Origin: Ricordea florida
Taxonomy: Eukaryota; Cnidaria; Anthozoa; Corallimorpharia; Ricordeidae
Reading direction: 5' to 3'
DNA: 64,000 bases
NCBI GenBank assembly: GCA_949710005.1
Contig: OX453274.1
Location: forward strand, 3,761,655-3,825,654
Numbering within the stretch: the first letter of the stretch is position 1; each line of letters begins with the position of its first letter. The position numbers and the translations under genes were made by a program. Of the stretch, positions 1 to 64,000 are shown in pieces. The notes under the pieces were generated by a model. That model had not been told where the DNA came from and ran no database searches. It was given only the letters and a program-made list of their open reading frames with translations.

Positions 1-98
1 GGACTTTCTCCTCAGTTGAGCGATGGCCAAGATTTGAACCAACAACCTCCCACATGATAGTCCAGTGCTCAACCAACTGAGCTAACTGGTCGGCGGTT
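1..98 (-). repeat. tRNA-derived SINE, cut by window edge
   Basis: On the minus strand the sequence has an A box (TTAGCTCAGTTGG) and a B box (GGTTCAAATCT) spaced as in tRNA, then CAACTGAGGAGAAAGT. It resembles the head of the SINE at 9427. It is not a functional tRNA gene because of mismatched arms and a non-tRNA tail. Confidence 0.7.
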
Positions 99-552
99 AC
101 AACTAGATACTGTATGAAAGCATACCCAACTTACTATTTATTAAATTTGTTTACCATCAAAACAGTTAGTAGACATGCGTTTGGACAAGAAAACCCAAGA
201 ACATTTAGTTATGTTCAGCATGTCAGACAAATTTATAACCATTTTCATTTTGCACTTTGGATTAAGACTGACTTGCCACTTGCACTTGCCAATACTTGTC
301 CTACAAGACTCAAAGAGTCAGTATAATATTGTGGAAGAGTATGCCAGAAGAGAATAAATGACTCTTGATGAAATATGAAATTCTTCCTTTGTTAATAAGA
401 GAATACAAAGGAATTTGAAGGAGAATAAAATTATAGCATTTTGTCAGAAGACACTCAATACATTTTTGCACCTTCCTCTTTTATTGATCAAAAACACTAG
501 GAGAACCTGCCAGGGCCTGACAAGTGTAAATCAATAATTTTATGGTACGTAC

Positions 553-2161
553 CAATACATCACTCTCCAAGAAGAGAAAAATTATTCCATAAAGGGAGTG
601 AAGATGGTGAGGATCATCAATGAGATTGTACACAATAACAATCCACCTAATAAGCAAGCCCTGGAGTAAGTTTAAGAAAAAAAAGTTAAAAATGTACTTT
701 AATTTAAGAGTAAAAAACTATTTATTTATTATACTATTATCTATTTATTATAAGTAAATGCAAACAAAATCTTTTGCAAGTCTTAATGGTACAACAACAC
801 AGTAACAGTTGCAGATAGAGTAATGTGCACTGTCCAATTCTCTATGCATATGATCTAGAACTCTTTCAATGTAATGTGTTAGTACTAAGAATATTTCAGC
901 AACACCAGTTATTAAATATTACCCTCTAAAACTGCTGGTATTTTAAGATCCACAATTATCTAAGTAAAAACCTAAAAGGATCAAACAAGCATTTAAAATG
1001 GGGTAAAGAAAATGCTTTTAAACTTAGTCGAAGACCTACCTGAAAGTTAATTGACAATTTATTGGTACAAATCCGTGAAATTGCCATCACAACAGCTGAG
1101 ACAGGAACTGAAGTCTTGGGTATGAGGGATTGGACAAGCCTTGAAGACACACTCTCAGCTTAAATTTCAATCATAATTGTTATGAAGAGTAAAATCAAGA
1201 AAGCAATTTCCAAATTACTGTTTGTAGTCACAGAATCACAAAATTGTTTCAACCTAGGTCAATTTGTTTCAACCTAGGTCAAGTTGGGGCAGGTATACAA
1301 ACACAGGTCACAAGTCACTGTTTTACCAATACAGAAACTAGTCTAAACGTTCATTAAAGCAAACCTTATGACTAACTAGAAATTAAAAAATAATTTTGAC
1401 CTGTAACATATCCATGCATTAGTAAATTACTGCATTCAAGATGCACTACTTATAAATAACTTTCTACACACCAAATTTTCCACTGGTTGCTATGCTGACC
1501 AATCTTTGTATCTGATCATATTGTAGGCCTTCCTTGTAAGCAATACTTGCAATTCTTTGCACAGCTAGAGATGTCTCTATTCCAGTTTGACTCTTTATCC
1601 TGGGAACATCTAATAAAAAGCACAGTAAATATACAGGGAACGTAACTTACTTTTTAAATAATTTGCAATTGGTAACAATTTGTTGGTCGGTGGGTTTAAA
1701 TGCTTACTCAAAGGTTATTTTTGAATAAAAAGGCTTCATTGTGGGATAAGTTATCATAGGCAATTAAAGTTTTAGCCCTTACAGACCCGATGTTAAAATA
1801 CACATTCCCTTATGTGGTCCTCTTGCGTTGTCGCTGCATTCTTTGTTTACGATGGACACGGACAAACAATACAGCACAGCTGTAGCAATAAGTATGCATG
1901 ATACAGAATTAACAGAGCTGAATTAAAAATCTAGCACTGGTTTTAGCATCACTCGTTAAGAAAAGCATGAGCTCGACTTTTAGGACGATCCTGGCAAAAA
2001 TCAAAGCGTTAGTCAAGTTTGTTTATGTTGTGTTGGGCAGTACATTTCACATTTCTGTCAATATCGTTCAAACTAATATAAATTGAGAAACTATTACCTG
2101 GCTGAATTAAGAGATCGATAGCTTTATCGACGCTCATAGGAAGATCTGAAACCTCGCTCAT
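553..2161 (-). CDS. CENPI: Centromere protein I (CENP-I/Mis6 family), 5' part, 4 exons
   Basis: CENP-I is a HEAT-like subunit of the inner kinetochore CCAN, in the CENP-H/I/K module, and acts in the nucleus. Exons (minus): 2161-2098, 1609-1470, 1153-1040, 660-553. They give about 141 residues starting MSEVSDLPMSVDKAIDLL. From memory of human CENP-I, IALSGKFGN aligns with SIATSGKFG here, ILKCMIP with LVQSLIP, and FYRWLVAMFDFID...LLYGFFF with LIRWIVIVYNLID...SLYGIIF, in the same order. The exon 2 donor is either TTTG/GTGTGT or GGT/GTGTAG; only the second keeps frame with exon 3. The next exon was not found in 1-550, so the gene runs off the left edge. The ATG at 2161 faces TMCO3 about 350 bp away. 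Confidence 0.82.
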
Positions 2162-2509
2162 GTTTTTTCAACTTCCAAGCGCCACAGGAGGAACCTTTTG
2201 GGAAGAAAATTATCGAACATGGCGCACTACTTCAGAATTTCAAGCCGCGCCAAAATTTTTGAACAAGACTTCCCAGGGTACATTGAGGTTGTTTTGGGTT
2301 CCTCAAGACAGATGGGTAAAAACGAACATGGCGTCACTGTGCAGCTCTGTTGAGTTAGCAAAGACGCGACTGTATCGTAGGAACCTAGAATTAACCGAAA
2401 AAATTTCGTTTCATTGCCCTTTTTAGCATCTTATGAATGCATCTTATCGGCATGACGTAATGTGACAGATACTTCTTATTAGCGATACTTTTAGTCGTGA
2501 GTGAAGAAC
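2162..2509. promoter_or_regulatory. Shared intergenic region between divergent CENPI and TMCO3
   Basis: About 350 bp separates the two start codons, which point away from each other. No convincing TATA box was seen. The spacer must hold both transcription starts and 5' UTRs, so a bidirectional promoter is inferred. An 88-codon plus-strand ORF across it (2160-2426) starts on the complement of the CENP-I ATG and is treated as chance. Confidence 0.5.
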
Positions 2510-5500
2510 ATGGGTGTTTGCTGGAAATGTGGGATCGTGTTTTTAATTCTACGGGTTTGTCGTAGCGATCAGCCTATAAGCAACTTTGCTGCTGTGACGA
2601 AGGACGACTTTTCGCAGTGGAGTTCTTCTTCTTGCTTGTCTGCAAGCCGCGTCTTCAAAGCAAAGGCCAAAGTGTCTAATAAACTTAGCTATGTGCTTCA
2701 TTTACACACTCGGAAACAGCACTTATCTCCTGTTCAACTCAAAGCCATTAGAATTTTTCAAAGCGAGCTCAACGTAACGGAGCAAGCAGTATTCGATGCC
2801 TTAAATGGCCTACGAAAATTGCTTCAAGAGGACTACAAATCTGTCGTTCACATGAAGGAAGCGATTTGGCAACGACTGGAGTCATTAAAAGCTCTCACAC
2901 TGCAGCAAGAGGACCAATTTAATGCAATAAATGAAGCAGAGAAAGAGGTTTTAACAGCTCATAAACATGCCGATGGTACTGATAAGCAAAGCAATGTCAC
3001 GAGGATAGAGAAACTTATCGGAGGAGTGTTGGAAGACATTTCATTCGCTGCAGATCAATTGGAAGACGAGCTAGACGAGAAAACTTTCGAAAAGGGACGA
3101 ATGGCGAAAGGAGCTTCCATCGAAGCTGTTGTTCGCTTAAACGATGACGAAGAATCTTTAGGAGAGGAGAGTGAAAACAAGTCTTCCTTGATTGAAAACA
3201 AGGAAAAGAATGATATGAGTATACTTGTGGATTCACAAAACAATCAGTTTGTCCTGTCAAAAGCCAAAGATGCTACCGTCCCTCATGAGGATGTGCATTT
3301 TATCAAAGACATTATTTTAATTGTCCTTTTGTCATTTTTGGGAGCTTGTGTTTGCACAGTTGTCCATCTGCCCACAATGTTTGGGTTTGTTGTTGGTGGT
3401 ATGCTTTTGGGACCTTCAGGATTGAATATCATTAAGGTATAAAATTATAAGTTTACTATATAAATTTGTCATTTTCTTTGAATCTTGTGAAACAATGAAG
3501 ATGGTATGCAGTTTTTTGGAATGATTTCCTCACAGGTCGCTACTTTATTATGCTTGTGCGCATACAAACATTTGTGAGAACGAAACTGTATGGCTACAGC
3601 ATGCATAATGAAGTAGGAATGTAATTTTTGGCACTGTCACAAGAAAGCTTGGAAAAAGAAAATCCAATTTCTCCTTATAGGAGTTGAACCTACATGCACA
3701 CATGACTAGTTTGGACACCCTACCACTGAGCTGCATGTACAGCACTGATGGTATCCGGTCGATTAACCCCCAAGTCGATTAGCCCCCAGTAAGTCAATTA
3801 GCCCCCAAACTAGGCGTCAATTAGCCCCTAACATAGAGCTCTGTTCGACTTAGTAGATTACTCTTTCACTACAGGTTTCTCTTCGTTTTACTCATACATG
3901 GAATTGAAGGCACTAAGTTTAAGATCATTTGTTTGTTCCTTCGTTGAGGGTGACCAGTTTCCTTCCTTTACTCTCTATTTTTTCAAAATAAATAATAGCC
4001 ACAAATTTACAAGATACAGATCTAATAAATCAGATCAACTGATTTGTCTCGACCCCAATAGGCCACTATTTCATCAACATTAAAAAAATTTGATTTGTGG
4101 ACTATCCCAGGTTTGCTAGAATGCCCATGCAGTAAGTTAGATCGCAAGTGTGTTTGATAATAGATAAGTTATTTGACGGCTAATCGACTCTTAGTTTGGG
4201 GGCTAATGGACTTACTGGGGGCTAATTGATTTGGGGGGGACTTACTGGGGGCTAATTGATTTGGGGGCTAATCGACCTACAACTGTACCGATATTTGAGA
4301 CTCACATGAGAGCAAAGCCATTATTACATCTTTCACAAATTCTTCTGACTGAAAATATTTCATCTTCTTTATTTCACTATTTTTCAACCTTGTTTTAATT
4401 TATATAAAGTAAAACCTGAAGTAAGGTTAGATTTGAAGGACAATGTACATACAGTGAAAACTTTTACTCAGTTTAGGTCCAACTCAAAGAAATGGGGGCA
4501 TTTTACACTATGCCAGGTAAACTTCGGAATACCTGTAGATTTGCTGTATATTCATGACGCTGAGTGAAAAAAGGGTGTAATGTTTTCCATTGTATTCTAT
4601 AAAGGATGCTGAAAAACATGAGCAATGGTGACCAGAAGTGGACAAGAATATTAATTTTTTCAAATGCACCAAACAAATCAGCTCGTTTAAATGGTCTATC
4701 ATTTTACTTCCAAGCTATATGAACAAAGTGAGGCATTGTTATTATCATTTGTATCTATTTGATACTTTCCTCTGTCTGTTTTCAGTCTGTTGTTCAAGTG
4801 GAAACACTGGGAGAGTTTGGTGTGTTCTTTATCCTTTTTGCAGTTGGGCTGGAATTCTCTCCAGATAGAATAAAGAAGGTAATGGACAGTTGTTTAAGTC
4901 TATGCAAGAGTCAGTAATATCATGTTATTATACAGTCTGTGTATATTTACCCATGTGTGCGTTATTGAGCAAGCCTGAGGTCAAGATGGCTGCATGTTGG
5001 CCAAGTTCGTTTTTGTATTTTATTAACTGCAACTATATCTTGGTCAATATTATGCACGTATCAATGTAAACCCCGTGGGGGGGGGAGTGCGGGCAAGGGG
5101 TGGGGATTTGACCAAGGAATCCATCTCCTCAGTGGGAGGTTTGATCGAGTACCTTTGCTCGGGGGTCGGGACATTTGATTTGTTCGGCAGAGAGACTGGG
5201 GCCAAGACAAAGCGTGGTTACCTGGCATCGTCTTTCTTGTCTTTGGAATGACGTGGGTTTTGGAGAAGGTGAGTTTTTTACCGATATTTATATGCTACTT
5301 CATAGGCCATCTAAGTCACAAGTTATTAAAGGTATGTCCAGAGCTTGTCTTTTATTTGGTACTTTGCCCCTGGGTGGGGATTTTGACTACATTTGATGAA
5401 CATATGCTGCCCCACCCTTGGGCAATTGACCAGAATTTTTGCTCCTTGGTCAAATCCCCACCCCTTGCCCGCACTCCCCCCCCCCCCCCCCCACAGGGTT

Positions 5501-6316
5501 TACATTGAGAGGTGCATTATATGGCCATTTTGTTTTGTTCTGTTTGGTGGGACATAGCAATTTGGCAGGTTTAGCATTTTCTGTACTCTTATTGACAATG
5601 AGTATGCGTCATCACAGTGGTCAAACTATTGTGGACTCAGTCCACAACATGTTTTGACCACCGTGATGACGCATATTAGAAAACAGTCCTAAGAAAATAC
5701 GCGCGCTGATTGGTTAGAATTCGTGTTTCTATAACTCGATAGAAACACAGAACTTGCATGAGCTGTTGACGTAATGATGACGCAAGCAAAGAGAATTTAC
5801 ATTTTGATAATCAAAGTTAACAAGTTGTTTTTCTTTTTTCGTCGCGGTGTTTTCTAAAAGAAATAGAAAACATGTTCTTCGTGTTTCTATTGAGTTATAG
5901 AAACACTCATGAAAGTTTGGGAGAACTCGAAAAAGCTGTGGAAACACTCACCTGCGGCTCCTGTTCCCACAGCATTTCTTGTTCTCCCAAACTTCCACTC
6001 GTGTTTCTATTAAACAATTAGATTATGAGCTCGAGATTTCTATTGCGTGATAGTTGACGAGGGCGCAGCCCGAGTCAACTATCACGCATAGAAATCGAGA
6101 GCGAATAATCTAATTGTTTTAGTATAAATCTACTAGTCGTTCAAAACTTTGTATTTTCTGGAACAGCCTCGACCAGTAAACTGTCTAAATCCTCTTCACG
6201 GACACTTCGAAAACGTGAAGAAGCGGCCGCCATTACGCTACTCACTATCTATCACAGAATAGATAGTGGGTAGCCTAGCCAATCAGAGCACGGCATTAGT
6301 GATAGAACGCTAGTAG

Positions 6317-6351
<35 letters not shown>

Positions 6352-9300
6352 TTTTCTATTTCTTAATTGTTGTTGATAAGAGTACAGACAATGCGAAACC
6401 AAATTCGATTTGTTTTTTTTGCCACAATATCAATGTCAAATAAAATGTTTTTTCAGAGCGTGACCGACATTGTGACCCGAAGAAAGAGGAAACATTGTCT
6501 ATGACATTCTTACAATCTGATTGGTTTATTCCCCAAAATGAGCGTTTCTGATTGGCTATGGCATTGAGTGATACATTTATTCGAGCAGTGTTGCCTAGAC
6601 TTCTTATCAAGATCAGCAAATTAGCCAATCAGATTGGGAAATTAGTAGTATTATTGTGGTAAAAATTCTTCTTGATATGTATTACAGGTTTGGAAAGTTG
6701 CTGTTGGAGGTAGTTCTCTCATCATGGCCATTATGATTGTATTTGGAATATTCTGGGGTACTTGTTTTAACATCCTCCCTCAGCAGAGTGCATTTGTTGC
6801 TGCCTGCTTGTCACTTTCTAGCACTCCATTGGTAGCAAAGTTTGTCGAAAGTAAAAGTGGAGATCACCCAGTAAAAGGTATTATATGGGTGTCATTAATT
6901 CCCATTCAGTCAAAGTCTATGAGACTTGTTAATGAGAGTTGCCCAGGGTTTTTTATGAGATTCCTCAGTCTAACTTCATTGTTGCAGAGAACACAAATGA
7001 AGATAGAGGCTACACTATTTGATCTAACATCAAATTCTCCAATCTAACTTAGAGTGAAGTGTATGAGACTCATTAATGGGAATTGTTGTTTAGATCTTGG
7101 GGAAGAAAGTCTAGTCAGGGCTTCATTTGATTTCTCAGTCAAAAATTCTGACTTAATTTCTTTGTTGCAGCGCACGCAAATGGAGATGGCGATTACACTA
7201 GCTCCCTTTTAGGAGTTTTAGTAATGCAGGATGTTCATTTGGGACTGTTAGTCGCCCTTCTTCCTGCCCTAGCAGGAAGGAGAAGCATTGGGATGGCAAA
7301 AACCAATGGTGGTATGATGCAAGGTATTCTCCTAAACATTGACCCCTCTAATAATACAGGTATTCATTTGTCATTACTGTTCATGCTTCCTCACTTCATT
7401 GTTGGCACTGAATTCTTTTCAAAACACCAACCTAAGGCAGTAGTAAAGTCAGTAACTTGCCTTTAAGCAAACATACTTGTCCAATACTCTGACAAATTCA
7501 TGCACAGCGTTGTATTCAAATGCATTGTATTGTATTGTGTCATTCTAGAATGCATTGTTTAACTATTTTTAAATATAATTACAGTAACAACAATCTTCGC
7601 AAAATGGAGGTTAGGTGCCCCAGGAGACTATGAGCCTGAATGACTGCTCAAACCCCCCCCCCACCCTGAGGAGACTGCCCAGCCGGCAGGCACTGCCCGC
7701 CTACCCAGCCACGAGCCCCCCCACACCCTACACCACACACTGGGCACCTGTCACACTGAGCCAAGTCAGTGGAAAATAATAAAATATATAAATAAATAAT
7801 AAAATAAATAAATTAATAAATTAATAACTAGATAACTAATAACATAATAATATATCAATGACAGAAACAATAATATAACTCAAACAAATACCAAAAAAAA
7901 AACAACTATGAAAAAGCCAAGGGCAATGGGGAGGGAGGGAAACTCGAAGAACGGATGAGAACAACTCAAGAGCAACTGCCAACTTGGAAGGCAACGTACA
8001 CACTAAAAGTACACAATGCATACGATGAACCAAGGCATCAGGAGAAGACCGCTGGTCCTCGTCCCAATCAACTGTCCCAGGGCTCCGCTGACCATGAAGG
8101 TTGCTGCATGCCCGAAATGACAATATGCTGCTTTGTTGTAAGCGATCTGTAGATCCAAACACACTGCCCCACATGTGTGGACCACTGACAAATATACCAG
8201 ATGCCACAGATGCCAACTGGTGATAAGATCACCAGTAGAAAAAAGCACGCTAACCGCTACAAACGCTAACCGCTACAAATGCTAACCGCTACAAACGCTG
8301 ACAACTGACATACTGACTGATGATACGCTGACTGATGATACGCCCTAGGATGAAACCACCAAGGGAAAAAACACATAACATTGCTGCCCGTAGTTAACTA
8401 GCTTAAATTACATTTAAGCCTATTATAATACAATACAATGCAATGCATAAACATTGTTTAGGGGGGTGGGAGTGGGGAGTGGATTAGAGATACTGGTGTT
8501 TCAACAGGAATCCTGGATAGTGTCCTAAACTTGACTTCCCTAAAGAATGGTCCAGTTGGTTTTTCTTGTATTAAAGTTAAACAGCGTTCAATGAGTTTTT
8601 GACTCACAAAAGTGCATTGTTTTGTTCCAAGTGAGGGCATCTTTACTTTTTGCTGTTGAGCACATAGTCTTTTGCTGCACTCATAGGTCATACACTCTGT
8701 GTCCTATCAAAACTGTGTGATGAAGTGAATTATTTGTAAAAGCAATTATATGTAAATGTAAAGGCTGTTTAGTAATGACTGTTGGATAGAGGAGACCAGC
8801 TTGACAAAGTCAAAGCTAAAAGTGGCATTTTTGGAGTTACTCAATAAAGTGCTGTTCAAAATGTAGCAAATATTGATGTTGTGGTTCAGTTTTATCCTTG
8901 GTTTAAAATTTTATTTATTTTCCTTTGTTTCAAACTTATTTTCATATATTAGAGTAACAAAAAACAAAGGAAAATAAAGTTTAAACCAAGGAAAAAAATT
9001 AAACCACATCATTGATAACTAGCTATTGAATATAAGGTATTGTTGTACAGTGCAATTTTGTTGTTTCACTCACTATTATTGTTTCCTTTGTTGGTTTTAA
9101 GGCTTGTCAGAGGATTTTGTGAGTACAGTGTCGATGTTATCTGAAATGACACTTTCCTTGCTTGGATTATTGTTGATGTGTCTCCTTGTATCCAAGATTC
9201 TTGGACCTCTATTTAGGTGAGTTTGTCTGGTCAGGTTGTACAGTTCTTAAATTTGATGACAGTGTATGCTAGTTTTTGTATTACAAAAGTAATGGAAAAC

Positions 9301-12300
9301 AGCTTGTTTGAGTTAACAGATAAAAACTTAGATGGGTTTGAGGAAGGTTCAAAATTAACCCTCATTTGCAGTCTGAGATAGCATTATCCATTAACTAAAG
9401 CAATGGTTTATTTTAGATTTAACTGCTGACCGGTTAGCTCAGTTGGTAGAGTACCGGACTACCGTGCAGAAGGTTGCGGGTTAAAATCCAGGCCTGACCA
9501 ACACTCAGGGTCTTAAAAGTGTAATGACACCTGCATATGGTTAGACCTTCTAGTCTTCTCAGATAAGGACAACAAACCATCGGTCCCGTCTCACAACCCT
9601 TGTTCATGATAACTTAGTGGGACGTTCAAGAACCCACACACTGATTGTAAAGAGTAGGGGATGTAGTTCCCGGTGTTGTGGTCTGGCCTTTGGGTTTGCA
9701 CTTCACATAGGGATAACCTCATTGAGCCTTTCCCCCTTGGACAGAATTGTCCAAGAAAAATAAGTATGTATGTTTTGTAATATGGCATTAGTGTCTAAAA
9801 ATTTGTATGCACTATTTTCTGTTTCTTACATGTAGGTGAAACAATGAGTCAGTGATAACAATCAGATTCTAACCTGCTTGGTCTTTTTAAAACAGCCAGG
9901 TATAAACCATATAAACCACAATTTCCCCAGCACCCAAGAAAACCTTAAAAGGGCATGGCCATCTTTGTTTTCTTGGAGTCATTCATAGGGGAGTACCCAC
10001 TCCTTCTAACTCTTGCAAGTACTGATGTTTTCTAAACAGTGGTTGCACATGTTTTCACCACAGCAGTTACTACTGGTAATACTTTCTGTCAGAAATTGAG
10101 CTGTATTAAACATGGCAGCTTCATTTTCAAAGTAAGCTGTTTTCCAACTATTTCTCGAAATGATAAAAGGCTTAAAATCATAAGCGATTTGATTTAGTTT
10201 GTTTCATCCTTTCAGGCTCATTGTTTCCTTAGCAAGCAAAGAGCTGATGTTTTTAGCAACAGTGTCAACTGCATTTTCTTTACTCATGGTGAGATAAAAT
10301 GCTGTTCTCAGTTTTTGTAGATCTTATTATTGTACTTTAATATACTTTCTTTGTTAATTTAGTTGACAATGTTTTCATTGTAACAGACAGATACATTAAA
10401 GAACTATTTTTAAGTCAACAGGTGAACATTGCCTTAAACCTTTTTTTTTACCAAGAGCCTCAATAGCAATTCTCCAAATTGAATATCATGTTATTCTATC
10501 ATCATGTGTTGACTCAGAGTATTTGGTGTTTGATCAAACCTTATTTATCTTGAGTTGATCATTTTCTCAATTCTTTCCTTCAGCTTCCTCTTCTTCTTCT
10601 TCTAGGCAATTTCTTTCGAGAAGCTTTACCAAACACAAGATTCAGTGTCTCATCACCTATCAAACACCTCAAATTTCAGATGTTATTCTATCATCATGTG
10701 TTGACTCAGAGTATTTGGTGTTTGATCAAACCTTATTTATCTTGAGTTGATCATTTTCTCAATTCTTTCCTTCAGCTTCCTCTTCTTCTTCTTCTAGGCA
10801 ATTTCTTTCGAGAAGCTTTACCAAACACAAGATTCAGTGTCTCATCACCTATCAAACACCTCAAATTTTGCTGAACATACTGAATTTTGCTGCATGTTGT
10901 ATTTTCAGCCCTCTTGTTTGTGTTTGGTTTGTAATGAAATGCTGTTTCTTGTGTTTGATATTTTACTTCTATACACTTTGTCCCTTTTTTCTTCTTAGTT
11001 GTCAGATCATTTAGGAATCTCCAAGGAGCTGGGTTGTTTCATGGCTGGTGTGGTGTTAAGTTCAAGTGGAGAAAATTTAGTTCATCAGGTAAACGGCAGA
11101 GTTTTACTTCTTCATGTAGTGTAATAAACAATATTGTAAGGATTTATTTTGGTGTGTTTTTGTCAATGTTTTTAGGTCAACGAGCTTGTGGAACCCTTGA
11201 GGGACTTTTTCTCCTGTTTATTCTTTGCTTCTATTGGTAAGCATATATACAGCCTGTCATCAATGCAATAATTAAGTAAAAAAGTAAAGGCGCACACGGA
11301 GCTTATCCTGGTTTCATTAGCATGAAGCACCTGGGAATATTATTACTCCCCCTGGATGGGATGCTAGTCCATTGTAGGGTCACCCCCAGCATTATATCAC
11401 TGGTACCCATTTATTCACTTGGGTGGAGAGAGACAGTGTGGAGTAAAGTTTCTTGTCTAAGGAAACAACACAGTACCAGCACCAGGGCTTGAACTCCAAA
11501 CCTTCTGCTCAGAAGTCCGACACGCTAACCACTACACTACTGTGCCTCCACAATGGTACAATAGACAATAAATAAATTCTCTTACTGTTAAAATGGCTTG
11601 AACCCAGGAGTGTCAGTAGTTGTTTGTCAAGTTCGATTGTCTGGGTATGGGTAATTTTGGAAAAAGAGTGGAAGTCGTCGTCAGAGGTAAATGAGTTACC
11701 TGTCATCAGATGATAGTATGTGTATGTCTGTTCAATGTTGTGATTGGTTGTCTAAGCCCTCCTTGGGGTTTTCATCGTATTTGCTTTAGTTCCTTATTCT
11801 TTTCTCAGGTCTCCATGTCTTTCCAACATTTGTATTGCATGAATTCCCGGTGGTCTTTACTCTTACTCTGGGAGTTGTCTCAGTGAAGGTAAGAAAGTCT
11901 CCAACCAACAGGGTCACTGTTCCAGTTTTTGTAAAGCTACTGAACGGTACTGTACTGTGGTACTGTTTGTTTTACTATACAGTGTTGTTCTAACTTTGTC
12001 ATCTGTGGATCAAACCATGCAGTGTCACCATTCTTTGTAAAACTACTGAACAGTACTGTACTGTGGTACTGTTTGTTTTACTATACAGTGTGGTTCTATC
12101 TTTTTCACCTGTGGATCAAACCATGCAGTGTGACCATTCTTTGTAAAACTACTGAACAGTACTGTACTGTGGTACTGTTTGTTTTACTATACAGTGTGGT
12201 TCTAACTTTTTCATCTATGGATCAAACTATGCAGTGTGACCATTCTTTGTAAAGCTACTGAACAGTACTGTACTGTGGTACTGTTTGTTTTACTGTACAG

Positions 12301-15145
12301 TGTGGTTCTAACTTTTTCATCTGTGAATCAAACCATGCAGTGTGACCATTCTTTGTAAAACTACTGAACAGTACTGTACTGTGGTACTGTTTGTTTTACT
12401 ATACAGTGTGGTTCTATCTTTTTCACCTGTGGATCAAACCATGCAGTGTGACCATTCTTTGTAAAGCTACTGAACAGTACTGTACTGTGGTACTGTTTGT
12501 TTTACTATACAGTGTGGTTCTAACTTTTTCATCTGTGGATCAAACCATGCAGTGTGACCATTCTTTGTAAAGCTACTGAACAGTACTGTACTGTGGTACT
12601 GTTTGTTTTACTATACAGTGTGGTTCTATCTTTTTCACCTGTGGATCAAACCATGCAGTCTGACGATTCTTTGTAAAGCTACTGAACAGTACTGTACTGT
12701 GGTACTGTTTGTTTTACTATACAGTGTGGTTCTAACTTTTTCATCTGTGGATCAAACCATGCAGTGTGACCATTCTTTGTAAAGCTACTGAACAGTACTG
12801 TACTGTGGTACTGTTTGTTTTACTATACAGTGTGGTTCTATCTTTTTCATCTGTGGATCAAACCATGCAGTGTGACGATTCTTTGTAAAGCTACTGAACA
12901 GTACTGTACTGTGGTACTGTTTGTTTTACTATACAGTGTGGTTCTAACTTTTTCATCTGTGGATCAAACTATGCAGTGTGACCTTTCTTTGGAAAGCTGC
13001 TGAACAGTACCTTACTTGTTAACACAGACATTTGAATGCCAACTTTGTTTTCAACAGTTCTTCGTTTCTGTCTTTGTCCTTCGCTTATTCATGTGTGAAT
13101 CAAGAAGCACGAAGTACATCGTGGCTGCTGGACTCGCTCAAGTGAGCGAGTTCTCATTCGTGTTGGGAAGCCGAGCGAGACGGTTTCATCTCATTTCCAG
13201 AGAGGTAAGGTGCCTTCAAAAACCGTGTTTGATGTTTGCATTTTCTTCATTTGTAACAGGGTCTGGAAGGGGTTTCGCGTGATCCGTGAATTGACCAAAA
13301 ACAGAGCGTGAATCGGGAAAACTCATGAAATACAGCAGTGATTCGTGAATTATATAATATATATAACCACGGGATGCGTGAAATCGTTAAAAAAAAATTA
13401 CGTGATTCGTGAATGTACGGAATTTTAGCCCGTGATTCGTGATCCAGACCCCCCCCTTCCAGACCCTGTTGTAAAAGCACATAAAATTAGCTGAATTTCT
13501 TACTGTAAAACCCAGTGTTTACCAGAATCACGTTTTGTATTTATCTTTCAAATGATCAAACGTGAAAACACTTGAAATACGCTGTAAATACACTGCATGC
13601 GTTATTGACCAAGCGTGAGGTCAACATGGCTGGATATTGGCCGTGTTTTTTTTTTTTGCATTTTTATTGACGGAGGCGTAGTCAAGGTTAATAAATTCGC
13701 TAAAAAGAACGAGTACAATATCCATCCATTTGAACCCAACAAGCTTGGTCAATACAGGATTTATTGCTTGACCATTTAGCTCTGTTTCAAAGGAGAACAC
13801 GGCCCATCTCACGTGCTTGGGTAGCCAATCAGAATACAGGACTCGCTTCATCTTGCCCACGCACTGAACCAGCCATATAATAATACTTGATATCACTCCT
13901 AACACGGGGATGTATTGGTATATACCAACTCGGCAACCTTGGCGTTTTGAGCAATCTGATTGGCTCACCATCATGGGATATTCAACGCTATTCATCTCCT
14001 ACCAAATGAATAGTGCTGGTGGTTCTGCGAATGTGAATTTTGAGGTCCTGGTAGGGGTGGGGGAGGGGGGGTTAGTCATCCACTATCCCTAAAATTACTT
14101 GACACTGTTATCCCCCAAATTACTTATATTTGAAATTTGACAATTGGTTGCAATTTTATTGAGTAGAGCGACCCGTTTCTTAATAGATAAATTAATACTA
14201 CATCATTACACGAAAAGTCTACTGTTTTATATGACGTTACCTTAAAAATTGATGAGAACAAGTCTGGTGAAGCGCGCATGTGCTGCCCGTGTTATAGGTA
14301 TACCATGAGGTCAGCGGTTGACCGAATAAAAGAGCCTGGAAGTAAATCTTGGACATCTGACCGATCTGCTTGAATTTGGACTGATAAATGACCCGTTACT
14401 GTTGGTTACTGGTCGCCGGTGATGCAAATCCCCGGCAAAAATCACCAAACGTGTAAAAATTAAGAAATCAAAGCAATTTTTTTTATCCCAAAACTATCTC
14501 AGTTATCCTTTATCCTTAAAACCCCTAACAGGGCCTCAATTTTGCTTCATTGGTACATACTTAAACAATTATTCTCTTCAATCTTGGTTTTATAGTAGCT
14601 TTAGAAATATTTTCGTCGGTTCTCTGCGGCTCGGTGAGTACTCTACCACCACTGACTGGTTTCAGAGAGTAATATCTAATTGTTCAACTGATGAAACGTG
14701 ACAAGTATCAGTTAAGAATAGAAAAAAAGTCATTTAATAATATAAATATATATAAATAGTAAAAAGAAAGAAAAAAAATAGTTGCGCAATAACTATGTTT
14801 TTCTTTTTTTGTTCTTAAAAGAAAGAAAACTGGAAAGGATATAACTGTAAGTTATTCTAAGTAACTTTAAGTAACTGTATACGTAAGTGTAAGTAAGTAT
14901 GTAAGTAGCGTTGTAAGTATTGTAATAATAAATATGTAGTAATAAAAAAAAAACAGTATCAGTGCTGATAAATTGTTATTTTTCTCTCCCATCAGGTTTA
15001 TCTCATTATCCTCAGCGTGACCACAGTCAGTCTTCTGTTAGCCCCTTTGTTGTGGAGAATGTCTCTTTGGAAATTCGGCAGCAGAAAACTTTGGAGGAAT
15101 GCGACCCAGGAAAGAACAACCAAGAGGACATTAAGATCAGTCTGA
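2510..15145 (+). CDS. TMCO3: TMCO3-like cation/proton antiporter (CPA2 family), 11 exons, 692 aa
   Basis: A membrane K+/H+-type antiporter with an N-terminal signal/coiled-coil half and a CPA2 exchanger domain. Exons: 2510-3436, 4786-4878, 6688-6877, 7171-7323, 9102-9216, 10216-10288, 10999-11088, 11176-11236, 11809-11888, 13058-13204, 14996-15145; every junction is GT-AG and phases agree. Residues 1-22 look like a signal peptide, about 45-200 are charged and helical, and the first membrane helix starts near residue 266. Diagnostic stretches are [46 protein letters not shown] and [19 protein letters not shown], all close to human TMCO3 (677 aa). The ATG at 2510 was chosen; the in-frame GTG at 2501 is not a eukaryotic start. 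Introns 2, 4, 6 and 9 carry many mobile elements. Confidence 0.92.
3520..3630. repeat. Short inverted-repeat MITE, copy A
   Basis: The ends read GATTTCCTCACAGGTCGCTA and, inverted, ATAATGAAGTAGG. The centre, GAGAACGAAACTGTATGGCTA, is shared with the element at 58193-58337, so both are one family. It lies in TMCO3 intron 1. Confidence 0.65.
3655..3745 (-). repeat. tRNA-derived SINE head
   Basis: The minus strand reads AGCTCAGTGGTAGGGTGTCC (A box) and, about 30 nt on, AGGTTCAACTCC (B box). It is similar in layout to the copy at 53150-53225. It lies in TMCO3 intron 1. Confidence 0.55.
3755..4283. repeat. MITE with subterminal GGGGGCTAAT arrays
   Basis: The left end carries GTCGATTAGCCCCCAGTAAG in several versions. 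The right end carries the same words inverted (CTTACTGGGGGCTAATTGAT, repeated three times). About 530 bp, in TMCO3 intron 1. The middle is AT-rich with no coding capacity. Confidence 0.75.
5041..5525. repeat. Terminal-inverted-repeat element with G/C-run ends
   Basis: Left TCAATGTAAACCCCGTGGGG then AGTGCGGGCAAGGGGTGGGG is matched inverted on the right, ending CAGGGTTTACATTGA. Inverted similarity extends further outward (TATGCAC against GTGCATTATA). Non-coding, about 485 bp, in TMCO3 intron 2. Confidence 0.75.
5580..6355. repeat. Cluster of nested palindromic elements
   Basis: Several inverted repeats sit inside one another: GTCATCACAGTGGTCAAAC/GTTTTGACCACCGTGATGAC; GTGTTTCTAT...ATAGAAACAC in four places; GTTTGGGAGAAC/GTTCTCCCAAAC; GCGTGATAGTTGAC/GTCAACTATCACGC; AGTATAAATCTACTAG/CTAGTAGATTTATACT. 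This indicates successive MITE insertions in TMCO3 intron 2. Confidence 0.7.
6365..6665. repeat. Interspersed repeat, copy 1 of 2
   Basis: About 300 bp containing ATAAGAGTACAGA near the start, TTTTTTCAGAGCGTGACC, GATTGGTTTATTC and ATGAGCGTTTCTGATTGG. The same words recur in order at 18180-18500. It ends about 20 bp before TMCO3 exon 3. Confidence 0.75.
7590..8460. repeat. Unclassified interspersed repeat with small tandem arrays
   Basis: A C-rich head (7600-7760), an AT-rich middle, and a stretch resembling a common coral repeat as I remember it. Short arrays follow: GCTAACCGCTACAAAC about three times (8249-8297) and CTGACTGATGATACG twice (8313-8343). The ORFs inside are short and unsupported. 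It lies in TMCO3 intron 4. Confidence 0.45.
8880..9008. repeat. Snap-back MITE, copy 1 of 4
   Basis: TGTGGTTCAGTTTTATCCTT...ATTTTCCTTTGTTTC is followed by its inverted complement ending AATTAAACCACA. Other copies lie at 20085, 38001 and 38475. TMCO3 intron 4. Confidence 0.8.
9427..9765 (+). repeat. tRNA-derived SINE, near full length
   Basis: A tRNA-like head (GACCGGTTAGCTCAGTTGGT ... GCGGGTTAAAATCCAGGCC) is followed by a long non-tRNA body containing CCCGTCTCACAACCCTTGTT and CCCGGTGTTGTGGTCTGG. The B box has AAAA where TCGAA is usual, so it is old. TMCO3 intron 5. Confidence 0.8.
10489..10870 (+). repeat. 192-bp tandem duplication
   Basis: The block starting TTATTCTATCATCATGTGTT at 10491 starts again at 10683, nearly identical, giving a period of 192 bp. 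Each copy contains the splice-acceptor-like tract CTTCTTCTTCTTCTAGGC. It lies in TMCO3 intron 6. Confidence 0.9.
11285..11552 (-). repeat. tRNA-derived SINE
   Basis: The minus strand begins GGAGGCACAGTAGTGTAGTG with GGTTTGGAGTTCAAGCCC as B box. The body contains AAATGGGTACC and ACTAGCATCCCATCCAGGGG and ends near GGATAAGCTCCG. TMCO3 intron 8. Confidence 0.75.
11905..13015 (+). repeat. 106-bp satellite array, about 10 copies
   Basis: The unit is 106 bp: GCAGTGTGACC occurs at 12125 and 12231 and keeps that step. Each unit holds ACAGTACTGTACTGTGGTAC, a near palindrome, then TTTGTTTTACTATACAGTG and GGATCAAACCATGCAGTGTG. Copies differ by a few bases. It fills TMCO3 intron 9 up to 43 bp before exon 10. 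ORFs reported through it are artefacts of the periodicity. Confidence 0.95.
13256..13471. repeat. MITE with AACAGGGTCTGGAAGGGG ends
   Basis: The left end AACAGGGTCTGGAAGGGG matches the inverted right end CCCTTCCAGACCCTGTT. The 216-bp body has degenerate repeats of CGTGATTCGTGAAT. TMCO3 intron 10. Confidence 0.85.
13590..14015. repeat. Interspersed repeat sharing ends with 4955-5040 and 44370-44475
   Basis: The start (GCGTTATTGACCAAGCGTGA, GGTCAACATGGCTGGATATT) resembles 4955-5040. The end (CCTTGGCGTTTTGAGCAATC, ATTCAACGCTATTCATCTCC) appears inverted at 44370-44475. Codes for nothing recognisable. TMCO3 intron 10. Confidence 0.55.
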
Positions 15146-15224
15146 GAGACCAGTAGAGAAACATTGTGGGGTCGACTGTAAAGAAGTATTGTGCGCTGTG
15201 TAGTAAAACAAAGAAAACAAAAAA

Positions 15225-15605
15225 AATAGTACTGTTCAGTAGCTTTACAAAGAATGGTCACACTGCATGGTTTGATACACAGATGAAAAAGTTAGAACCA
15301 CACTGTATAGTAAAACAAACAGTACCACAGTACAGTACTGTTCAGTAGGTTTCCAAAGAATGGTCACACTGCATGGTTTGATCCACATTTGAAAAAGTTA
15401 GAACCACACAGTGACACTGTATAGTAAAACAAACAGTACCACAGTACAGAACTGTTCAGTAGTTTTACAAAGAATGGTTACACTGCATGGTTTGATCCAC
15501 AGATGAAAAAGTTAGAACCACACTGTATAGTAAAACATACAGTACCGCAGTACAGTACTGTTCAGTAGCTTTTTTAGTATGGTCAAAGTGCATTGTTTTA
15601 TCCCC
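15225..15605 (-). repeat. 106-bp satellite, about 3.5 copies, inverted
   Basis: The same unit as at 11905 in opposite orientation: CAGTAGCTTTACAAAGAATG, CACTGCATGGTTTGATCCAC and GTACCACAGTACAGTACTG recur. It begins about 80 bp after the TMCO3 stop, so probably within the 3' UTR. Confidence 0.92.
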
Positions 15606-16007
15606 AGTTAAAAAATACATTGGTGTTTTGTAGAGGACAGGTATTTATTTCGTGCACGGTATGGTTCATCTCATGAGTGGTGACAAAGCGTATTTGAATT
15701 TTTCAGGTTAAAAACTAGGATTCTTTTTTGTAACAAAATTTATAATTCTACTACTATAAAAAATATTGTCTGTGCTACTTTGTTAAATACCAGAAATATT
15801 AAAGAGGCGTCACAGTTTATAGGAGTAAGCAAATTTAGGAATTTTGGGAACAGGTGTTTTGAGAAGTACCTATTTATATATGTATTAAATCGGTTGTTTT
15901 CTGTTTACCTTTAGTGGTCTCGTCAGAGATTTCATCATTTTAGAGGTATTACATTTTGTAAATGGGTCTTAGAACCTTCCTCTTTGAGGATGCCGTTCAT
16001 ACCGCCA

Positions 16008-16013
16008 AATAAA
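16008..16013 (+). terminator. Candidate polyadenylation signal for TMCO3
   Basis: AATAAA lies about 860 bp after the TMCO3 stop. The 3' UTR would then include the inverted 106-bp satellite copies at 15225-15605. No transcript data are available to confirm it. Confidence 0.4.
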
Positions 16014-18179
16014 ATTTATAATAAATCGAATTAAAAGTAAAAGGCCCTTTTTGATAAGCAAAGCGTCTTCGTACAACCACATTAAATTCCCTTAAATCCT
16101 GTTAAACACTTTAAACCGCGTCATTTCATTTTCCAAAACCGGTGTTGTGAACTATTGGAAAGCAAGTATTGAAGCATCTACCAGTGCAAACAATCAACAA
16201 TTATTCTCTACAATCGCGGTAAATACTGGCTGATTATTTCAATAGCCACTATTCATCGAGATTGAAGTGAAGAAATGGTGAAAGTGCCGCGTGCAACCAT
16301 GGAGTTATGGACGAACGTGGGAGGTTGCAAAGCAGGAAAGAAACGTAAGAGATCCTCGAGGCGGAGTAACATAAGACTGCACAACTTTTTTACTGGTTAA
16401 CAATCTGACGTCAACAAGGAAACCGTGAGCAAATGGTTCGCGCGTATTAGCCAATGGTAGCGCGCGCTTTTCAAAAGCTTTTTGTAAAGAATAATTGTTT
16501 CAGAGACGGTTGTAAAGCGAGAAATAACGTCTGCCATCTATTTTTTTTTTCTTCAACCAAAACTTACTTGCACAAGGATTTCGTTGAAGTCGCGGCACTA
16601 TTCACCTCGTAGAAGGTGAGCCAACCAAATTACTCATAATGCCAATGTTGAGGAGCTGCCGAGTATAACAGAATTTCTATGGTACGGTTGGAAAATTTTT
16701 TCTTGCATTTGCGCAAGAAGATATAAAATCTGACAAGCAAAAGTTAGGGTAATGGGCGGAACAATACAACCTACTAAATTAAATGGTTTGTCACACGACA
16801 TTCAAAGGAAAAACGAACGTGTATCCTTGCGACCCGAAAGCCGTGTTCAGGGCGAAACCGCCAAAATAGTGCAATATGGCCTCCAGTTTTAACTCGTTTT
16901 GGTCTGGATTCGAACTCCGAAATGCTACCTGATTTTATAGAGACTTCTTCATGGAAAATGAGAATGACTGTATTCAGGAGTTGAGAGTTCGAGAAGACGA
17001 ACGAGTAAGCTGTTGTCGGCTTGCTCAACATGCAATGTTTTTCCTCGTACGTGAGTTATAAGAGCAGTTTCCATTCACTCTCTAAAGTATTCCCCCATCA
17101 AGAAATTGGGTACATCAAACGAGTTGATTAAGTAAGTTATACCACCGTAAGGTAAAAGGGAGGTGCTGACGTTTCGAGCGTTAGCCCTTTGTCGGAGCGA
17201 ATGAGAGGTTCCCTCATCACTTTGGTTTTGCAATGTAATGATTGTTCATTGGTCAGGAATCCCACGTTTTAGCGGAGCTCCACAGCGGCTCGAAGAGCCG
17301 CAGAGCGTTGCCCCATAACTACCGTGCGAGGATAGAAATTGAGAAAACCATGCGTTTGAGTTTTCATGGTCATCGTGGCTAGCAGCATGGCTCGCGGCGC
17401 CTAGCGACGACGACGACGACGACGATGTTGCCCCAACATGGCGGCCATAGTCATCCGGGATATTTAGAAGGTCTTAAACCGAAACGAGGCTGTTTTTCGC
17501 GCGCTTTTCGCGGCTACACAACCTACAGCCAGCAGTCTACAGCAGTCTACAATGTTTTGCTGAAGAAACGGATTATTCATAGCGGTTTTGGAGGAAAAAT
17601 TTTCTTCCTACAAGTTTTCAAGCGTTTTTGGAGGGACAAGCATAAAGCTGAGTTCTTCCTACAAGTTTTCAAGCATTTTTGGAGGGACTGTGTGAGGAGC
17701 TCCGCTTTTAGGTTTGCCTCAATCTATTTAATAAGCAATCACGACTGGCCCATTGGTGTTTTCCCGCGCTTAGAGATGACGACATGCTTTTACTTTGAGG
17801 AATAATTGGTTCATTGAAATATGTGCGTCATTTTAAATTGGTCAACGGTACTTCTTTTATTAGGTTAATTTGGTTTGAAAAACGCTCTTTCGAAGTTTCA
17901 TAGGTTAGAGCTGGGGTCAAATCAGTAAGATTTCTATAAGTGTAATTTATAGGTGTTGCTATTTTTTAAACTCTAAAACAATAGCTACACTTGTAAAATT
18001 ACACCTGTAAAAGTTTTAATTAAATTGGCCACTGCTCTCGTCGATAGCGTCAGCAAAAGTAAAACGGGCAATGTGATTTGTTCAGCTGATTTATTACGGG
18101 CTATCGGATCGGACAACGGCACTCTTGAAATGGCGACTCACTTCACCGTTAAGAAGTTATCAGCATTTTGACCACTGTG

Positions 18180-18500
18180 ATGACGCATACTCATTGTCGA
18201 TAAGAGTACAGATAACGCTAAACCACATTCGATTTGTTTTTTTACCGCAATTGGCACGTTGAAAAACGTTAAAGCAAATGTTTTTTCAGAGCGTGACCAA
18301 GATCGTGACACAAAGAAAGAGCAAGCGTTGTCTATAACTTTCTCGCAATCTGATTGGTTTATTCTGCAAAATGAGCGTTTCTGATTGGTTACTGCTTGGC
18401 GTGACACATTGACGCGAGCAGCGTTGTCTGGACTCTTATCGACAACGGTAAATTAGCCTATCAGATTGCGAGATTTAGTAGCAATTGTGGTAAAAATTCC
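18180..18500. repeat. Interspersed repeat, copy 2 of 2
   Basis: Second copy of the family at 6365, same orientation, in the spacer after TMCO3. It shares TTTTTTCAGAGCGTGACC, the CAATCTGATTGGTTTATTC block and the closing GTGGTAAAAATTC. Confidence 0.75.
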
Positions 18501-19014
18501 TTTCTACAGCTTTTCAAACTCGTTAATGATGCATCAGTGAAAGACAATGAAAATCAAGCGCGTGACGTGTATCTGATATATCTGATGAAACACGGCTTGT
18601 CTATGAATCGTTAATTTTTCCTTCTAACACTCGATACACGTTTCATCACGTATCAAAAACTAATAATAGCACTAACAATACCAACAATAATAACTATAAC
18701 AATATTGACAATAAGTAATGATAATAGGACTGAGTGGTGTACAATTCAGGGAGTAAACAGAAGAGCGATTGCACTTGATTATGTAATCGTAACGAAAGAC
18801 CTACATGTGAGTTGAAAAGCAGAACAAGCATGGCGCACGCGATGAAAAGTAATCTACTCTATTTTTACCGCAAAAGACCCAGAACGTGTGCGAGCGGAAT
18901 CGGCTTAGTACCAATTTCCTTTTCCGTCTGTTGCTAGTCACTTGACGAACACGTTTTCGGCGTTTTGTAGGAGGTAGTTTTTGTAGGTTTTGTAGTGCAA
19001 GCTTCATGCATTTC

Positions 19015-19020
19015 TTTATT
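19015..19020 (-). terminator. Candidate polyadenylation signal for the CUB gene
   Basis: AATAAA on the minus strand, about 260 bp after the stop codon. Plausible spacing; not confirmed by transcript data. Confidence 0.4.
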
Positions 19021-19277
19021 ATGCACCCACACCAGACCCAATTACCTCAGAGACCAAATATAAATCTTAACTACAATGATTTTTCAAGTCAATGTTAGAA
19101 ATTGAAAAACGTGGTGCATTATGACTTGAGAATTCTTACTATAAAAATATAAAGTGAACAGCGTAAAAATTACTAAATTGCAGTAGCCACATGTAGTCCT
19201 AGACTTCCTACTTTTTTTGCTACTGTGGTGCGGTTTTGACGCTTTCTTATTGGGCAAAAACGTCCATATTATGACTG

Positions 19278-22200
19278 TCAATTCTTCTGCGGATTCTTTG
19301 ACCATGGATATGTCTCCCCTGGTGGAGGGTATTGTGGCTCTCCGAGATGGGGTGGGGATGCAAATTCAGAATATGGTGGGGGTGGTGGTTCTGGGGATGG
19401 CAAGGTTTGTTGTGGCGCGTAGCCCACGCTTGGAGGGGGATATAGGAGACCTCCAGGGGTAGACTGAGGTGGTGCAGATGGCACCTGAGGTTGGTCCTGC
19501 ATAGCTACCATGGGTGTGGCTTCCAGATGACGCTGTCTTGATCTTCCGCCTTGTCTCCTACGTCGTACGGCGATGCATATAGTGCAGATCATTACAATGA
19601 AGCAAAGACCTACTACACTAACAACAATGCCAACAAGAGTTGCAACACCTAAAAGATACAACAGTGGAAACAATAATAACACTAACATTACGAACAACTA
19701 TAGCACTACATTACAACAATAAAACAGGGCAGTGATCTTTTTCTTATAGAAGTATTAATATATGGAAAAATATACCAAATGTAATCAAGCTTAGCCAATG
19801 TCTAAATAACTTTAAAAAGCAGTTTAAGAAAGTACCTTTTAAAAGACTTTTTAAATTAAGCTATTCTGTCATCTTTTTTAGCTGGCTTTTAATTACTTAT
19901 GTCAATGAACCTTTAATATTTATCCTTTGCTTCATTCATTATTGCAAATTATCACTGAAAACCCCCTATAGGGAGTTGTCAATAAAGTATTGTATTGTAG
20001 TCATGTTAAAAATAACAACAATAAGAAAAACATTGATAGTAACATAACAATAACCCCAATAATAATTATACTAACAACAATAACATATATGTTGTAGTTC
20101 AATTTTTTCCTTGGCTTAAAGTTTATTTTCCTTTGTTTCAAACTCATTATCATAGATAACCATACCAAAAAACAAAGGAAAATAAAATTTGAACCAAGGA
20201 AAAAATTGAACTACAACATATACACTGGCAATAACTACAACAATAACATTAACCAAGGCTGCTGCCTAAGACAAATTTAAGGGAGCCCTTCGGGCTCCAA
20301 AACTTAAGTTAGGAGCCCGAGCCATATTTCTAGGAGCCCAGAATAAATTACAAAACTTCATATAAGGCGCATGTTTTCACCTTATTTGATAATGTATTTT
20401 GTGTCGTAGGCAAATAACAGGACCAGAATGGTGATGTGTTGATCGTCATTTCTTCCTATTTTGTCTTACAGGCCGTTGGGCACTTGCAAACTTACATGAG
20501 TTGTGTCCCTTACTTAAAACTCTTTCTGGCTCTCTGATTTGATGATTGTCATTGCGGTTATGCCCATGCATTTTGGGGTTTAGTTAATTAGTTGCTAGTT
20601 GCAACTAAAAAATGCATTAATTTATTAATCTTAATTAACAAGCTCGTGGGGTTGATAGCACGTAACTAAAAGTCACATATCCAATCGCTGTTCATCCGGT
20701 TCCCAGAAAAATAAGCCATCAAATCGGCAAACTTATGAAAGAAATGCGAAAGCGAAAGCTAATCGGTCGCCGAACCTTCACCAGAAGCAACGCACAGCCC
20801 ATTATTTTGCTATTCCATATTTGGCAATCACATCTAGGACCCAGTCTTAAACTGCCAACAAGCCTCAAAATGGCTTCCCAAACGTTCGTGGTTCGTCGTA
20901 CTTTGTTTCGAGTTTGTGAAAATTTACCACATTTGAACTTTCGCAAAATACAAAGAATTTGTACTACTAAGAATGCACCTAATGAGAACCAAATTTACAT
21001 CGAAGCAAGACTCATTGCACATGCTGATAATAGGTTTTAGGCGCCCGTCCGGGCTCCTTGAACGGAAAGTTGGTCGCCCAAACACATAACCTAGGCGCCC
21101 CAGGCGACCGGGCGACCGTTAGGCAGCAGCCTTGTTAACACTAACAATTAACAATAATAATGACTGTGATATGTTGAAAATGTACAACTTTCTCACTTAT
21201 TTTCCAGGCAAAACACTTACCATCTTCATTATTCTACAACTTCAAATTATATAATATCACCTTAAATTAAGTTAAAACAGTGGCTGCCAATTGGACTGTT
21301 GGTCCTTTATTCACTTTCACCAACAAGAATATAATAGTGTACCTGAACTTATCACAAGGTTGCCTAAAGTCAAATTTACTGTCGGATTTCCCTATGATAA
21401 TATATAATTTATTGCAAAGATATAACAGTCATCTTTGACTTCATTGCCCACTCTGTTGTTACTCAGTCCTTCTTTCTTTCTTTCTTTCTTTTCCTTCAAT
21501 TTGAGCTTCCTTGTCTGTCAGTAATTTGTGAAACTATAATTTCTTTCCATGACAACACATTCAATGTAATTTAAAATTGCAGCTAAAATTTAGCATTTAA
21601 CCCTTTAAGCCCCGAGGGGTCTCCCTGTGATGAGTAAAATCGTCTGGCGTTAGCCAGAGTAAAATCTGTAAAGACACTATCGAGGCTTAAAGGGTTAAGT
21701 AAATACATATAATATCAAATTTCTCTTGTACTGCCTCCTACCTCAATTAGCACTGCTATCTATGGGACAGCTCTCTAATCTCTACTGATTATTATTGTAA
21801 ATAAAGATTTGTTCTGGTTGTTTCATGCAATTGCCCCTCTAATTACTGGGAATTTGAATTTGATTTGATGTCCAATAGTAGCAACCTTCTAAAAAGTAGA
21901 TTCCAGAGAGCAATCCAGTGCAAATAACTTACTAAGTTCCACTGCTTTGAACTCTGCTTTAAAACCAGTGTTTGAATAGTAAGACTCCTTCCCAGAATTG
22001 AATGTGACCCGCAAGTACCGTCCACTTGAGGAAATTTTACTAGGCTTTGAGGAACCACAGTAAGTGCCAATGAATTTGTCACCACGACGGGCGCCATCAC
22101 GAACCTCAACATAATCATCATGGCAGAGGTCATCATCCTTCAAGTCAAATGCTTGGAAGTCAAGTTGAACTTTCTTTCCATCTGGGACAGTGATTATCCA

Positions 22201-25200
22201 TGTGCACGTTATATCTGGGGGGTACTCTGATGGATATAAGGGACTAGTGACTGTTCCAACTGAGCCACTTAACTGCAGGTTTTGGTTGTTGACATTGCCA
22301 AGGAGGCACTCATGATCTGAGGTAACTGCCACAAGGTAATAACAGCACAATTTGGTTGAGTTGATAAAAATAATAAAGATAATAATGAAGTCAGATCTCA
22401 TCTTGTAGCGGTCATGCAATAGTCTATTATACAAACTTCAATGGAATACCACACCATTTGACTTAAATGTTAATTATAAATATGGTGTGATTATTTACTA
22501 TGATACCAGATTGAAAATAACATTGTCTAAGTGTGTATGTGTGTTGGGGGTGGGGGGTTAGATTTGTTTTTATACAGAAAATCTGCAAGCAAGCAACAAA
22601 TTCTATAAACCGGTTCAAGGTATTTTGGTAAAGATTGAAGAAAAAAAAGGTTGAACATGACTCACTTCCTTCAACAGCACTAAAATGTGCTTTGAATCCT
22701 GATCTGAGTTTAGCAGAGTAGCCAGCATAAAACTTGACTCTAATTTCATTTGAGGCACTGGATGTTAAAATAGGCGGCAATGAAGTACCACAGTAGGTGC
22801 CAAGACTCTTGGCATGAGCATAGGATCCATCAAAGATCTCTACATAAGAATCGTGACAAGGTGAAGGACTAGAAGACACATCAAATGCTTCAAACTGCAG
22901 CCGTACTTTGTTTCTTGAGGGGACAGCAATAACCCAGTCGCAAGACATTCCATCAACACTAACTGGATAGTTTGGTGTGAAAAGTGTTCCAGAAGGGCTA
23001 TCAATCCTCAGATTGTTGTTGTCATAATATGCCTTGCTTGGACTGCATATACCAGATGCCTTGGCTGAAGTAATAATAATAATAATAATATTACAAAGTG
23101 AAAGATTAAGGAGCTGTTATTAATGAAGAGTTACATTTAATAACAAACAATGATATCAAAAGAGTAATCAGTAGGTAATCAATGGTTCATCAGTTTAGTC
23201 GTTGTTGATATCCAATAATCAATGAGAAATAAATGGATAATCGATAGGCCACAAAATTTCCAAATAAACATACCTTGCATGTTCAATTCTTCTTTGCCAA
23301 TTATGATCAACAAGAACCATTAATTTCTATTAGAGGAAGTAAACTATCAATCTATAGTAGAGAAATTGCTAAGAAACATAGGAGTGTAATCAATATTGAA
23401 GTAAATAGAAAATCAATGGATAATTGAAATGTAATCGACAGGCCATAAAATTTAAGACCTTGATTACCCCTTGATTATTGCGAATAATCAATGACTAATT
23501 AGTTGATTACTTAATGATTATCTATTAATTACTCCTTGATGTCATCTATTGATTCATTCAATTTGGAATTAACAAATATTACAATGAGAGAGGCCGCAGT
23601 GGAGCCAAATTTTAACTACAGACCAATGTGATTACAAAAAACAACAGCTCCATTAGACCTGGACAGGTTTAATTAAGAACAGATACTTGTCATGAACAGA
23701 GCAAAATCACTGCATATATGAACAGAAAAGCAATAAAAAAAATACGAAGGCATTTACAACCGTGTCCAGGGTCAAAAAAAGAAAATGTATGAAAATCAAT
23801 AAGATGCTGATTGCAAGCCATGCCTGTCTTGTAATAGGAAGGTTGTAATGTACCTGGTGATGGATGCATGACAATTGGTGCATTTCTTTGGTGTGATCTG
23901 GATCTGGTTTGTGATCTGACATCACTGCACATCAAGGGAAACCAATAAATCCACTTTGGACAAGGATCCATTGGTTCATTTGATGTGCCAAAATCTGAGT
24001 GATCTCAGATCACAAAACCAGATCTGGATTACACGAGTGACGATGTCAGAGATGTCAAGGTGGATCTCGCCTTTAAGCCAATGGTACAAGAAAATAAGGT
24101 ACAGGTATTCAAGAGAGTATGATAGAGGGCCAAGTTTAAGCTGGAGAAGGAAATGATTGAAGTCCACCTCCAGTGCACATAAGATATAGCATCCTTTGAA
24201 CTCGGCCTCTAGGCTGCGCATAAGAAGTAAGGAGTCTAGCTGAGGTGCCCACACTTGACTTGTGTAGATGCGGTGATACCTTACCAGAGATATAGAGTGT
24301 CTTCGTGATGTTGTGAGGCAGGCCATTGAAGCACTGTCTTTGTAGGAAACCATTGCAAGCATTTTATTGGCCTAAGCAACTATGCTTTTGATATGCTTGC
24401 CCCATGATAGGTCACAAGACACTTTAATTCCAAGGTTAATTACCTTCAGGGACTGCAGAATAGGAGAGTTTAAAATGCCTGTTGATTCCATAAAAATTAC
24501 TGCGGCTTATAAACTTGATATGCAAAGTACCAGTGACTCCAGTAGCATACAGCACTTCAGGATGGTTTATACCACAGAACTTTCCAATAGATTCAGAGAA
24601 TTCTGATGAACCATCATAAAATGACAGTGAATCTTCATTGCACTGACTGCCATTCTGCAAAAAAAACTCATTGAAGACCAGTTTTACCACATGGTCTCTA
24701 TAATTTGTTGTTTTGATAGTCCAAGAGCAAGATTCTCCGCTGCTGTAACTCAATGGATAACCTGGACTCTCTAAAGTTTGGTTGTAGTAGTAAGAAGCTT
24801 CAAGTACTTTCTGTCCCACATAAGAACAATCTAGAGAAAAATATAAGGTGAACAGATTCAGGGCTTGACACTAAATTTTTACACCACTTTCCACTTTGGA
24901 AAGTAGACTTCAAATTTTACTTTCCATCTCAAAATTTTACTATCCAAAATGGATTACAGTTTCATGGTTGCTAACCATACCATATGTGTTTATAGTACCC
25001 AGACCTCCTCGGGAGTTCTCTTGATCCAATATGGCGGAGAATGGACCGGAGAATGCGAGAATGTTGTAAATTTGTCTTTTTAAGACGAGTAGCCATTGTC
25101 ATATGGTTCTTTGTATCATTTTCTTAAAATTTTACGCACTTTTTTTCACTCAAGCCTTTTAAGCATAAAATTTACTTTCCATTGAAGCCCAAAATTTACT

Positions 25201-26736
25201 TTCCAGATCGGGTAAGTATTTTGGTTCATTTTCGTTTTTTTACTTTCCAAGTAGTAAATTTACTTTCCAGTGGAAATCGGGAAAGTGTTAGTGTCGAGCC
25301 CTGAGATTGCTAAACAGCCACACAATATACACTTCTGGCCAGAAATGCACCATTTGGCATTAATTGCAGATTTGGCAAATTATATTTTGCTAAATCTGCC
25401 CTTCCTGACAAATTGCAAAATTTGCCAAATGTGACATTTTTGACAAATCTCTCATGCTTCTATTGGACCCTTGATATAGCTGATTTACTTATCAGCCAAA
25501 TATGTCAAAATGCCAGGCAAAATTTTTCCACATCTGTCATTTCTGTCATTAGTTGCATTCTGGCCATATCTCATAATCTTTTTTTGGACATTTGGACATG
25601 AAAGACCATATATTTGAACTGCGGAGTAACATCTAATGAAATTAATTGATCATCGCAGTTGTACACAACTTAAGCAGCTGTGAAATTTAAAGCCTGAAAT
25701 AAAAAAAAATCCAGGCCGGAACGGGATTTGACTAGCATTATTTATTTTCAACAGATTCTTGGCTGAATTTAGGTTATTTTTGTAAATGGCTGAAAAAATA
25801 CCTAGATTGAAGGCATCACTCACGTGTGACCTGGTCACAAATGTTACAGACGAAACAAACATATAAAAGAATTGATTGACTTCAAAACATATTCTACAGC
25901 AGTACAATATACTTACAGTTTTGAGCACTTGAAGTTGTTGACGAGAAAACAATGAACAGGCCTGCGGAAGCAACATTAGGGACTGATTGCTGATTATGGC
26001 ATAGGAGGCGGGGGAGGGGGGGGGGTGAAATTGGTGCGATTTGGTGAAATTAAATTCGTACCCTCCTCCTCTTCACCCCACTTCTAGACCGTAATTACAG
26101 ATCGCTCCCTTACATCAGTCAAATTTTTTACAATAACTGAGCGAATTCTCGCGCGCTGATTGGCTAATTTTTATCATCAATAAGAGTACAGACACATAAA
26201 ATTCTAATTTAAGTCTTCATTTGACCTTTTTCGCGTTTTGTTATTGTAAAAAACAAATTGACGTCAGTTTTTTATGCGTCTGTCCTCTTATTGATGATAA
26301 ATTGCGTCATAACGTCAAAGTTTGTTGTAGATCCACTCGCCTATCGGCTCGTGGATCTACAACACTTTGACAATGTTATGACGCAATTTATCATCAATAA
26401 GAGGACAGACGCATAAAAAACTGACGTCAATTTGTTAAATAGAAAAAAGCCCTAAGAAGCAAAAACATTTCTGCTGTGACAATAAATATTGCTACTTAAC
26501 GCAATACTCAAAGAAAGATTTTTGGTTTTAACAATGACTGCAAAAAGTGATATTGATTGCATGTTTTGCAATTCTTAGATCGTTTTCACCTTGACCAGGG
26601 GCGAATCGCCTTGAAGTAAACAAAAATTAAAACTGTATTCAGTTACTTCAACATCGCGTCCGCAAGGACTGGATAGACTTAAAGCATCGATAAAAAAGAA
26701 CTCACCCCAAAACGATACGCTTGTAACCACCTTCAT
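19278..26736 (-). CDS. Three-CUB-domain single-pass membrane protein with PSAP/PPPY tail, 538 aa
   Basis: Probably a cell-surface receptor or adhesion protein; its ligand is unknown. Exons (minus): 26736-26706, 25961-25917, 24830-24444, 23064-22666, 22316-21933, 19648-19278. Every junction is phase 1. Residues 1-23 form a signal peptide (MKVVTSVSFWGLFIVF, cleavage near SSA). One CUB domain lies on each of exons 3, 4 and 5 (about 27-150, 160-283, 290-411), with C-x-W strands (SCSWTI, SCDWVI, TCTWII) and F-x-G-x-YCG motifs such as FIGTYCGSS. A helix at 417-443 is followed by RRRR and a 95-residue Pro-rich tail containing PSAP (472-475) and PPPY (505-508). I do not recognise a named vertebrate orthologue. 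Introns hold LINE, MITE and transposon insertions. Confidence 0.85.
19740..20005 (+). mobile_element. LINE 3' end with reverse-transcriptase C-terminal fragment
   Basis: The plus strand reads WKNIPNVIKLSQCLNNFKK followed by FKRLFKLSY, typical of the C-terminal end of a non-LTR retrotransposon reverse transcriptase. It closes with CAATAAAGTATTGTATTGTA, a short repeat tail. 5'-truncated, inserted in the last CUB-gene intron opposite to the gene. Confidence 0.65.
20085..20223. repeat. Snap-back MITE, copy 2 of 4
   Basis: GTTGTAGTTCAATTTTTTCC with the inverted end GGAAAAAATTGAACTACAAC makes a near-perfect hairpin. It lies in the last intron of the CUB gene. Confidence 0.8.
20254..21134. mobile_element. 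881-bp DNA transposon with 16-bp terminal repeats and TTAAC flanks
   Basis: The ends are CAAGGCTGCTGCCTAA and TTAGGCAGCAGCCTTG, perfect inverted 16-mers. TTAAC flanks both sides (20249-20253, 21135-21139), a likely target-site duplication. Inside, GGGAGCCCTTCGGGCTCC and GGCGCCCGTCCGGGCTCC occur near the ends. No transposase is seen. An internal ORF (20735-21040) is discussed separately. Confidence 0.85.
20870..21040 (+). pseudogene. Possible captured first exon with mitochondrial-presequence character
   Basis: Within the 881-bp element an ORF from the internal ATG at 20870 reads MASQTFVVRRTLFRVCENLP and ends IYIEARLIAHADNRF. The first 35 residues are rich in Arg, Ser and hydrophobics with no acidic residue before Glu17, like a mitochondrial import signal. 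No family recognised. It could be chance; the evidence is composition only. Confidence 0.2.
21601..21694. repeat. piggyBac-type MITE (TTAA target sites, CCCTTTAAGCC ends)
   Basis: TTAA (21597-21600) then CCCTTTAAGCC; GGCTTAAAGGG then TTAA (21695-21698). A TTAA duplication plus CCC termini is the hallmark of piggyBac-mobilised elements. 94 bp, non-coding, in the last CUB-gene intron. Confidence 0.85.
23960..24365 (-). mobile_element. LINE reverse-transcriptase C-terminal fragment
   Basis: A 128-residue open frame on the minus strand contains IYTSQVWAPQLDSLLLMRS, LKLGPLSYSLEYLYLIFLYH and LKGEIHLDISDIV, the usual end of a CR1/L2-like reverse transcriptase. Both ends are truncated. It lies in the intron between CUB1 and CUB2, same strand as the gene. 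Inverted GATCTGG-rich words at 23895-24030 mark its 3' side. Confidence 0.7.
24859..25303. repeat. 445-bp inverted-repeat element with AGATT target duplication
   Basis: Ends are CAGGGCTTGACACTAA and TTAGTGTCGAGCCCTG. AGATT flanks both sides (24854-24858, 25304-25308). Many subterminal ACTTTCCA words occur in both orientations. Non-coding. Lies just upstream of the CUB1 exon. Confidence 0.85.
25590..25735 (-). repeat. SINE tail (same family as 30640-30835)
   Basis: Minus strand: TTTCACAGCTGCTTAAGTTG, GCGATGATCAATTAA, GTTACTCCGCAGTTCAAATA, TATGGTCTTTCATG. The tRNA-like head is mostly missing. CUB-gene intron 2. Confidence 0.75.
26160..26445. repeat. Long hairpin element upstream of the CUB gene
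   Basis: Two roughly 95-bp arms (about 26240-26335 and 26350-26440) are near-perfect inverted complements (GACGTCAGTTTTTTATGCGT / ACGCATAAAAAACTGACGTC). A loop around GTAGATCCACTCG/CGTGGATCTAC joins them. An outer partial arm carries ATCATCAATAAGAGTACAGA. Lies in intron 1, about 260 bp from the CUB-gene start codon. Confidence 0.85.
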
Positions 26737-27905
26737 CAGCAATTAAAAAATTATAAACTTGACAATAAAATCTAACTATGCAAGTACAGCAGTGACCTGT
26801 GAGCTGTGTTCGCTGTTTTGCTTCGAGACACTCGCCCAAGGTTTTTCCGTATGTTTATGGGTGAATAGGCCTGGAGACAAGAAAAGAGAAAAATAGGTCT
26901 GCGTTTCGTTGAGAATTTCTTGCGCAGGCGTCAAGTGGGGTTGTCTGGCACCCAGCATATCAGGTATCTTGCAGACGTTGTTATGCGATTTCTTTTCAGC
27001 ACTAACGAAATCCTCCAAAGGCTCCATGGAGCTACCACATGGATGATATTTAAGAAAGATGGCTTGTGAGATTGGGTTATTTGCCAGAAATAGAGGTACC
27101 AGATTTTTTCCAAAGTTGACCTTGTTGCAAAAAATATTGATAGCACCAGGCTCCTGTTAGCACAACATATCTGTATCAATACAGCCAAGACAGAGAAACG
27201 CAGCTTTTCCTAACATTTCCAAGTGATCACAAAGTCTGGCTTTCACTCATAGTATTCTCCACTGCCTACGTACGTACCCGCTTCCCTGTTTGGATCTAGA
27301 TCTAGAGGGGTTTCAGTTAGACTAGGATTGGTTTTTGTATTTGTATTTTATTTTTACTCCATCCTATAATATATTAGTTGTAAAATAATACATTAGTTGT
27401 ACAATATCATTGGTACAAAGTTGCTTCAGTGAACTACGTGTACATAATAATAATAATAATAATAAAAGAAAAAATTAGAATGGAGAAGGGCACATTATAG
27501 TGAAACTAATCAAAACAATACCTGAAATTGAATGAAATGATTTTCGGAAGTGAAAAATTCCCTGCCAGTAGTCGCTTGCTCACCATGCTGAAAACCCATT
27601 CAATTAGCCTATTCAACGGGATGCTTGCATGGTAAAGTAGAGATACCAAATTTAAAATGGAGAAAATTGATAACTTAGAAATTATATACCAGGATATAAA
27701 GAGTGGTTTTGCGGACGATTTACTGAAAAGAGCGCAGTCGAAAATTGTCTCGTTCAGGCAGTCACTTGTACATCAGAGTTCTAGTTGACTAATTCAGTCC
27801 GTTGTAAATGAGAATCGTGGAGAAGGGCTCTGATCATACGCAACATACGCGGATAGAAGTCTGGGGAAAAGTGAACTCAAAGTGAAAGGGAAAATGTGAA
27901 CGGTC
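26737..27905. promoter_or_regulatory. Spacer between divergent CUB and DGAT2-like genes
   Basis: 1.17 kb separates the two start codons. It holds the unrecognised open segment above, an AT-rich stretch with an (AAT)n run at 27447-27470, and a 43-codon plus-strand ORF at 27656-27787 (starting MEKIDNLEIIYQDIKSGF) which may be an upstream ORF or an exon of unknown origin. No TATA box was identified. Confidence 0.35.
26776..27153 (-). CDS. Unrecognised 125-codon open segment
   Basis: From a good acceptor (CTAACAG at 27154) the minus strand is open for 125 codons to TAG at 26776. It reads NKVNFGKNLVPLFLANNPIS, then EPLEDFVSAEKKSHNNVCKI and a Ser/Thr/Gln-rich end. It stops 40 bp before the CUB-gene ATG on the same strand. 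It may be a terminal exon of a small gene, a 5' exon remnant or chance. No family recognised. Confidence 0.25.
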   Translation of the reverse strand, partial: EPGAINIFCNKVNFGKNLVPLFLANNPISQAIFLKYHPCGSSMEPLEDFVSAEKKSHNNVCKIPDMLGARQPHLTPAQEILNETQTYFSLFLSPGLFTHKHTEKPWASVSKQNSEHSSQVTAVLA

Positions 27906-30900
27906 ATGGAAGTTTACAAATCTAATGGTTCCCTAACGCGCCGCTTGCTTCAAGGAGCAAGTGTCGTGACGTTCTACCTTATCCTTTCAACTGGATCGCT
28001 ATTTGTTTTCGGAGCCCTAGTTTTTTATGGAATTTACTGTTGTTGTCATTTCTTGTGGCCTGTTCCTTTTCTCTACCTGGCTTGGATGTACTGTCTTGAC
28101 TTGAAGACATTTAACCGCGGTGGAAGAAGATCAGAATTTATTCGAAGGAGTGCTTTCTTCAGATGCATGCGCGATTACTTCCCGGTGAGTCTGGTAAAGA
28201 CAGGGGAGCTCGATCCTAGTAGAAACTACATATTTGGTTATCACCCTCACGGTATTTTCCCAGAAGGGCTAGCAGTCAGTTTTGGTTCCGAAGCTCTCCA
28301 GTTTAGTGAAATATTTCCAGGAATTGTACCATATCTCGGCGTCCATTCCTGTAAGTATTTAGATCGCTCGTGGAATCTGTGTGTCTGTCGTGTTTGGCAT
28401 ATGTACGTACGGTTTGCGTAGCATTATGCATATTTTGTGCGATATTTACAGAGAAATTTTGGTTACACCCACAATTTCATTGTTTGGTGTTTTTTTTTTC
28501 CTCAAAGACCTTTTTTTTCTTAATAAAGTAGCGTAGCCAGAGCTATGAAATACTGCGATCGTTGTAGGAAATTCAATTCTACCACTGCGTGTTGCGTGTT
28601 GCCTAAGAAAAAGGCCGTGCAATCGGAATAAATGACATAGATACTTGTACGTGTTGAATCTCATAATTGAGAAGCGCAGATATTACCAACAAACATTATA
28701 TCTCGAACTGCCACCGTTGAATACCATGCTGCATTATGTTACAAGAGTTAGTTGATCTCTGACACAGCACGGCGCGGCACAGCACAAGGCCGTGAATCAA
28801 GTCTCCCCACAAAGGTAACAGCCAGTGATTACAGCATCGCAAAATAAATACTAGTTTTTTCTTAGTTTTATTCTGTTTTTTTTTTGTTTTGTATTTTTTC
28901 CCTTTTATTTTTTTTTAAATTTTCTTTTATCTGTTTAGTTTTATTTTCAAACTGTAATTATTTTTCAAAAAAAAATAAAATAAAAAACAATTAAAAAAAT
29001 TATTTAGAAATTAAAAAAACTTCGCACGTCACCATCATAAGCCCACAGAGACCATAGCCCATCGAAATGGCGACGAGAGTCAGAAATAGCGATTGGCAAG
29101 AAGGTCAGAATTTGAGGGATGATTTGATCAAATATGTGAAGCAAGATTTACCCTGAAAGGAGATCTTAGTTCAAATCAGGTATCCTATGTATGCATGGAG
29201 CCATCGTACTATCACTCGTCGACTCCAATATTTCAGCATCCAGTTTACGGATTATATTGTGGATGTTGACGATGTACGCGAAGCCCGGGGGGTACTTGGG
29301 TTAATGTTTGCTGGGTATGTGCCGCTGGCCTCTCAGAGCCCCCAACCCATTTTAGTCTATTTTTTGGCCAATTATAGACCCCATCTTAGTCACTTTTTGG
29401 AAAATGTAATTTTTGGGATCCCAACTTAGTCACTTTGTATTTATGCATCTACCTTGTCAATCCTTTAAAAAGCCGGGTCATCCAAAAATGAACTGACACA
29501 ATTTTTTAAAGTGAATAAAGAACACTTTACTTTCACCTAAATAAACAACTTTCTGATCTTTTTAACCGAGAATCTTCCCATTTTGATTCCCTATTTACCC
29601 CCAAAATTCGAACAGTTGCAACCCCATTCTAGTAACTCTATTGAAAATGTGACCCCATTATAGTCACTGCAGTTATGAAAATGCGACCCCATCCAGCGGC
29701 ACATCCCCATTAGGCTCCTGTAAGGGAGTACCCCCCCCCCCCCCGGGTCGCGAAGCTGTCTAGTCGAGAAAGAAATGAACGGTCCTGGCAGTCTACTTGG
29801 CTACAGAGCTTTGCATATGTCACACCGTCGATTCGGGGCATCTAGCCTTGCAGTACCAGGTTCGATAAATCTGATGTGAAGCAATTTCCAATTCTTTATT
29901 TGGCTTGTGTCGGTCTGAGATGGTCCCCTCTCCCCAGCAAGCAAATTACACAACATATCGGTAAGCTGGAAGTGTTTTTTGCATGCTTCTTTAATATTTT
30001 GGAGCGTTGCTTCGCGGTCGAGGGGAACCATGGTCAGTGCACCGATATGTGAATATTTTTGGCGTTTGCCTTCAACAGATGAGGACAGGCGTTGCACTGT
30101 TAGAAATTCAAATCCAGTTGACTCTGTTTTGCTGTTCCCTGCTCTTTTCTTGCACACTGTCGCTCTTAACGCATCCCATTCCTGGTTTTTCCGCTTTGCT
30201 ATTTCGTAAAATCACTGATAGTGTTTGGCAAATGGCATAAACACAATCACTATCGCAGAATGCATTGGGGATATCTAAAGTTGAAATGCCTGATGGGCTA
30301 TGGCCTCTGTGTGCGAAATGTTTTTTTTAAATTTCTAAATAATTTTTTTTAGATTTTTATTTATTTATTATTGTTTTTTGTTTGAAAAATAATTACAGTT
30401 TGAAAATAAAACTAAATAGATAAAAGAAAATTAAAAAAAAATTAAAGGGAAAAAAAACAGAATAAAACTAAGAAAAAACTATATAAAAAACTTTATGGCC
30501 CTAATGGGCCACCATACACCTGCAAGCCAAGTGGCTTTTTACAGCCCTTTTCATGTCTTGACATGCTGCCCTCATGCAGGGATTTTTTTTATATTTGTCT
30601 TTAATAGAAATGTGCATGTGTTCTGTATGATAAACATAGCATTTAGAGCAGTGGCACTGCATCGGTATCGTAGAGGTCATGGGTTCGAATACTGTTCAGG
30701 CCTGAATTTCTTTTTTCAGGCTTTAATTTCACAGCTGCTTAAGTTGTGTACATAACTGCGATGATCAATCAATGTCATTGCATATTACTCCGCAGTTCAA
30801 ATATATGGTCTTTCATATATTCACTTGCATGGCATTTTTATGCTATTTGCATAACTCACTGGCTGGCTGAATTTTAACTTCTTTCAACAGTCATTGGATG

Positions 30901-32313
30901 GTCTCCCATTTTACGAGATATTGCCATGGCTCTTGGAGCTGTGAATGTCAATCAGGAAAGCTGCAAATTCGTGTTGAGTCATAATGGGCCTGGCCACTCC
31001 ATTGCTATTGTTGTAGGAGGTGCATCAGAAGTTCTGAATACCTATTCAAACATGTATGTGCTAACACTCAAAAGAAGAAGAGGCTTTGTCAAGCTGGCAC
31101 TTGAGACTGGGTACATAATATGATAGATACTGCTTGATTTCCATATATGGCCCCATACTTTATTATGTATGCTGTAGTTGTATACTGTTTCATTTTTGGA
31201 AAACAAGAAATGTTTGCACATCGGAAACTTTTACTATTGTAACAGTAACTATATTGTGCCCTTTTAACCTTTTGCCATCCCATTTATTGTCAATCTGTAG
31301 ATCTCCACTAGTTCCTGTGTTTGGATTTGGACAAAATGAGGTTTTTCTACAGCCTAGAATTGACATCCTTAGTAGTTACAACCCTGGTCGCTCCAAGTGG
31401 GAGAAATGGTCCAAAATTTTTCTGAAGGGTTGTATTCAAGTGCTGTTTGCACGGTTTGGAATAATGCCACATGCTAGACCTATCACAGTTGTAGGTGAGT
31501 GGTATTTACTCGTACATTCTTGGATTTACAAAGAGATTGAAACCCCACCCTTGCAAAATTAGGTTTAATATGACTAGAATATAATAGACTGATACTGTCT
31601 GATATGCCACCCCCTGAAATAAGGTGCCTCTCTCTTATAAGCCACCCCTGTCTGGAAGAGAAAGTTTATTAACCCACCTCCCTCCCAGAAGAAAAACCAA
31701 ATACCGTACATGGGAAAAGTAACTTTTATGAATAATTTATTCACATCCGAGCATTTCAGTGTGTGATGTTATTGCACCATGGGTAGGCTGACCTCTCCTG
31801 TTGGTTTATGTAGTCATTTGTATTTTCAGAGTTTTGCAGTTATAGCAGTGCACAAATGAGTATGAGGAAATTCTTGAATCTGCAGAAAATAGAGATCTTT
31901 AATTAAGCTCATATTGTTTGCAGTTAGTTAAATCAATAAGGCAACTTCTTTTATTAAGCATCCCTCTCTGATAAGCCACTTGGGTGGATAAGTAGAGGAT
32001 AAACGATACCTTCTACATTCTATGTTACTCCATAATGTAAAGTATTTATAAAGAGATTTTGCAGTTTGGATCCCACCCCTTTGTAATTGCCAGTTTAGCA
32101 TCACACTTTCCTTTCCTTCAGAATAATACCCTCCAAAATTTTCTTGTTTGCTTTTCAGTCGGAAAGCCCATCCCTGTGGAAAAAGTAGAAAACCCCACAG
32201 AAGAGCAAGTTAATAATCTCCAATCTACCTACATCACCAAAGTAACAGAACTGTTTCAAGAACATAGGGAAGCCTGTGGTATTCACAAGGATGCACAACT
32301 TATTATACAGTAA
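27906..32313 (+). CDS. DGAT2/MOGAT family acyltransferase, 4 exons, 337 aa
   Basis: Transfers an acyl group from acyl-CoA to mono- or diacylglycerol in triglyceride synthesis at the ER membrane. Exons: 27906-28350, 30891-31110, 31301-31494, 32159-32313, with phases 1, 2, 1 agreeing. Hydrophobic segments at about 20-62 form the membrane hairpin. DYFPVSLVKTGELDPSRNYI leads to the catalytic HPHG at 113-116 (YHPHG as in DGAT2; MOGAT2 has FHPHG). Further signatures are IVVGGASEVL, RGFVKLALETG, LVPVFGFGQNEVF and RPITVVVGKPI. Length matches MOGAT1/2 (about 335) better than DGAT2 (388), which has a longer N terminus. Substrate preference cannot be set from sequence alone. Intron 1 holds the composite element at 28850-30490. 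Confidence 0.9.
29067..29816 (+). pseudogene. Broken N-terminal part of an integrase-type transposon protein
   Basis: From the ATG at 29067: WQEGQNLRDDLIKYVKQDLP, a stop codon, PMYAWSHRTITRRLQYF, FTDYIVDVDDVREA; then a 464-bp insert; then, shifted by one frame, GPGSLLGYRALH at about 29781-29816. From memory this order (ordered motifs, then GPG-LLGYRALH) matches the N-terminal part of an integrase-core protein family frequent in coral and fish genomes. The catalytic core is absent. Damage: one in-frame stop, one frameshift, one MITE insertion, 3' loss. Confidence 0.6.
29285..29748. repeat. 464-bp MITE inserted in the integrase-like ORF, 8-bp target duplication
   Basis: CGCGAAGC occurs at 29277-29284 and 29749-29756, flanking CCGGGGGGTAC... 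and ...GTACCCCCC-run-CCCGGGT. Subterminal TATGTGCCGCTGG and CCAGCGGCACAT are inverted. The body repeats phrases like CCCCATTATAGTCACT. An 8-bp duplication suggests a hAT-type transposase. A related element lies at 63615-64000. Confidence 0.85.
29801..30157 (-). pseudogene. Protein remnant of an unclassified coral gene family inside the composite element
   Basis: The minus strand is open for 118 codons and reads LDREATLQNIKEACKKHFQL, LLAGERGPSQTDTSQI and KLLHIRFIEPGT. A similar AGERGPSW...HIRF pattern is familiar to me from multi-copy coral genes, but I cannot name the domain. No clear start or downstream exon; likely captured or left behind by rearrangement. It overlaps the pseudogene at 29067 by a few bases on the opposite strand. 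Confidence 0.4.
30640..30835 (+). repeat. tRNA-derived SINE
   Basis: Head: GGTCATGGGTTCGAATACTG (B box), GTTCAGGCCTGAATTTC; body: TTTCACAGCTGCTTAAGTTG, ATTACTCCGCAGTTCAAATA. Same family as 25590-25735 and 38320-38410. It ends about 50 bp before exon 2 of the DGAT2-like gene. Confidence 0.8.
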
Positions 32314-33706
32314 AAACAGACGGCTGCAGGATTGGATTCTCCTAGCATTTAAAAAATCTTCTTAACCTTGCAATCACATTCTTTTTTCACTCTTTCACTG
32401 CCAAGAAATAGAATAATTAATTTATAGTACATTAATGTTTGTTAGGAAGTGCTATAGACACGCAGCCTTTCTATCGTAAAATTTTATTTATTTTTGTATT
32501 TATATTCTATAAACAGATGCTTTGAATTCACTGAAGCATTTTTGAAGGTTTATTTCCGGACAAGCTTTTTAGCTGTTCAACTTCATTAGCAACCTTGGTC
32601 AAAAAATGGAAGCTTAAGTCCAATAAAGCACTTGATAAACGGAGCTCCAAAGTGGACATTACACCTAAACTACGTAGAAAGCACACTGTTCATTGACTGA
32701 TTACGATTTAATAATAAAACTGACCCAAAGATGATGCAGTGAACCTTATAATAACCATGACAGAGAGTCGTTATACTTGATATCAATCCTTGAGCTGTCT
32801 GGAATAGGACTGGAAACCAACCTCCCCCTAGCCTCACCACACTGTGTTTCTTTCCTAGGGGGGGGGGGGGGGGTAAAGGGGGGGTCCAAAGCGCGTTTCA
32901 TGGACATTAAAATGTAGAAATAGCGCATCACGTTTAATCGGACAAACGATTTTCAAGGTTCACGTATCGCGACATTCACAGTTCACGGATTTTAATTTCG
33001 CGTTTTCACCGGTCACAACAATTAAAAACACTTAATCACTTATCACGCAATAACCCCTTTACCCCTCTCTTCCTACTGTCCTTAGAGTTACATCAATGCC
33101 TGTCCCCCTCCTCCCATACAATGTTCGTTGTCCTCAGGTGTGCCGAAGAAATGACCACCTAACTATTTTCTTGGCTGTTTCTTATGGTCACTGCTTGCAG
33201 TTTGCATTTTCAACTTGACAAATATTCTATGTCAAAAAGAATTTTTGTTTCACTCTTTAAAGTCCCAATATCAATATTCATTTTCTCCTAGTAACTGTTC
33301 TCATATATTTGTTTTTTTCATGTTATGGTACTTCTGAGAAGGATTAATTTAAATATCAATGCAACTCTTTGTTTATCATTTTCGTTATTCTCATAACATG
33401 AATGGTTGTGGAACAGTAAATATTGTAATGAGAAATTAGATGCTGGTCACTACTGGATGTTTTGGTATGATCATGAGATCAAAACACATGTGGTATGTTA
33501 GTTTGTTCCCAGTTAGACAATTAGACAAATCCCTACCGTTTTATTTGAGTTAAATAGCAAACACAATGCGTTGTCTACCCCTGAACTGAGTACAAAACAA
33601 GAACCATAACTAAGTTGATGTCATACAGTCAGTGTCTTGCCAACTTCCGCTTTTCCTTCGAGGCATGTTGGGAAGGACTGCCTTTCACGTGAGTAAGCAA
33701 GGAAAA
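32314..33706. other. Spacer between the DGAT2-like gene and WDFY2
   Basis: Holds the 3' UTR of the upstream gene and an inverted-repeat element at about 32855-33070 (G-run then GGTAAAGGGGGGGTCC; inverted end CCCCTTTACCCCTC, body with CACGTTT/CACGTAT words). The 600 bp before WDFY2 are AT-rich with no recognised site. Confidence 0.55.
32622..32627 (+). terminator. Candidate polyadenylation signal for the DGAT2-like gene
   Basis: AATAAA about 310 bp after the stop codon, in AT-rich sequence. Confidence 0.45.
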
Positions 33707-36700
33707 ATGGCTGCCACGATCAAAGATTCGGATGAAGAGACATCCGGTAGGAAAAAACCGAAAGCCACTTTGGTCAACAAGTTGGAAGGATGCAGTGATG
33801 TCGTAAATATGGCCGTCACAATTCCTCACGAGGATGCTGTTATTAGCGTATCCGATGACAAGTAAGCAAAAAGACTTCGTGCTTGCTCAATTGCACTGTC
33901 GTATTAAATGCGTTTAATAGAAGTGAATTTTTTTTCGGTAGTAAGCTTGTCCGCTTCCTCAGATGATGTAATGTGTTTCTTTTTGAATTCGGTAGGAGTA
34001 TAAGGCTTTGGATCAAGCGTGAAAGTGGTCAGTACTGGCCCAGTATTTGTCATATTATGGAAGGTATTACTAATGTTTAGTGCTTTTAGACATAAGTTAA
34101 AGTGTATACAAAAGGAAGGTGTTACTCTTCTTAGTTCCCTATTTCTTCTGTATTTTCCTAGTGGTGTTACTGATCGAAATAGCTTCTTTTCCTAGTTTGG
34201 GTATCGTTTTCTTTGTTGTGGTAATTCGTTTTTGTTGAGTTAAACTTCCCCCTTGGATGGCCATCTGTTTTTTTCTCATCTGATATTATTGTCGAGTGTG
34301 CTGTCAAATTGTGTTGTTGTGACCTGCAATACACTTAGCAACTTCAAAATAGATATTAGACGCTTTCCGAATCTGAAAGGATGTTTCTTTTCAGATACTT
34401 CACTGATATAAACGCTTTCTTTTAACTGCTCTGATTTCATAATAAGCAATTTGACACCGATTCCTTCGATCTCACAAGTGATATTGTAGTATTCTTACGG
34501 TCACGCGGGTGGTTATTGCCCTTCTCTTTCTAAAATCTCGATGGAGCAACCAAATAAATTTTATGTGCAGACCTCAGGAGAAGTTCTAACTCATTTAGTA
34601 GTAGGTCCTAGTAAAACTAGCTTCTGTATCCGAAAATTGCATGCAAACTTATGGTTGTTTTGTTTAAAATTGCATCTCGTTAAGACTAGTAATTTCACTT
34701 TCCATAGTTTAAGTTTTGTGACCACAGTTCCTCAACATCGATACTTTACAATACTCTTAGGGAAAATCGGAAATTTGGCTATGGGGTTTCTGGTTCACAA
34801 AGTGTTGCTCTCCATATGAATTAGAAGGTTTCTCTAACATTATGACACAAAGAGTGTAACAGAGATTTCATTGAAGCTGTTACCTTAATAGAGAGGTTTT
34901 CGGCCATCTTGTCTAACAGTGTAATTTGCCGAAGTCAGAGGCCATTACTGTAGATGTTGTTGTGTATTAACAAGTAAAATTTAACAAAACGCTAACAGGA
35001 CAACACTTTTAACAGGTGCACCCTTAGTTTAATTCGTGAATGATAATAATAATAATAATGATGATGATTATGATGATGATGATGATAATAATGATAATAG
35101 TTACAATAATAATAATAGTAACAACAATAATAGTAACAACAATAATAAGAAGAAGAACAATATTTTTTCCTCACTAATTCTTATTCTAATTCTAACATTT
35201 TTGCTGCAGGTGTGTATTAGAATATTAAATTTGACATATATAAGTCAAATATATATTTAATGTGATACATGGCAGCCTTGAACTTATGAATGGTCTAGTC
35301 CCAGAAAGTGCTTCCCTTTCCCAGATGCAATTCTCTTACCAGCCTCCCATCCTTCCCTTCCTTGGAGATTTCAGCTGAGTGAAATGTCTTGAAATTCCAT
35401 TACAAATTTTCACTTTTAGGATCTACCAGCTCATGAAAATTTTTTCTTAGCCACTTTCTGTGGTATGGGGAGCATTCATTATTTGTTTGGAAGGACTGTC
35501 ATTTTATTTCCATTTTCTGTCTTTCTTTTGATTTTAGCTCAGTGTTCTGCATTAGATTACCATGGAACAAGCCGAAGGTTGTTTGTTGGGTTAAGCAGCG
35601 GCGTCATTTCAGTAAGTTCGATTCTGCATGGAATTTAGTATTGTAATGGATGGAGTAGCTGCCTAATCTCCTGAAGGAGGGACTTTTAGATAGATAGATG
35701 CTTTATTAATGTGCAATATACTTAGCTATACAGCTAATTTACAGATATTCCATGATATTAAAATATAATATGCTAGAATTAAAATATAAAAATGCTAACT
35801 ACTATAAAAATAATAGTACTACTAAAATTAAAAAATAAAACGTCCTTATTTGACAGACCATCATGGTAATGCATATAAGATCATTAGTTCCAGCTAAGCT
35901 GCATATATTCTCAGGAAGTGCAATGATTAATAAGATTGATATGATTAAACACATGATGTCCAGGTAGAATTGGAATCTATAGTTATTGGTTTTAATGCAG
36001 GTAGAAAAACCAGAAAACCCGGGGAATAACCTTTGGAACAATTAGAGAACCAATAACAAGCTCAAGGCACATGTGATGATGCAGAACCAAACCCAGATCA
36101 CAGGGGTGGGAGGCAAGGGCTCTGACCTGTTGCGCCAACCTTGCTTCCTAGTGCATGACATCTAATACTTAACTGACTAACTAACTATCTGTTGTGAATG
36201 GAGATTAAGGTCAGGGTAGTAATTAAGTGGGTACCATAAACCTTATATGGATGTTTGAAAAATTTGAGATAAGATAAATTCAGTATCTGTCTGTTGTTAT
36301 TTTATTATCATTGATATCATCAGTTTGCTGGGCAGTGTATTATTATTTATGGTATGGAAAAGTGTGATATAAGTCATTTGAGTATCAGAGTTTACCCGGC
36401 TTTGCCGTCTCCTTTCATAGGTTAAAGTAACTTTACCTTGCTATGGTTGTTGCCAAGCCTTTTAAACTGAGCACCTTCTTTTCCAGGAATTTGAAGTTTC
36501 TGAAGACTTTAATCGTCTTCTCCACAAAAGGAATTATCTAGGTATGCTAAAAAATATGTACATAGTGTCTGTTATCTTTTTTACTTTGGTGAGGGTTGCA
36601 TGACTTCAACTACCCCCCCCCCCCTCCCTCCCAGCCCTTGTAAAAGAAAGAACTGACAGTTTTGCGCCAATGTAGGAATTTTATGGAATGGCTCTTCCAA

Positions 36701-39700
36701 ATTCTTTGTTGGTATCATGTATTGTATTTGAATGTAATTCTTAATGCTAAATACCTCTTACTAACCAAGTTCGAGGTCCGTACTGCAAGTTACGGACTGA
36801 GTTTTTCAGCTTGGACTTATGGTCCAAGCGCGAAGCGTGCGGGCCATGAATCCAAGCGGACAAAAGGAGTATCTGTAACTTACAGTACGGACTGAGAAAA
36901 CAAGGTTTGTAAGAGATTTATTATATCTCATAACAAACTTTTGAATTTTGCGGGCCGTACAGTAAAGTACAGCCCGCTAAATTGACCAATCACAGTGTGC
37001 ATACTAACTGAGAGATATAATAATAAATGTTATTAAATATTAAATCTTTTAAAGCTCACATGAACCGAGTTTGTGGTTTGGTCTTCTCTCTGGAATACGA
37101 GTGGCTCCTCAGCGTTGGGAGAGACAAGTACTTGCAGTGGCATGATTGTACGTCGGGCAAGAGACTAGGAGGTTATCAAGCAGAGGCCTGGTGTACGTCA
37201 TTACAGTATCCTTCCTGTAATGCCTTTTAGTTATGGATACTATATTTTCAAAAGCTAAAAACCTACAGTAAAAGTGATTAGCTAGAAATAGTGTGGGAAT
37301 TTTTTAAAGCAAGTGAGATGGTGTTTGCCTGAGAAAACTTGCCGAGATGTAACTGGTCAACTTTTACGAGATTCATACAGTGTACCAGGATGACTTTATG
37401 ATGACTAGTTCAAATAATTGAACTGACTTACATTACTCATTTTAGTACACGGAAATGCTGATTGTCACACCAAATCAAGTGGATGTTCTTTGTTTACATG
37501 ATACCAGTGCCAGATTTTGTCGCAGAACAAGATTGTCTTGTTGGCACAAAAGCCAGGGCGAGATTGCTCTGGTATGACTCACTCCATCATCATGTTTTAT
37601 GGGGGCATCATATAAATGAATACAGAGGCACAAGAAGGTACTGTAGTCAACTCACACTGGGGTGAAAGTTGCTTGGTATCAAGTTAATGTGCCTGAAAAC
37701 TGTGGTTGGAGTTACTCCTTAACTCATGTAAGATTGGATGCAGATTCTAAGCATGTGTTTGTTGGTGACTATGGAGGCCACATCAGTGTTGTCAAACTGG
37801 AATCAAATGCAATCTCTTTGGTCACAACCCTTAATGGCCACTCAGGCAAGTTGCCTCCTTGGCAGTCTTGGTTTTTGGCACAGGTGATTAGCTTGTGTGC
37901 TACCAGCTGTGCAGTTGTACCCTTAGTAACTCTAGATGCAACATAAAATCCTTTGTGTGTTTCAAAATTGAACACCAGGAATTTTGAGGGAAGTTACATG
38001 TATATGTTGTAGTTCAATTTTTTCCTTGGTTCAAATTTTATTGAGCTTTGTTTTCTGGTATGGTAATGTATGATAATGAGTTTGAAACAAAGGAAAAGAA
38101 AATTTAAACCAACAATGCTAGCCTGCAGAGCAGCCATATTTGAGCAGGTAGGCATTGAAAATTTTCTTGATCTCAGCCACCATCATGGGTGACAAATCAT
38201 GTAGAAGATTTGGACGAGCAAAACAGTGATTTTAAGGGGGAGGGCGATGTCCTAATTCTTTTTAATAAATGAAAGATCCTTGCAGTTGTGTAAGCAACAT
38301 AGTCAGTTGCCAAGATAAGACCTGAACCAATTCAGGCTTGAATGGGATTCAAACCTATGACCTTGCAATACTGGTGCAATGCTCTAACCAACTGAGCTAT
38401 CAAGCCAACTAAGAGGTGATCATCTTTGGGTTCATACTGTACCCTTAGAAGGTGATCAAATAAATAGTTACCAGTATGTTTTGGTTCAATTTTTCCCTTG
38501 GTTTAGATTTTATTTTCCTTTGTTTTTTGGTATGGTAATGTATGAGAATGAGTTGGAAACAAAGGAAAAAAAATTTAAACCAAAGATGAAATTGAACAAC
38601 AAAAATATGTAATTATAAAAATTTCATATGTTTGCATTGGGGTAGAAAGATATTTAGCTTTAACTAAATGTCTTTCAATATTAGCTTTAGCTTTTATATT
38701 TAGCTGATATACCGGTATTTATATTTGGCCAAAATGGCAGCCAGGCCCACAAAATAATATTTTAAATAAGTGTTCATACACACCAGCATGCTGGCTCTGC
38801 AGGCTAGGACAGAGCTGACCATCAGACATTAACATCATCAGGGAAGGGGGAGAAAAATGAGGCAAATGTATATCCACACACATCTTAAGATGGAACCCAT
38901 CAGGAAATTGAGTTTTCAGTGGACTAAAACTTTGTGCCAGAATAATTTAAACAATCTCACATTCTTGTTTACATTTTTCAAGGGCTATAGATATAATTTG
39001 GTTATCTACAATAACATCAAAGAAAATTTATTATGGGTTGATCCTGAGTCAGATTTAACAAAATGGCATCTTCCACATGAAATTTCAAGAATTTTACCAG
39101 TATTTGCACATTTCTAGTGTGTAGTCCTTGAAAAGTCTAAAAAAGAAATTTATATTGTTTAAATTATTCTGGTGCAAGGATTTTGTCCACAGAAAATTGA
39201 AATTACTCAATTTCCTGATGGACTCCCTCTTAATAGTTTCATCCAAGTTCGCAGCAGTTTATTGTAAGGTATTTATTTTGACCTGACCCTGCTAATCGGG
39301 TATCTATAACTCCAACTCCACCCCTCATATTATATCCCTTAGCTCCTTACCATATGAGCTACTCTAACTTGACTTGTTCATCCTCTCTGCAGGTAGTGTG
39401 AGAGCTCTGGCTTGGGACCCAGAGAATAGGTTACTGTTTTCTGGAAGTTTTGATGAATCTATAATAGTATGGGACATTGGCGGACAGCAAGGAACGGCTT
39501 TTGAGCTCCATGGGCATCTGTAAGAAAATGGAGTGACTTTGTATTGAATTGCGTCAATACAATAGCAGTTAGTTAGTAAGATAAGGATGCCACATGTAGT
39601 TATAACACCAGTATTCAAATTTCTTATCACAGGTCCAAAGTTCAGGGATTATGTTATGCCCCACATGCAAAGAAACTGATATCATGCAGCGAGGATGGTA

Positions 39701-42700
39701 TTATCAGGATTTGGGACATGAATGTTAGAAGACAAGAGGTGAAATTATCTTACTGTGTACAAATTGATTACTCTTAAACCTTTAATTTAATTAAACAGCC
39801 GATCTTAGGAAAGGTGGACTGCCTGAAAGAGGTTCTTAAGTAGTTGGCAGAAAGTTTTAAAGAATTTTCACTTGAGCATGATAAGGTGTATGATCAAAAT
39901 ATGTTGTCTAATAATATACATGAAAAAATTACTTGATTCTGATTGGCTGAGAGCAGCACAGTTCAAGTGCAAAAGTGTATCACCAGTGTAAATTACATAT
40001 TAAAATTCTGGATTATGATTGGCTGCAAGACATTAGGAAATTTCTCTAAGTCAATGATATCACGCAAAATGATGATGAAAAGTTTAATGAAAACTTTGAA
40101 AAAAGTTGATTCAAGTGGGAAAAAATGGATACATTAAATCAAGACAGGTTTACTCTGGTCAACACTTTTTTTTATGTTTATATTATTAATAAGTAATCAT
40201 GTGGTTTTTCATGTTCAATTTGGAATTAATTTGCTCTTGTGAGTTTTTCAAAAAGCTGAAACTGCACTTGCTGAAGCGGCTCATGCACTTTCAGCTTTTT
40301 GAAAAACTCACTCATGCAAATTAATTCCAAATTGAACTCGAAACCGTATGATTACCATTACTAATATCTTTGCTGGAAACAGTTTTTCTCCTTGACAGCA
40401 CATGTGTTCTTTCTTTAGACATTAGGCAAATATGTTTGGGCATTATCCAGCTGAGACTGAGTTTGTGTTTTCATATATGAAGTACTAACTAAATCTATTT
40501 CACAAAGCATGCGGTATATGATGGGACTGATTTTTCAAGATCCAACGTAGAATGAATCAGTTTAATCCTCAGATGACCATCAATTATTTCCAGCACCGAA
40601 TATTTTCATTGGTCCTTTCAAATGGAAACAATTAAAGCAAACTCTTCCTGAGGAGGAGCCTAAAAGATATGCGTAGTAATTCCCTTGAGTGAGTGTCATA
40701 CATTAAAAATGTTAACAGTTAAGTTTGAGGATTTGGTTTTAGGTTAATTTATCTTGTTTCAGTATTGATCATTCCTGGCAGTGAAAAGGTTATTAACTTA
40801 GTTCTTCTGTCCTAGACACCAGAGTGGTCCCAGAGCGACCTTTGTGAACGATGTAGTGGTCCTTTCTTCTGGAACTTCAAGGATATGTGGCGACAAAAAT
40901 CTGTTGGAGTTAGACAGGTAGCTACTGCACTGAGCCATTCCCGAAAATATCCATACCAACCTTGGACGGTGTCCTATATTTTAACCTCTCCCTTGCCTAA
41001 GGAAATTCAAAACTCCATAATCGAATTTATTCCGATGTTTTTTTTTTCGGTTTTCTTCGAAACGAACGTGAATACGTTCCTAATAAGACAATACGGAACT
41101 CTTATCCTGCCTCTGTGGTGTCATCAGATCATGTTTTATTGACGAGCTAGAAAAGTCCACAAAAATAGCGTTTTCAAGGAACACGCCCTTGTGTAAAATG
41201 TCTGGAAATCCCAAATATGGATTCTCCCCCTTCATGCATTCAGAATTCCAATCGTAAGCATTTTTCCCCCATACTCTTTCGGAATTCCAGTTCAAAGACA
41301 CTTTCTCTTCCCTTGCTTTCGGATTTCCAAAAAGCCCTCCATTGTTTAGGTATGAATATTTTCGGGAACTGCCTTTTGTCCAGAACAAAAGGTTGTACAG
41401 TGTTTGCATTTCTATGTTTCTCTCATCAGCTTGCTGTATTATCGCCTTGTACATTGATTAAGGGAGCGTTCATTTTTTATGAGGGAGGGGGGGCTGGTGT
41501 GCATCACCCCCTCAGCTTGCCAATTTTTCCACATGACCCTTACCCCCCACTCAAAGGAAAGAGAAGTCAATTTCGGATTAAAACATTATGACATAAAAGT
41601 ATTGCTAAAATATTTTACATGCCCTCCCTTTTCCCTAATTTTTTTTCGCATGACCCCCCACATTCCACCGCCCTCCCCTCCCTCGTAAAAAATAACGGTC
41701 TCTAAATCAGATAAGCTAGTGAGTGTGGTTCTAAAGTCACTTGCAACTTGTATTTCAGCATCATTGCCGAAAATGTGGGCGAGCCGTTTGCAACGATTGT
41801 AGTTCTAACAAATCAGCGTTCCCAATTATGGGCTTTGAAAACACGGTGCGGGTCTGCAATGAATGTTACGACACCATCACAGAGGACGAGTAAGTTTTCC
41901 TTCCTTTGATTTTCACGCTGCCCGGTTTGATCAACCGATTAAAAAATTAGAACCACTCTCTGTAGTTAAACCAACAGTACCACAGTACAGTGCTGTTCAG
42001 TAACTTTACAAAGAGTGGTCACACTGCATGGTTTGATCCACAAGTGAAAAAGCTAGAACCACACTGTATAGTAAAACAAACAGTACCACAGTACAGTACT
42101 GTTCAGTAGCTTTACAAAGAATGGTCACACTGCATGGTTTGATACACAGACGAAAAAGTTAGACCACCACCGTATAGTAAAACAAACAGTTCTACAGTAC
42201 AATACTTTTCAGTTTTTCCCGAAAGTATAAATCTTGAAGGGTATGAACTGTGTCATGTATACAGCATTCCATATTTATTTCAATTTAATTCGCTCTGTTT
42301 TCAGTCGCGCACCTTTAGCTGAATGTTACGACGCCAAGCACACAACTCGATCTATGTTTCTTGATTTAACGAAAGGAAGATTGCTCACTTGCGGGGGAGA
42401 TAGGATATTAAAGGTAACGACTTTGTTTTGAATCACGTATGGCGGTTCCAATTGGCCATTTTACAGTTTTGTCCTCAGGAACCTAGCCTTTGAATAGAAG
42501 CGGGGCTGGAGGTGACTTTGCCTGGTTACAAACCTCGCTGCCTTTCATGTGCAAATCATATTATTTACATATGAAGAACAGGAAGGTTTGTAACAAAACA
42601 AGGTCACCTCCAGCCTCACTTCTATTCAAAGGCCGGGGTAATAAGCACACAACTGTAAAATAGTCTATTCTCCGAATAAAGTAATTTCACGACTGTATTG

Positions 42701-43740
42701 GTTTCGCCTTGCTATGGTAGGTGATTGGCCAAACCATTTTGCTCTACTTTCTGCCAGTCAGAAGTAAAATTGAAACCAATCGTGACAGGCTTGTGCGCTT
42801 TTTCCCGCGCCTTTTGTCGACGTCATGTATTTGCCTTGAATTCGGATTGGCTCACGGCGTTTTCAGTACGATGCGCTACCCACTTGACTCCGAAACCATA
42901 GTAACCGGTCGATTGTGGGCGAATATTTCCTTGTGTAAGCGCTAAACTTAAAAGTTGGAATAAATATCTTATTTGTTTAAACAATAGATAACGTTTTGTT
43001 TCCCTCGTATTTGTATATGCGACAATATAATAGAGGGTGTCCGCTTAATTAAGTCTTGTGAAAATTGCGCACTGTATGGTAACGATGAACATTAGACGGT
43101 TTCTCTATCCTGTAACAGGAATTAGGCAAATTTTTATTTTGAATGAGAATCACACGTTGTAATCGTCAGTTTATTGACAGCTCAATGTATGAACTTATCA
43201 CTATTCAGTTGAATCTTTCAAGAACATAATCCAATTTACTGTATTGTAAATTCAGTCCGGCTTCTGCTTAACAGAGGTTTTGAGCAATAGTAATTACCAA
43301 AATATAAGTCAACTTAGTGTCCGTGTCAGCTGAATAGGGCTTATGTGCAGTGTAAAACTCACCAGTGATGTGACAAAAGGTTACAGCGAAACTGCAACCA
43401 ATGCAGACCACGACAACAGTGGCCCAAAACGATGAAAATCTTTACACCGTTTTGCACCGGACATAAACCCTGAACAGAGGTATTTGCTGCATAAGGGTTT
43501 GTGTTAAAGGTAAATATAAGACACTAATTCCGGGACTAGACTTAGTTTTCGCTTAAAAGAGGGTGTCCGTGTAATTGGGGTCCGCTCACTAGAGGTTTTA
43601 CTGTAATAGGGCTAACGTTCATTTGGAATTCCAGAACTTATATTACTCTCTGTATACCATTTGCGTTTTGGCTGAACCAGTGATTTTTTCGTACTTCTTT
43701 GTTGCAGATTTGGGACGTGAAATCCATTCTATTTTCGTGA
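33707..43740 (+). CDS. WDFY2: WDFY2: WD-repeat and FYVE-domain protein, 12 exons, 407 aa
   Basis: An endosomal PI3P-binding scaffold; in vertebrates it binds Akt on early endosomes. Exons: 33707-33861, 33996-34063, 35538-35611, 36487-36541, 37055-37205, 37733-37845, 39393-39519, 39633-39738, 40816-40917, 41759-41889, 42305-42413, 43708-43740; phases agree throughout. WD repeats include [46 protein letters not shown] and [13 protein letters not shown] spans about 284-360 with paired Cys, RQHHCRKCG (the basic PI3P motif) and VRVCNECY; a final WD strand ([16 protein letters not shown]) follows, as in human WDFY2 (400 aa). The ATG at 33707 gives MAATI, like human MAAEI, and has A at -3 with G at +4. 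Intron 6 starts GC. Confidence 0.93.
35040..35165 (+). repeat. (AAT)n/(GAT)n microsatellite
   Basis: Runs of AATAAT, GATGAT and AACAAT in WDFY2 intron 2. Both-strand ORFs of poly-Asn and poly-Tyr here are artefacts. Similar simple runs occur at 21470-21492 (TTTC), 23080-23093, 52745-52780 and 60370-60440. Confidence 0.9.
35990..36160 (-). repeat. tRNA-derived SINE
   Basis: Minus strand: GTTGGCGCAACAGGTCAGAG (A-box region), GATCTGGGTTTGGTTCTG (B-box region), GAGCTTGTTATTGGTTCTCT, CCCCGGGTTTTCTGG. A worn copy of a common coral SINE as I remember it. WDFY2 intron 3. An AT-rich stretch with GATAGATAGATG at 35690 may be an older retroelement tail. Confidence 0.65.
36751..37020 (+). repeat. Palindromic element, copy 1 of 2
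   Basis: Contains GTCCGTACTGCAAGTTACGG with inverted CTGTAACTTACAGTACGGAC, then GCGGGCCGTAC/GTACAGCCCGC. The other copy is at 62868-63136 in the opposite orientation. It ends about 35 bp before WDFY2 exon 5, so it lies by the branch-point region. Confidence 0.85.
38001..38112. repeat. Snap-back MITE, copy 3 of 4, right end truncated
   Basis: Starts TATGTTGTAGTTCAATTTTT; the inverted arm stops at AAATTTAAACC without the terminal TTGAACTACA. WDFY2 intron 6. Confidence 0.7.
38320..38412 (-). repeat. tRNA-like SINE head
   Basis: Minus strand GGCTTGATAGCTCAGTTGGT, TTGCA-CCAGTAT-TGCAA anticodon arm, GGTTTGAATCCC and closing TTCAAGCC form a cloverleaf. Position 33 is C instead of T and it sits beside a non-tRNA tail, so it is a SINE rather than a working tRNA gene. 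WDFY2 intron 6. Confidence 0.7.
38475..38610. repeat. Snap-back MITE, copy 4 of 4
   Basis: Left GGTTCAATTTTTCCCTTGG and right AAACCAAAGATGAAATTGAA; shares the loop TATGGTAATGTATGA with copy 3. WDFY2 intron 6. Confidence 0.75.
40195..40360. repeat. Snap-back palindrome
   Basis: TTCAATTTGGAATTAATTTG and GAGTTTTTCAAAAAGCTGAA are mirrored by TTCAGCTTTTTGAAAAACTC and CAAATTAATTCCAAATTGAA. About 165 bp, in WDFY2 intron 8. Confidence 0.85.
41462..41705. repeat. MITE with GGGAGCGTTCATTTTTTATG ends
   Basis: Left AGGGAGCGTTCATTTTTTAT-GAGGGAGG and right CCCTCCCTCGTAAAAAATAA-CGGTCTCT are imperfect inverted repeats with C/G runs. About 240 bp, in WDFY2 intron 9. Confidence 0.6.
41945..42215 (-). repeat. 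106-bp satellite, about 2.5 copies, inverted
   Basis: GTACCACAGTACAGTGCTGT, GGTCACACTGCATGGTTTGA and ACACTGTATAGTAAAACAAA recur as in the other arrays. It sits in WDFY2 intron 10, between the FYVE exon and the last WD exon. Confidence 0.92.
42455..42665. repeat. Inverted-repeat element
   Basis: CCATTTTACAGTTTTG, CCTTTGAATAGAAG and GGCTGGAGGTGAC are mirrored by GTCACCTCCAGCC, CTTCTATTCAAAGG and AACTGTAAAATAG. About 210 bp, in WDFY2 intron 11. A further repeat-like stretch with GATTGGCC and GGATTGGCTC follows to about 42960. Confidence 0.8.
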
Positions 43741-44113
43741 TGATTTGTATCCCTCCTATTGATTGCTGTCCTGTTGAACTGCTTTGCTATATAACGCCGT
43801 TAACACTAAACGTATAGAAGAAATTATGATCAAATTTTGAAATTTCTATAACCAAGTAACGATGCCTTGAAAAGGCTTGTGGATAAATTGGAAAGGAATT
43901 TTTTTTGCAAGTTAGCAAGTATATAAGGCGAAGACCGGAAGCTAATGCAAAACAGTAAACCAGCCTGTAGCACGGATCAATCAGTACTGATATTTAATTA
44001 TCCTTCGAAATCGAGGTGAATACTGGGAGAATATTTGCCGAGCGTCGAAGCACGGAGGCAAATGTTTCTAAGGCCACTTGTCACCGAGATTGAAGAAAAT
44101 AATTGTTTTGGTA

Positions 44114-44270
44114 CAGTCGAACCTCGTTACCTCGAACTCGGTTATGTCGAACTCAAACTCATTTCCGTTGGATTGTTTATTCATCCACTTACTATCGGTT
44201 ATCTCGAACCCCCGCTATCTGGAACTACTTTTTGTTCCCCTTGAGAGTTCGAGATAGCAAGGTTCGACTG
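44114..44270. repeat. pogo/Tigger-like MITE with TA flanks
   Basis: TA (44112-44113) then CAGTCGAACCTCGTTACCTC; inverted end GAGATAGCAAGGTTCGACTG then TA (44271-44272). 157 bp. The CAGT-CGAACCTC termini and TA duplication are typical of Tc1/mariner-pogo elements. Confidence 0.85.
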
Positions 44271-45334
44271 TAGATACCAATGAAGCAACCTCAATCACAC
44301 CTCTCGGGAACAGCTGTAAAGCTAGACTCGACCTAAACTCAGTTGCACTACGATTTTCCATCATTCTCGGCGCAATTCATCTCCTAGGAGGTGAATAGTG
44401 TTGAATATCCCGAGATAGTTAGCCAATCAGATCGTTCAAAATGCCAAGGTGTTTGGGTTGGTTTATACTAACGCAGGATGTACACGTATTACCTTGCAAT
44501 CTTTTATTTGGGTGCGAAGAAATGGTTAATACCTCGAAAGCTCGTTAACTCTCCCAATCCCAGAAGTGATCAACGTTCAAATTCTCCATATAGTATAAAG
44601 ACATTTTCTAACATAAAGATGATGAGATTTGAAAAAATGATAAACTCGTAGAAAATGAGTTGATCTTACCCCAAATTCTTCCAAGTAGCATGTAAGGAAT
44701 TGTGTGACTCGGTAAGGAGAATTACTACTTGGATCTCTGGAGTGACAGCGTTTATATTTCAGATACCGACGAATCGTGTCTCAGTTGATTTCAAGGTTTT
44801 CAGTGACAGGAAATCATAATTAACAGCACGGTTTCGTGTTCATTGTACAGATTTTAGTACCAACTTAAAAATAATTTAACTAGGGAGTAGATATTAAAAT
44901 TAGTATGTAATGGAGATGAGTGTTGCGTTCGTTTTGAAACCTCCTGAACCGTTTGCGAGGGTAACCTGAGCAAACGTTCTTGTTGGCAAAAGAGAGAATC
45001 TTTTTTACGGAATAATTAAAAATGCCCAGGAACTAATGTTCAGTGATGTTCCAGCGGATGTTTTCATGGTTCAATTAAATAAGCGATGACAGGAGCCCAC
45101 CTGACGATGAACAACATACGGTGTTTCTTCAAATTTTCTGTTGCTGACAAAATTTGAAGTGTAAAAAATTATTTTGATGAAACACTGTATAATGTGGTGA
45201 AAAAAAAAAGATTATCAGTGAATTCCGCGTTGCAAACGTGTTTTGTCCAGTTTCCAGTTTTTGTCAGTTTCTTTCTTTTCGTATTGGGTAGAGTAACGCG
45301 TTTGAAAACGTTAGAATCACACTCGATACAATCT

Positions 45335-45409
45335 GTCAGTTCTGTTCATTAGCTTTTTACACAATGGTCACACTGTATGGTTTGATCCTCGGACGAAAAA
45401 ATTTTAAAA
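45335..45409 (-). repeat. 106-bp satellite, single copy split by the 2.49-kb element
   Basis: GTTCATTAGCTTTTTACACA, ATGGTCACACTGTATGGTTT and GATCCTCGGACGAAAAAATT match the satellite up to the insertion point. The unit resumes at 47906-47945 with CCACACTGCATAG-AAAAGCAATAA. It is more diverged than the arrays at 12, 15 and 42 kb. Confidence 0.8.
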
Positions 45410-47899
45410 GAGCGACGGTCAGGAAATATCGACCATTGAGTGGCAAGAGTTGAAAAATTAATTTCGCTTATTTTCTGACTATAAGAAGCCACTAAGAATA
45501 GAAGAAATTTAATGTATTTCTTTTTCTTCCGGAGCTCTTTGAAGAACGAATTTGACCCGCGACGATCCCGAAAGGTCCCGCAAGCAAGTGTGAAATTGAT
45601 ATTTTAAACTGACTTTTGGTCTTCAAGGAAAAACGATTCAAAGGATCATAACACCGAATTTTGATAGAGTGAGTGCCGTACTTTCATAGAAACTATATGA
45701 CTTATCTTTATTGTTGTCATAAATAGCAAACAACGCGCAGGAAAGTGCTCTATTTTCAAACGTGAAAAATCCCGCAAATACCTCCTTAATTCAAATGTTT
45801 TTTCCACTATGTGGTATAATTCAGATTTTCCTTTTAACTATGTCATTAGAGGGATTTAAGGTTGTTCTTGATAATATGTTAGAATCAGCATGGGTTTTTT
45901 TTTACAGCGCCTCACACTAAGGTTTTGAAATGACCGTAATTCAGTCAAATTTCTACAACGGCTGAGTAAACAATTCTTGTTGCGTGACCGTAACGTCAAG
46001 CGGAGTTTTTACACAGCTGACCGGAATATACACGAAAGCGTACTGAAAACGATTCTGGTGTGCGCTTTTCGTCCTTTTTTTATTGAAAAAAAGGTAAGCG
46101 GCCAAAGAGAGGTTATTTGTTCTCATTGTTCAGGTGGAAGTTTTCTTCTTCACTATAAGATGTTTTCACTGATAAATATCAGGATGTAATTTGATTAGCT
46201 CTTGGTTAACCTGTAACTTTTATACTTGTTTTTTTCGCTTCCTTTGGTTTCAGAAGAATCGGAACAGAGAGACAAAAATGATAGATGCTTTTTAAATTGA
46301 TATTTACTTCAATTGTGAGGATTTATTTTTATTATTTGTTGAAGAAATGACAGAGTTGGCAAAAACTCGAAGCAGTTTACTAGCTCTAGCGTATTAGTAA
46401 ATTGAATTAGTCAATTAAATGCAGAAAAATTTTAAAATTAGCGAAGTTGGAGTGAATTTGCTTTGCCAGTTTTGTGTCATCATGGACGTTAAATGCTCTT
46501 TTAGCTCCTTAGTCGGCGGTTCTTGCTCTTATGACCCCAGAGATAGGAGCAGATCAACTGAGGTTATTCCATTTCTGAACTACAAAAGAGACATCACGGG
46601 TCATAAGTCTTCGTTGTCAATACTGACGTAGACGTAGAAACCGAAATCAAACTTATTTTGGGAAGAGGTATCTACATCCTTTTCTTCGGAGTTAAACCTT
46701 TCGGAATTAACGATTTGTCCCCGGCACCGCTCATCTCTTGGTATTGGGTGGCGTCGAGGATCGAATCTGTGCCGAGTTCCTCCGCCAATCTCGAAGCACG
46801 ACTTTTTTACAGTCTTTTAAGCGATTATTATGTCGTCAATGTATTCCATGAAAGACTATTTTTCTGACTGCCTTGATACCCTCCCCGTCCCCCATCCCAC
46901 AGCTTGTATTCCATATTCGCCTTCACGCAACAGATGCCAAGACATAAGCCTAAATCAGGAGCCCCTTCTAGTTTGAATCTTTTACCTTTCTATTTACTTG
47001 TCTAGGACGATCGATTTTTTCTTCCTCAAAACACTGTTCTCGTTCGCCGTCAAGAAATGCATTGTTAATATTGTGATTCCGTGACTGATCGACTCCCCAA
47101 TATCACGTTTAGTCACGAAACAATTCGTCACGCGGAGTCTCCGGTCGATAGAGTTTAGCGTTTCAAAATGGCTAAAATTCACCCAGTTTGGCTTTTCTAT
47201 CTCACTCTTTAAGTAAAAACGCAACTTTGCAACTATAAAACCTACAAGGGTTAAGAAAAATGAGTATCTGGAGATCAAATATCCACTTTCATGGATTTCG
47301 AAACTGGAAGTGTTTACACAATAACCGCCGACCCACCATGAAAATTCCACAACTTCGATACCGCCTTATAGAGACTTCCTTCTATAACCCAACCTAATTC
47401 CCAGGTATGTTTTAGATGTATGTCTAAATGTGGGATTTAACTAGAATGAAGTCAATTTGGAGTTATACCACATGTGCAATATTGCCGTCGAAAATCAATA
47501 ACAAAAAGGAGTTTTTGTTATCCATAAAACCTATTCCTCATTTTTGAATTATTTCTGCTCGGTGAGTGTCGCTTTTGCTCTAAAAGAATCTTCTAGTAAA
47601 AGAAGAACAGTGGGTCTGTTGAAAGAAAGTGTCCAAATTTCTCCCTGCGACTTTGTTTGCGAACGAGAGGCAAGTTGATGTATGCAAATTTCACGCAAAT
47701 AATTAGCCAATTTTGTGATTCCGACCACAAAAACCGATGTTCTAATTTTTCTAAAAAATAAAAAGCTTTTGGCGGGAACAATCCACATCAGGTATCTTAT
47801 CTACCTAAAAGCTATCTATGGACAAAAAATGAAAGAAATCGATTTTTCAACTCTTGCCACGAAATTAAGATTTTGGTCGATATTTCCTGACCGTCGCTC
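45410..47899. mobile_element. 2.49-kb element, 25-bp terminal repeats, TTAAAA duplication, inserted in a satellite copy
   Basis: Left GAGCGACGGTCAGGAAATAT(CGACC) and its exact inverted match on the right; inverted similarity continues (GGCAAGAGTTGAAAAAT / ATTTTTCAACTCTTGCC). TTAAAA flanks both sides (45404-45409, 47900-47905). Internal ORFs (for example 46994-47350, minus) resemble no transposase I know, so it is probably non-autonomous. Confidence 0.85.
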
Positions 47900-48893
47900 T
47901 TAAAACCACACTGCATAGAAAAGCAATAAGTTTCGCAGTTCTTGTGATGCGATCTCGAAGCGGTCTTGGCCGCTTATGCAAGAATAGTGTTCTCTTTTCA
48001 GCATGTAATTTCTGCTTCAGAACTAAAAATTCAGTAGTAAACTACATGTTGAGTTTTGTTTTTAACTTTGTACTTCGCATAATTTACATGGCAACTTTTC
48101 GAAATTGTGTAGCATTGTCGCACATCGCCCTGGTCAGTTTTAACTCGCCAATGGTGACCGTGCGACCGCCAATTTTTAGCCCTGAATTAGACAATTCTAG
48201 TATAAAATTCTGAGTAATGTAGTATTTACAAATGAAAAATTGTGTAGATTAAGAATGATTGATTCATCTTTATGTTCTTTCTGCGAAACAGAAATCACGG
48301 ATTCCGTGAATTGATTAATATGTTTTAAATCGTTATATTGAAGTCGTTTTAAAGTTGTAGCATGGTTTTTACAAAATATGTAACTGAAAATATTAGTAAC
48401 ACATTTTGTAAAAACCAAGTTCCTCCAATACCTTTGCGACTTTGCCAAGACTGAAAGAATTTACAGCTTGTGTTCAAATCATGTAAGCGTTAGAAAATCT
48501 AAAGAAGTATACATATCTTCTATCCTTCTAAAATAAGATTTGTCTGTTAGACGAAAATAATTAGCAATTTCATTTCTATTTATCCTACTTTTTCCCTTTC
48601 ATCTACTGTCACAATATCATTTTTTATCGCCGTAGACCTGAACAGTCCCGCCGTTCAACAGTGCAATAAACCTACCATCTAAAGAATATTGAAAGGATGC
48701 CTTGAATACGTATGTTGTCAAAATGCAAATAGGTGTTAAAAAATCGTGTTATTTCTACAATACTCTTTGTCGGACATGTCGGAAGTCCATTACTATAATG
48801 TTTTTTTGACGTGTAGGAGGGTCGCCCATATTGTTCAATGGAGTGTTCACGAGAGAGCATGAATGTACAACAACTTTAAGGAGTCAGTTTCTA

Positions 48894-49184
48894 AGGGACG
48901 GACCATTAGAAAAGTGATGGGGGGGGGGGGAAACCAAAAAAAATTCATGCAAGGGAAAATGCCAAAAAAAAATTCATGCAAAGAAGAAGGTTAAAAAAAA
49001 AATAATAATAATGCAGAAGGAAGGTCCAATTGTGACTTTTTCGCACGTAGTAAAAAAAATTCGTGCAGAGGGGTTCACCTGAAAAAAAAACTTCCTGCAC
49101 AAGCAGTGAGCGAAAAAAAAATTGTGCAAGCTGAAAATTCCCCCCCCCCCCCCCCCCATTACTTTTCTAATGGTCCGTCCCTAA
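48894..49184. repeat. MITE with AGGGACGGACCATTAGAAAA ends
   Basis: Perfect inverted ends (AGGGACGGACCATTAGAAAA / TTTTCTAATGGTCCGTCCCT) are followed by a G run on the left and C run on the right. The body repeats AAAAAAATTCATGCA. About 290 bp. Confidence 0.9.
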
Positions 49185-49418
49185 AGAAGCTGGTGCTGCG
49201 CTGGTGGGAAATTGAAACACACGAAATCTTTTTCATCAAAGGAGTTGAGAGAAGAAAACTTTTTTCACTGCAAGATTCTAAGGATTGCGGACGTTTCGAG
49301 CGTTAGCCCCTCGTCAGAGAAAATCTCTAATGGCTGACGCTCGAAGCGTCGGCACGCCTTAAATCTTACGGTGTTCAACGCAAACACATGACCGCGTGAA
49401 TTTTATGAGTCTATTTCT

Positions 49419-51907
49419 TTAAATCGTGGCAAACCCTGGCGGCAGTACTCCAACAAGCTTCGGCATGGAGTCATAATCCAGGGCGTATCCCTCGTGCCAC
49501 GAGGTTATGTCATTTTTTGACAGCCTCCGTTGGATCGGCTTCTCTGCGTGAAACACGTCATCGCTATTACGTCGCCCTTGGAGAGATTTCTGATTGGTCG
49601 GTTGCCCCTTTCCAACTGGTTGGAAATCTGCAGAATCCGAGGCCCTCCGAACAGCGTCGTTGTTGAGGTCGATCGAAGTCTGCTCTATTCCCTTCGGATT
49701 TTTATTTCTTGCATAGCGCCTGGCAGGGAATCGGTTGTACGATTTGCTTCTTCCAGCGGAAGTGGTGAGAGCGGTACAGTTGCAACCTCGTGATCTAACC
49801 ACGTTCATTCGTTCTCTTTTTTGAAAAATGCTGGTCAAGTATCGCCTCCAAAATTCATCTAAATCTATCGTGCTGTTTGGTTTCTGGGCGTCGTTGTGAG
49901 TTTCAGGTCGGCTTCTCTCCGCCACAGTTGTGTCGGGTGTGTTTGGATGAGGGCAGCACCCACATTCCACCACAGAAGGCGGGTTTCTGGGGGACGGAGG
50001 ATGACATGACAGTGTCGTTGTCGTCTGCCTGCCGCTGACCACAGCTGGACAAAACCCTTTGTCACTGTTGACATTTTCTACTTTCTTCGGATAGACGGAC
50101 TGCGCAACCAGGGCTGGCACGTGACGAGGCCCTTCGTCATCAGCACGACGTTGTTTAGTGGCAACTCTACTGGCATGGCAAAACTTCTTTAAATACGACT
50201 CGTGCGGTTCCCAATATGGCGCGCTAGATTGAGGTCGCTTCCTGGAAGTCATAGGAACGCTTTGTTCGGGTACAACCATATAAGGGCACGAAGGAGACAC
50301 GCAGGGTGAACAGCTGTTCCAAAGGCTGCATTTACTTCCGGTGATGTATGATGGATAGGGAGCACCAGGAGGTTTACCGCTGGCCATAAGAAGGCCTGTA
50401 GATTCGCAACGCAAGCCGTAACCATGGTAACTCTTACGTTCGTGCATAAACGTATGGCTACTTGGGAGACAGGAAACTAAAAAAGAAATAATGATAAAAA
50501 TACATTAATTTGAGTGTGTGGGGTAAAATAACGCTCCCAATCAATTATTTCCTGTGTGTTTCAGAAATTCAATTTCGAAATTACATCCTGAAAAAACGAA
50601 TGAAATACATTGATATATTTACTTAGCAAGATCTTCGCGCCGCCCTCTGCCTTCCATGCTAGTTTTGAGAACTTTGTTGTGAGTTCGATTCAATATCCTT
50701 GAAATATAATATCGGTATGGTTGACAAATTATTGATGCTATAAGAAGCAGGTGGATATGTCCTGTTTATCGAAGCAAGTACAAAACGTGTCGAATTTACC
50801 CAAGATAGTTATCTCATAAGAAACAAGATTGCCTTCTGGCCCTATTTTAATTACAAGGCAACAAAGCCATAAAATTAGTCAAGTGATGCAGCTTTTGGCT
50901 CACATTTAAGTGCCAACGAACGATTATAATTCCTTTCACTTCTATAAAAAAAACGTAGTAGCGTTAAAGTTTCTTTTTTGTTTGATATCTGCACGTTTCT
51001 TTTCACCTAACAAATGTTAGTGGGTCAACTTAATATTGTCTTCCTTTTAAGGGTAATGAAAGCAATAATACAATGATTGTTTTATTTTGATGGCGTATGT
51101 AAATGACGTCATTGTATGAAAACCCAAAGCTCAGTCACATGGTCAGGAAGTTGGGTTTGTTTGTTTGTCATTTTTTTTTTCACACAGCTTGCTCTCTCCC
51201 AGTTAAACTCCAGATAAGACATGTGTATATCAATTAAAACACTGCTCATTCATTTAGCCTACAGTGTACGATTAACAAGATGCAATGCTTCTATTGAATT
51301 TCTCTTCAGTATATATAAATACCACTTTTCAGGAATAAATTGATACTACCAGTCTGCGTCAAACCGTACTCATTAACGAAGCTATTTATTGAATCTCTAC
51401 ACAACTCGAGCAGTTAAAGGGTTTGCTAACAAATGTTTTGTCAATCAAGTAATTCATTCTGCAGCGATTGGCAGATTAAGTGAAAGAGTCATCACGATGC
51501 CGAGCGGTTCATGCAAATGACGTAATTGGTAAAAAAAATGCTCATCACGTATAGTTTAAAAACGACTACATATTTCTGCGTACAGCATTTTCACCCATTA
51601 GGGAACTTGTAAGATTCTCTGGATAATAAACATATAGTAATGATCTGTGTCAAACACGGTTATTTAATTAAGGTACCTAGTTAATACCTAAAGCTTCCGT
51701 CTTTGCATTTTTGTTCGTTGAGCAGCAAGCTTCTCTGCAAACTATGCGTGTTTTAAGGCTGTATTGGGGCGGTCCGTCGGTAGTCTGTGGGGTTTCCCAG
51801 CAACTTCTGCAAACCACGCCGCAACTGCAACGTGTCTGATATGGTGAGCGGTTCATGGTTTTCCGGTAAAGCGACTGTAGACCTCGTGCAGCTGGTAATG
51901 TGCAGTC
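49419..51907 (-). CDS. Unrecognised two-exon (or longer) gene, about 425 residues seen
   Basis: Exon A (51907-51688) follows a strong acceptor (TTTTTTCAG) and ends TTA-G/GTATT in phase 1. Exon B (50476-49419) follows TTTTTTAG and enters in the matching phase, running 351 residues to a stop. Exon A is Cys-rich (RCSCGVVCRSCW, VCREACC). Exon B is hydrophilic, with clustered Cys (NSCSPCVSPSCPY, VECGCCPHP), FWRRYLTSIFQKRERMN near the middle, and ends PKLVGVLPPGFATI. No family recognised. The start is unsettled: an ATG at 51961 reads straight into exon A (MRFHWSKCLIDVFLIFFQ), or an unseen 5' exon exists. A 353-codon open frame is unlikely by chance. Confidence 0.5.
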
Positions 51908-53149
51908 CTGAAAAAAGATTAAAAACACGTCGATCAAACATTTGGACCAATGAAACCGCATTTAAAAATAGAAACAGCCGTTGCATAGCTGAATACATAC
52001 GCTTGGATCAAGAGGTAAAATTGCAGGAAGACTTCTCGAAACAAGATTTAAGCTGCTGCGTTAAAATTTATGAAAATGTTAACTTTAACAGCGCTGTCCG
52101 CCCTCAAAAGCTCGAACCTTCGATGTGCGGTAAAAAGTCGCGTCGAAAGTTCTTGTCCTTCGACGAATGCGTGTCCTGTAAACTGTGACGTAAACCAGAC
52201 CACTGAACCCGAAACCCGCAGCTCAATATTCTGATAAACTGTCACATTTGATGACTGCGGCTTGGATTATTTATGTCTTACTGTTATGCGTATTGTAGTC
52301 GTATTATTATGGAAATCAAACTTAAAGTGTTCTTATCTAGAGGTCAGGGGGGAAGCCGCACTGCATGGATGGCTTGAAATGAGTCACTGTTTTTAGTATA
52401 ATCACCTTTGATTGTAACTAAATTTGCGCCGCAATAACATTCATTTATTTCCCTTTTTAGGTTCTATTTCCATTTAACCTTACCTTTACTTTTACCACAG
52501 TGCAGAATATTTCGAAAGGAATCATACATCAGTCTAGACGATGTTCCCCCCTCCCCCCGGACTAGGAGTGCTTTCAAATTTAAAGCATGGCACCGGAAAA
52601 TTACATGATACAAATAGAAGAAAACAGGAAGCACAAAAGAAGAGAGTTTCCTGCTGTTTAATCCTGTAGCGTTTTATTGCTTCCTGACAAATGCTTCTGT
52701 AAATAGTTCAAGTTAGTTACTTCAGCGTTTTATTTAACAGTTGGAATAATAATAACAATAATAATAATAGTAATAATAGAAAACAACTAAAGAAGTAAAT
52801 CAAAGGGGCCCTATCGGATTGGTCCAGCTGTTTCCATGGAAACCTAAACCCGTAACCACTACGTAGCAGATGTGAACGCTAGCAACCACCACCTTAACTG
52901 ATTAAAACTGAGACAGAATTTCCCACATGCTGGAAACGATTCGCCCCGTATTCATTAATTGGAAAATTTAAAAAAATTGAACGAAACGGGAAGAGCGATG
53001 AAGGTCTTTTCGCCCTTCTATCTCGGCGCTTCTTGGAAATAAAGTTAAAAACGCTGCAAAAAATGACGATGGTATATCCTGAACCTGGCGATTTTGTGAA
53101 AGATCTATTTCTTAGCATTCCCATAGGCAAACTGGAAAAAAAGCAATTC

Positions 53150-53225
53150 CGAGTTCTCCAAATGGGAGTCGAACCTACGACCTTCCGATTACCAGTTCAG
53201 ACTTTGCTACTGAGATGAGACTCGG
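53150..53225 (-). repeat. tRNA-derived SINE head
   Basis: Minus strand: CTCAGTAGCAAAGTCTGAAC (worn A-box region) and GGTCGTAGGTTCGACTCCCA (B box). Same layout as 3655-3745. Confidence 0.6.
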
Positions 53226-54494
53226 GGATCAAGGTCATTGTATTAACGCTCTTTCTTTTTTGCTTTCAAATGAACGTTTCCCGAGGTTCTTTGATTTGCT
53301 TCGTCTTGGAAGTGATTTTCCCTTAAGATCAAAGACTCTAACAAAAAGCGCCTGTATTATCAGTGATCGGATGAAAAACACTTGAGTTATATAGCCTGAG
53401 GCAATAATTGAACTTTCGAGATGTCGTGGGAAAAAGGAAGTTCAAATCCAATCATAATTAGCATAAAAATGAACATACCAAGAGAAGTAATTTTCTGAGA
53501 AATTTGTTGAACATGTTGATGTTCAAAACGTTTTTTTCTTCTTAGGTGACTGAAGAAGGCATTTCACTAAGAACCTTACTGAATTTGTGGTCGACGTTTT
53601 TCGCAATCAGGAGTACACGAAAACGCTCGTTTGTACAGCTGGAAAGTTCCAGCAGTGAAAACATAAACCCGGAGGCCGTATTTGTTTGTTTAAAAACTTC
53701 AGTTGTAGTTTATTGTTGCATGTCGACACGTTTTCCCTACAACGGAAATGTTAACACAAAGAGAAACGTTGTTATAAAGTGGACTAAAGAGAGCAGATAT
53801 TTCACAGCAAGTTAAACTCATTTAATGAACAAACAACAAATTAAACACAGGAAATTAGGAATTTAAGCTGATAACGACGTAGCAAGAGAGATAAATCATC
53901 TGAATACGGCTCAACAGGAACATTTTGGCGCCACGCCTGTCTCCAAAAGTACTGGTATCTCTTATAGCCCTAGAATTCTTAGAAAAATCCAATCTGAAAA
54001 TTTTTGTCCATGTTATTTTGCAGGAAAGAAATCTGTGGTTGAAATAATTTATAACTATGTCTTGTTCACGAATGAGTGAGTGATTGAGAAAATAAGGTTA
54101 GCAGCACTAGCAAACAAAGTCCCGACTCGAGAACCCACACAACCGTGCTTTCTTAGACGTTACCAAAACGACTTTCGTTAGTTAAAGGAATAAATACAAA
54201 TTTAAAACTGTCTGATACAGCGCTAAAATAATGTCTACACTTACTAGAGTTCATAAAACTCTTAATTTCTTGTCGAAGTTCAGGTGAACACTGCACGGGC
54301 AGACTTTCTCTTGTACAAGAATGGCTTCTATGATAATTTTGAAACTGTTTTCACTGATGTGCTAAAAATAGCAAAATTTCCTGTTTTCGGTTACTTCCTC
54401 GACGAACGTGGCAAAAGACAGGAAGTCTAGTGGACAGTTATCAACTTCTTTATTTGATACATTTCTCTGTAGAACTCAGTTCTGAGAAACAAGT

Positions 54495-54612
54495 GATAAG
54501 GGGTGGACCATTTTTTGAGGGGGACAGGGGGGTTGGGAAATTGCCCCAAAATTCTTGACACGACAAAATTGCCCAACCCACCCCCTCAAAAATAAAATGA
54601 TCCATCCCCTGA
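54495..54612. repeat. MITE with AGGGGTGGACCATTTTTTGA ends
   Basis: Left AGGGGTGGACCATTTTTTGA-GGGGG and right CCCCCTCAAAAATAAAATGA-TCCATCCCCT are inverted repeats; TTGCCC words repeat in the centre. About 118 bp. Confidence 0.8.
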
Positions 54613-55227
54613 AGGATAAGCAAGCCTTCCTCCCTCTGAGCCGTGGTATTGTTTGTTTTACTGTATGCTCTTTTCTTTTGCTTAGAACGTTCCATCCGTT
54701 TGCTCTATTTTAGCCTGAAAACGTCCAGGAAGTTAAAAAAACATGTCACCCTTAGTATTTAGATTAATTGTTGCTAACTTCTTATAAAACGTTTGTGTGA
54801 ACAGTGAAGAGTGTTGTGAGATTTTGGGCTAAATCAGATCGCGTTCCCGATCACATTCCCGCTATAACGGCAGACTGCCCAATACCTCCTTTTCAATCTG
54901 CTCCGCTGTGGAAGGATTCTGGGTATCATCTTGTGAGACTGCTGGCCATCAAAGGGCGCCTCTTGGCGTTATACACGCATGTCGGTGTGCTCAGCTAAAG
55001 GGGAACGCAAACGCTGGCTCGATGATGTCAGTCGCAAGCAAGTTGTCAAGACTTAAGGGAAGTAACAACGTTTTTGGACAGGATTGCTTGCTTCCCACTT
55101 GAGCAATAGGGAACGGCATATGGCATACAGTCAAAGAGAATTCTGAGCTGCACTGTAAAAGCTGATGATCGGGAGGAAGGAGGGTAGGGGGTGGGGCGAG
55201 ATGAATGGAGGCTGTAGAGGAACAAAC

Positions 55228-55335
55228 TCGCTCCCAGGGCTTTTCCCTAGAAAGAAAAATGGCGGACGGGAAAAGGCCTGGCCTTTTCCTATTTGCCATT
55301 TTTATTTCCAGGGAAAAGCCCTGGGAAAGAGGTTG
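55228..55335. repeat. Palindromic MITE
   Basis: CTCCCAGGGCTTTTCCCT and AAAAATGGC are mirrored by GCCATTTTT and AGGGAAAAGCCCTGGGA; about 105 bp. Confidence 0.8.
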
Positions 55336-56245
55336 GTATTAAAATAATCGGGTGTTCATTATTCCTCGCGAAGCGAGGCCGAAGGCCGAGCGTAGCGAGG
55401 TTACTAATCGTGTCGGTTCCGGTCAGACCACGTGGCTCGCAAGCCCGAGTAAATCGAGCCGAGAGTTTTTATATATGTATATATATATATATCTATATTT
55501 TAAGTAATGGTCCAGCTAAGAGGTAGGCAGGCCAACGGCAAAAGTCATTAAAAGGTGCGAACTATTAATTTTTAATTTCGATTAAATCTAGACATCTGAT
55601 TGGGTGATATCGAAAAAACGCGAAAAAATCAAAGAAAAAAAGTCAAAAAAACGCATTTTTTTGTATGTTTCCTTTCCAAGCCCCTATTTTCCGTCTCTCG
55701 GCCACGTTTGGCCATTGTTCTATGCGCCAATCAAAAGTTAGAGCCGAGAAGATGCTGCAACACGCACGACGCCATATTGGAAGTGAGAAGTGAGAGATTT
55801 TTTCGTGGAGTTCTTTACGGAAATAGTTATTTTATATCCATCAAATTTTATATATCAGAGTTTATCCAAGTTTACGTATACTATTTACAGCAGTTTTTAC
55901 GTTCTATCGTTCGCTAAATGCCTTTCAAGAAGCTTTGTTGTTGCCCGCAACACGCGGAATGATGTCACGGAGATCCAGGCGTGAAACAGATGTTTAACGC
56001 CACTTACGCGGAGGAAAAGTTGTGTGGTACAGGGAAATGGAGTTCTTCTGGGCACGAATAACGGAAAAGGAAGATCTGGACTTTCTGCCGGGTAAGAATG
56101 CGCGGCTTTAAAAAAATGCGAAACACTCGAGGTGAGATACGCTTTATTTCATAATACTTGTGAGGTTCTGCTCCATATGAGGGTCACGTATTCAAGTGTT
56201 TCTTCTGAATTATATAAATAGCCATCGAAATGTTTTATTTTGTAG

Positions 56246-56603
56246 GCTAGAATTGATGCACGAGAAGAGGATCGACAAATATGCGATGATTTCGGCCTTG
56301 ATCTACATGTAGAAGTAGAAACAGATGATGAATTGTATGTTGATGCAACAGTGCTTTCTCAGGACGTACCATGCCAATTTCCAATTATTTTTCTATTCTG
56401 GGAGAACCATTTTCCTAATGTGTGACAGAAATGAGAACTTATACTTTGTGGATTCTCATTGTCATAAAGACAGAGGTGCCCTAATTGCAAGTGTAGGAAA
56501 GGGAAATGAACAGGCATTTGCAGATTGGATTGACAAAATGATGACTTTCAACTGGAACTGTCCCCTAAATATCAGATCAGTAACTGAGGTTGTCTATGCC
56601 TGA
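56246..56603 (+). pseudogene. Frameshifted ORF with a FVDSHCHKDRGAL motif
   Basis: After an acceptor (TTTTATTTTGTAG) one frame reads ARIDAREEDRQICDDFGLDL to a stop at 56425. The next frame continues RTIFLMCDRNENLYFVDSHC, HKDRGALIASVGKGNEQAF and stops at 56603. The order (hydrophobic strand, then Tyr/Phe-Val/Phe-Asp-Ser-His-x-x-x-x-x-Gly) resembles OTU/C76-like cysteine-peptidase domains that occur in mobile-element proteins, recalled from memory. A +1 shift separates the halves, so it is probably dead. Confidence 0.4.
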
Positions 56604-57875
56604 AATAAAGATAGAGATAAATAGTATTTGGAGAATGATGCTGATTGAGGTCGGAGGGTGTTATTCACCAAAGCAGACAAAGCTATCCCTGATCTTCATA
56701 TCACACTGAAGCGGAATCTTGTAATATTGGTTTGTTCTTCATTCAAATTATTTTCAAGAAAATTAACAAGTCTATTCAAGCCAGTCAGGAACAGAAAAAT
56801 CTTTCGGCTGGTTAATCAGGCTTTTCTAAGTCATGTTTTCTGTTTTCTAATACAGCTATTAGTAAATAAGAGTTGTGGCTGCTCTAATTGGGCTTTGTAG
56901 TAAAGTAACTTAGCAAAGATTATATATTTTCCTATCAGTGTTTCTCAGAAAATAAATAGTTGTTTTACATGTCCACAAGGTTAAATTAAGAATTGTTGCC
57001 ACTCTCAGTAGGGCTTTTTTGTGAAGTAGCTCTTAAGAGTGATACACTTTCCCTTAAAAATGTTGTTTTAGATTTAGAGAAACAACATACCTTTTTTAAT
57101 GTCAAAATATAAAACTGAAGGGCTAGCTGCACTGAAAAGAGCATTTTTTGGTGAAGTAACTGAATTGATATATTTTTACATCACAATGTGTACAGCTTCT
57201 CAAAATGGGTAAGGCTTTTCACATGTGTACATGATGGAAGTGGCTTTGAAAAGACGTTTTGTTTCTAAATATAGGTGAAACTTGGGATAATTTTCAGGTA
57301 GGTCTTCTTAAAAGAAAAGAAAGCAGCATTTTCCACATTGATGGGATAAGCATGGACCATCTTTTTACCCTTGTTGATAAAGACTGAGCTATTTCATCTC
57401 CGATTATGAAAAAAAAATGGCTTTGGGGGCTAATGAAGTATTGTTTGCACAAAAATGCTTTCTATGTTGAATCCCTCATTTCTTCCATACCCGTCCTATG
57501 CATACTACCCCATACAGTTAGACGATTACAATTGACCACAACAGAAACTACCATAGTGCGCTTTGTTGGTCACGCCAAAATTTTGCATAATAATTTTTTT
57601 CAGTTTCTCTTGAGGCCATTTTATCTCCAAAGTTTATGCAAATTTCCGGAGTGATCAATATTATAGAACGTTTTCAGCCCACCCCACCCCATTCAATCTA
57701 AATTTGGATCATGATTTTCATAAGGGCAAAAGACATTTATTTCCAGCAACTTTACATCTATAAAGCTACGTTATAATGTTGAACAACGAAAGAAAACATC
57801 GATACAACCGGAACTAAACTTGATTTGAGTCTTAAAAACATGTCAAACAGACTCTACATGAGTACTGTTATATTT

Positions 57876-58373
57876 TTAGAAGTGGATGTGTCGGATCATA
57901 CAAGCCAAAACGAAAGGAATTTGGTTGTATGTACATCCTTCACTGGCTTCCTTAACTTTGCCAAGGCGGTCATGAGTGAGCAATAATTGCTTTAACCGAG
58001 AAAACAAGTCCTTGGTCACATTCAGGAGTTCTGCTATGTGTTCAGGATCGACATTCCTCCCAGCAGCGAACGCATCGATTGTATAAACTTCAGCTGTAGC
58101 CCTTTGAACTCTCAGTTCGCGGGATATTGCGTCAAAATCTTTGCCCTTTGAAAATGGGTCCAGAGCCCTCAACTTGTTAGAAAGGTCGTTTTGGTAAGAT
58201 TTCCGCACAGGTCCCTACTTCATTATGCATGCTGTAGTTGAATTGTCTTGGGAAGTGCGCGTGCAAATATTTCTGAGAACGAAACCGTACGGCTACAGCA
58301 TGCACAATGAAGTAGGGACCTTTGAGGAAACCTTACCGTCGTTTTTCCCGTACAGTCTTAGGAGACGATTTTT
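57876..58373 (-). pseudogene. Helix-turn-helix-like ORF split by a MITE
   Basis: Minus strand from an acceptor at 58374 (TTTTTACACAG): a short open run ending CTAAGACTGTACGGGAAAAA, then the 145-bp MITE, then an open frame with DLSNKLRALDPFSKGKDF, DAISRELRVQRATAEVYTID and LLNVTKDLFSRLKQLLL, to a stop at 57876. Removing the insert and one target copy leaves the two parts in one frame. The middle resembles the C-terminal helix-turn-helix of RecQ-type helicases, but the helicase core is absent here. Function in the transposon unknown. Confidence 0.5.
58193..58337. repeat. 145-bp hAT-type MITE with 8-bp target duplication
   Basis: GTCGTTTT flanks both sides (58185-58192, 58338-58345). The ends are GGTAAGATTTCC and GGAAACCTTACC, followed by AGGTCCCTACTTCATTATGC and its inverse. 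Same family as 3520-3630. An 8-bp duplication is typical of hAT transposases. Confidence 0.88.
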
Positions 58374-58851
58374 CTGTGTAAAAAGCGTTATTAGAAGAAG
58401 ACATTCTAGATGCTAAGACGAACCAACCACCGCAGCAAACAAAAGACAACTCGAAGATCACGACAACCATTTGACTGCGACAGGTCTGCACTGGATCACA
58501 ATCGTGACAGCTGATGCGGTATTCTTTGATGGCTACGTCGCGTCAGGCATCCTCCTGCGTTCTGTAGGTCGTAATTTGAATTCCTCGCTAAATGGCGCAT
58601 ACAAACTCCAAAATTTTTACGTCTTAAGTTTTTTAAATAGCCTATGATTTTACTAGCGGAATAAAAAATTGTTTTTTTAGGAGGAAAATCTGTGAACTTT
58701 TCGAATGAAATTCAAATTTCGCGCTTTTCGCTGCATTGACCAATTAGAGCATTCAGATTTAATTTGATTAAGGAAATTAGTCCCTCAAGAATAACTGACG
58801 CTATTGCCGCGGCCTATTGTTTTTCTGCCTGCTTCTTAGCTGGACCATTAC

Positions 58852-61800
58852 TTAAAGGTGTCCGTTCGCAGGCCAGGTTACCTGGCAATTTTAACGCACT
58901 TGAGAACTGCTGAATTTCCGCCATTATTCGGTGATGCCTTTTTGAAAGTAATGTAAATTTTGTGGAAATCGATTTCACTCGTCCTGGAAGTACATCCCAG
59001 CAAGGTGATCTCCGAGATATTCAAGAAATATGAGCACAAGATCGTCGCCGAGTAAGTTCGAATATCGTGAAAATCAACACGGGGAAAGCACGACTCAAAG
59101 CCGGGATAGAGAAACGACAGCAGGGAGAATAACAACAGCCAAGACAACAACTGATCGCTCCAGAAAAAGGCAAACGAAACAGCAGGGAAAAGGACTAGGA
59201 ATTCAATCAAGTTAGTTTTGAATTTGAATGTGTTATTGATAGAAATACAGGACATGAGTGAACGATTACATAACGAAATATATTGGCGTAGTACATTTAG
59301 CAAAACGACTTAGAAGGGACACCGAGTAAGAACGACTTCAACGATTGGAGATATCTCTGGAAAATAATTCTATTAGTCTAAAAACGGAATCGGAAGATGA
59401 CCAACAGATTACAAGAGAATGTAAATAGGTATTTTTCATAATAAAACGATAGCGTTTCCAGTTTGAAGTAATTCCCAACACAGAGAGTTGCAGTTGTTAT
59501 AGCAATCATTTATAACGATGTGATCTGATATCATTGCAACAGTGAAAATATTGTAAATTTTCTTGATCTGGCAGTTCTGTTAAACATTTTCAACAGAATA
59601 TATACCCTGTGTCACTATAAAGTACTGGTTCTGCAATATTATCAGTGATCAATGCGATCATTTCAAAATAAAGCAAATGTGATTACTGAATTCTGAGTAG
59701 TATTTCTCTTTGCTCTATATATATGTATGTATTCTCTGATTGAAAGGTTTCAATAATATTGCGTAGAGACAACAAGTTTCATAGCCTTTTCACAATGGGT
59801 CAGTTTTACCTTAGAGTGCAATGAACCCCCCTCCCCTGATAATATTGCTATCTAGAACCCCTGCCCTTTTTTCACAAATGAAATGTTAATTCAAGCCTTA
59901 ATTTGAAAAGTTAGACATAACATATTAACTTTGTTACTTTCTGCTGTTTACTTTATTTTTATGATGTCAAATATCAATATTTCATAACAACCACAACATG
60001 CAATTAACCTTTTACATTGGAAAAACTTTATAAAGAAGAAAATAAATTTTGTAATGCCAAAATGTTTATGATCTTTCTCATATATTCATTGCAAGTGTGC
60101 TGTATGTAGTAACAAGTGTTTCAAGTTTCCTAAATGCCCTATGCTTTCAATGATTTTCCACACAAACTGTATAGACAAATGACTGCACTAGATTCTAAGC
60201 CTTAAAGAAGAAATGGTATTCTTTGGTGCTGTTTTGATTACTACCACCTCTGATGGAAAGTCTATTAAGAAGATTTTTGTATTGCTTGTAGTAGTAGAGT
60301 AACAATATCTTTACCAAGATTAGGACATGCATCCCACCCCATAAAAATATATTATGTTTAACGTAAAAAATATAACAATAATAATATCAATACCAGTAAT
60401 AATAACAGTAATGATAATAATAATGATAATAATATAATGATAGTGCTTCTCGTTACCATATGTCATTGGTTACAAGTTCAATACCTTTGCCTGCCATGAC
60501 TTTTTCGATGAAATACCATGCGTATATTAAATCTTTCTTCTGTAGTTTTTATAATAGAAATTTTCATATATTCAAAATAATGTACTATTCTCTGTTTGGT
60601 TATGGATATTTTGCCTGTTTCTGTAACAGCACAATTAAACTTTCATGTGGTATACAGTTTTGACTGATTGATGTTGATTTCACATTATTTTTTTACAGGA
60701 CTATGTAGTGCAGCAATAATTATCAACATATTGAGATTTCAGTAACTCTTTCTTACATGTATTGATTTTATGAGATGACCTAAAAATAGCACGACCACAT
60801 ACTATACAGTCGGCACACACTATTACTAAACCTTTATTTAAACTTTTTGTAGAATCCAATTGTTTTACCCCCAATTTTTATTTTATGTAATGACATTGTA
60901 TCTCACACTTCTGTTGATATGGCATCACTGGGGGTACTACTGCAACTGAAGAGAGTACATAAATTGAAACATGCACTATTCATAATGCTCTCAATTGTGG
61001 TTACCTAGGAATGAAATAATGACTGCAGTAGACAATAATATATCTAGTCAGAAGATTCTTCTTACAATGAATCTCATGCAATTATAAGCAAAAAACATAA
61101 ACAAAAAATAATTGGAGCATTTAACTCATCCTCGGTGTAAGAACATATTGTGTTTAAAAGGGATGTACAACAAAGAAGACAAAGCAGTAGACTCAGACTA
61201 AGAAAATAAAACTAAAAAAAACACAGGTTTTTACACCGTGGTAAACACAAGCATTCATATCAACTATTCAAGATTTCCCCTGCAAAAGATTTACAATCAT
61301 TTTCAATTTGTGGTAAGTGAATATTATTGTGATACCTCATCGACTCTGTATTCCCTGTCAAGATAATAAATAATTTTACTTCTATTCCCTCTGGTGCAAT
61401 CTCAGTGGCAGTGAAAGAGCTAAATGAAGGTCAATTTTTAAACACTGTGTTGACCGGTATACTGATCATGTAATTTGCACCAATAAAATAAAATATAAAA
61501 GCATTGTGACTTCTTCAAAAACTAGCTTCGCGAGGTTTTTGCGGGAGTCGTATTTCTAGTTTTAATATTCCTGTTCGGAAATTTTCGTTTTTCCAAAATT
61601 TTAAGATGGAAGACAGTGTAACTGTTATTCATTATTCTAAAATCGACAAATCAGTCGTTTCAAAGGAAGTCGTTATTTCGTTATTCTGTCCCGGAAAATA
61701 GACATTATGCCATTATTCCATTATTCCACAATTAGATTTCCGTTATTCGTATTCTATTATTCCTCTCCTCCGCACGAAAACGACTCAAGAATTTAATTAC

Positions 61801-62334
61801 GGCGGCCCAAAAGTACGGTGGCCCAGAAGGGTCACACATAAAAATTGAAAATGTTACTGCAAATTAAAAATTTTAACCTGCAAAACATTTTACTGGTTGT
61901 AAGGCCAGGTCGCACGGCTCAAACCAGGTCCATCAGTTATTCACAGCGGTTACTTGGTTCGTCACGCAACGCTTCTATTCAATTATACTTCTTTCCGGGA
62001 GAAGCACTACGTGACGAGCCAAAAACAGGCTATTATTGCAGGAGGATAGTAATCTTGAAAATTGCTGTGTTTGCAAGCTCAGCACAGTCAGGTCAAACTC
62101 AGATTCGAATTCATTTTCCCCAGAAACCAGTTTTAATTCAATAGATTAATGATCCACTTCACAGCCTTTCTATAACTTCGGCCTCCAATTGATTCGGACA
62201 CTTTGGTGGTCTAGGCTACCAGGCTTCGCACTCGTTCGAGCGCCTTTTCCAGATGCAACGTACTGCGTCGCGCGAGGGTAATTACATCACGTGATCCACC
62301 CTGTCTGTCTCACGTTCGTATCTTCGTATGCAAC
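58852..62334. other. AT-rich spacer, no gene recognised
   Basis: A 61-codon Ser/Thr/Arg-rich ORF (59030-59215) has no supporting features. 59400-61500 is AT-rich with (TAA)n at 60370-60440. 61520-61800 is a repeat with many TTATTC words; the rest is unassigned. Confidence 0.5.
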
Positions 62335-62380
62335 ATGGCGCATGGCGGGGCCGATAAAGAGGTTATCGTACAACAACCAG
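62335..62380 (+). CDS. First coding exon A of an unknown gene (15 codons + 1 base)
   Basis: ATG GCG in context CAACATGGCG opens MAHGGADKEVIVQQP and ends CCAG/GTATCA in phase 1. It matches the exon at 63260 in length, phase and the VQQP ending. Too short to identify; the rest must lie beyond the right edge or in exons I could not find. Confidence 0.45.
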
Positions 62381-62867
62381 GTATCATTTCCATGCGTTTA
62401 TGGATTTTTCGCCTAATTTCCAATATTCTTCGCGACATCTCCTATTTTAAGACTGCTCTCTTTGCCTTAAAGCTCTGTATAATTTTATCTGGTGATTCTA
62501 GAAGTACAGTGTGACGGTTAGCCAGATTTTCGTTTTTCCCCATTCATTAGGATAATGCATGTAACCATCTTTTTGTTTTTGATGCACGTAACAGTACGGT
62601 TATAGCATTCATAACGAGGTATTGAGATATACAGAAAACTATCCGAGTTCTCAGCTGACAGGTCCACATTAAGTCAGCTATCCTTTAATGCAAGAAAGTG
62701 AAACTAGTAGTTTTGATTAGGGAGGCATTTATCGAATCCTTTAAGTATGTTGCTCCTCCAGTTGAGCATTCTGAGGGTGCAATGTTTCTTATTGCTGATT
62801 CAGTAAAGTAGGACTAGACAGTACATATCCTCGGGTAGTATTTCAGTTGTTGTATTATATCTCTCCA

Positions 62868-63136
62868 TTAGTACGCACGCTGTGATTGGTCAATTTAGCG
62901 GGCCGTACTTCACACTACGGCCCGCTATATTCAAAAGTTTTTTTTTTGAGATACAATAAATATCTTACAAACCTCGTTTTTCTCGGTCAGTACTGCAAGT
63001 TATGGATCCTAGTCTTTTCAGTCCACTTGGATTTATAGCACGCGCGCTTCGCGTTTGGGCTATAAATCCGAGGGGAAAAACTCGGTCCGTAACTTACAGT
63101 AGGGATCTCGAACTCGGTTTAATAGTTAGTAAGAGG
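62868..63136 (-). repeat. Palindromic element, copy 2 of 2
   Basis: GTGATTGGTCAATTTAGCGG, TACGGCCCGC, CAGTACTGCAAGTTATGG and CTCGGTCCGTAACTTACAGT match the element at 36751 in reverse. It sits between the two similar first exons at 62335 and 63260, about 125 bp upstream of the second. Confidence 0.85.
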
Positions 63137-63259
63137 TATGTATTCTAGTATTTTGTTGAATATTGCTGAACTGTTTCTTGGTGTCACGCCCGTGGAAAAA
63201 CCTTGTAAACTCGTCATTGGCATATTTCTAGTTTGTTTTCCTATCGTAACGTTTGTAAA

Positions 63260-63305
63260 ATGGCGCAGGGTAAACAAGTTGGAAAACCTCTCGTGCAACA
63301 ACCAG
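63260..63305 (+). CDS. First coding exon B of an unknown gene (15 codons + 1 base)
   Basis: ATG GCG in context AAAATGGCG opens MAQGKQVGKPLVQQP and ends CCAG/GTAACG in phase 1. Same 46-bp length and phase as the exon at 62335, sharing CAACAACCAG/GT. Either an alternative first exon of one gene or the start of a tandem duplicate. Confidence 0.45.
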
Positions 63306-63614
63306 GTAACGCTCTTATATACAGTCATCGACTAACTACTGAATTCCCAATCTTTTTTAAGACACGACTTTGATTTTAAAATTACTGTCACATCTTTACA
63401 ACGTTGCGTAGTTTCATCTCCAAAATTTTCCTCATTCTAGGAGATCGATCGACTAGAGACTTTTAGACCACTTCTGAAAAATAGCTATAAATGGAAGCCG
63501 TTTTGATTCGAAGGTTGTAAGCAGTTACCCATGATTTCAAAAGTTGACAGAATTTTAAGAATAAATGTGATTCATCAGTGTGCCACCAGCTGCAATGTTT
63601 GCTCTTGCATTGTA

Positions 63615-63618
63615 GCCC

Positions 63619-63662
<44 letters not shown>

Positions 63663-64000
63663 CGCTGTGAAGGGTATGGTTTTCAAGCAGTTTACTCTAG
63701 CATAGGGTATATAAATCACAGCGTTTGGGTCTAGGATAGGGCATCATTTTTCAAGAAACTGACCTGTTGGTTGAGAATAAAAAAAAAACTGAACTAGTAT
63801 AAATAAAATCATTTTTGGAGAGAGAAACGATTGTGGTATAAGGTTTTGTTTTGGCTAGACTGTGCTAGTGGAATACAGCTACTCTAGAATAGGAGTGATT
63901 TGGGGGGTTTACTCTAGTATAGGGTAGCAAAATTCAGCTGCACCAGCTCTGGTATAGGCTAAGGGTTTCAGGGTTCCAGCGGCACATCCCCACCCAGAAA
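63615..64000. repeat. G-run-ended MITE, cut by window edge
   Basis: Starts CCCGGGGGGGGGGTACTGCC with TATGTGCCGCTG nearby; near the right edge the inverted CCAGCGGCACATCCCC appears. Body repeats TCTAGTATAGGGTA and TCTAGAATAGG. Related to 29285-29748 by its terminal words. Confidence 0.75.

Follow-up and report, generated by a model that had tools for sequence, protein, structure and literature searches.

The question raised by this locus is which kind of transposon is inserted at TTAA, has perfect inverted ends and carries a peptidase-like and a helix-turn-helix-like ORF, which a sequence-only reading had taken to stand there rather than a transposase. The window (the whole 64-kb stretch of DNA analysed) lies in contig C3 of the 537.8-Mb, 48-contig genome of Ricordea florida; the element occupies positions 55504–58851 (3,348 bp) and is flanked by TTAA, its inverted ends being perfect over 18 bp.

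Ends, genomic copies and coding remnants of the element

The inverted ends (left, GTAATGGTCCAGCTAAGA..., 55504–55530, plus strand; right, 58825–58851, minus strand) are 25/27 identical, the outer 18 bp being perfect, and are flanked by the TTAA target-site duplication (TSD) at 55500–55503 and 58852–58855. A search of the window with the 19-bp end sequence (up to 3 mismatches) gave two matches, both of them the element ends (chance mean 0.04). The genome search with the element returned nine near-full rows and many partial rows; ten full-length copies with both ends present (L001–L008, L011 and L012) were read, L012 being split over two rows because of an insertion. TTAA was found on both sides of all ten; the incomplete or chimeric copies (L009, L010, L013, L014, L015, L017) gave seven ends, six of them with TTAA, the exception being one end of L009. 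A repeat at L009 joins the flanks on the left and right of the element in the window with a single TTAA (84% over 257 bp) and is a related empty site. The TSD is assigned from the copies and from this empty site; together with the ends, they bear out the 3.35-kb TTAA transposon with perfect 18-bp ends that had been proposed. Pairwise difference among seven full-length copies was 0.18–0.60%, the other three differing from these by 2.1–2.7%; the damaged form itself has multiplied recently, the copies presumably being moved in trans.

Two convergent ORFs, with the FVDSHCHKDRGAL quoted earlier, are present in the window. The plus strand holds a decayed exon 1 of a transposase-like gene (MPFKKLCCCPQHAE..., 55918–56103; two in-frame stops), which aligns over 62 residues with no gaps to its counterpart in the family C element described below; what may be a coding remnant in a different frame, preceded by a possible splice acceptor (ARIDAREEDRQICDD..., 56246–56422; open frame only); and, by similarity to family C, the C-terminal part of a VTD-like peptidase domain with the stop of the gene (56376–56603). 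Asp-Ser-His of the peptidase piece is at 56451–56459; the catalytic-Cys part of the domain is absent. In the peptidase-like ORF, a transposase-like gene has its 3' end, now broken; exon 1 of this gene is still present, and the ORF does not replace a transposase as had been supposed. The last exon of an HTH_40 gene (57876–58192, minus strand; Pfam HTH_40) is convergent to the transposase-like gene. Matches to the HTH ORF (genome search with the L015 ORF) and to the peptidase end (51–53%) were obtained in 10/10 full-length copies, and the pair is convergent in diverged families also, in agreement with the earlier assignment of both ORFs to the element. Ends, exon 1, peptidase-domain end and HTH exon are kept in the window copy; DDE-like region, peptidase Cys part and F-box region are lost. 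The window element is a non-autonomous internal-deletion derivative.

The HTH exon is interrupted by a nested 145-bp foldback MITE (58193–58337; 45-nt arms, 91% complementary) between two copies of an 8-bp duplication, GTCGTTTT (58185–58192 and 58338–58345). The MITE is exactly absent from the same place in L015, the HTH ORF of which has 125 codons, and many further copies of the repeat occur in the genome. The earlier description of the element was right on its ends and had overlooked this insertion in the HTH ORF. Relatives of the MITE were noted in the window at 3514–3617 and 31136–31202. Other features recorded were: a 113-bp inverted repeat just left of the element (55223–55335; 56-nt arms, 84% complementary, 1 nt between); host-like ORFs at 2501–3442, 22463–23116 and 27900–28421 (in this order, one with no Pfam match, one with a CUB domain and one for a diacylglycerol acyltransferase, DAGAT); and a piece of a DDE_Tnp_4 transposase (5.9e-17) at L014:6287–6613, beyond a diverged copy of the left end.

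HTH_40 was the leading Pfam match of the minus-strand ORFs: 22.7 bits in the window (under the cut-off of 27), 29.5 in MITE-free L015, 34.9 in family C and 48.7 in family B; the HTH_40 exon lies in open frames of up to 211 codons. A Pfam scan detected no helicase domain in the exons scanned (ORFs of the element and of families B and C, family C exon 4 excepted). With this ORF an HTH_40 exon and helicase domains lacking from the exons scanned, the RecQ-C-terminal-like fold suggested previously for this ORF is not supported.

Larger and smaller relatives

Family B comprises four copies (L034–L037); in their right part, along about 2,685 bp, three of them show 99.70–99.78% identity with the first. 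It has the same convergent gene pair as the window element; the right end, ...CGAACCATTAC followed by TTAA, shows the same terminal motif in 4/4, and the left end, read in one copy, is TTAA followed by GTAATGGTTCGCG. The family C element (C15:11361106–11370820, 9,715 bp) has TTAA at both ends and termini GTAATGGTCCGCGCAAGAACTAGGCAG and GTAATGGTCCGTGTAAGAACTAGGCAG; in a further copy on C4 (99.7% over 1,731 bp) the right end is the same and the flanking DNA is different. At its left end, family C can be aligned to the window element over about 480 bp, and the end motif GTAATGG is common to the window element and its larger relatives. Given such relatives, the window element looks, as had been suggested, to be derived from a larger one in which the set of genes is unusual.

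The main gene of family C was assembled from six conceptual exons (L039 940–1152, 1267–2406, 3158–3562, 3680–3827, 4391–4608 and 4982–6649) to 1,264 codons with no stop; introns are GT-AG with consistent phases, splice sites being placed by eye. The protein is Cys-rich at its N-terminus and has DDE-like motifs, and its last exon encodes a peptidase domain at the C-terminus; this exon was found open at 100% identity (rounded) in six places and at 96% with two stops in a seventh. Motif DYKMK was invariant in the 4 sequences compared and DNGxHYHN...NFEAGEGK..LDxHF in the 7 compared; by motif reading, DYKMK and DNGxHYHN seem to hold the first two catalytic aspartates of a DDE/D transposase, the third acid not being placed. 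No significant profile was obtained for the DDE-like exons in Pfam, NCBIfam and PHROGs, and PDB matches were chance-level only (exon 4 alone excepted); the designation as a DDE transposase rests on motif reading for that reason. A linked DDE transposase or helicase had been named as something to look for in longer copies: a DDE-like multi-exon gene (motifs only) is present in family C, a helicase was not found in the family C exons scanned (exon 4 excepted).

The end pattern TTAAGTAATGGTCC occurs 520 + 524 times in the whole genome, versus 1 + 3 for the reversed pattern, and among the first 100 places listed there are many facing pairs about 280–300 bp apart. Four short elements were read: two consist of the left 238 bp and the right 52 bp of family C, the other two are closest to the ends of the window family; a fifth element, of 3.0 kb, has family C-like ends. 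Since the short and 3.0-kb elements share these ends, elements of 9.7 kb, 3 kb and ~0.3 kb all use a single type of end; the ~290-bp MITEs are, to judge from their composition, end-to-end deletions.

The genome search with the L015 HTH ORF gave 48 matches, which are element copies and diverged relatives at 31–46% identity. Non-element places among them, with fragments of one locus counted once and the element-like fragment C12:18393020 left out, amount to 27 diverged HTH loci, which are not independent because several copies of the same families are included. A DDE-like exon is convergent within 12 kb at 21/27 of these loci (6/27 have none nearby); conversely, 21 of 33 DDE-like loci are paired with HTH and 12 are not. 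At 16/27 loci, the 5 kb around the HTH gene include an F-box/LRR-like ORF in divergent orientation, and at 17/33 DDE-like loci such an ORF lies on the same strand within 12 kb. Pfam scores of these ORFs were all below cut-off: F-box-like, 22.4 and 20.5 bits (cut-off 24.3); LRR_4, 19.0 (cut-off 27); a third ORF gave LRR matches only, also below cut-off. The F-box genome search (98 matches, the window element not among them) was hand-merged to 74 places, from which an expectation of about 0.001 per 10 kb follows; most of these places are away from HTH loci, where another mobile family may carry F-box/LRR-like ORFs.

The C-terminal peptidase domain

Alignment A1 was composed of 15 genomic domains (L039 and 14 of 20 fetched loci) and the window piece; L065, L068, L072 and L073 were left out, and L059 and L067 were removed as near-duplicates. 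The conserved residues of the domain are Q, Cys and Asp-x-His: D155 is invariant in A1, and Q15, C27 and H157 are nearly so, L066 having Tyr in place of His. The window piece is 51% identical to family C in A1 and 53% over residues 500–571 in the genome search; the same domain occurs at 26–33% identity in other repeated ORFs of the genome. The A1 profile gave no convincing Pfam family. Against PDB its sole match below 0.01 was the pair 8ADB/8ADC (bacterial Wc-VTD, ubiquitin-bound and apo), a weak one (E = 0.0016; i-Evalue of the main domain 0.024), placed around Asp-x-His and, marginally, Cys; the Helitron VTD 8ADD and herpesviral 2J7Q were not among the PDB matches of this profile. On this similarity the domain can be interpreted as a putative VTD-type deubiquitinase. 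The earlier hint at C76, the herpes tegument peptidase, was a good one, because the profile of intact domains matches a VTD deubiquitinase, if weakly.

VTD domains are described in transposons, cnidarian ones included (PMC9741609); in corals and sea anemones they are fused to other regions, some of them transposon-associated (Erven et al. 2022, PMC9741609). The same source proposes that VTD deubiquitinases have spread via transposons, one having reached herpesviruses from a Helitron, and among the transposon hosts that it details are Helitrons/Helentrons (PMC9741609). The elements reported here share with VTD-bearing Helentrons, as described there, a transposon-encoded cysteine peptidase domain with an Asp-x-His motif (PMC9741609); they differ in that they are TTAA inverted-repeat elements and not rolling-circle ones, the domain forms the C-terminal end of a DDE-like protein, and HTH_40 and F-box-like genes go with it.

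VTD-like domains were also observed in other repeated ORFs (L058, L059, L060, L061, L066, L072). In L060, L061, L066 and L072 the domain comes after ...ESIFSvLK..sgGNLSA, a stretch that on inspection by eye resembles the end of a different type of DDE transposase. In the near-identical repeated ORFs of L062, L064, L065 and L067 it follows a CCHC zinc-knuckle-like stretch, and here another type of mobile element may use it. At L010:1837–5285, Helitron-like ORFs (DUF6570 match) with their own FYSHSRD peptidase-like stretch adjoin a partial copy of the element.

Placement among TTAA transposons and proposed mechanism

Termini are GT..AC in families A, B and C, which agrees with neither piggyBac nor Kolobok. 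An element derived from piggyBac that had captured host genes would share the TTAA target, and TTAA-flanked, piggyBac-like MITEs (CMITEs) are described in Acropora corals (PMC2872659); those, however, have CCC ends and about 100 bp (PMC2872659), the ends here are not CC(C/T)T.. or CC(C/T)..GG, and no piggyBac domain of Pfam was found in the family C exons scanned (exon 4 excepted), which makes such an origin highly improbable. Equally improbable is a MITE-like element that has captured fragments of host genes coding for the peptidase and HTH ORFs: both ORFs are decayed in the window copy, as such capture would have it, but the convergent pair is found again in diverged families that share the end motif, and this recurring gene order contradicts a capture.

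Membership in Kolobok, a TTAA-using DDE superfamily, with accessory proteins as in the RecQ-bearing KolobokH, is rather doubtful, though better founded. It would account for the TTAA target seen at 10/10 full-length copies and at the empty site; Kolobok lineages are described with varied accessory proteins and with cnidarians among their hosts, and Kolobok-1_CCri has its RecQ gene on the complementary strand (PMC9587614), so that the TTAA TSD, an accessory gene on that strand in one member and the diversity of accessory proteins are points of likeness. Against this, Kolobok termini are given as 5'-RR..YY-3' (PMC9587614), those of Xenopus being described as AG, whereas GT..AC is found here; HTH_40 leads the minus-strand ORFs with no helicase family in the exons scanned; no THAP was found in the family C exons scanned (exon 4 excepted); and the LD(T/S)HFAH stretch is, by eye, without C/DxxH at that place. 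Kolobok is compared here by its published description (PMC9587614). AcademH was considered because of the RecQ hint, being a eukaryotic DNA transposon that carries a helicase, and was rejected: its TSDs are 9 or 10 bp (PMC10045372), versus 4-bp TTAA here.

The inverted repeats and TSD of the present elements also led to rejection of a Helentron/Helitron, which is not known to have either at its ends; the helicase of a RepHel protein was not found in the family C exons scanned (exon 4 excepted). Sola3 has a TTAA preference and a Sola transposase. Assignment to it, or to another described superfamily that uses TTAA, is a tentative option; a 4-bp TSD would agree with it, as would a DD(D/E)-like core of unfamiliar type. 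A separate, undescribed TTAA DDE lineage, possibly a superfamily, may be proposed with equal reserve; in it a built-in deubiquitinase would shield the transposase, an F-box protein would turn SCF on host factors and HTH_40 would handle the ends. Literature searches, restricted to open-licence papers, gave no DDE-like transposon that uses TTAA and combines VTD with HTH_40 and F-box-like genes.

Whichever the superfamily, the window element is very probably an internally deleted, non-autonomous member of a TTAA cut-and-paste-type system, larger relatives of which carry a transposase-like/VTD-like gene, HTH_40 and often an F-box-like gene. The multi-exon gene would encode the transposase (DDE by motif only), which would recognise the GTAATGGTCC ends in trans and move copies of the window type and ~290-bp MITEs into TTAA. 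Its C-terminal domain, as a putative VTD-type deubiquitinase, may shield it from degradation; a similar protective role is proposed for Helitron VTDs (PMC9741609). The HTH_40 protein would bind element DNA, and the F-box-like protein could redirect a host ubiquitin ligase.

The window copy itself makes a modest point, as a dead derivative presumably moved in trans. The transposase-like protein that ends in a VTD-like domain, the exon for which is found in six places at 100% (rounded), offers a concrete system for the question why transposons keep deubiquitinases, and with the F-box-like gene alongside it, transposon control of ubiquitin would become open to test.
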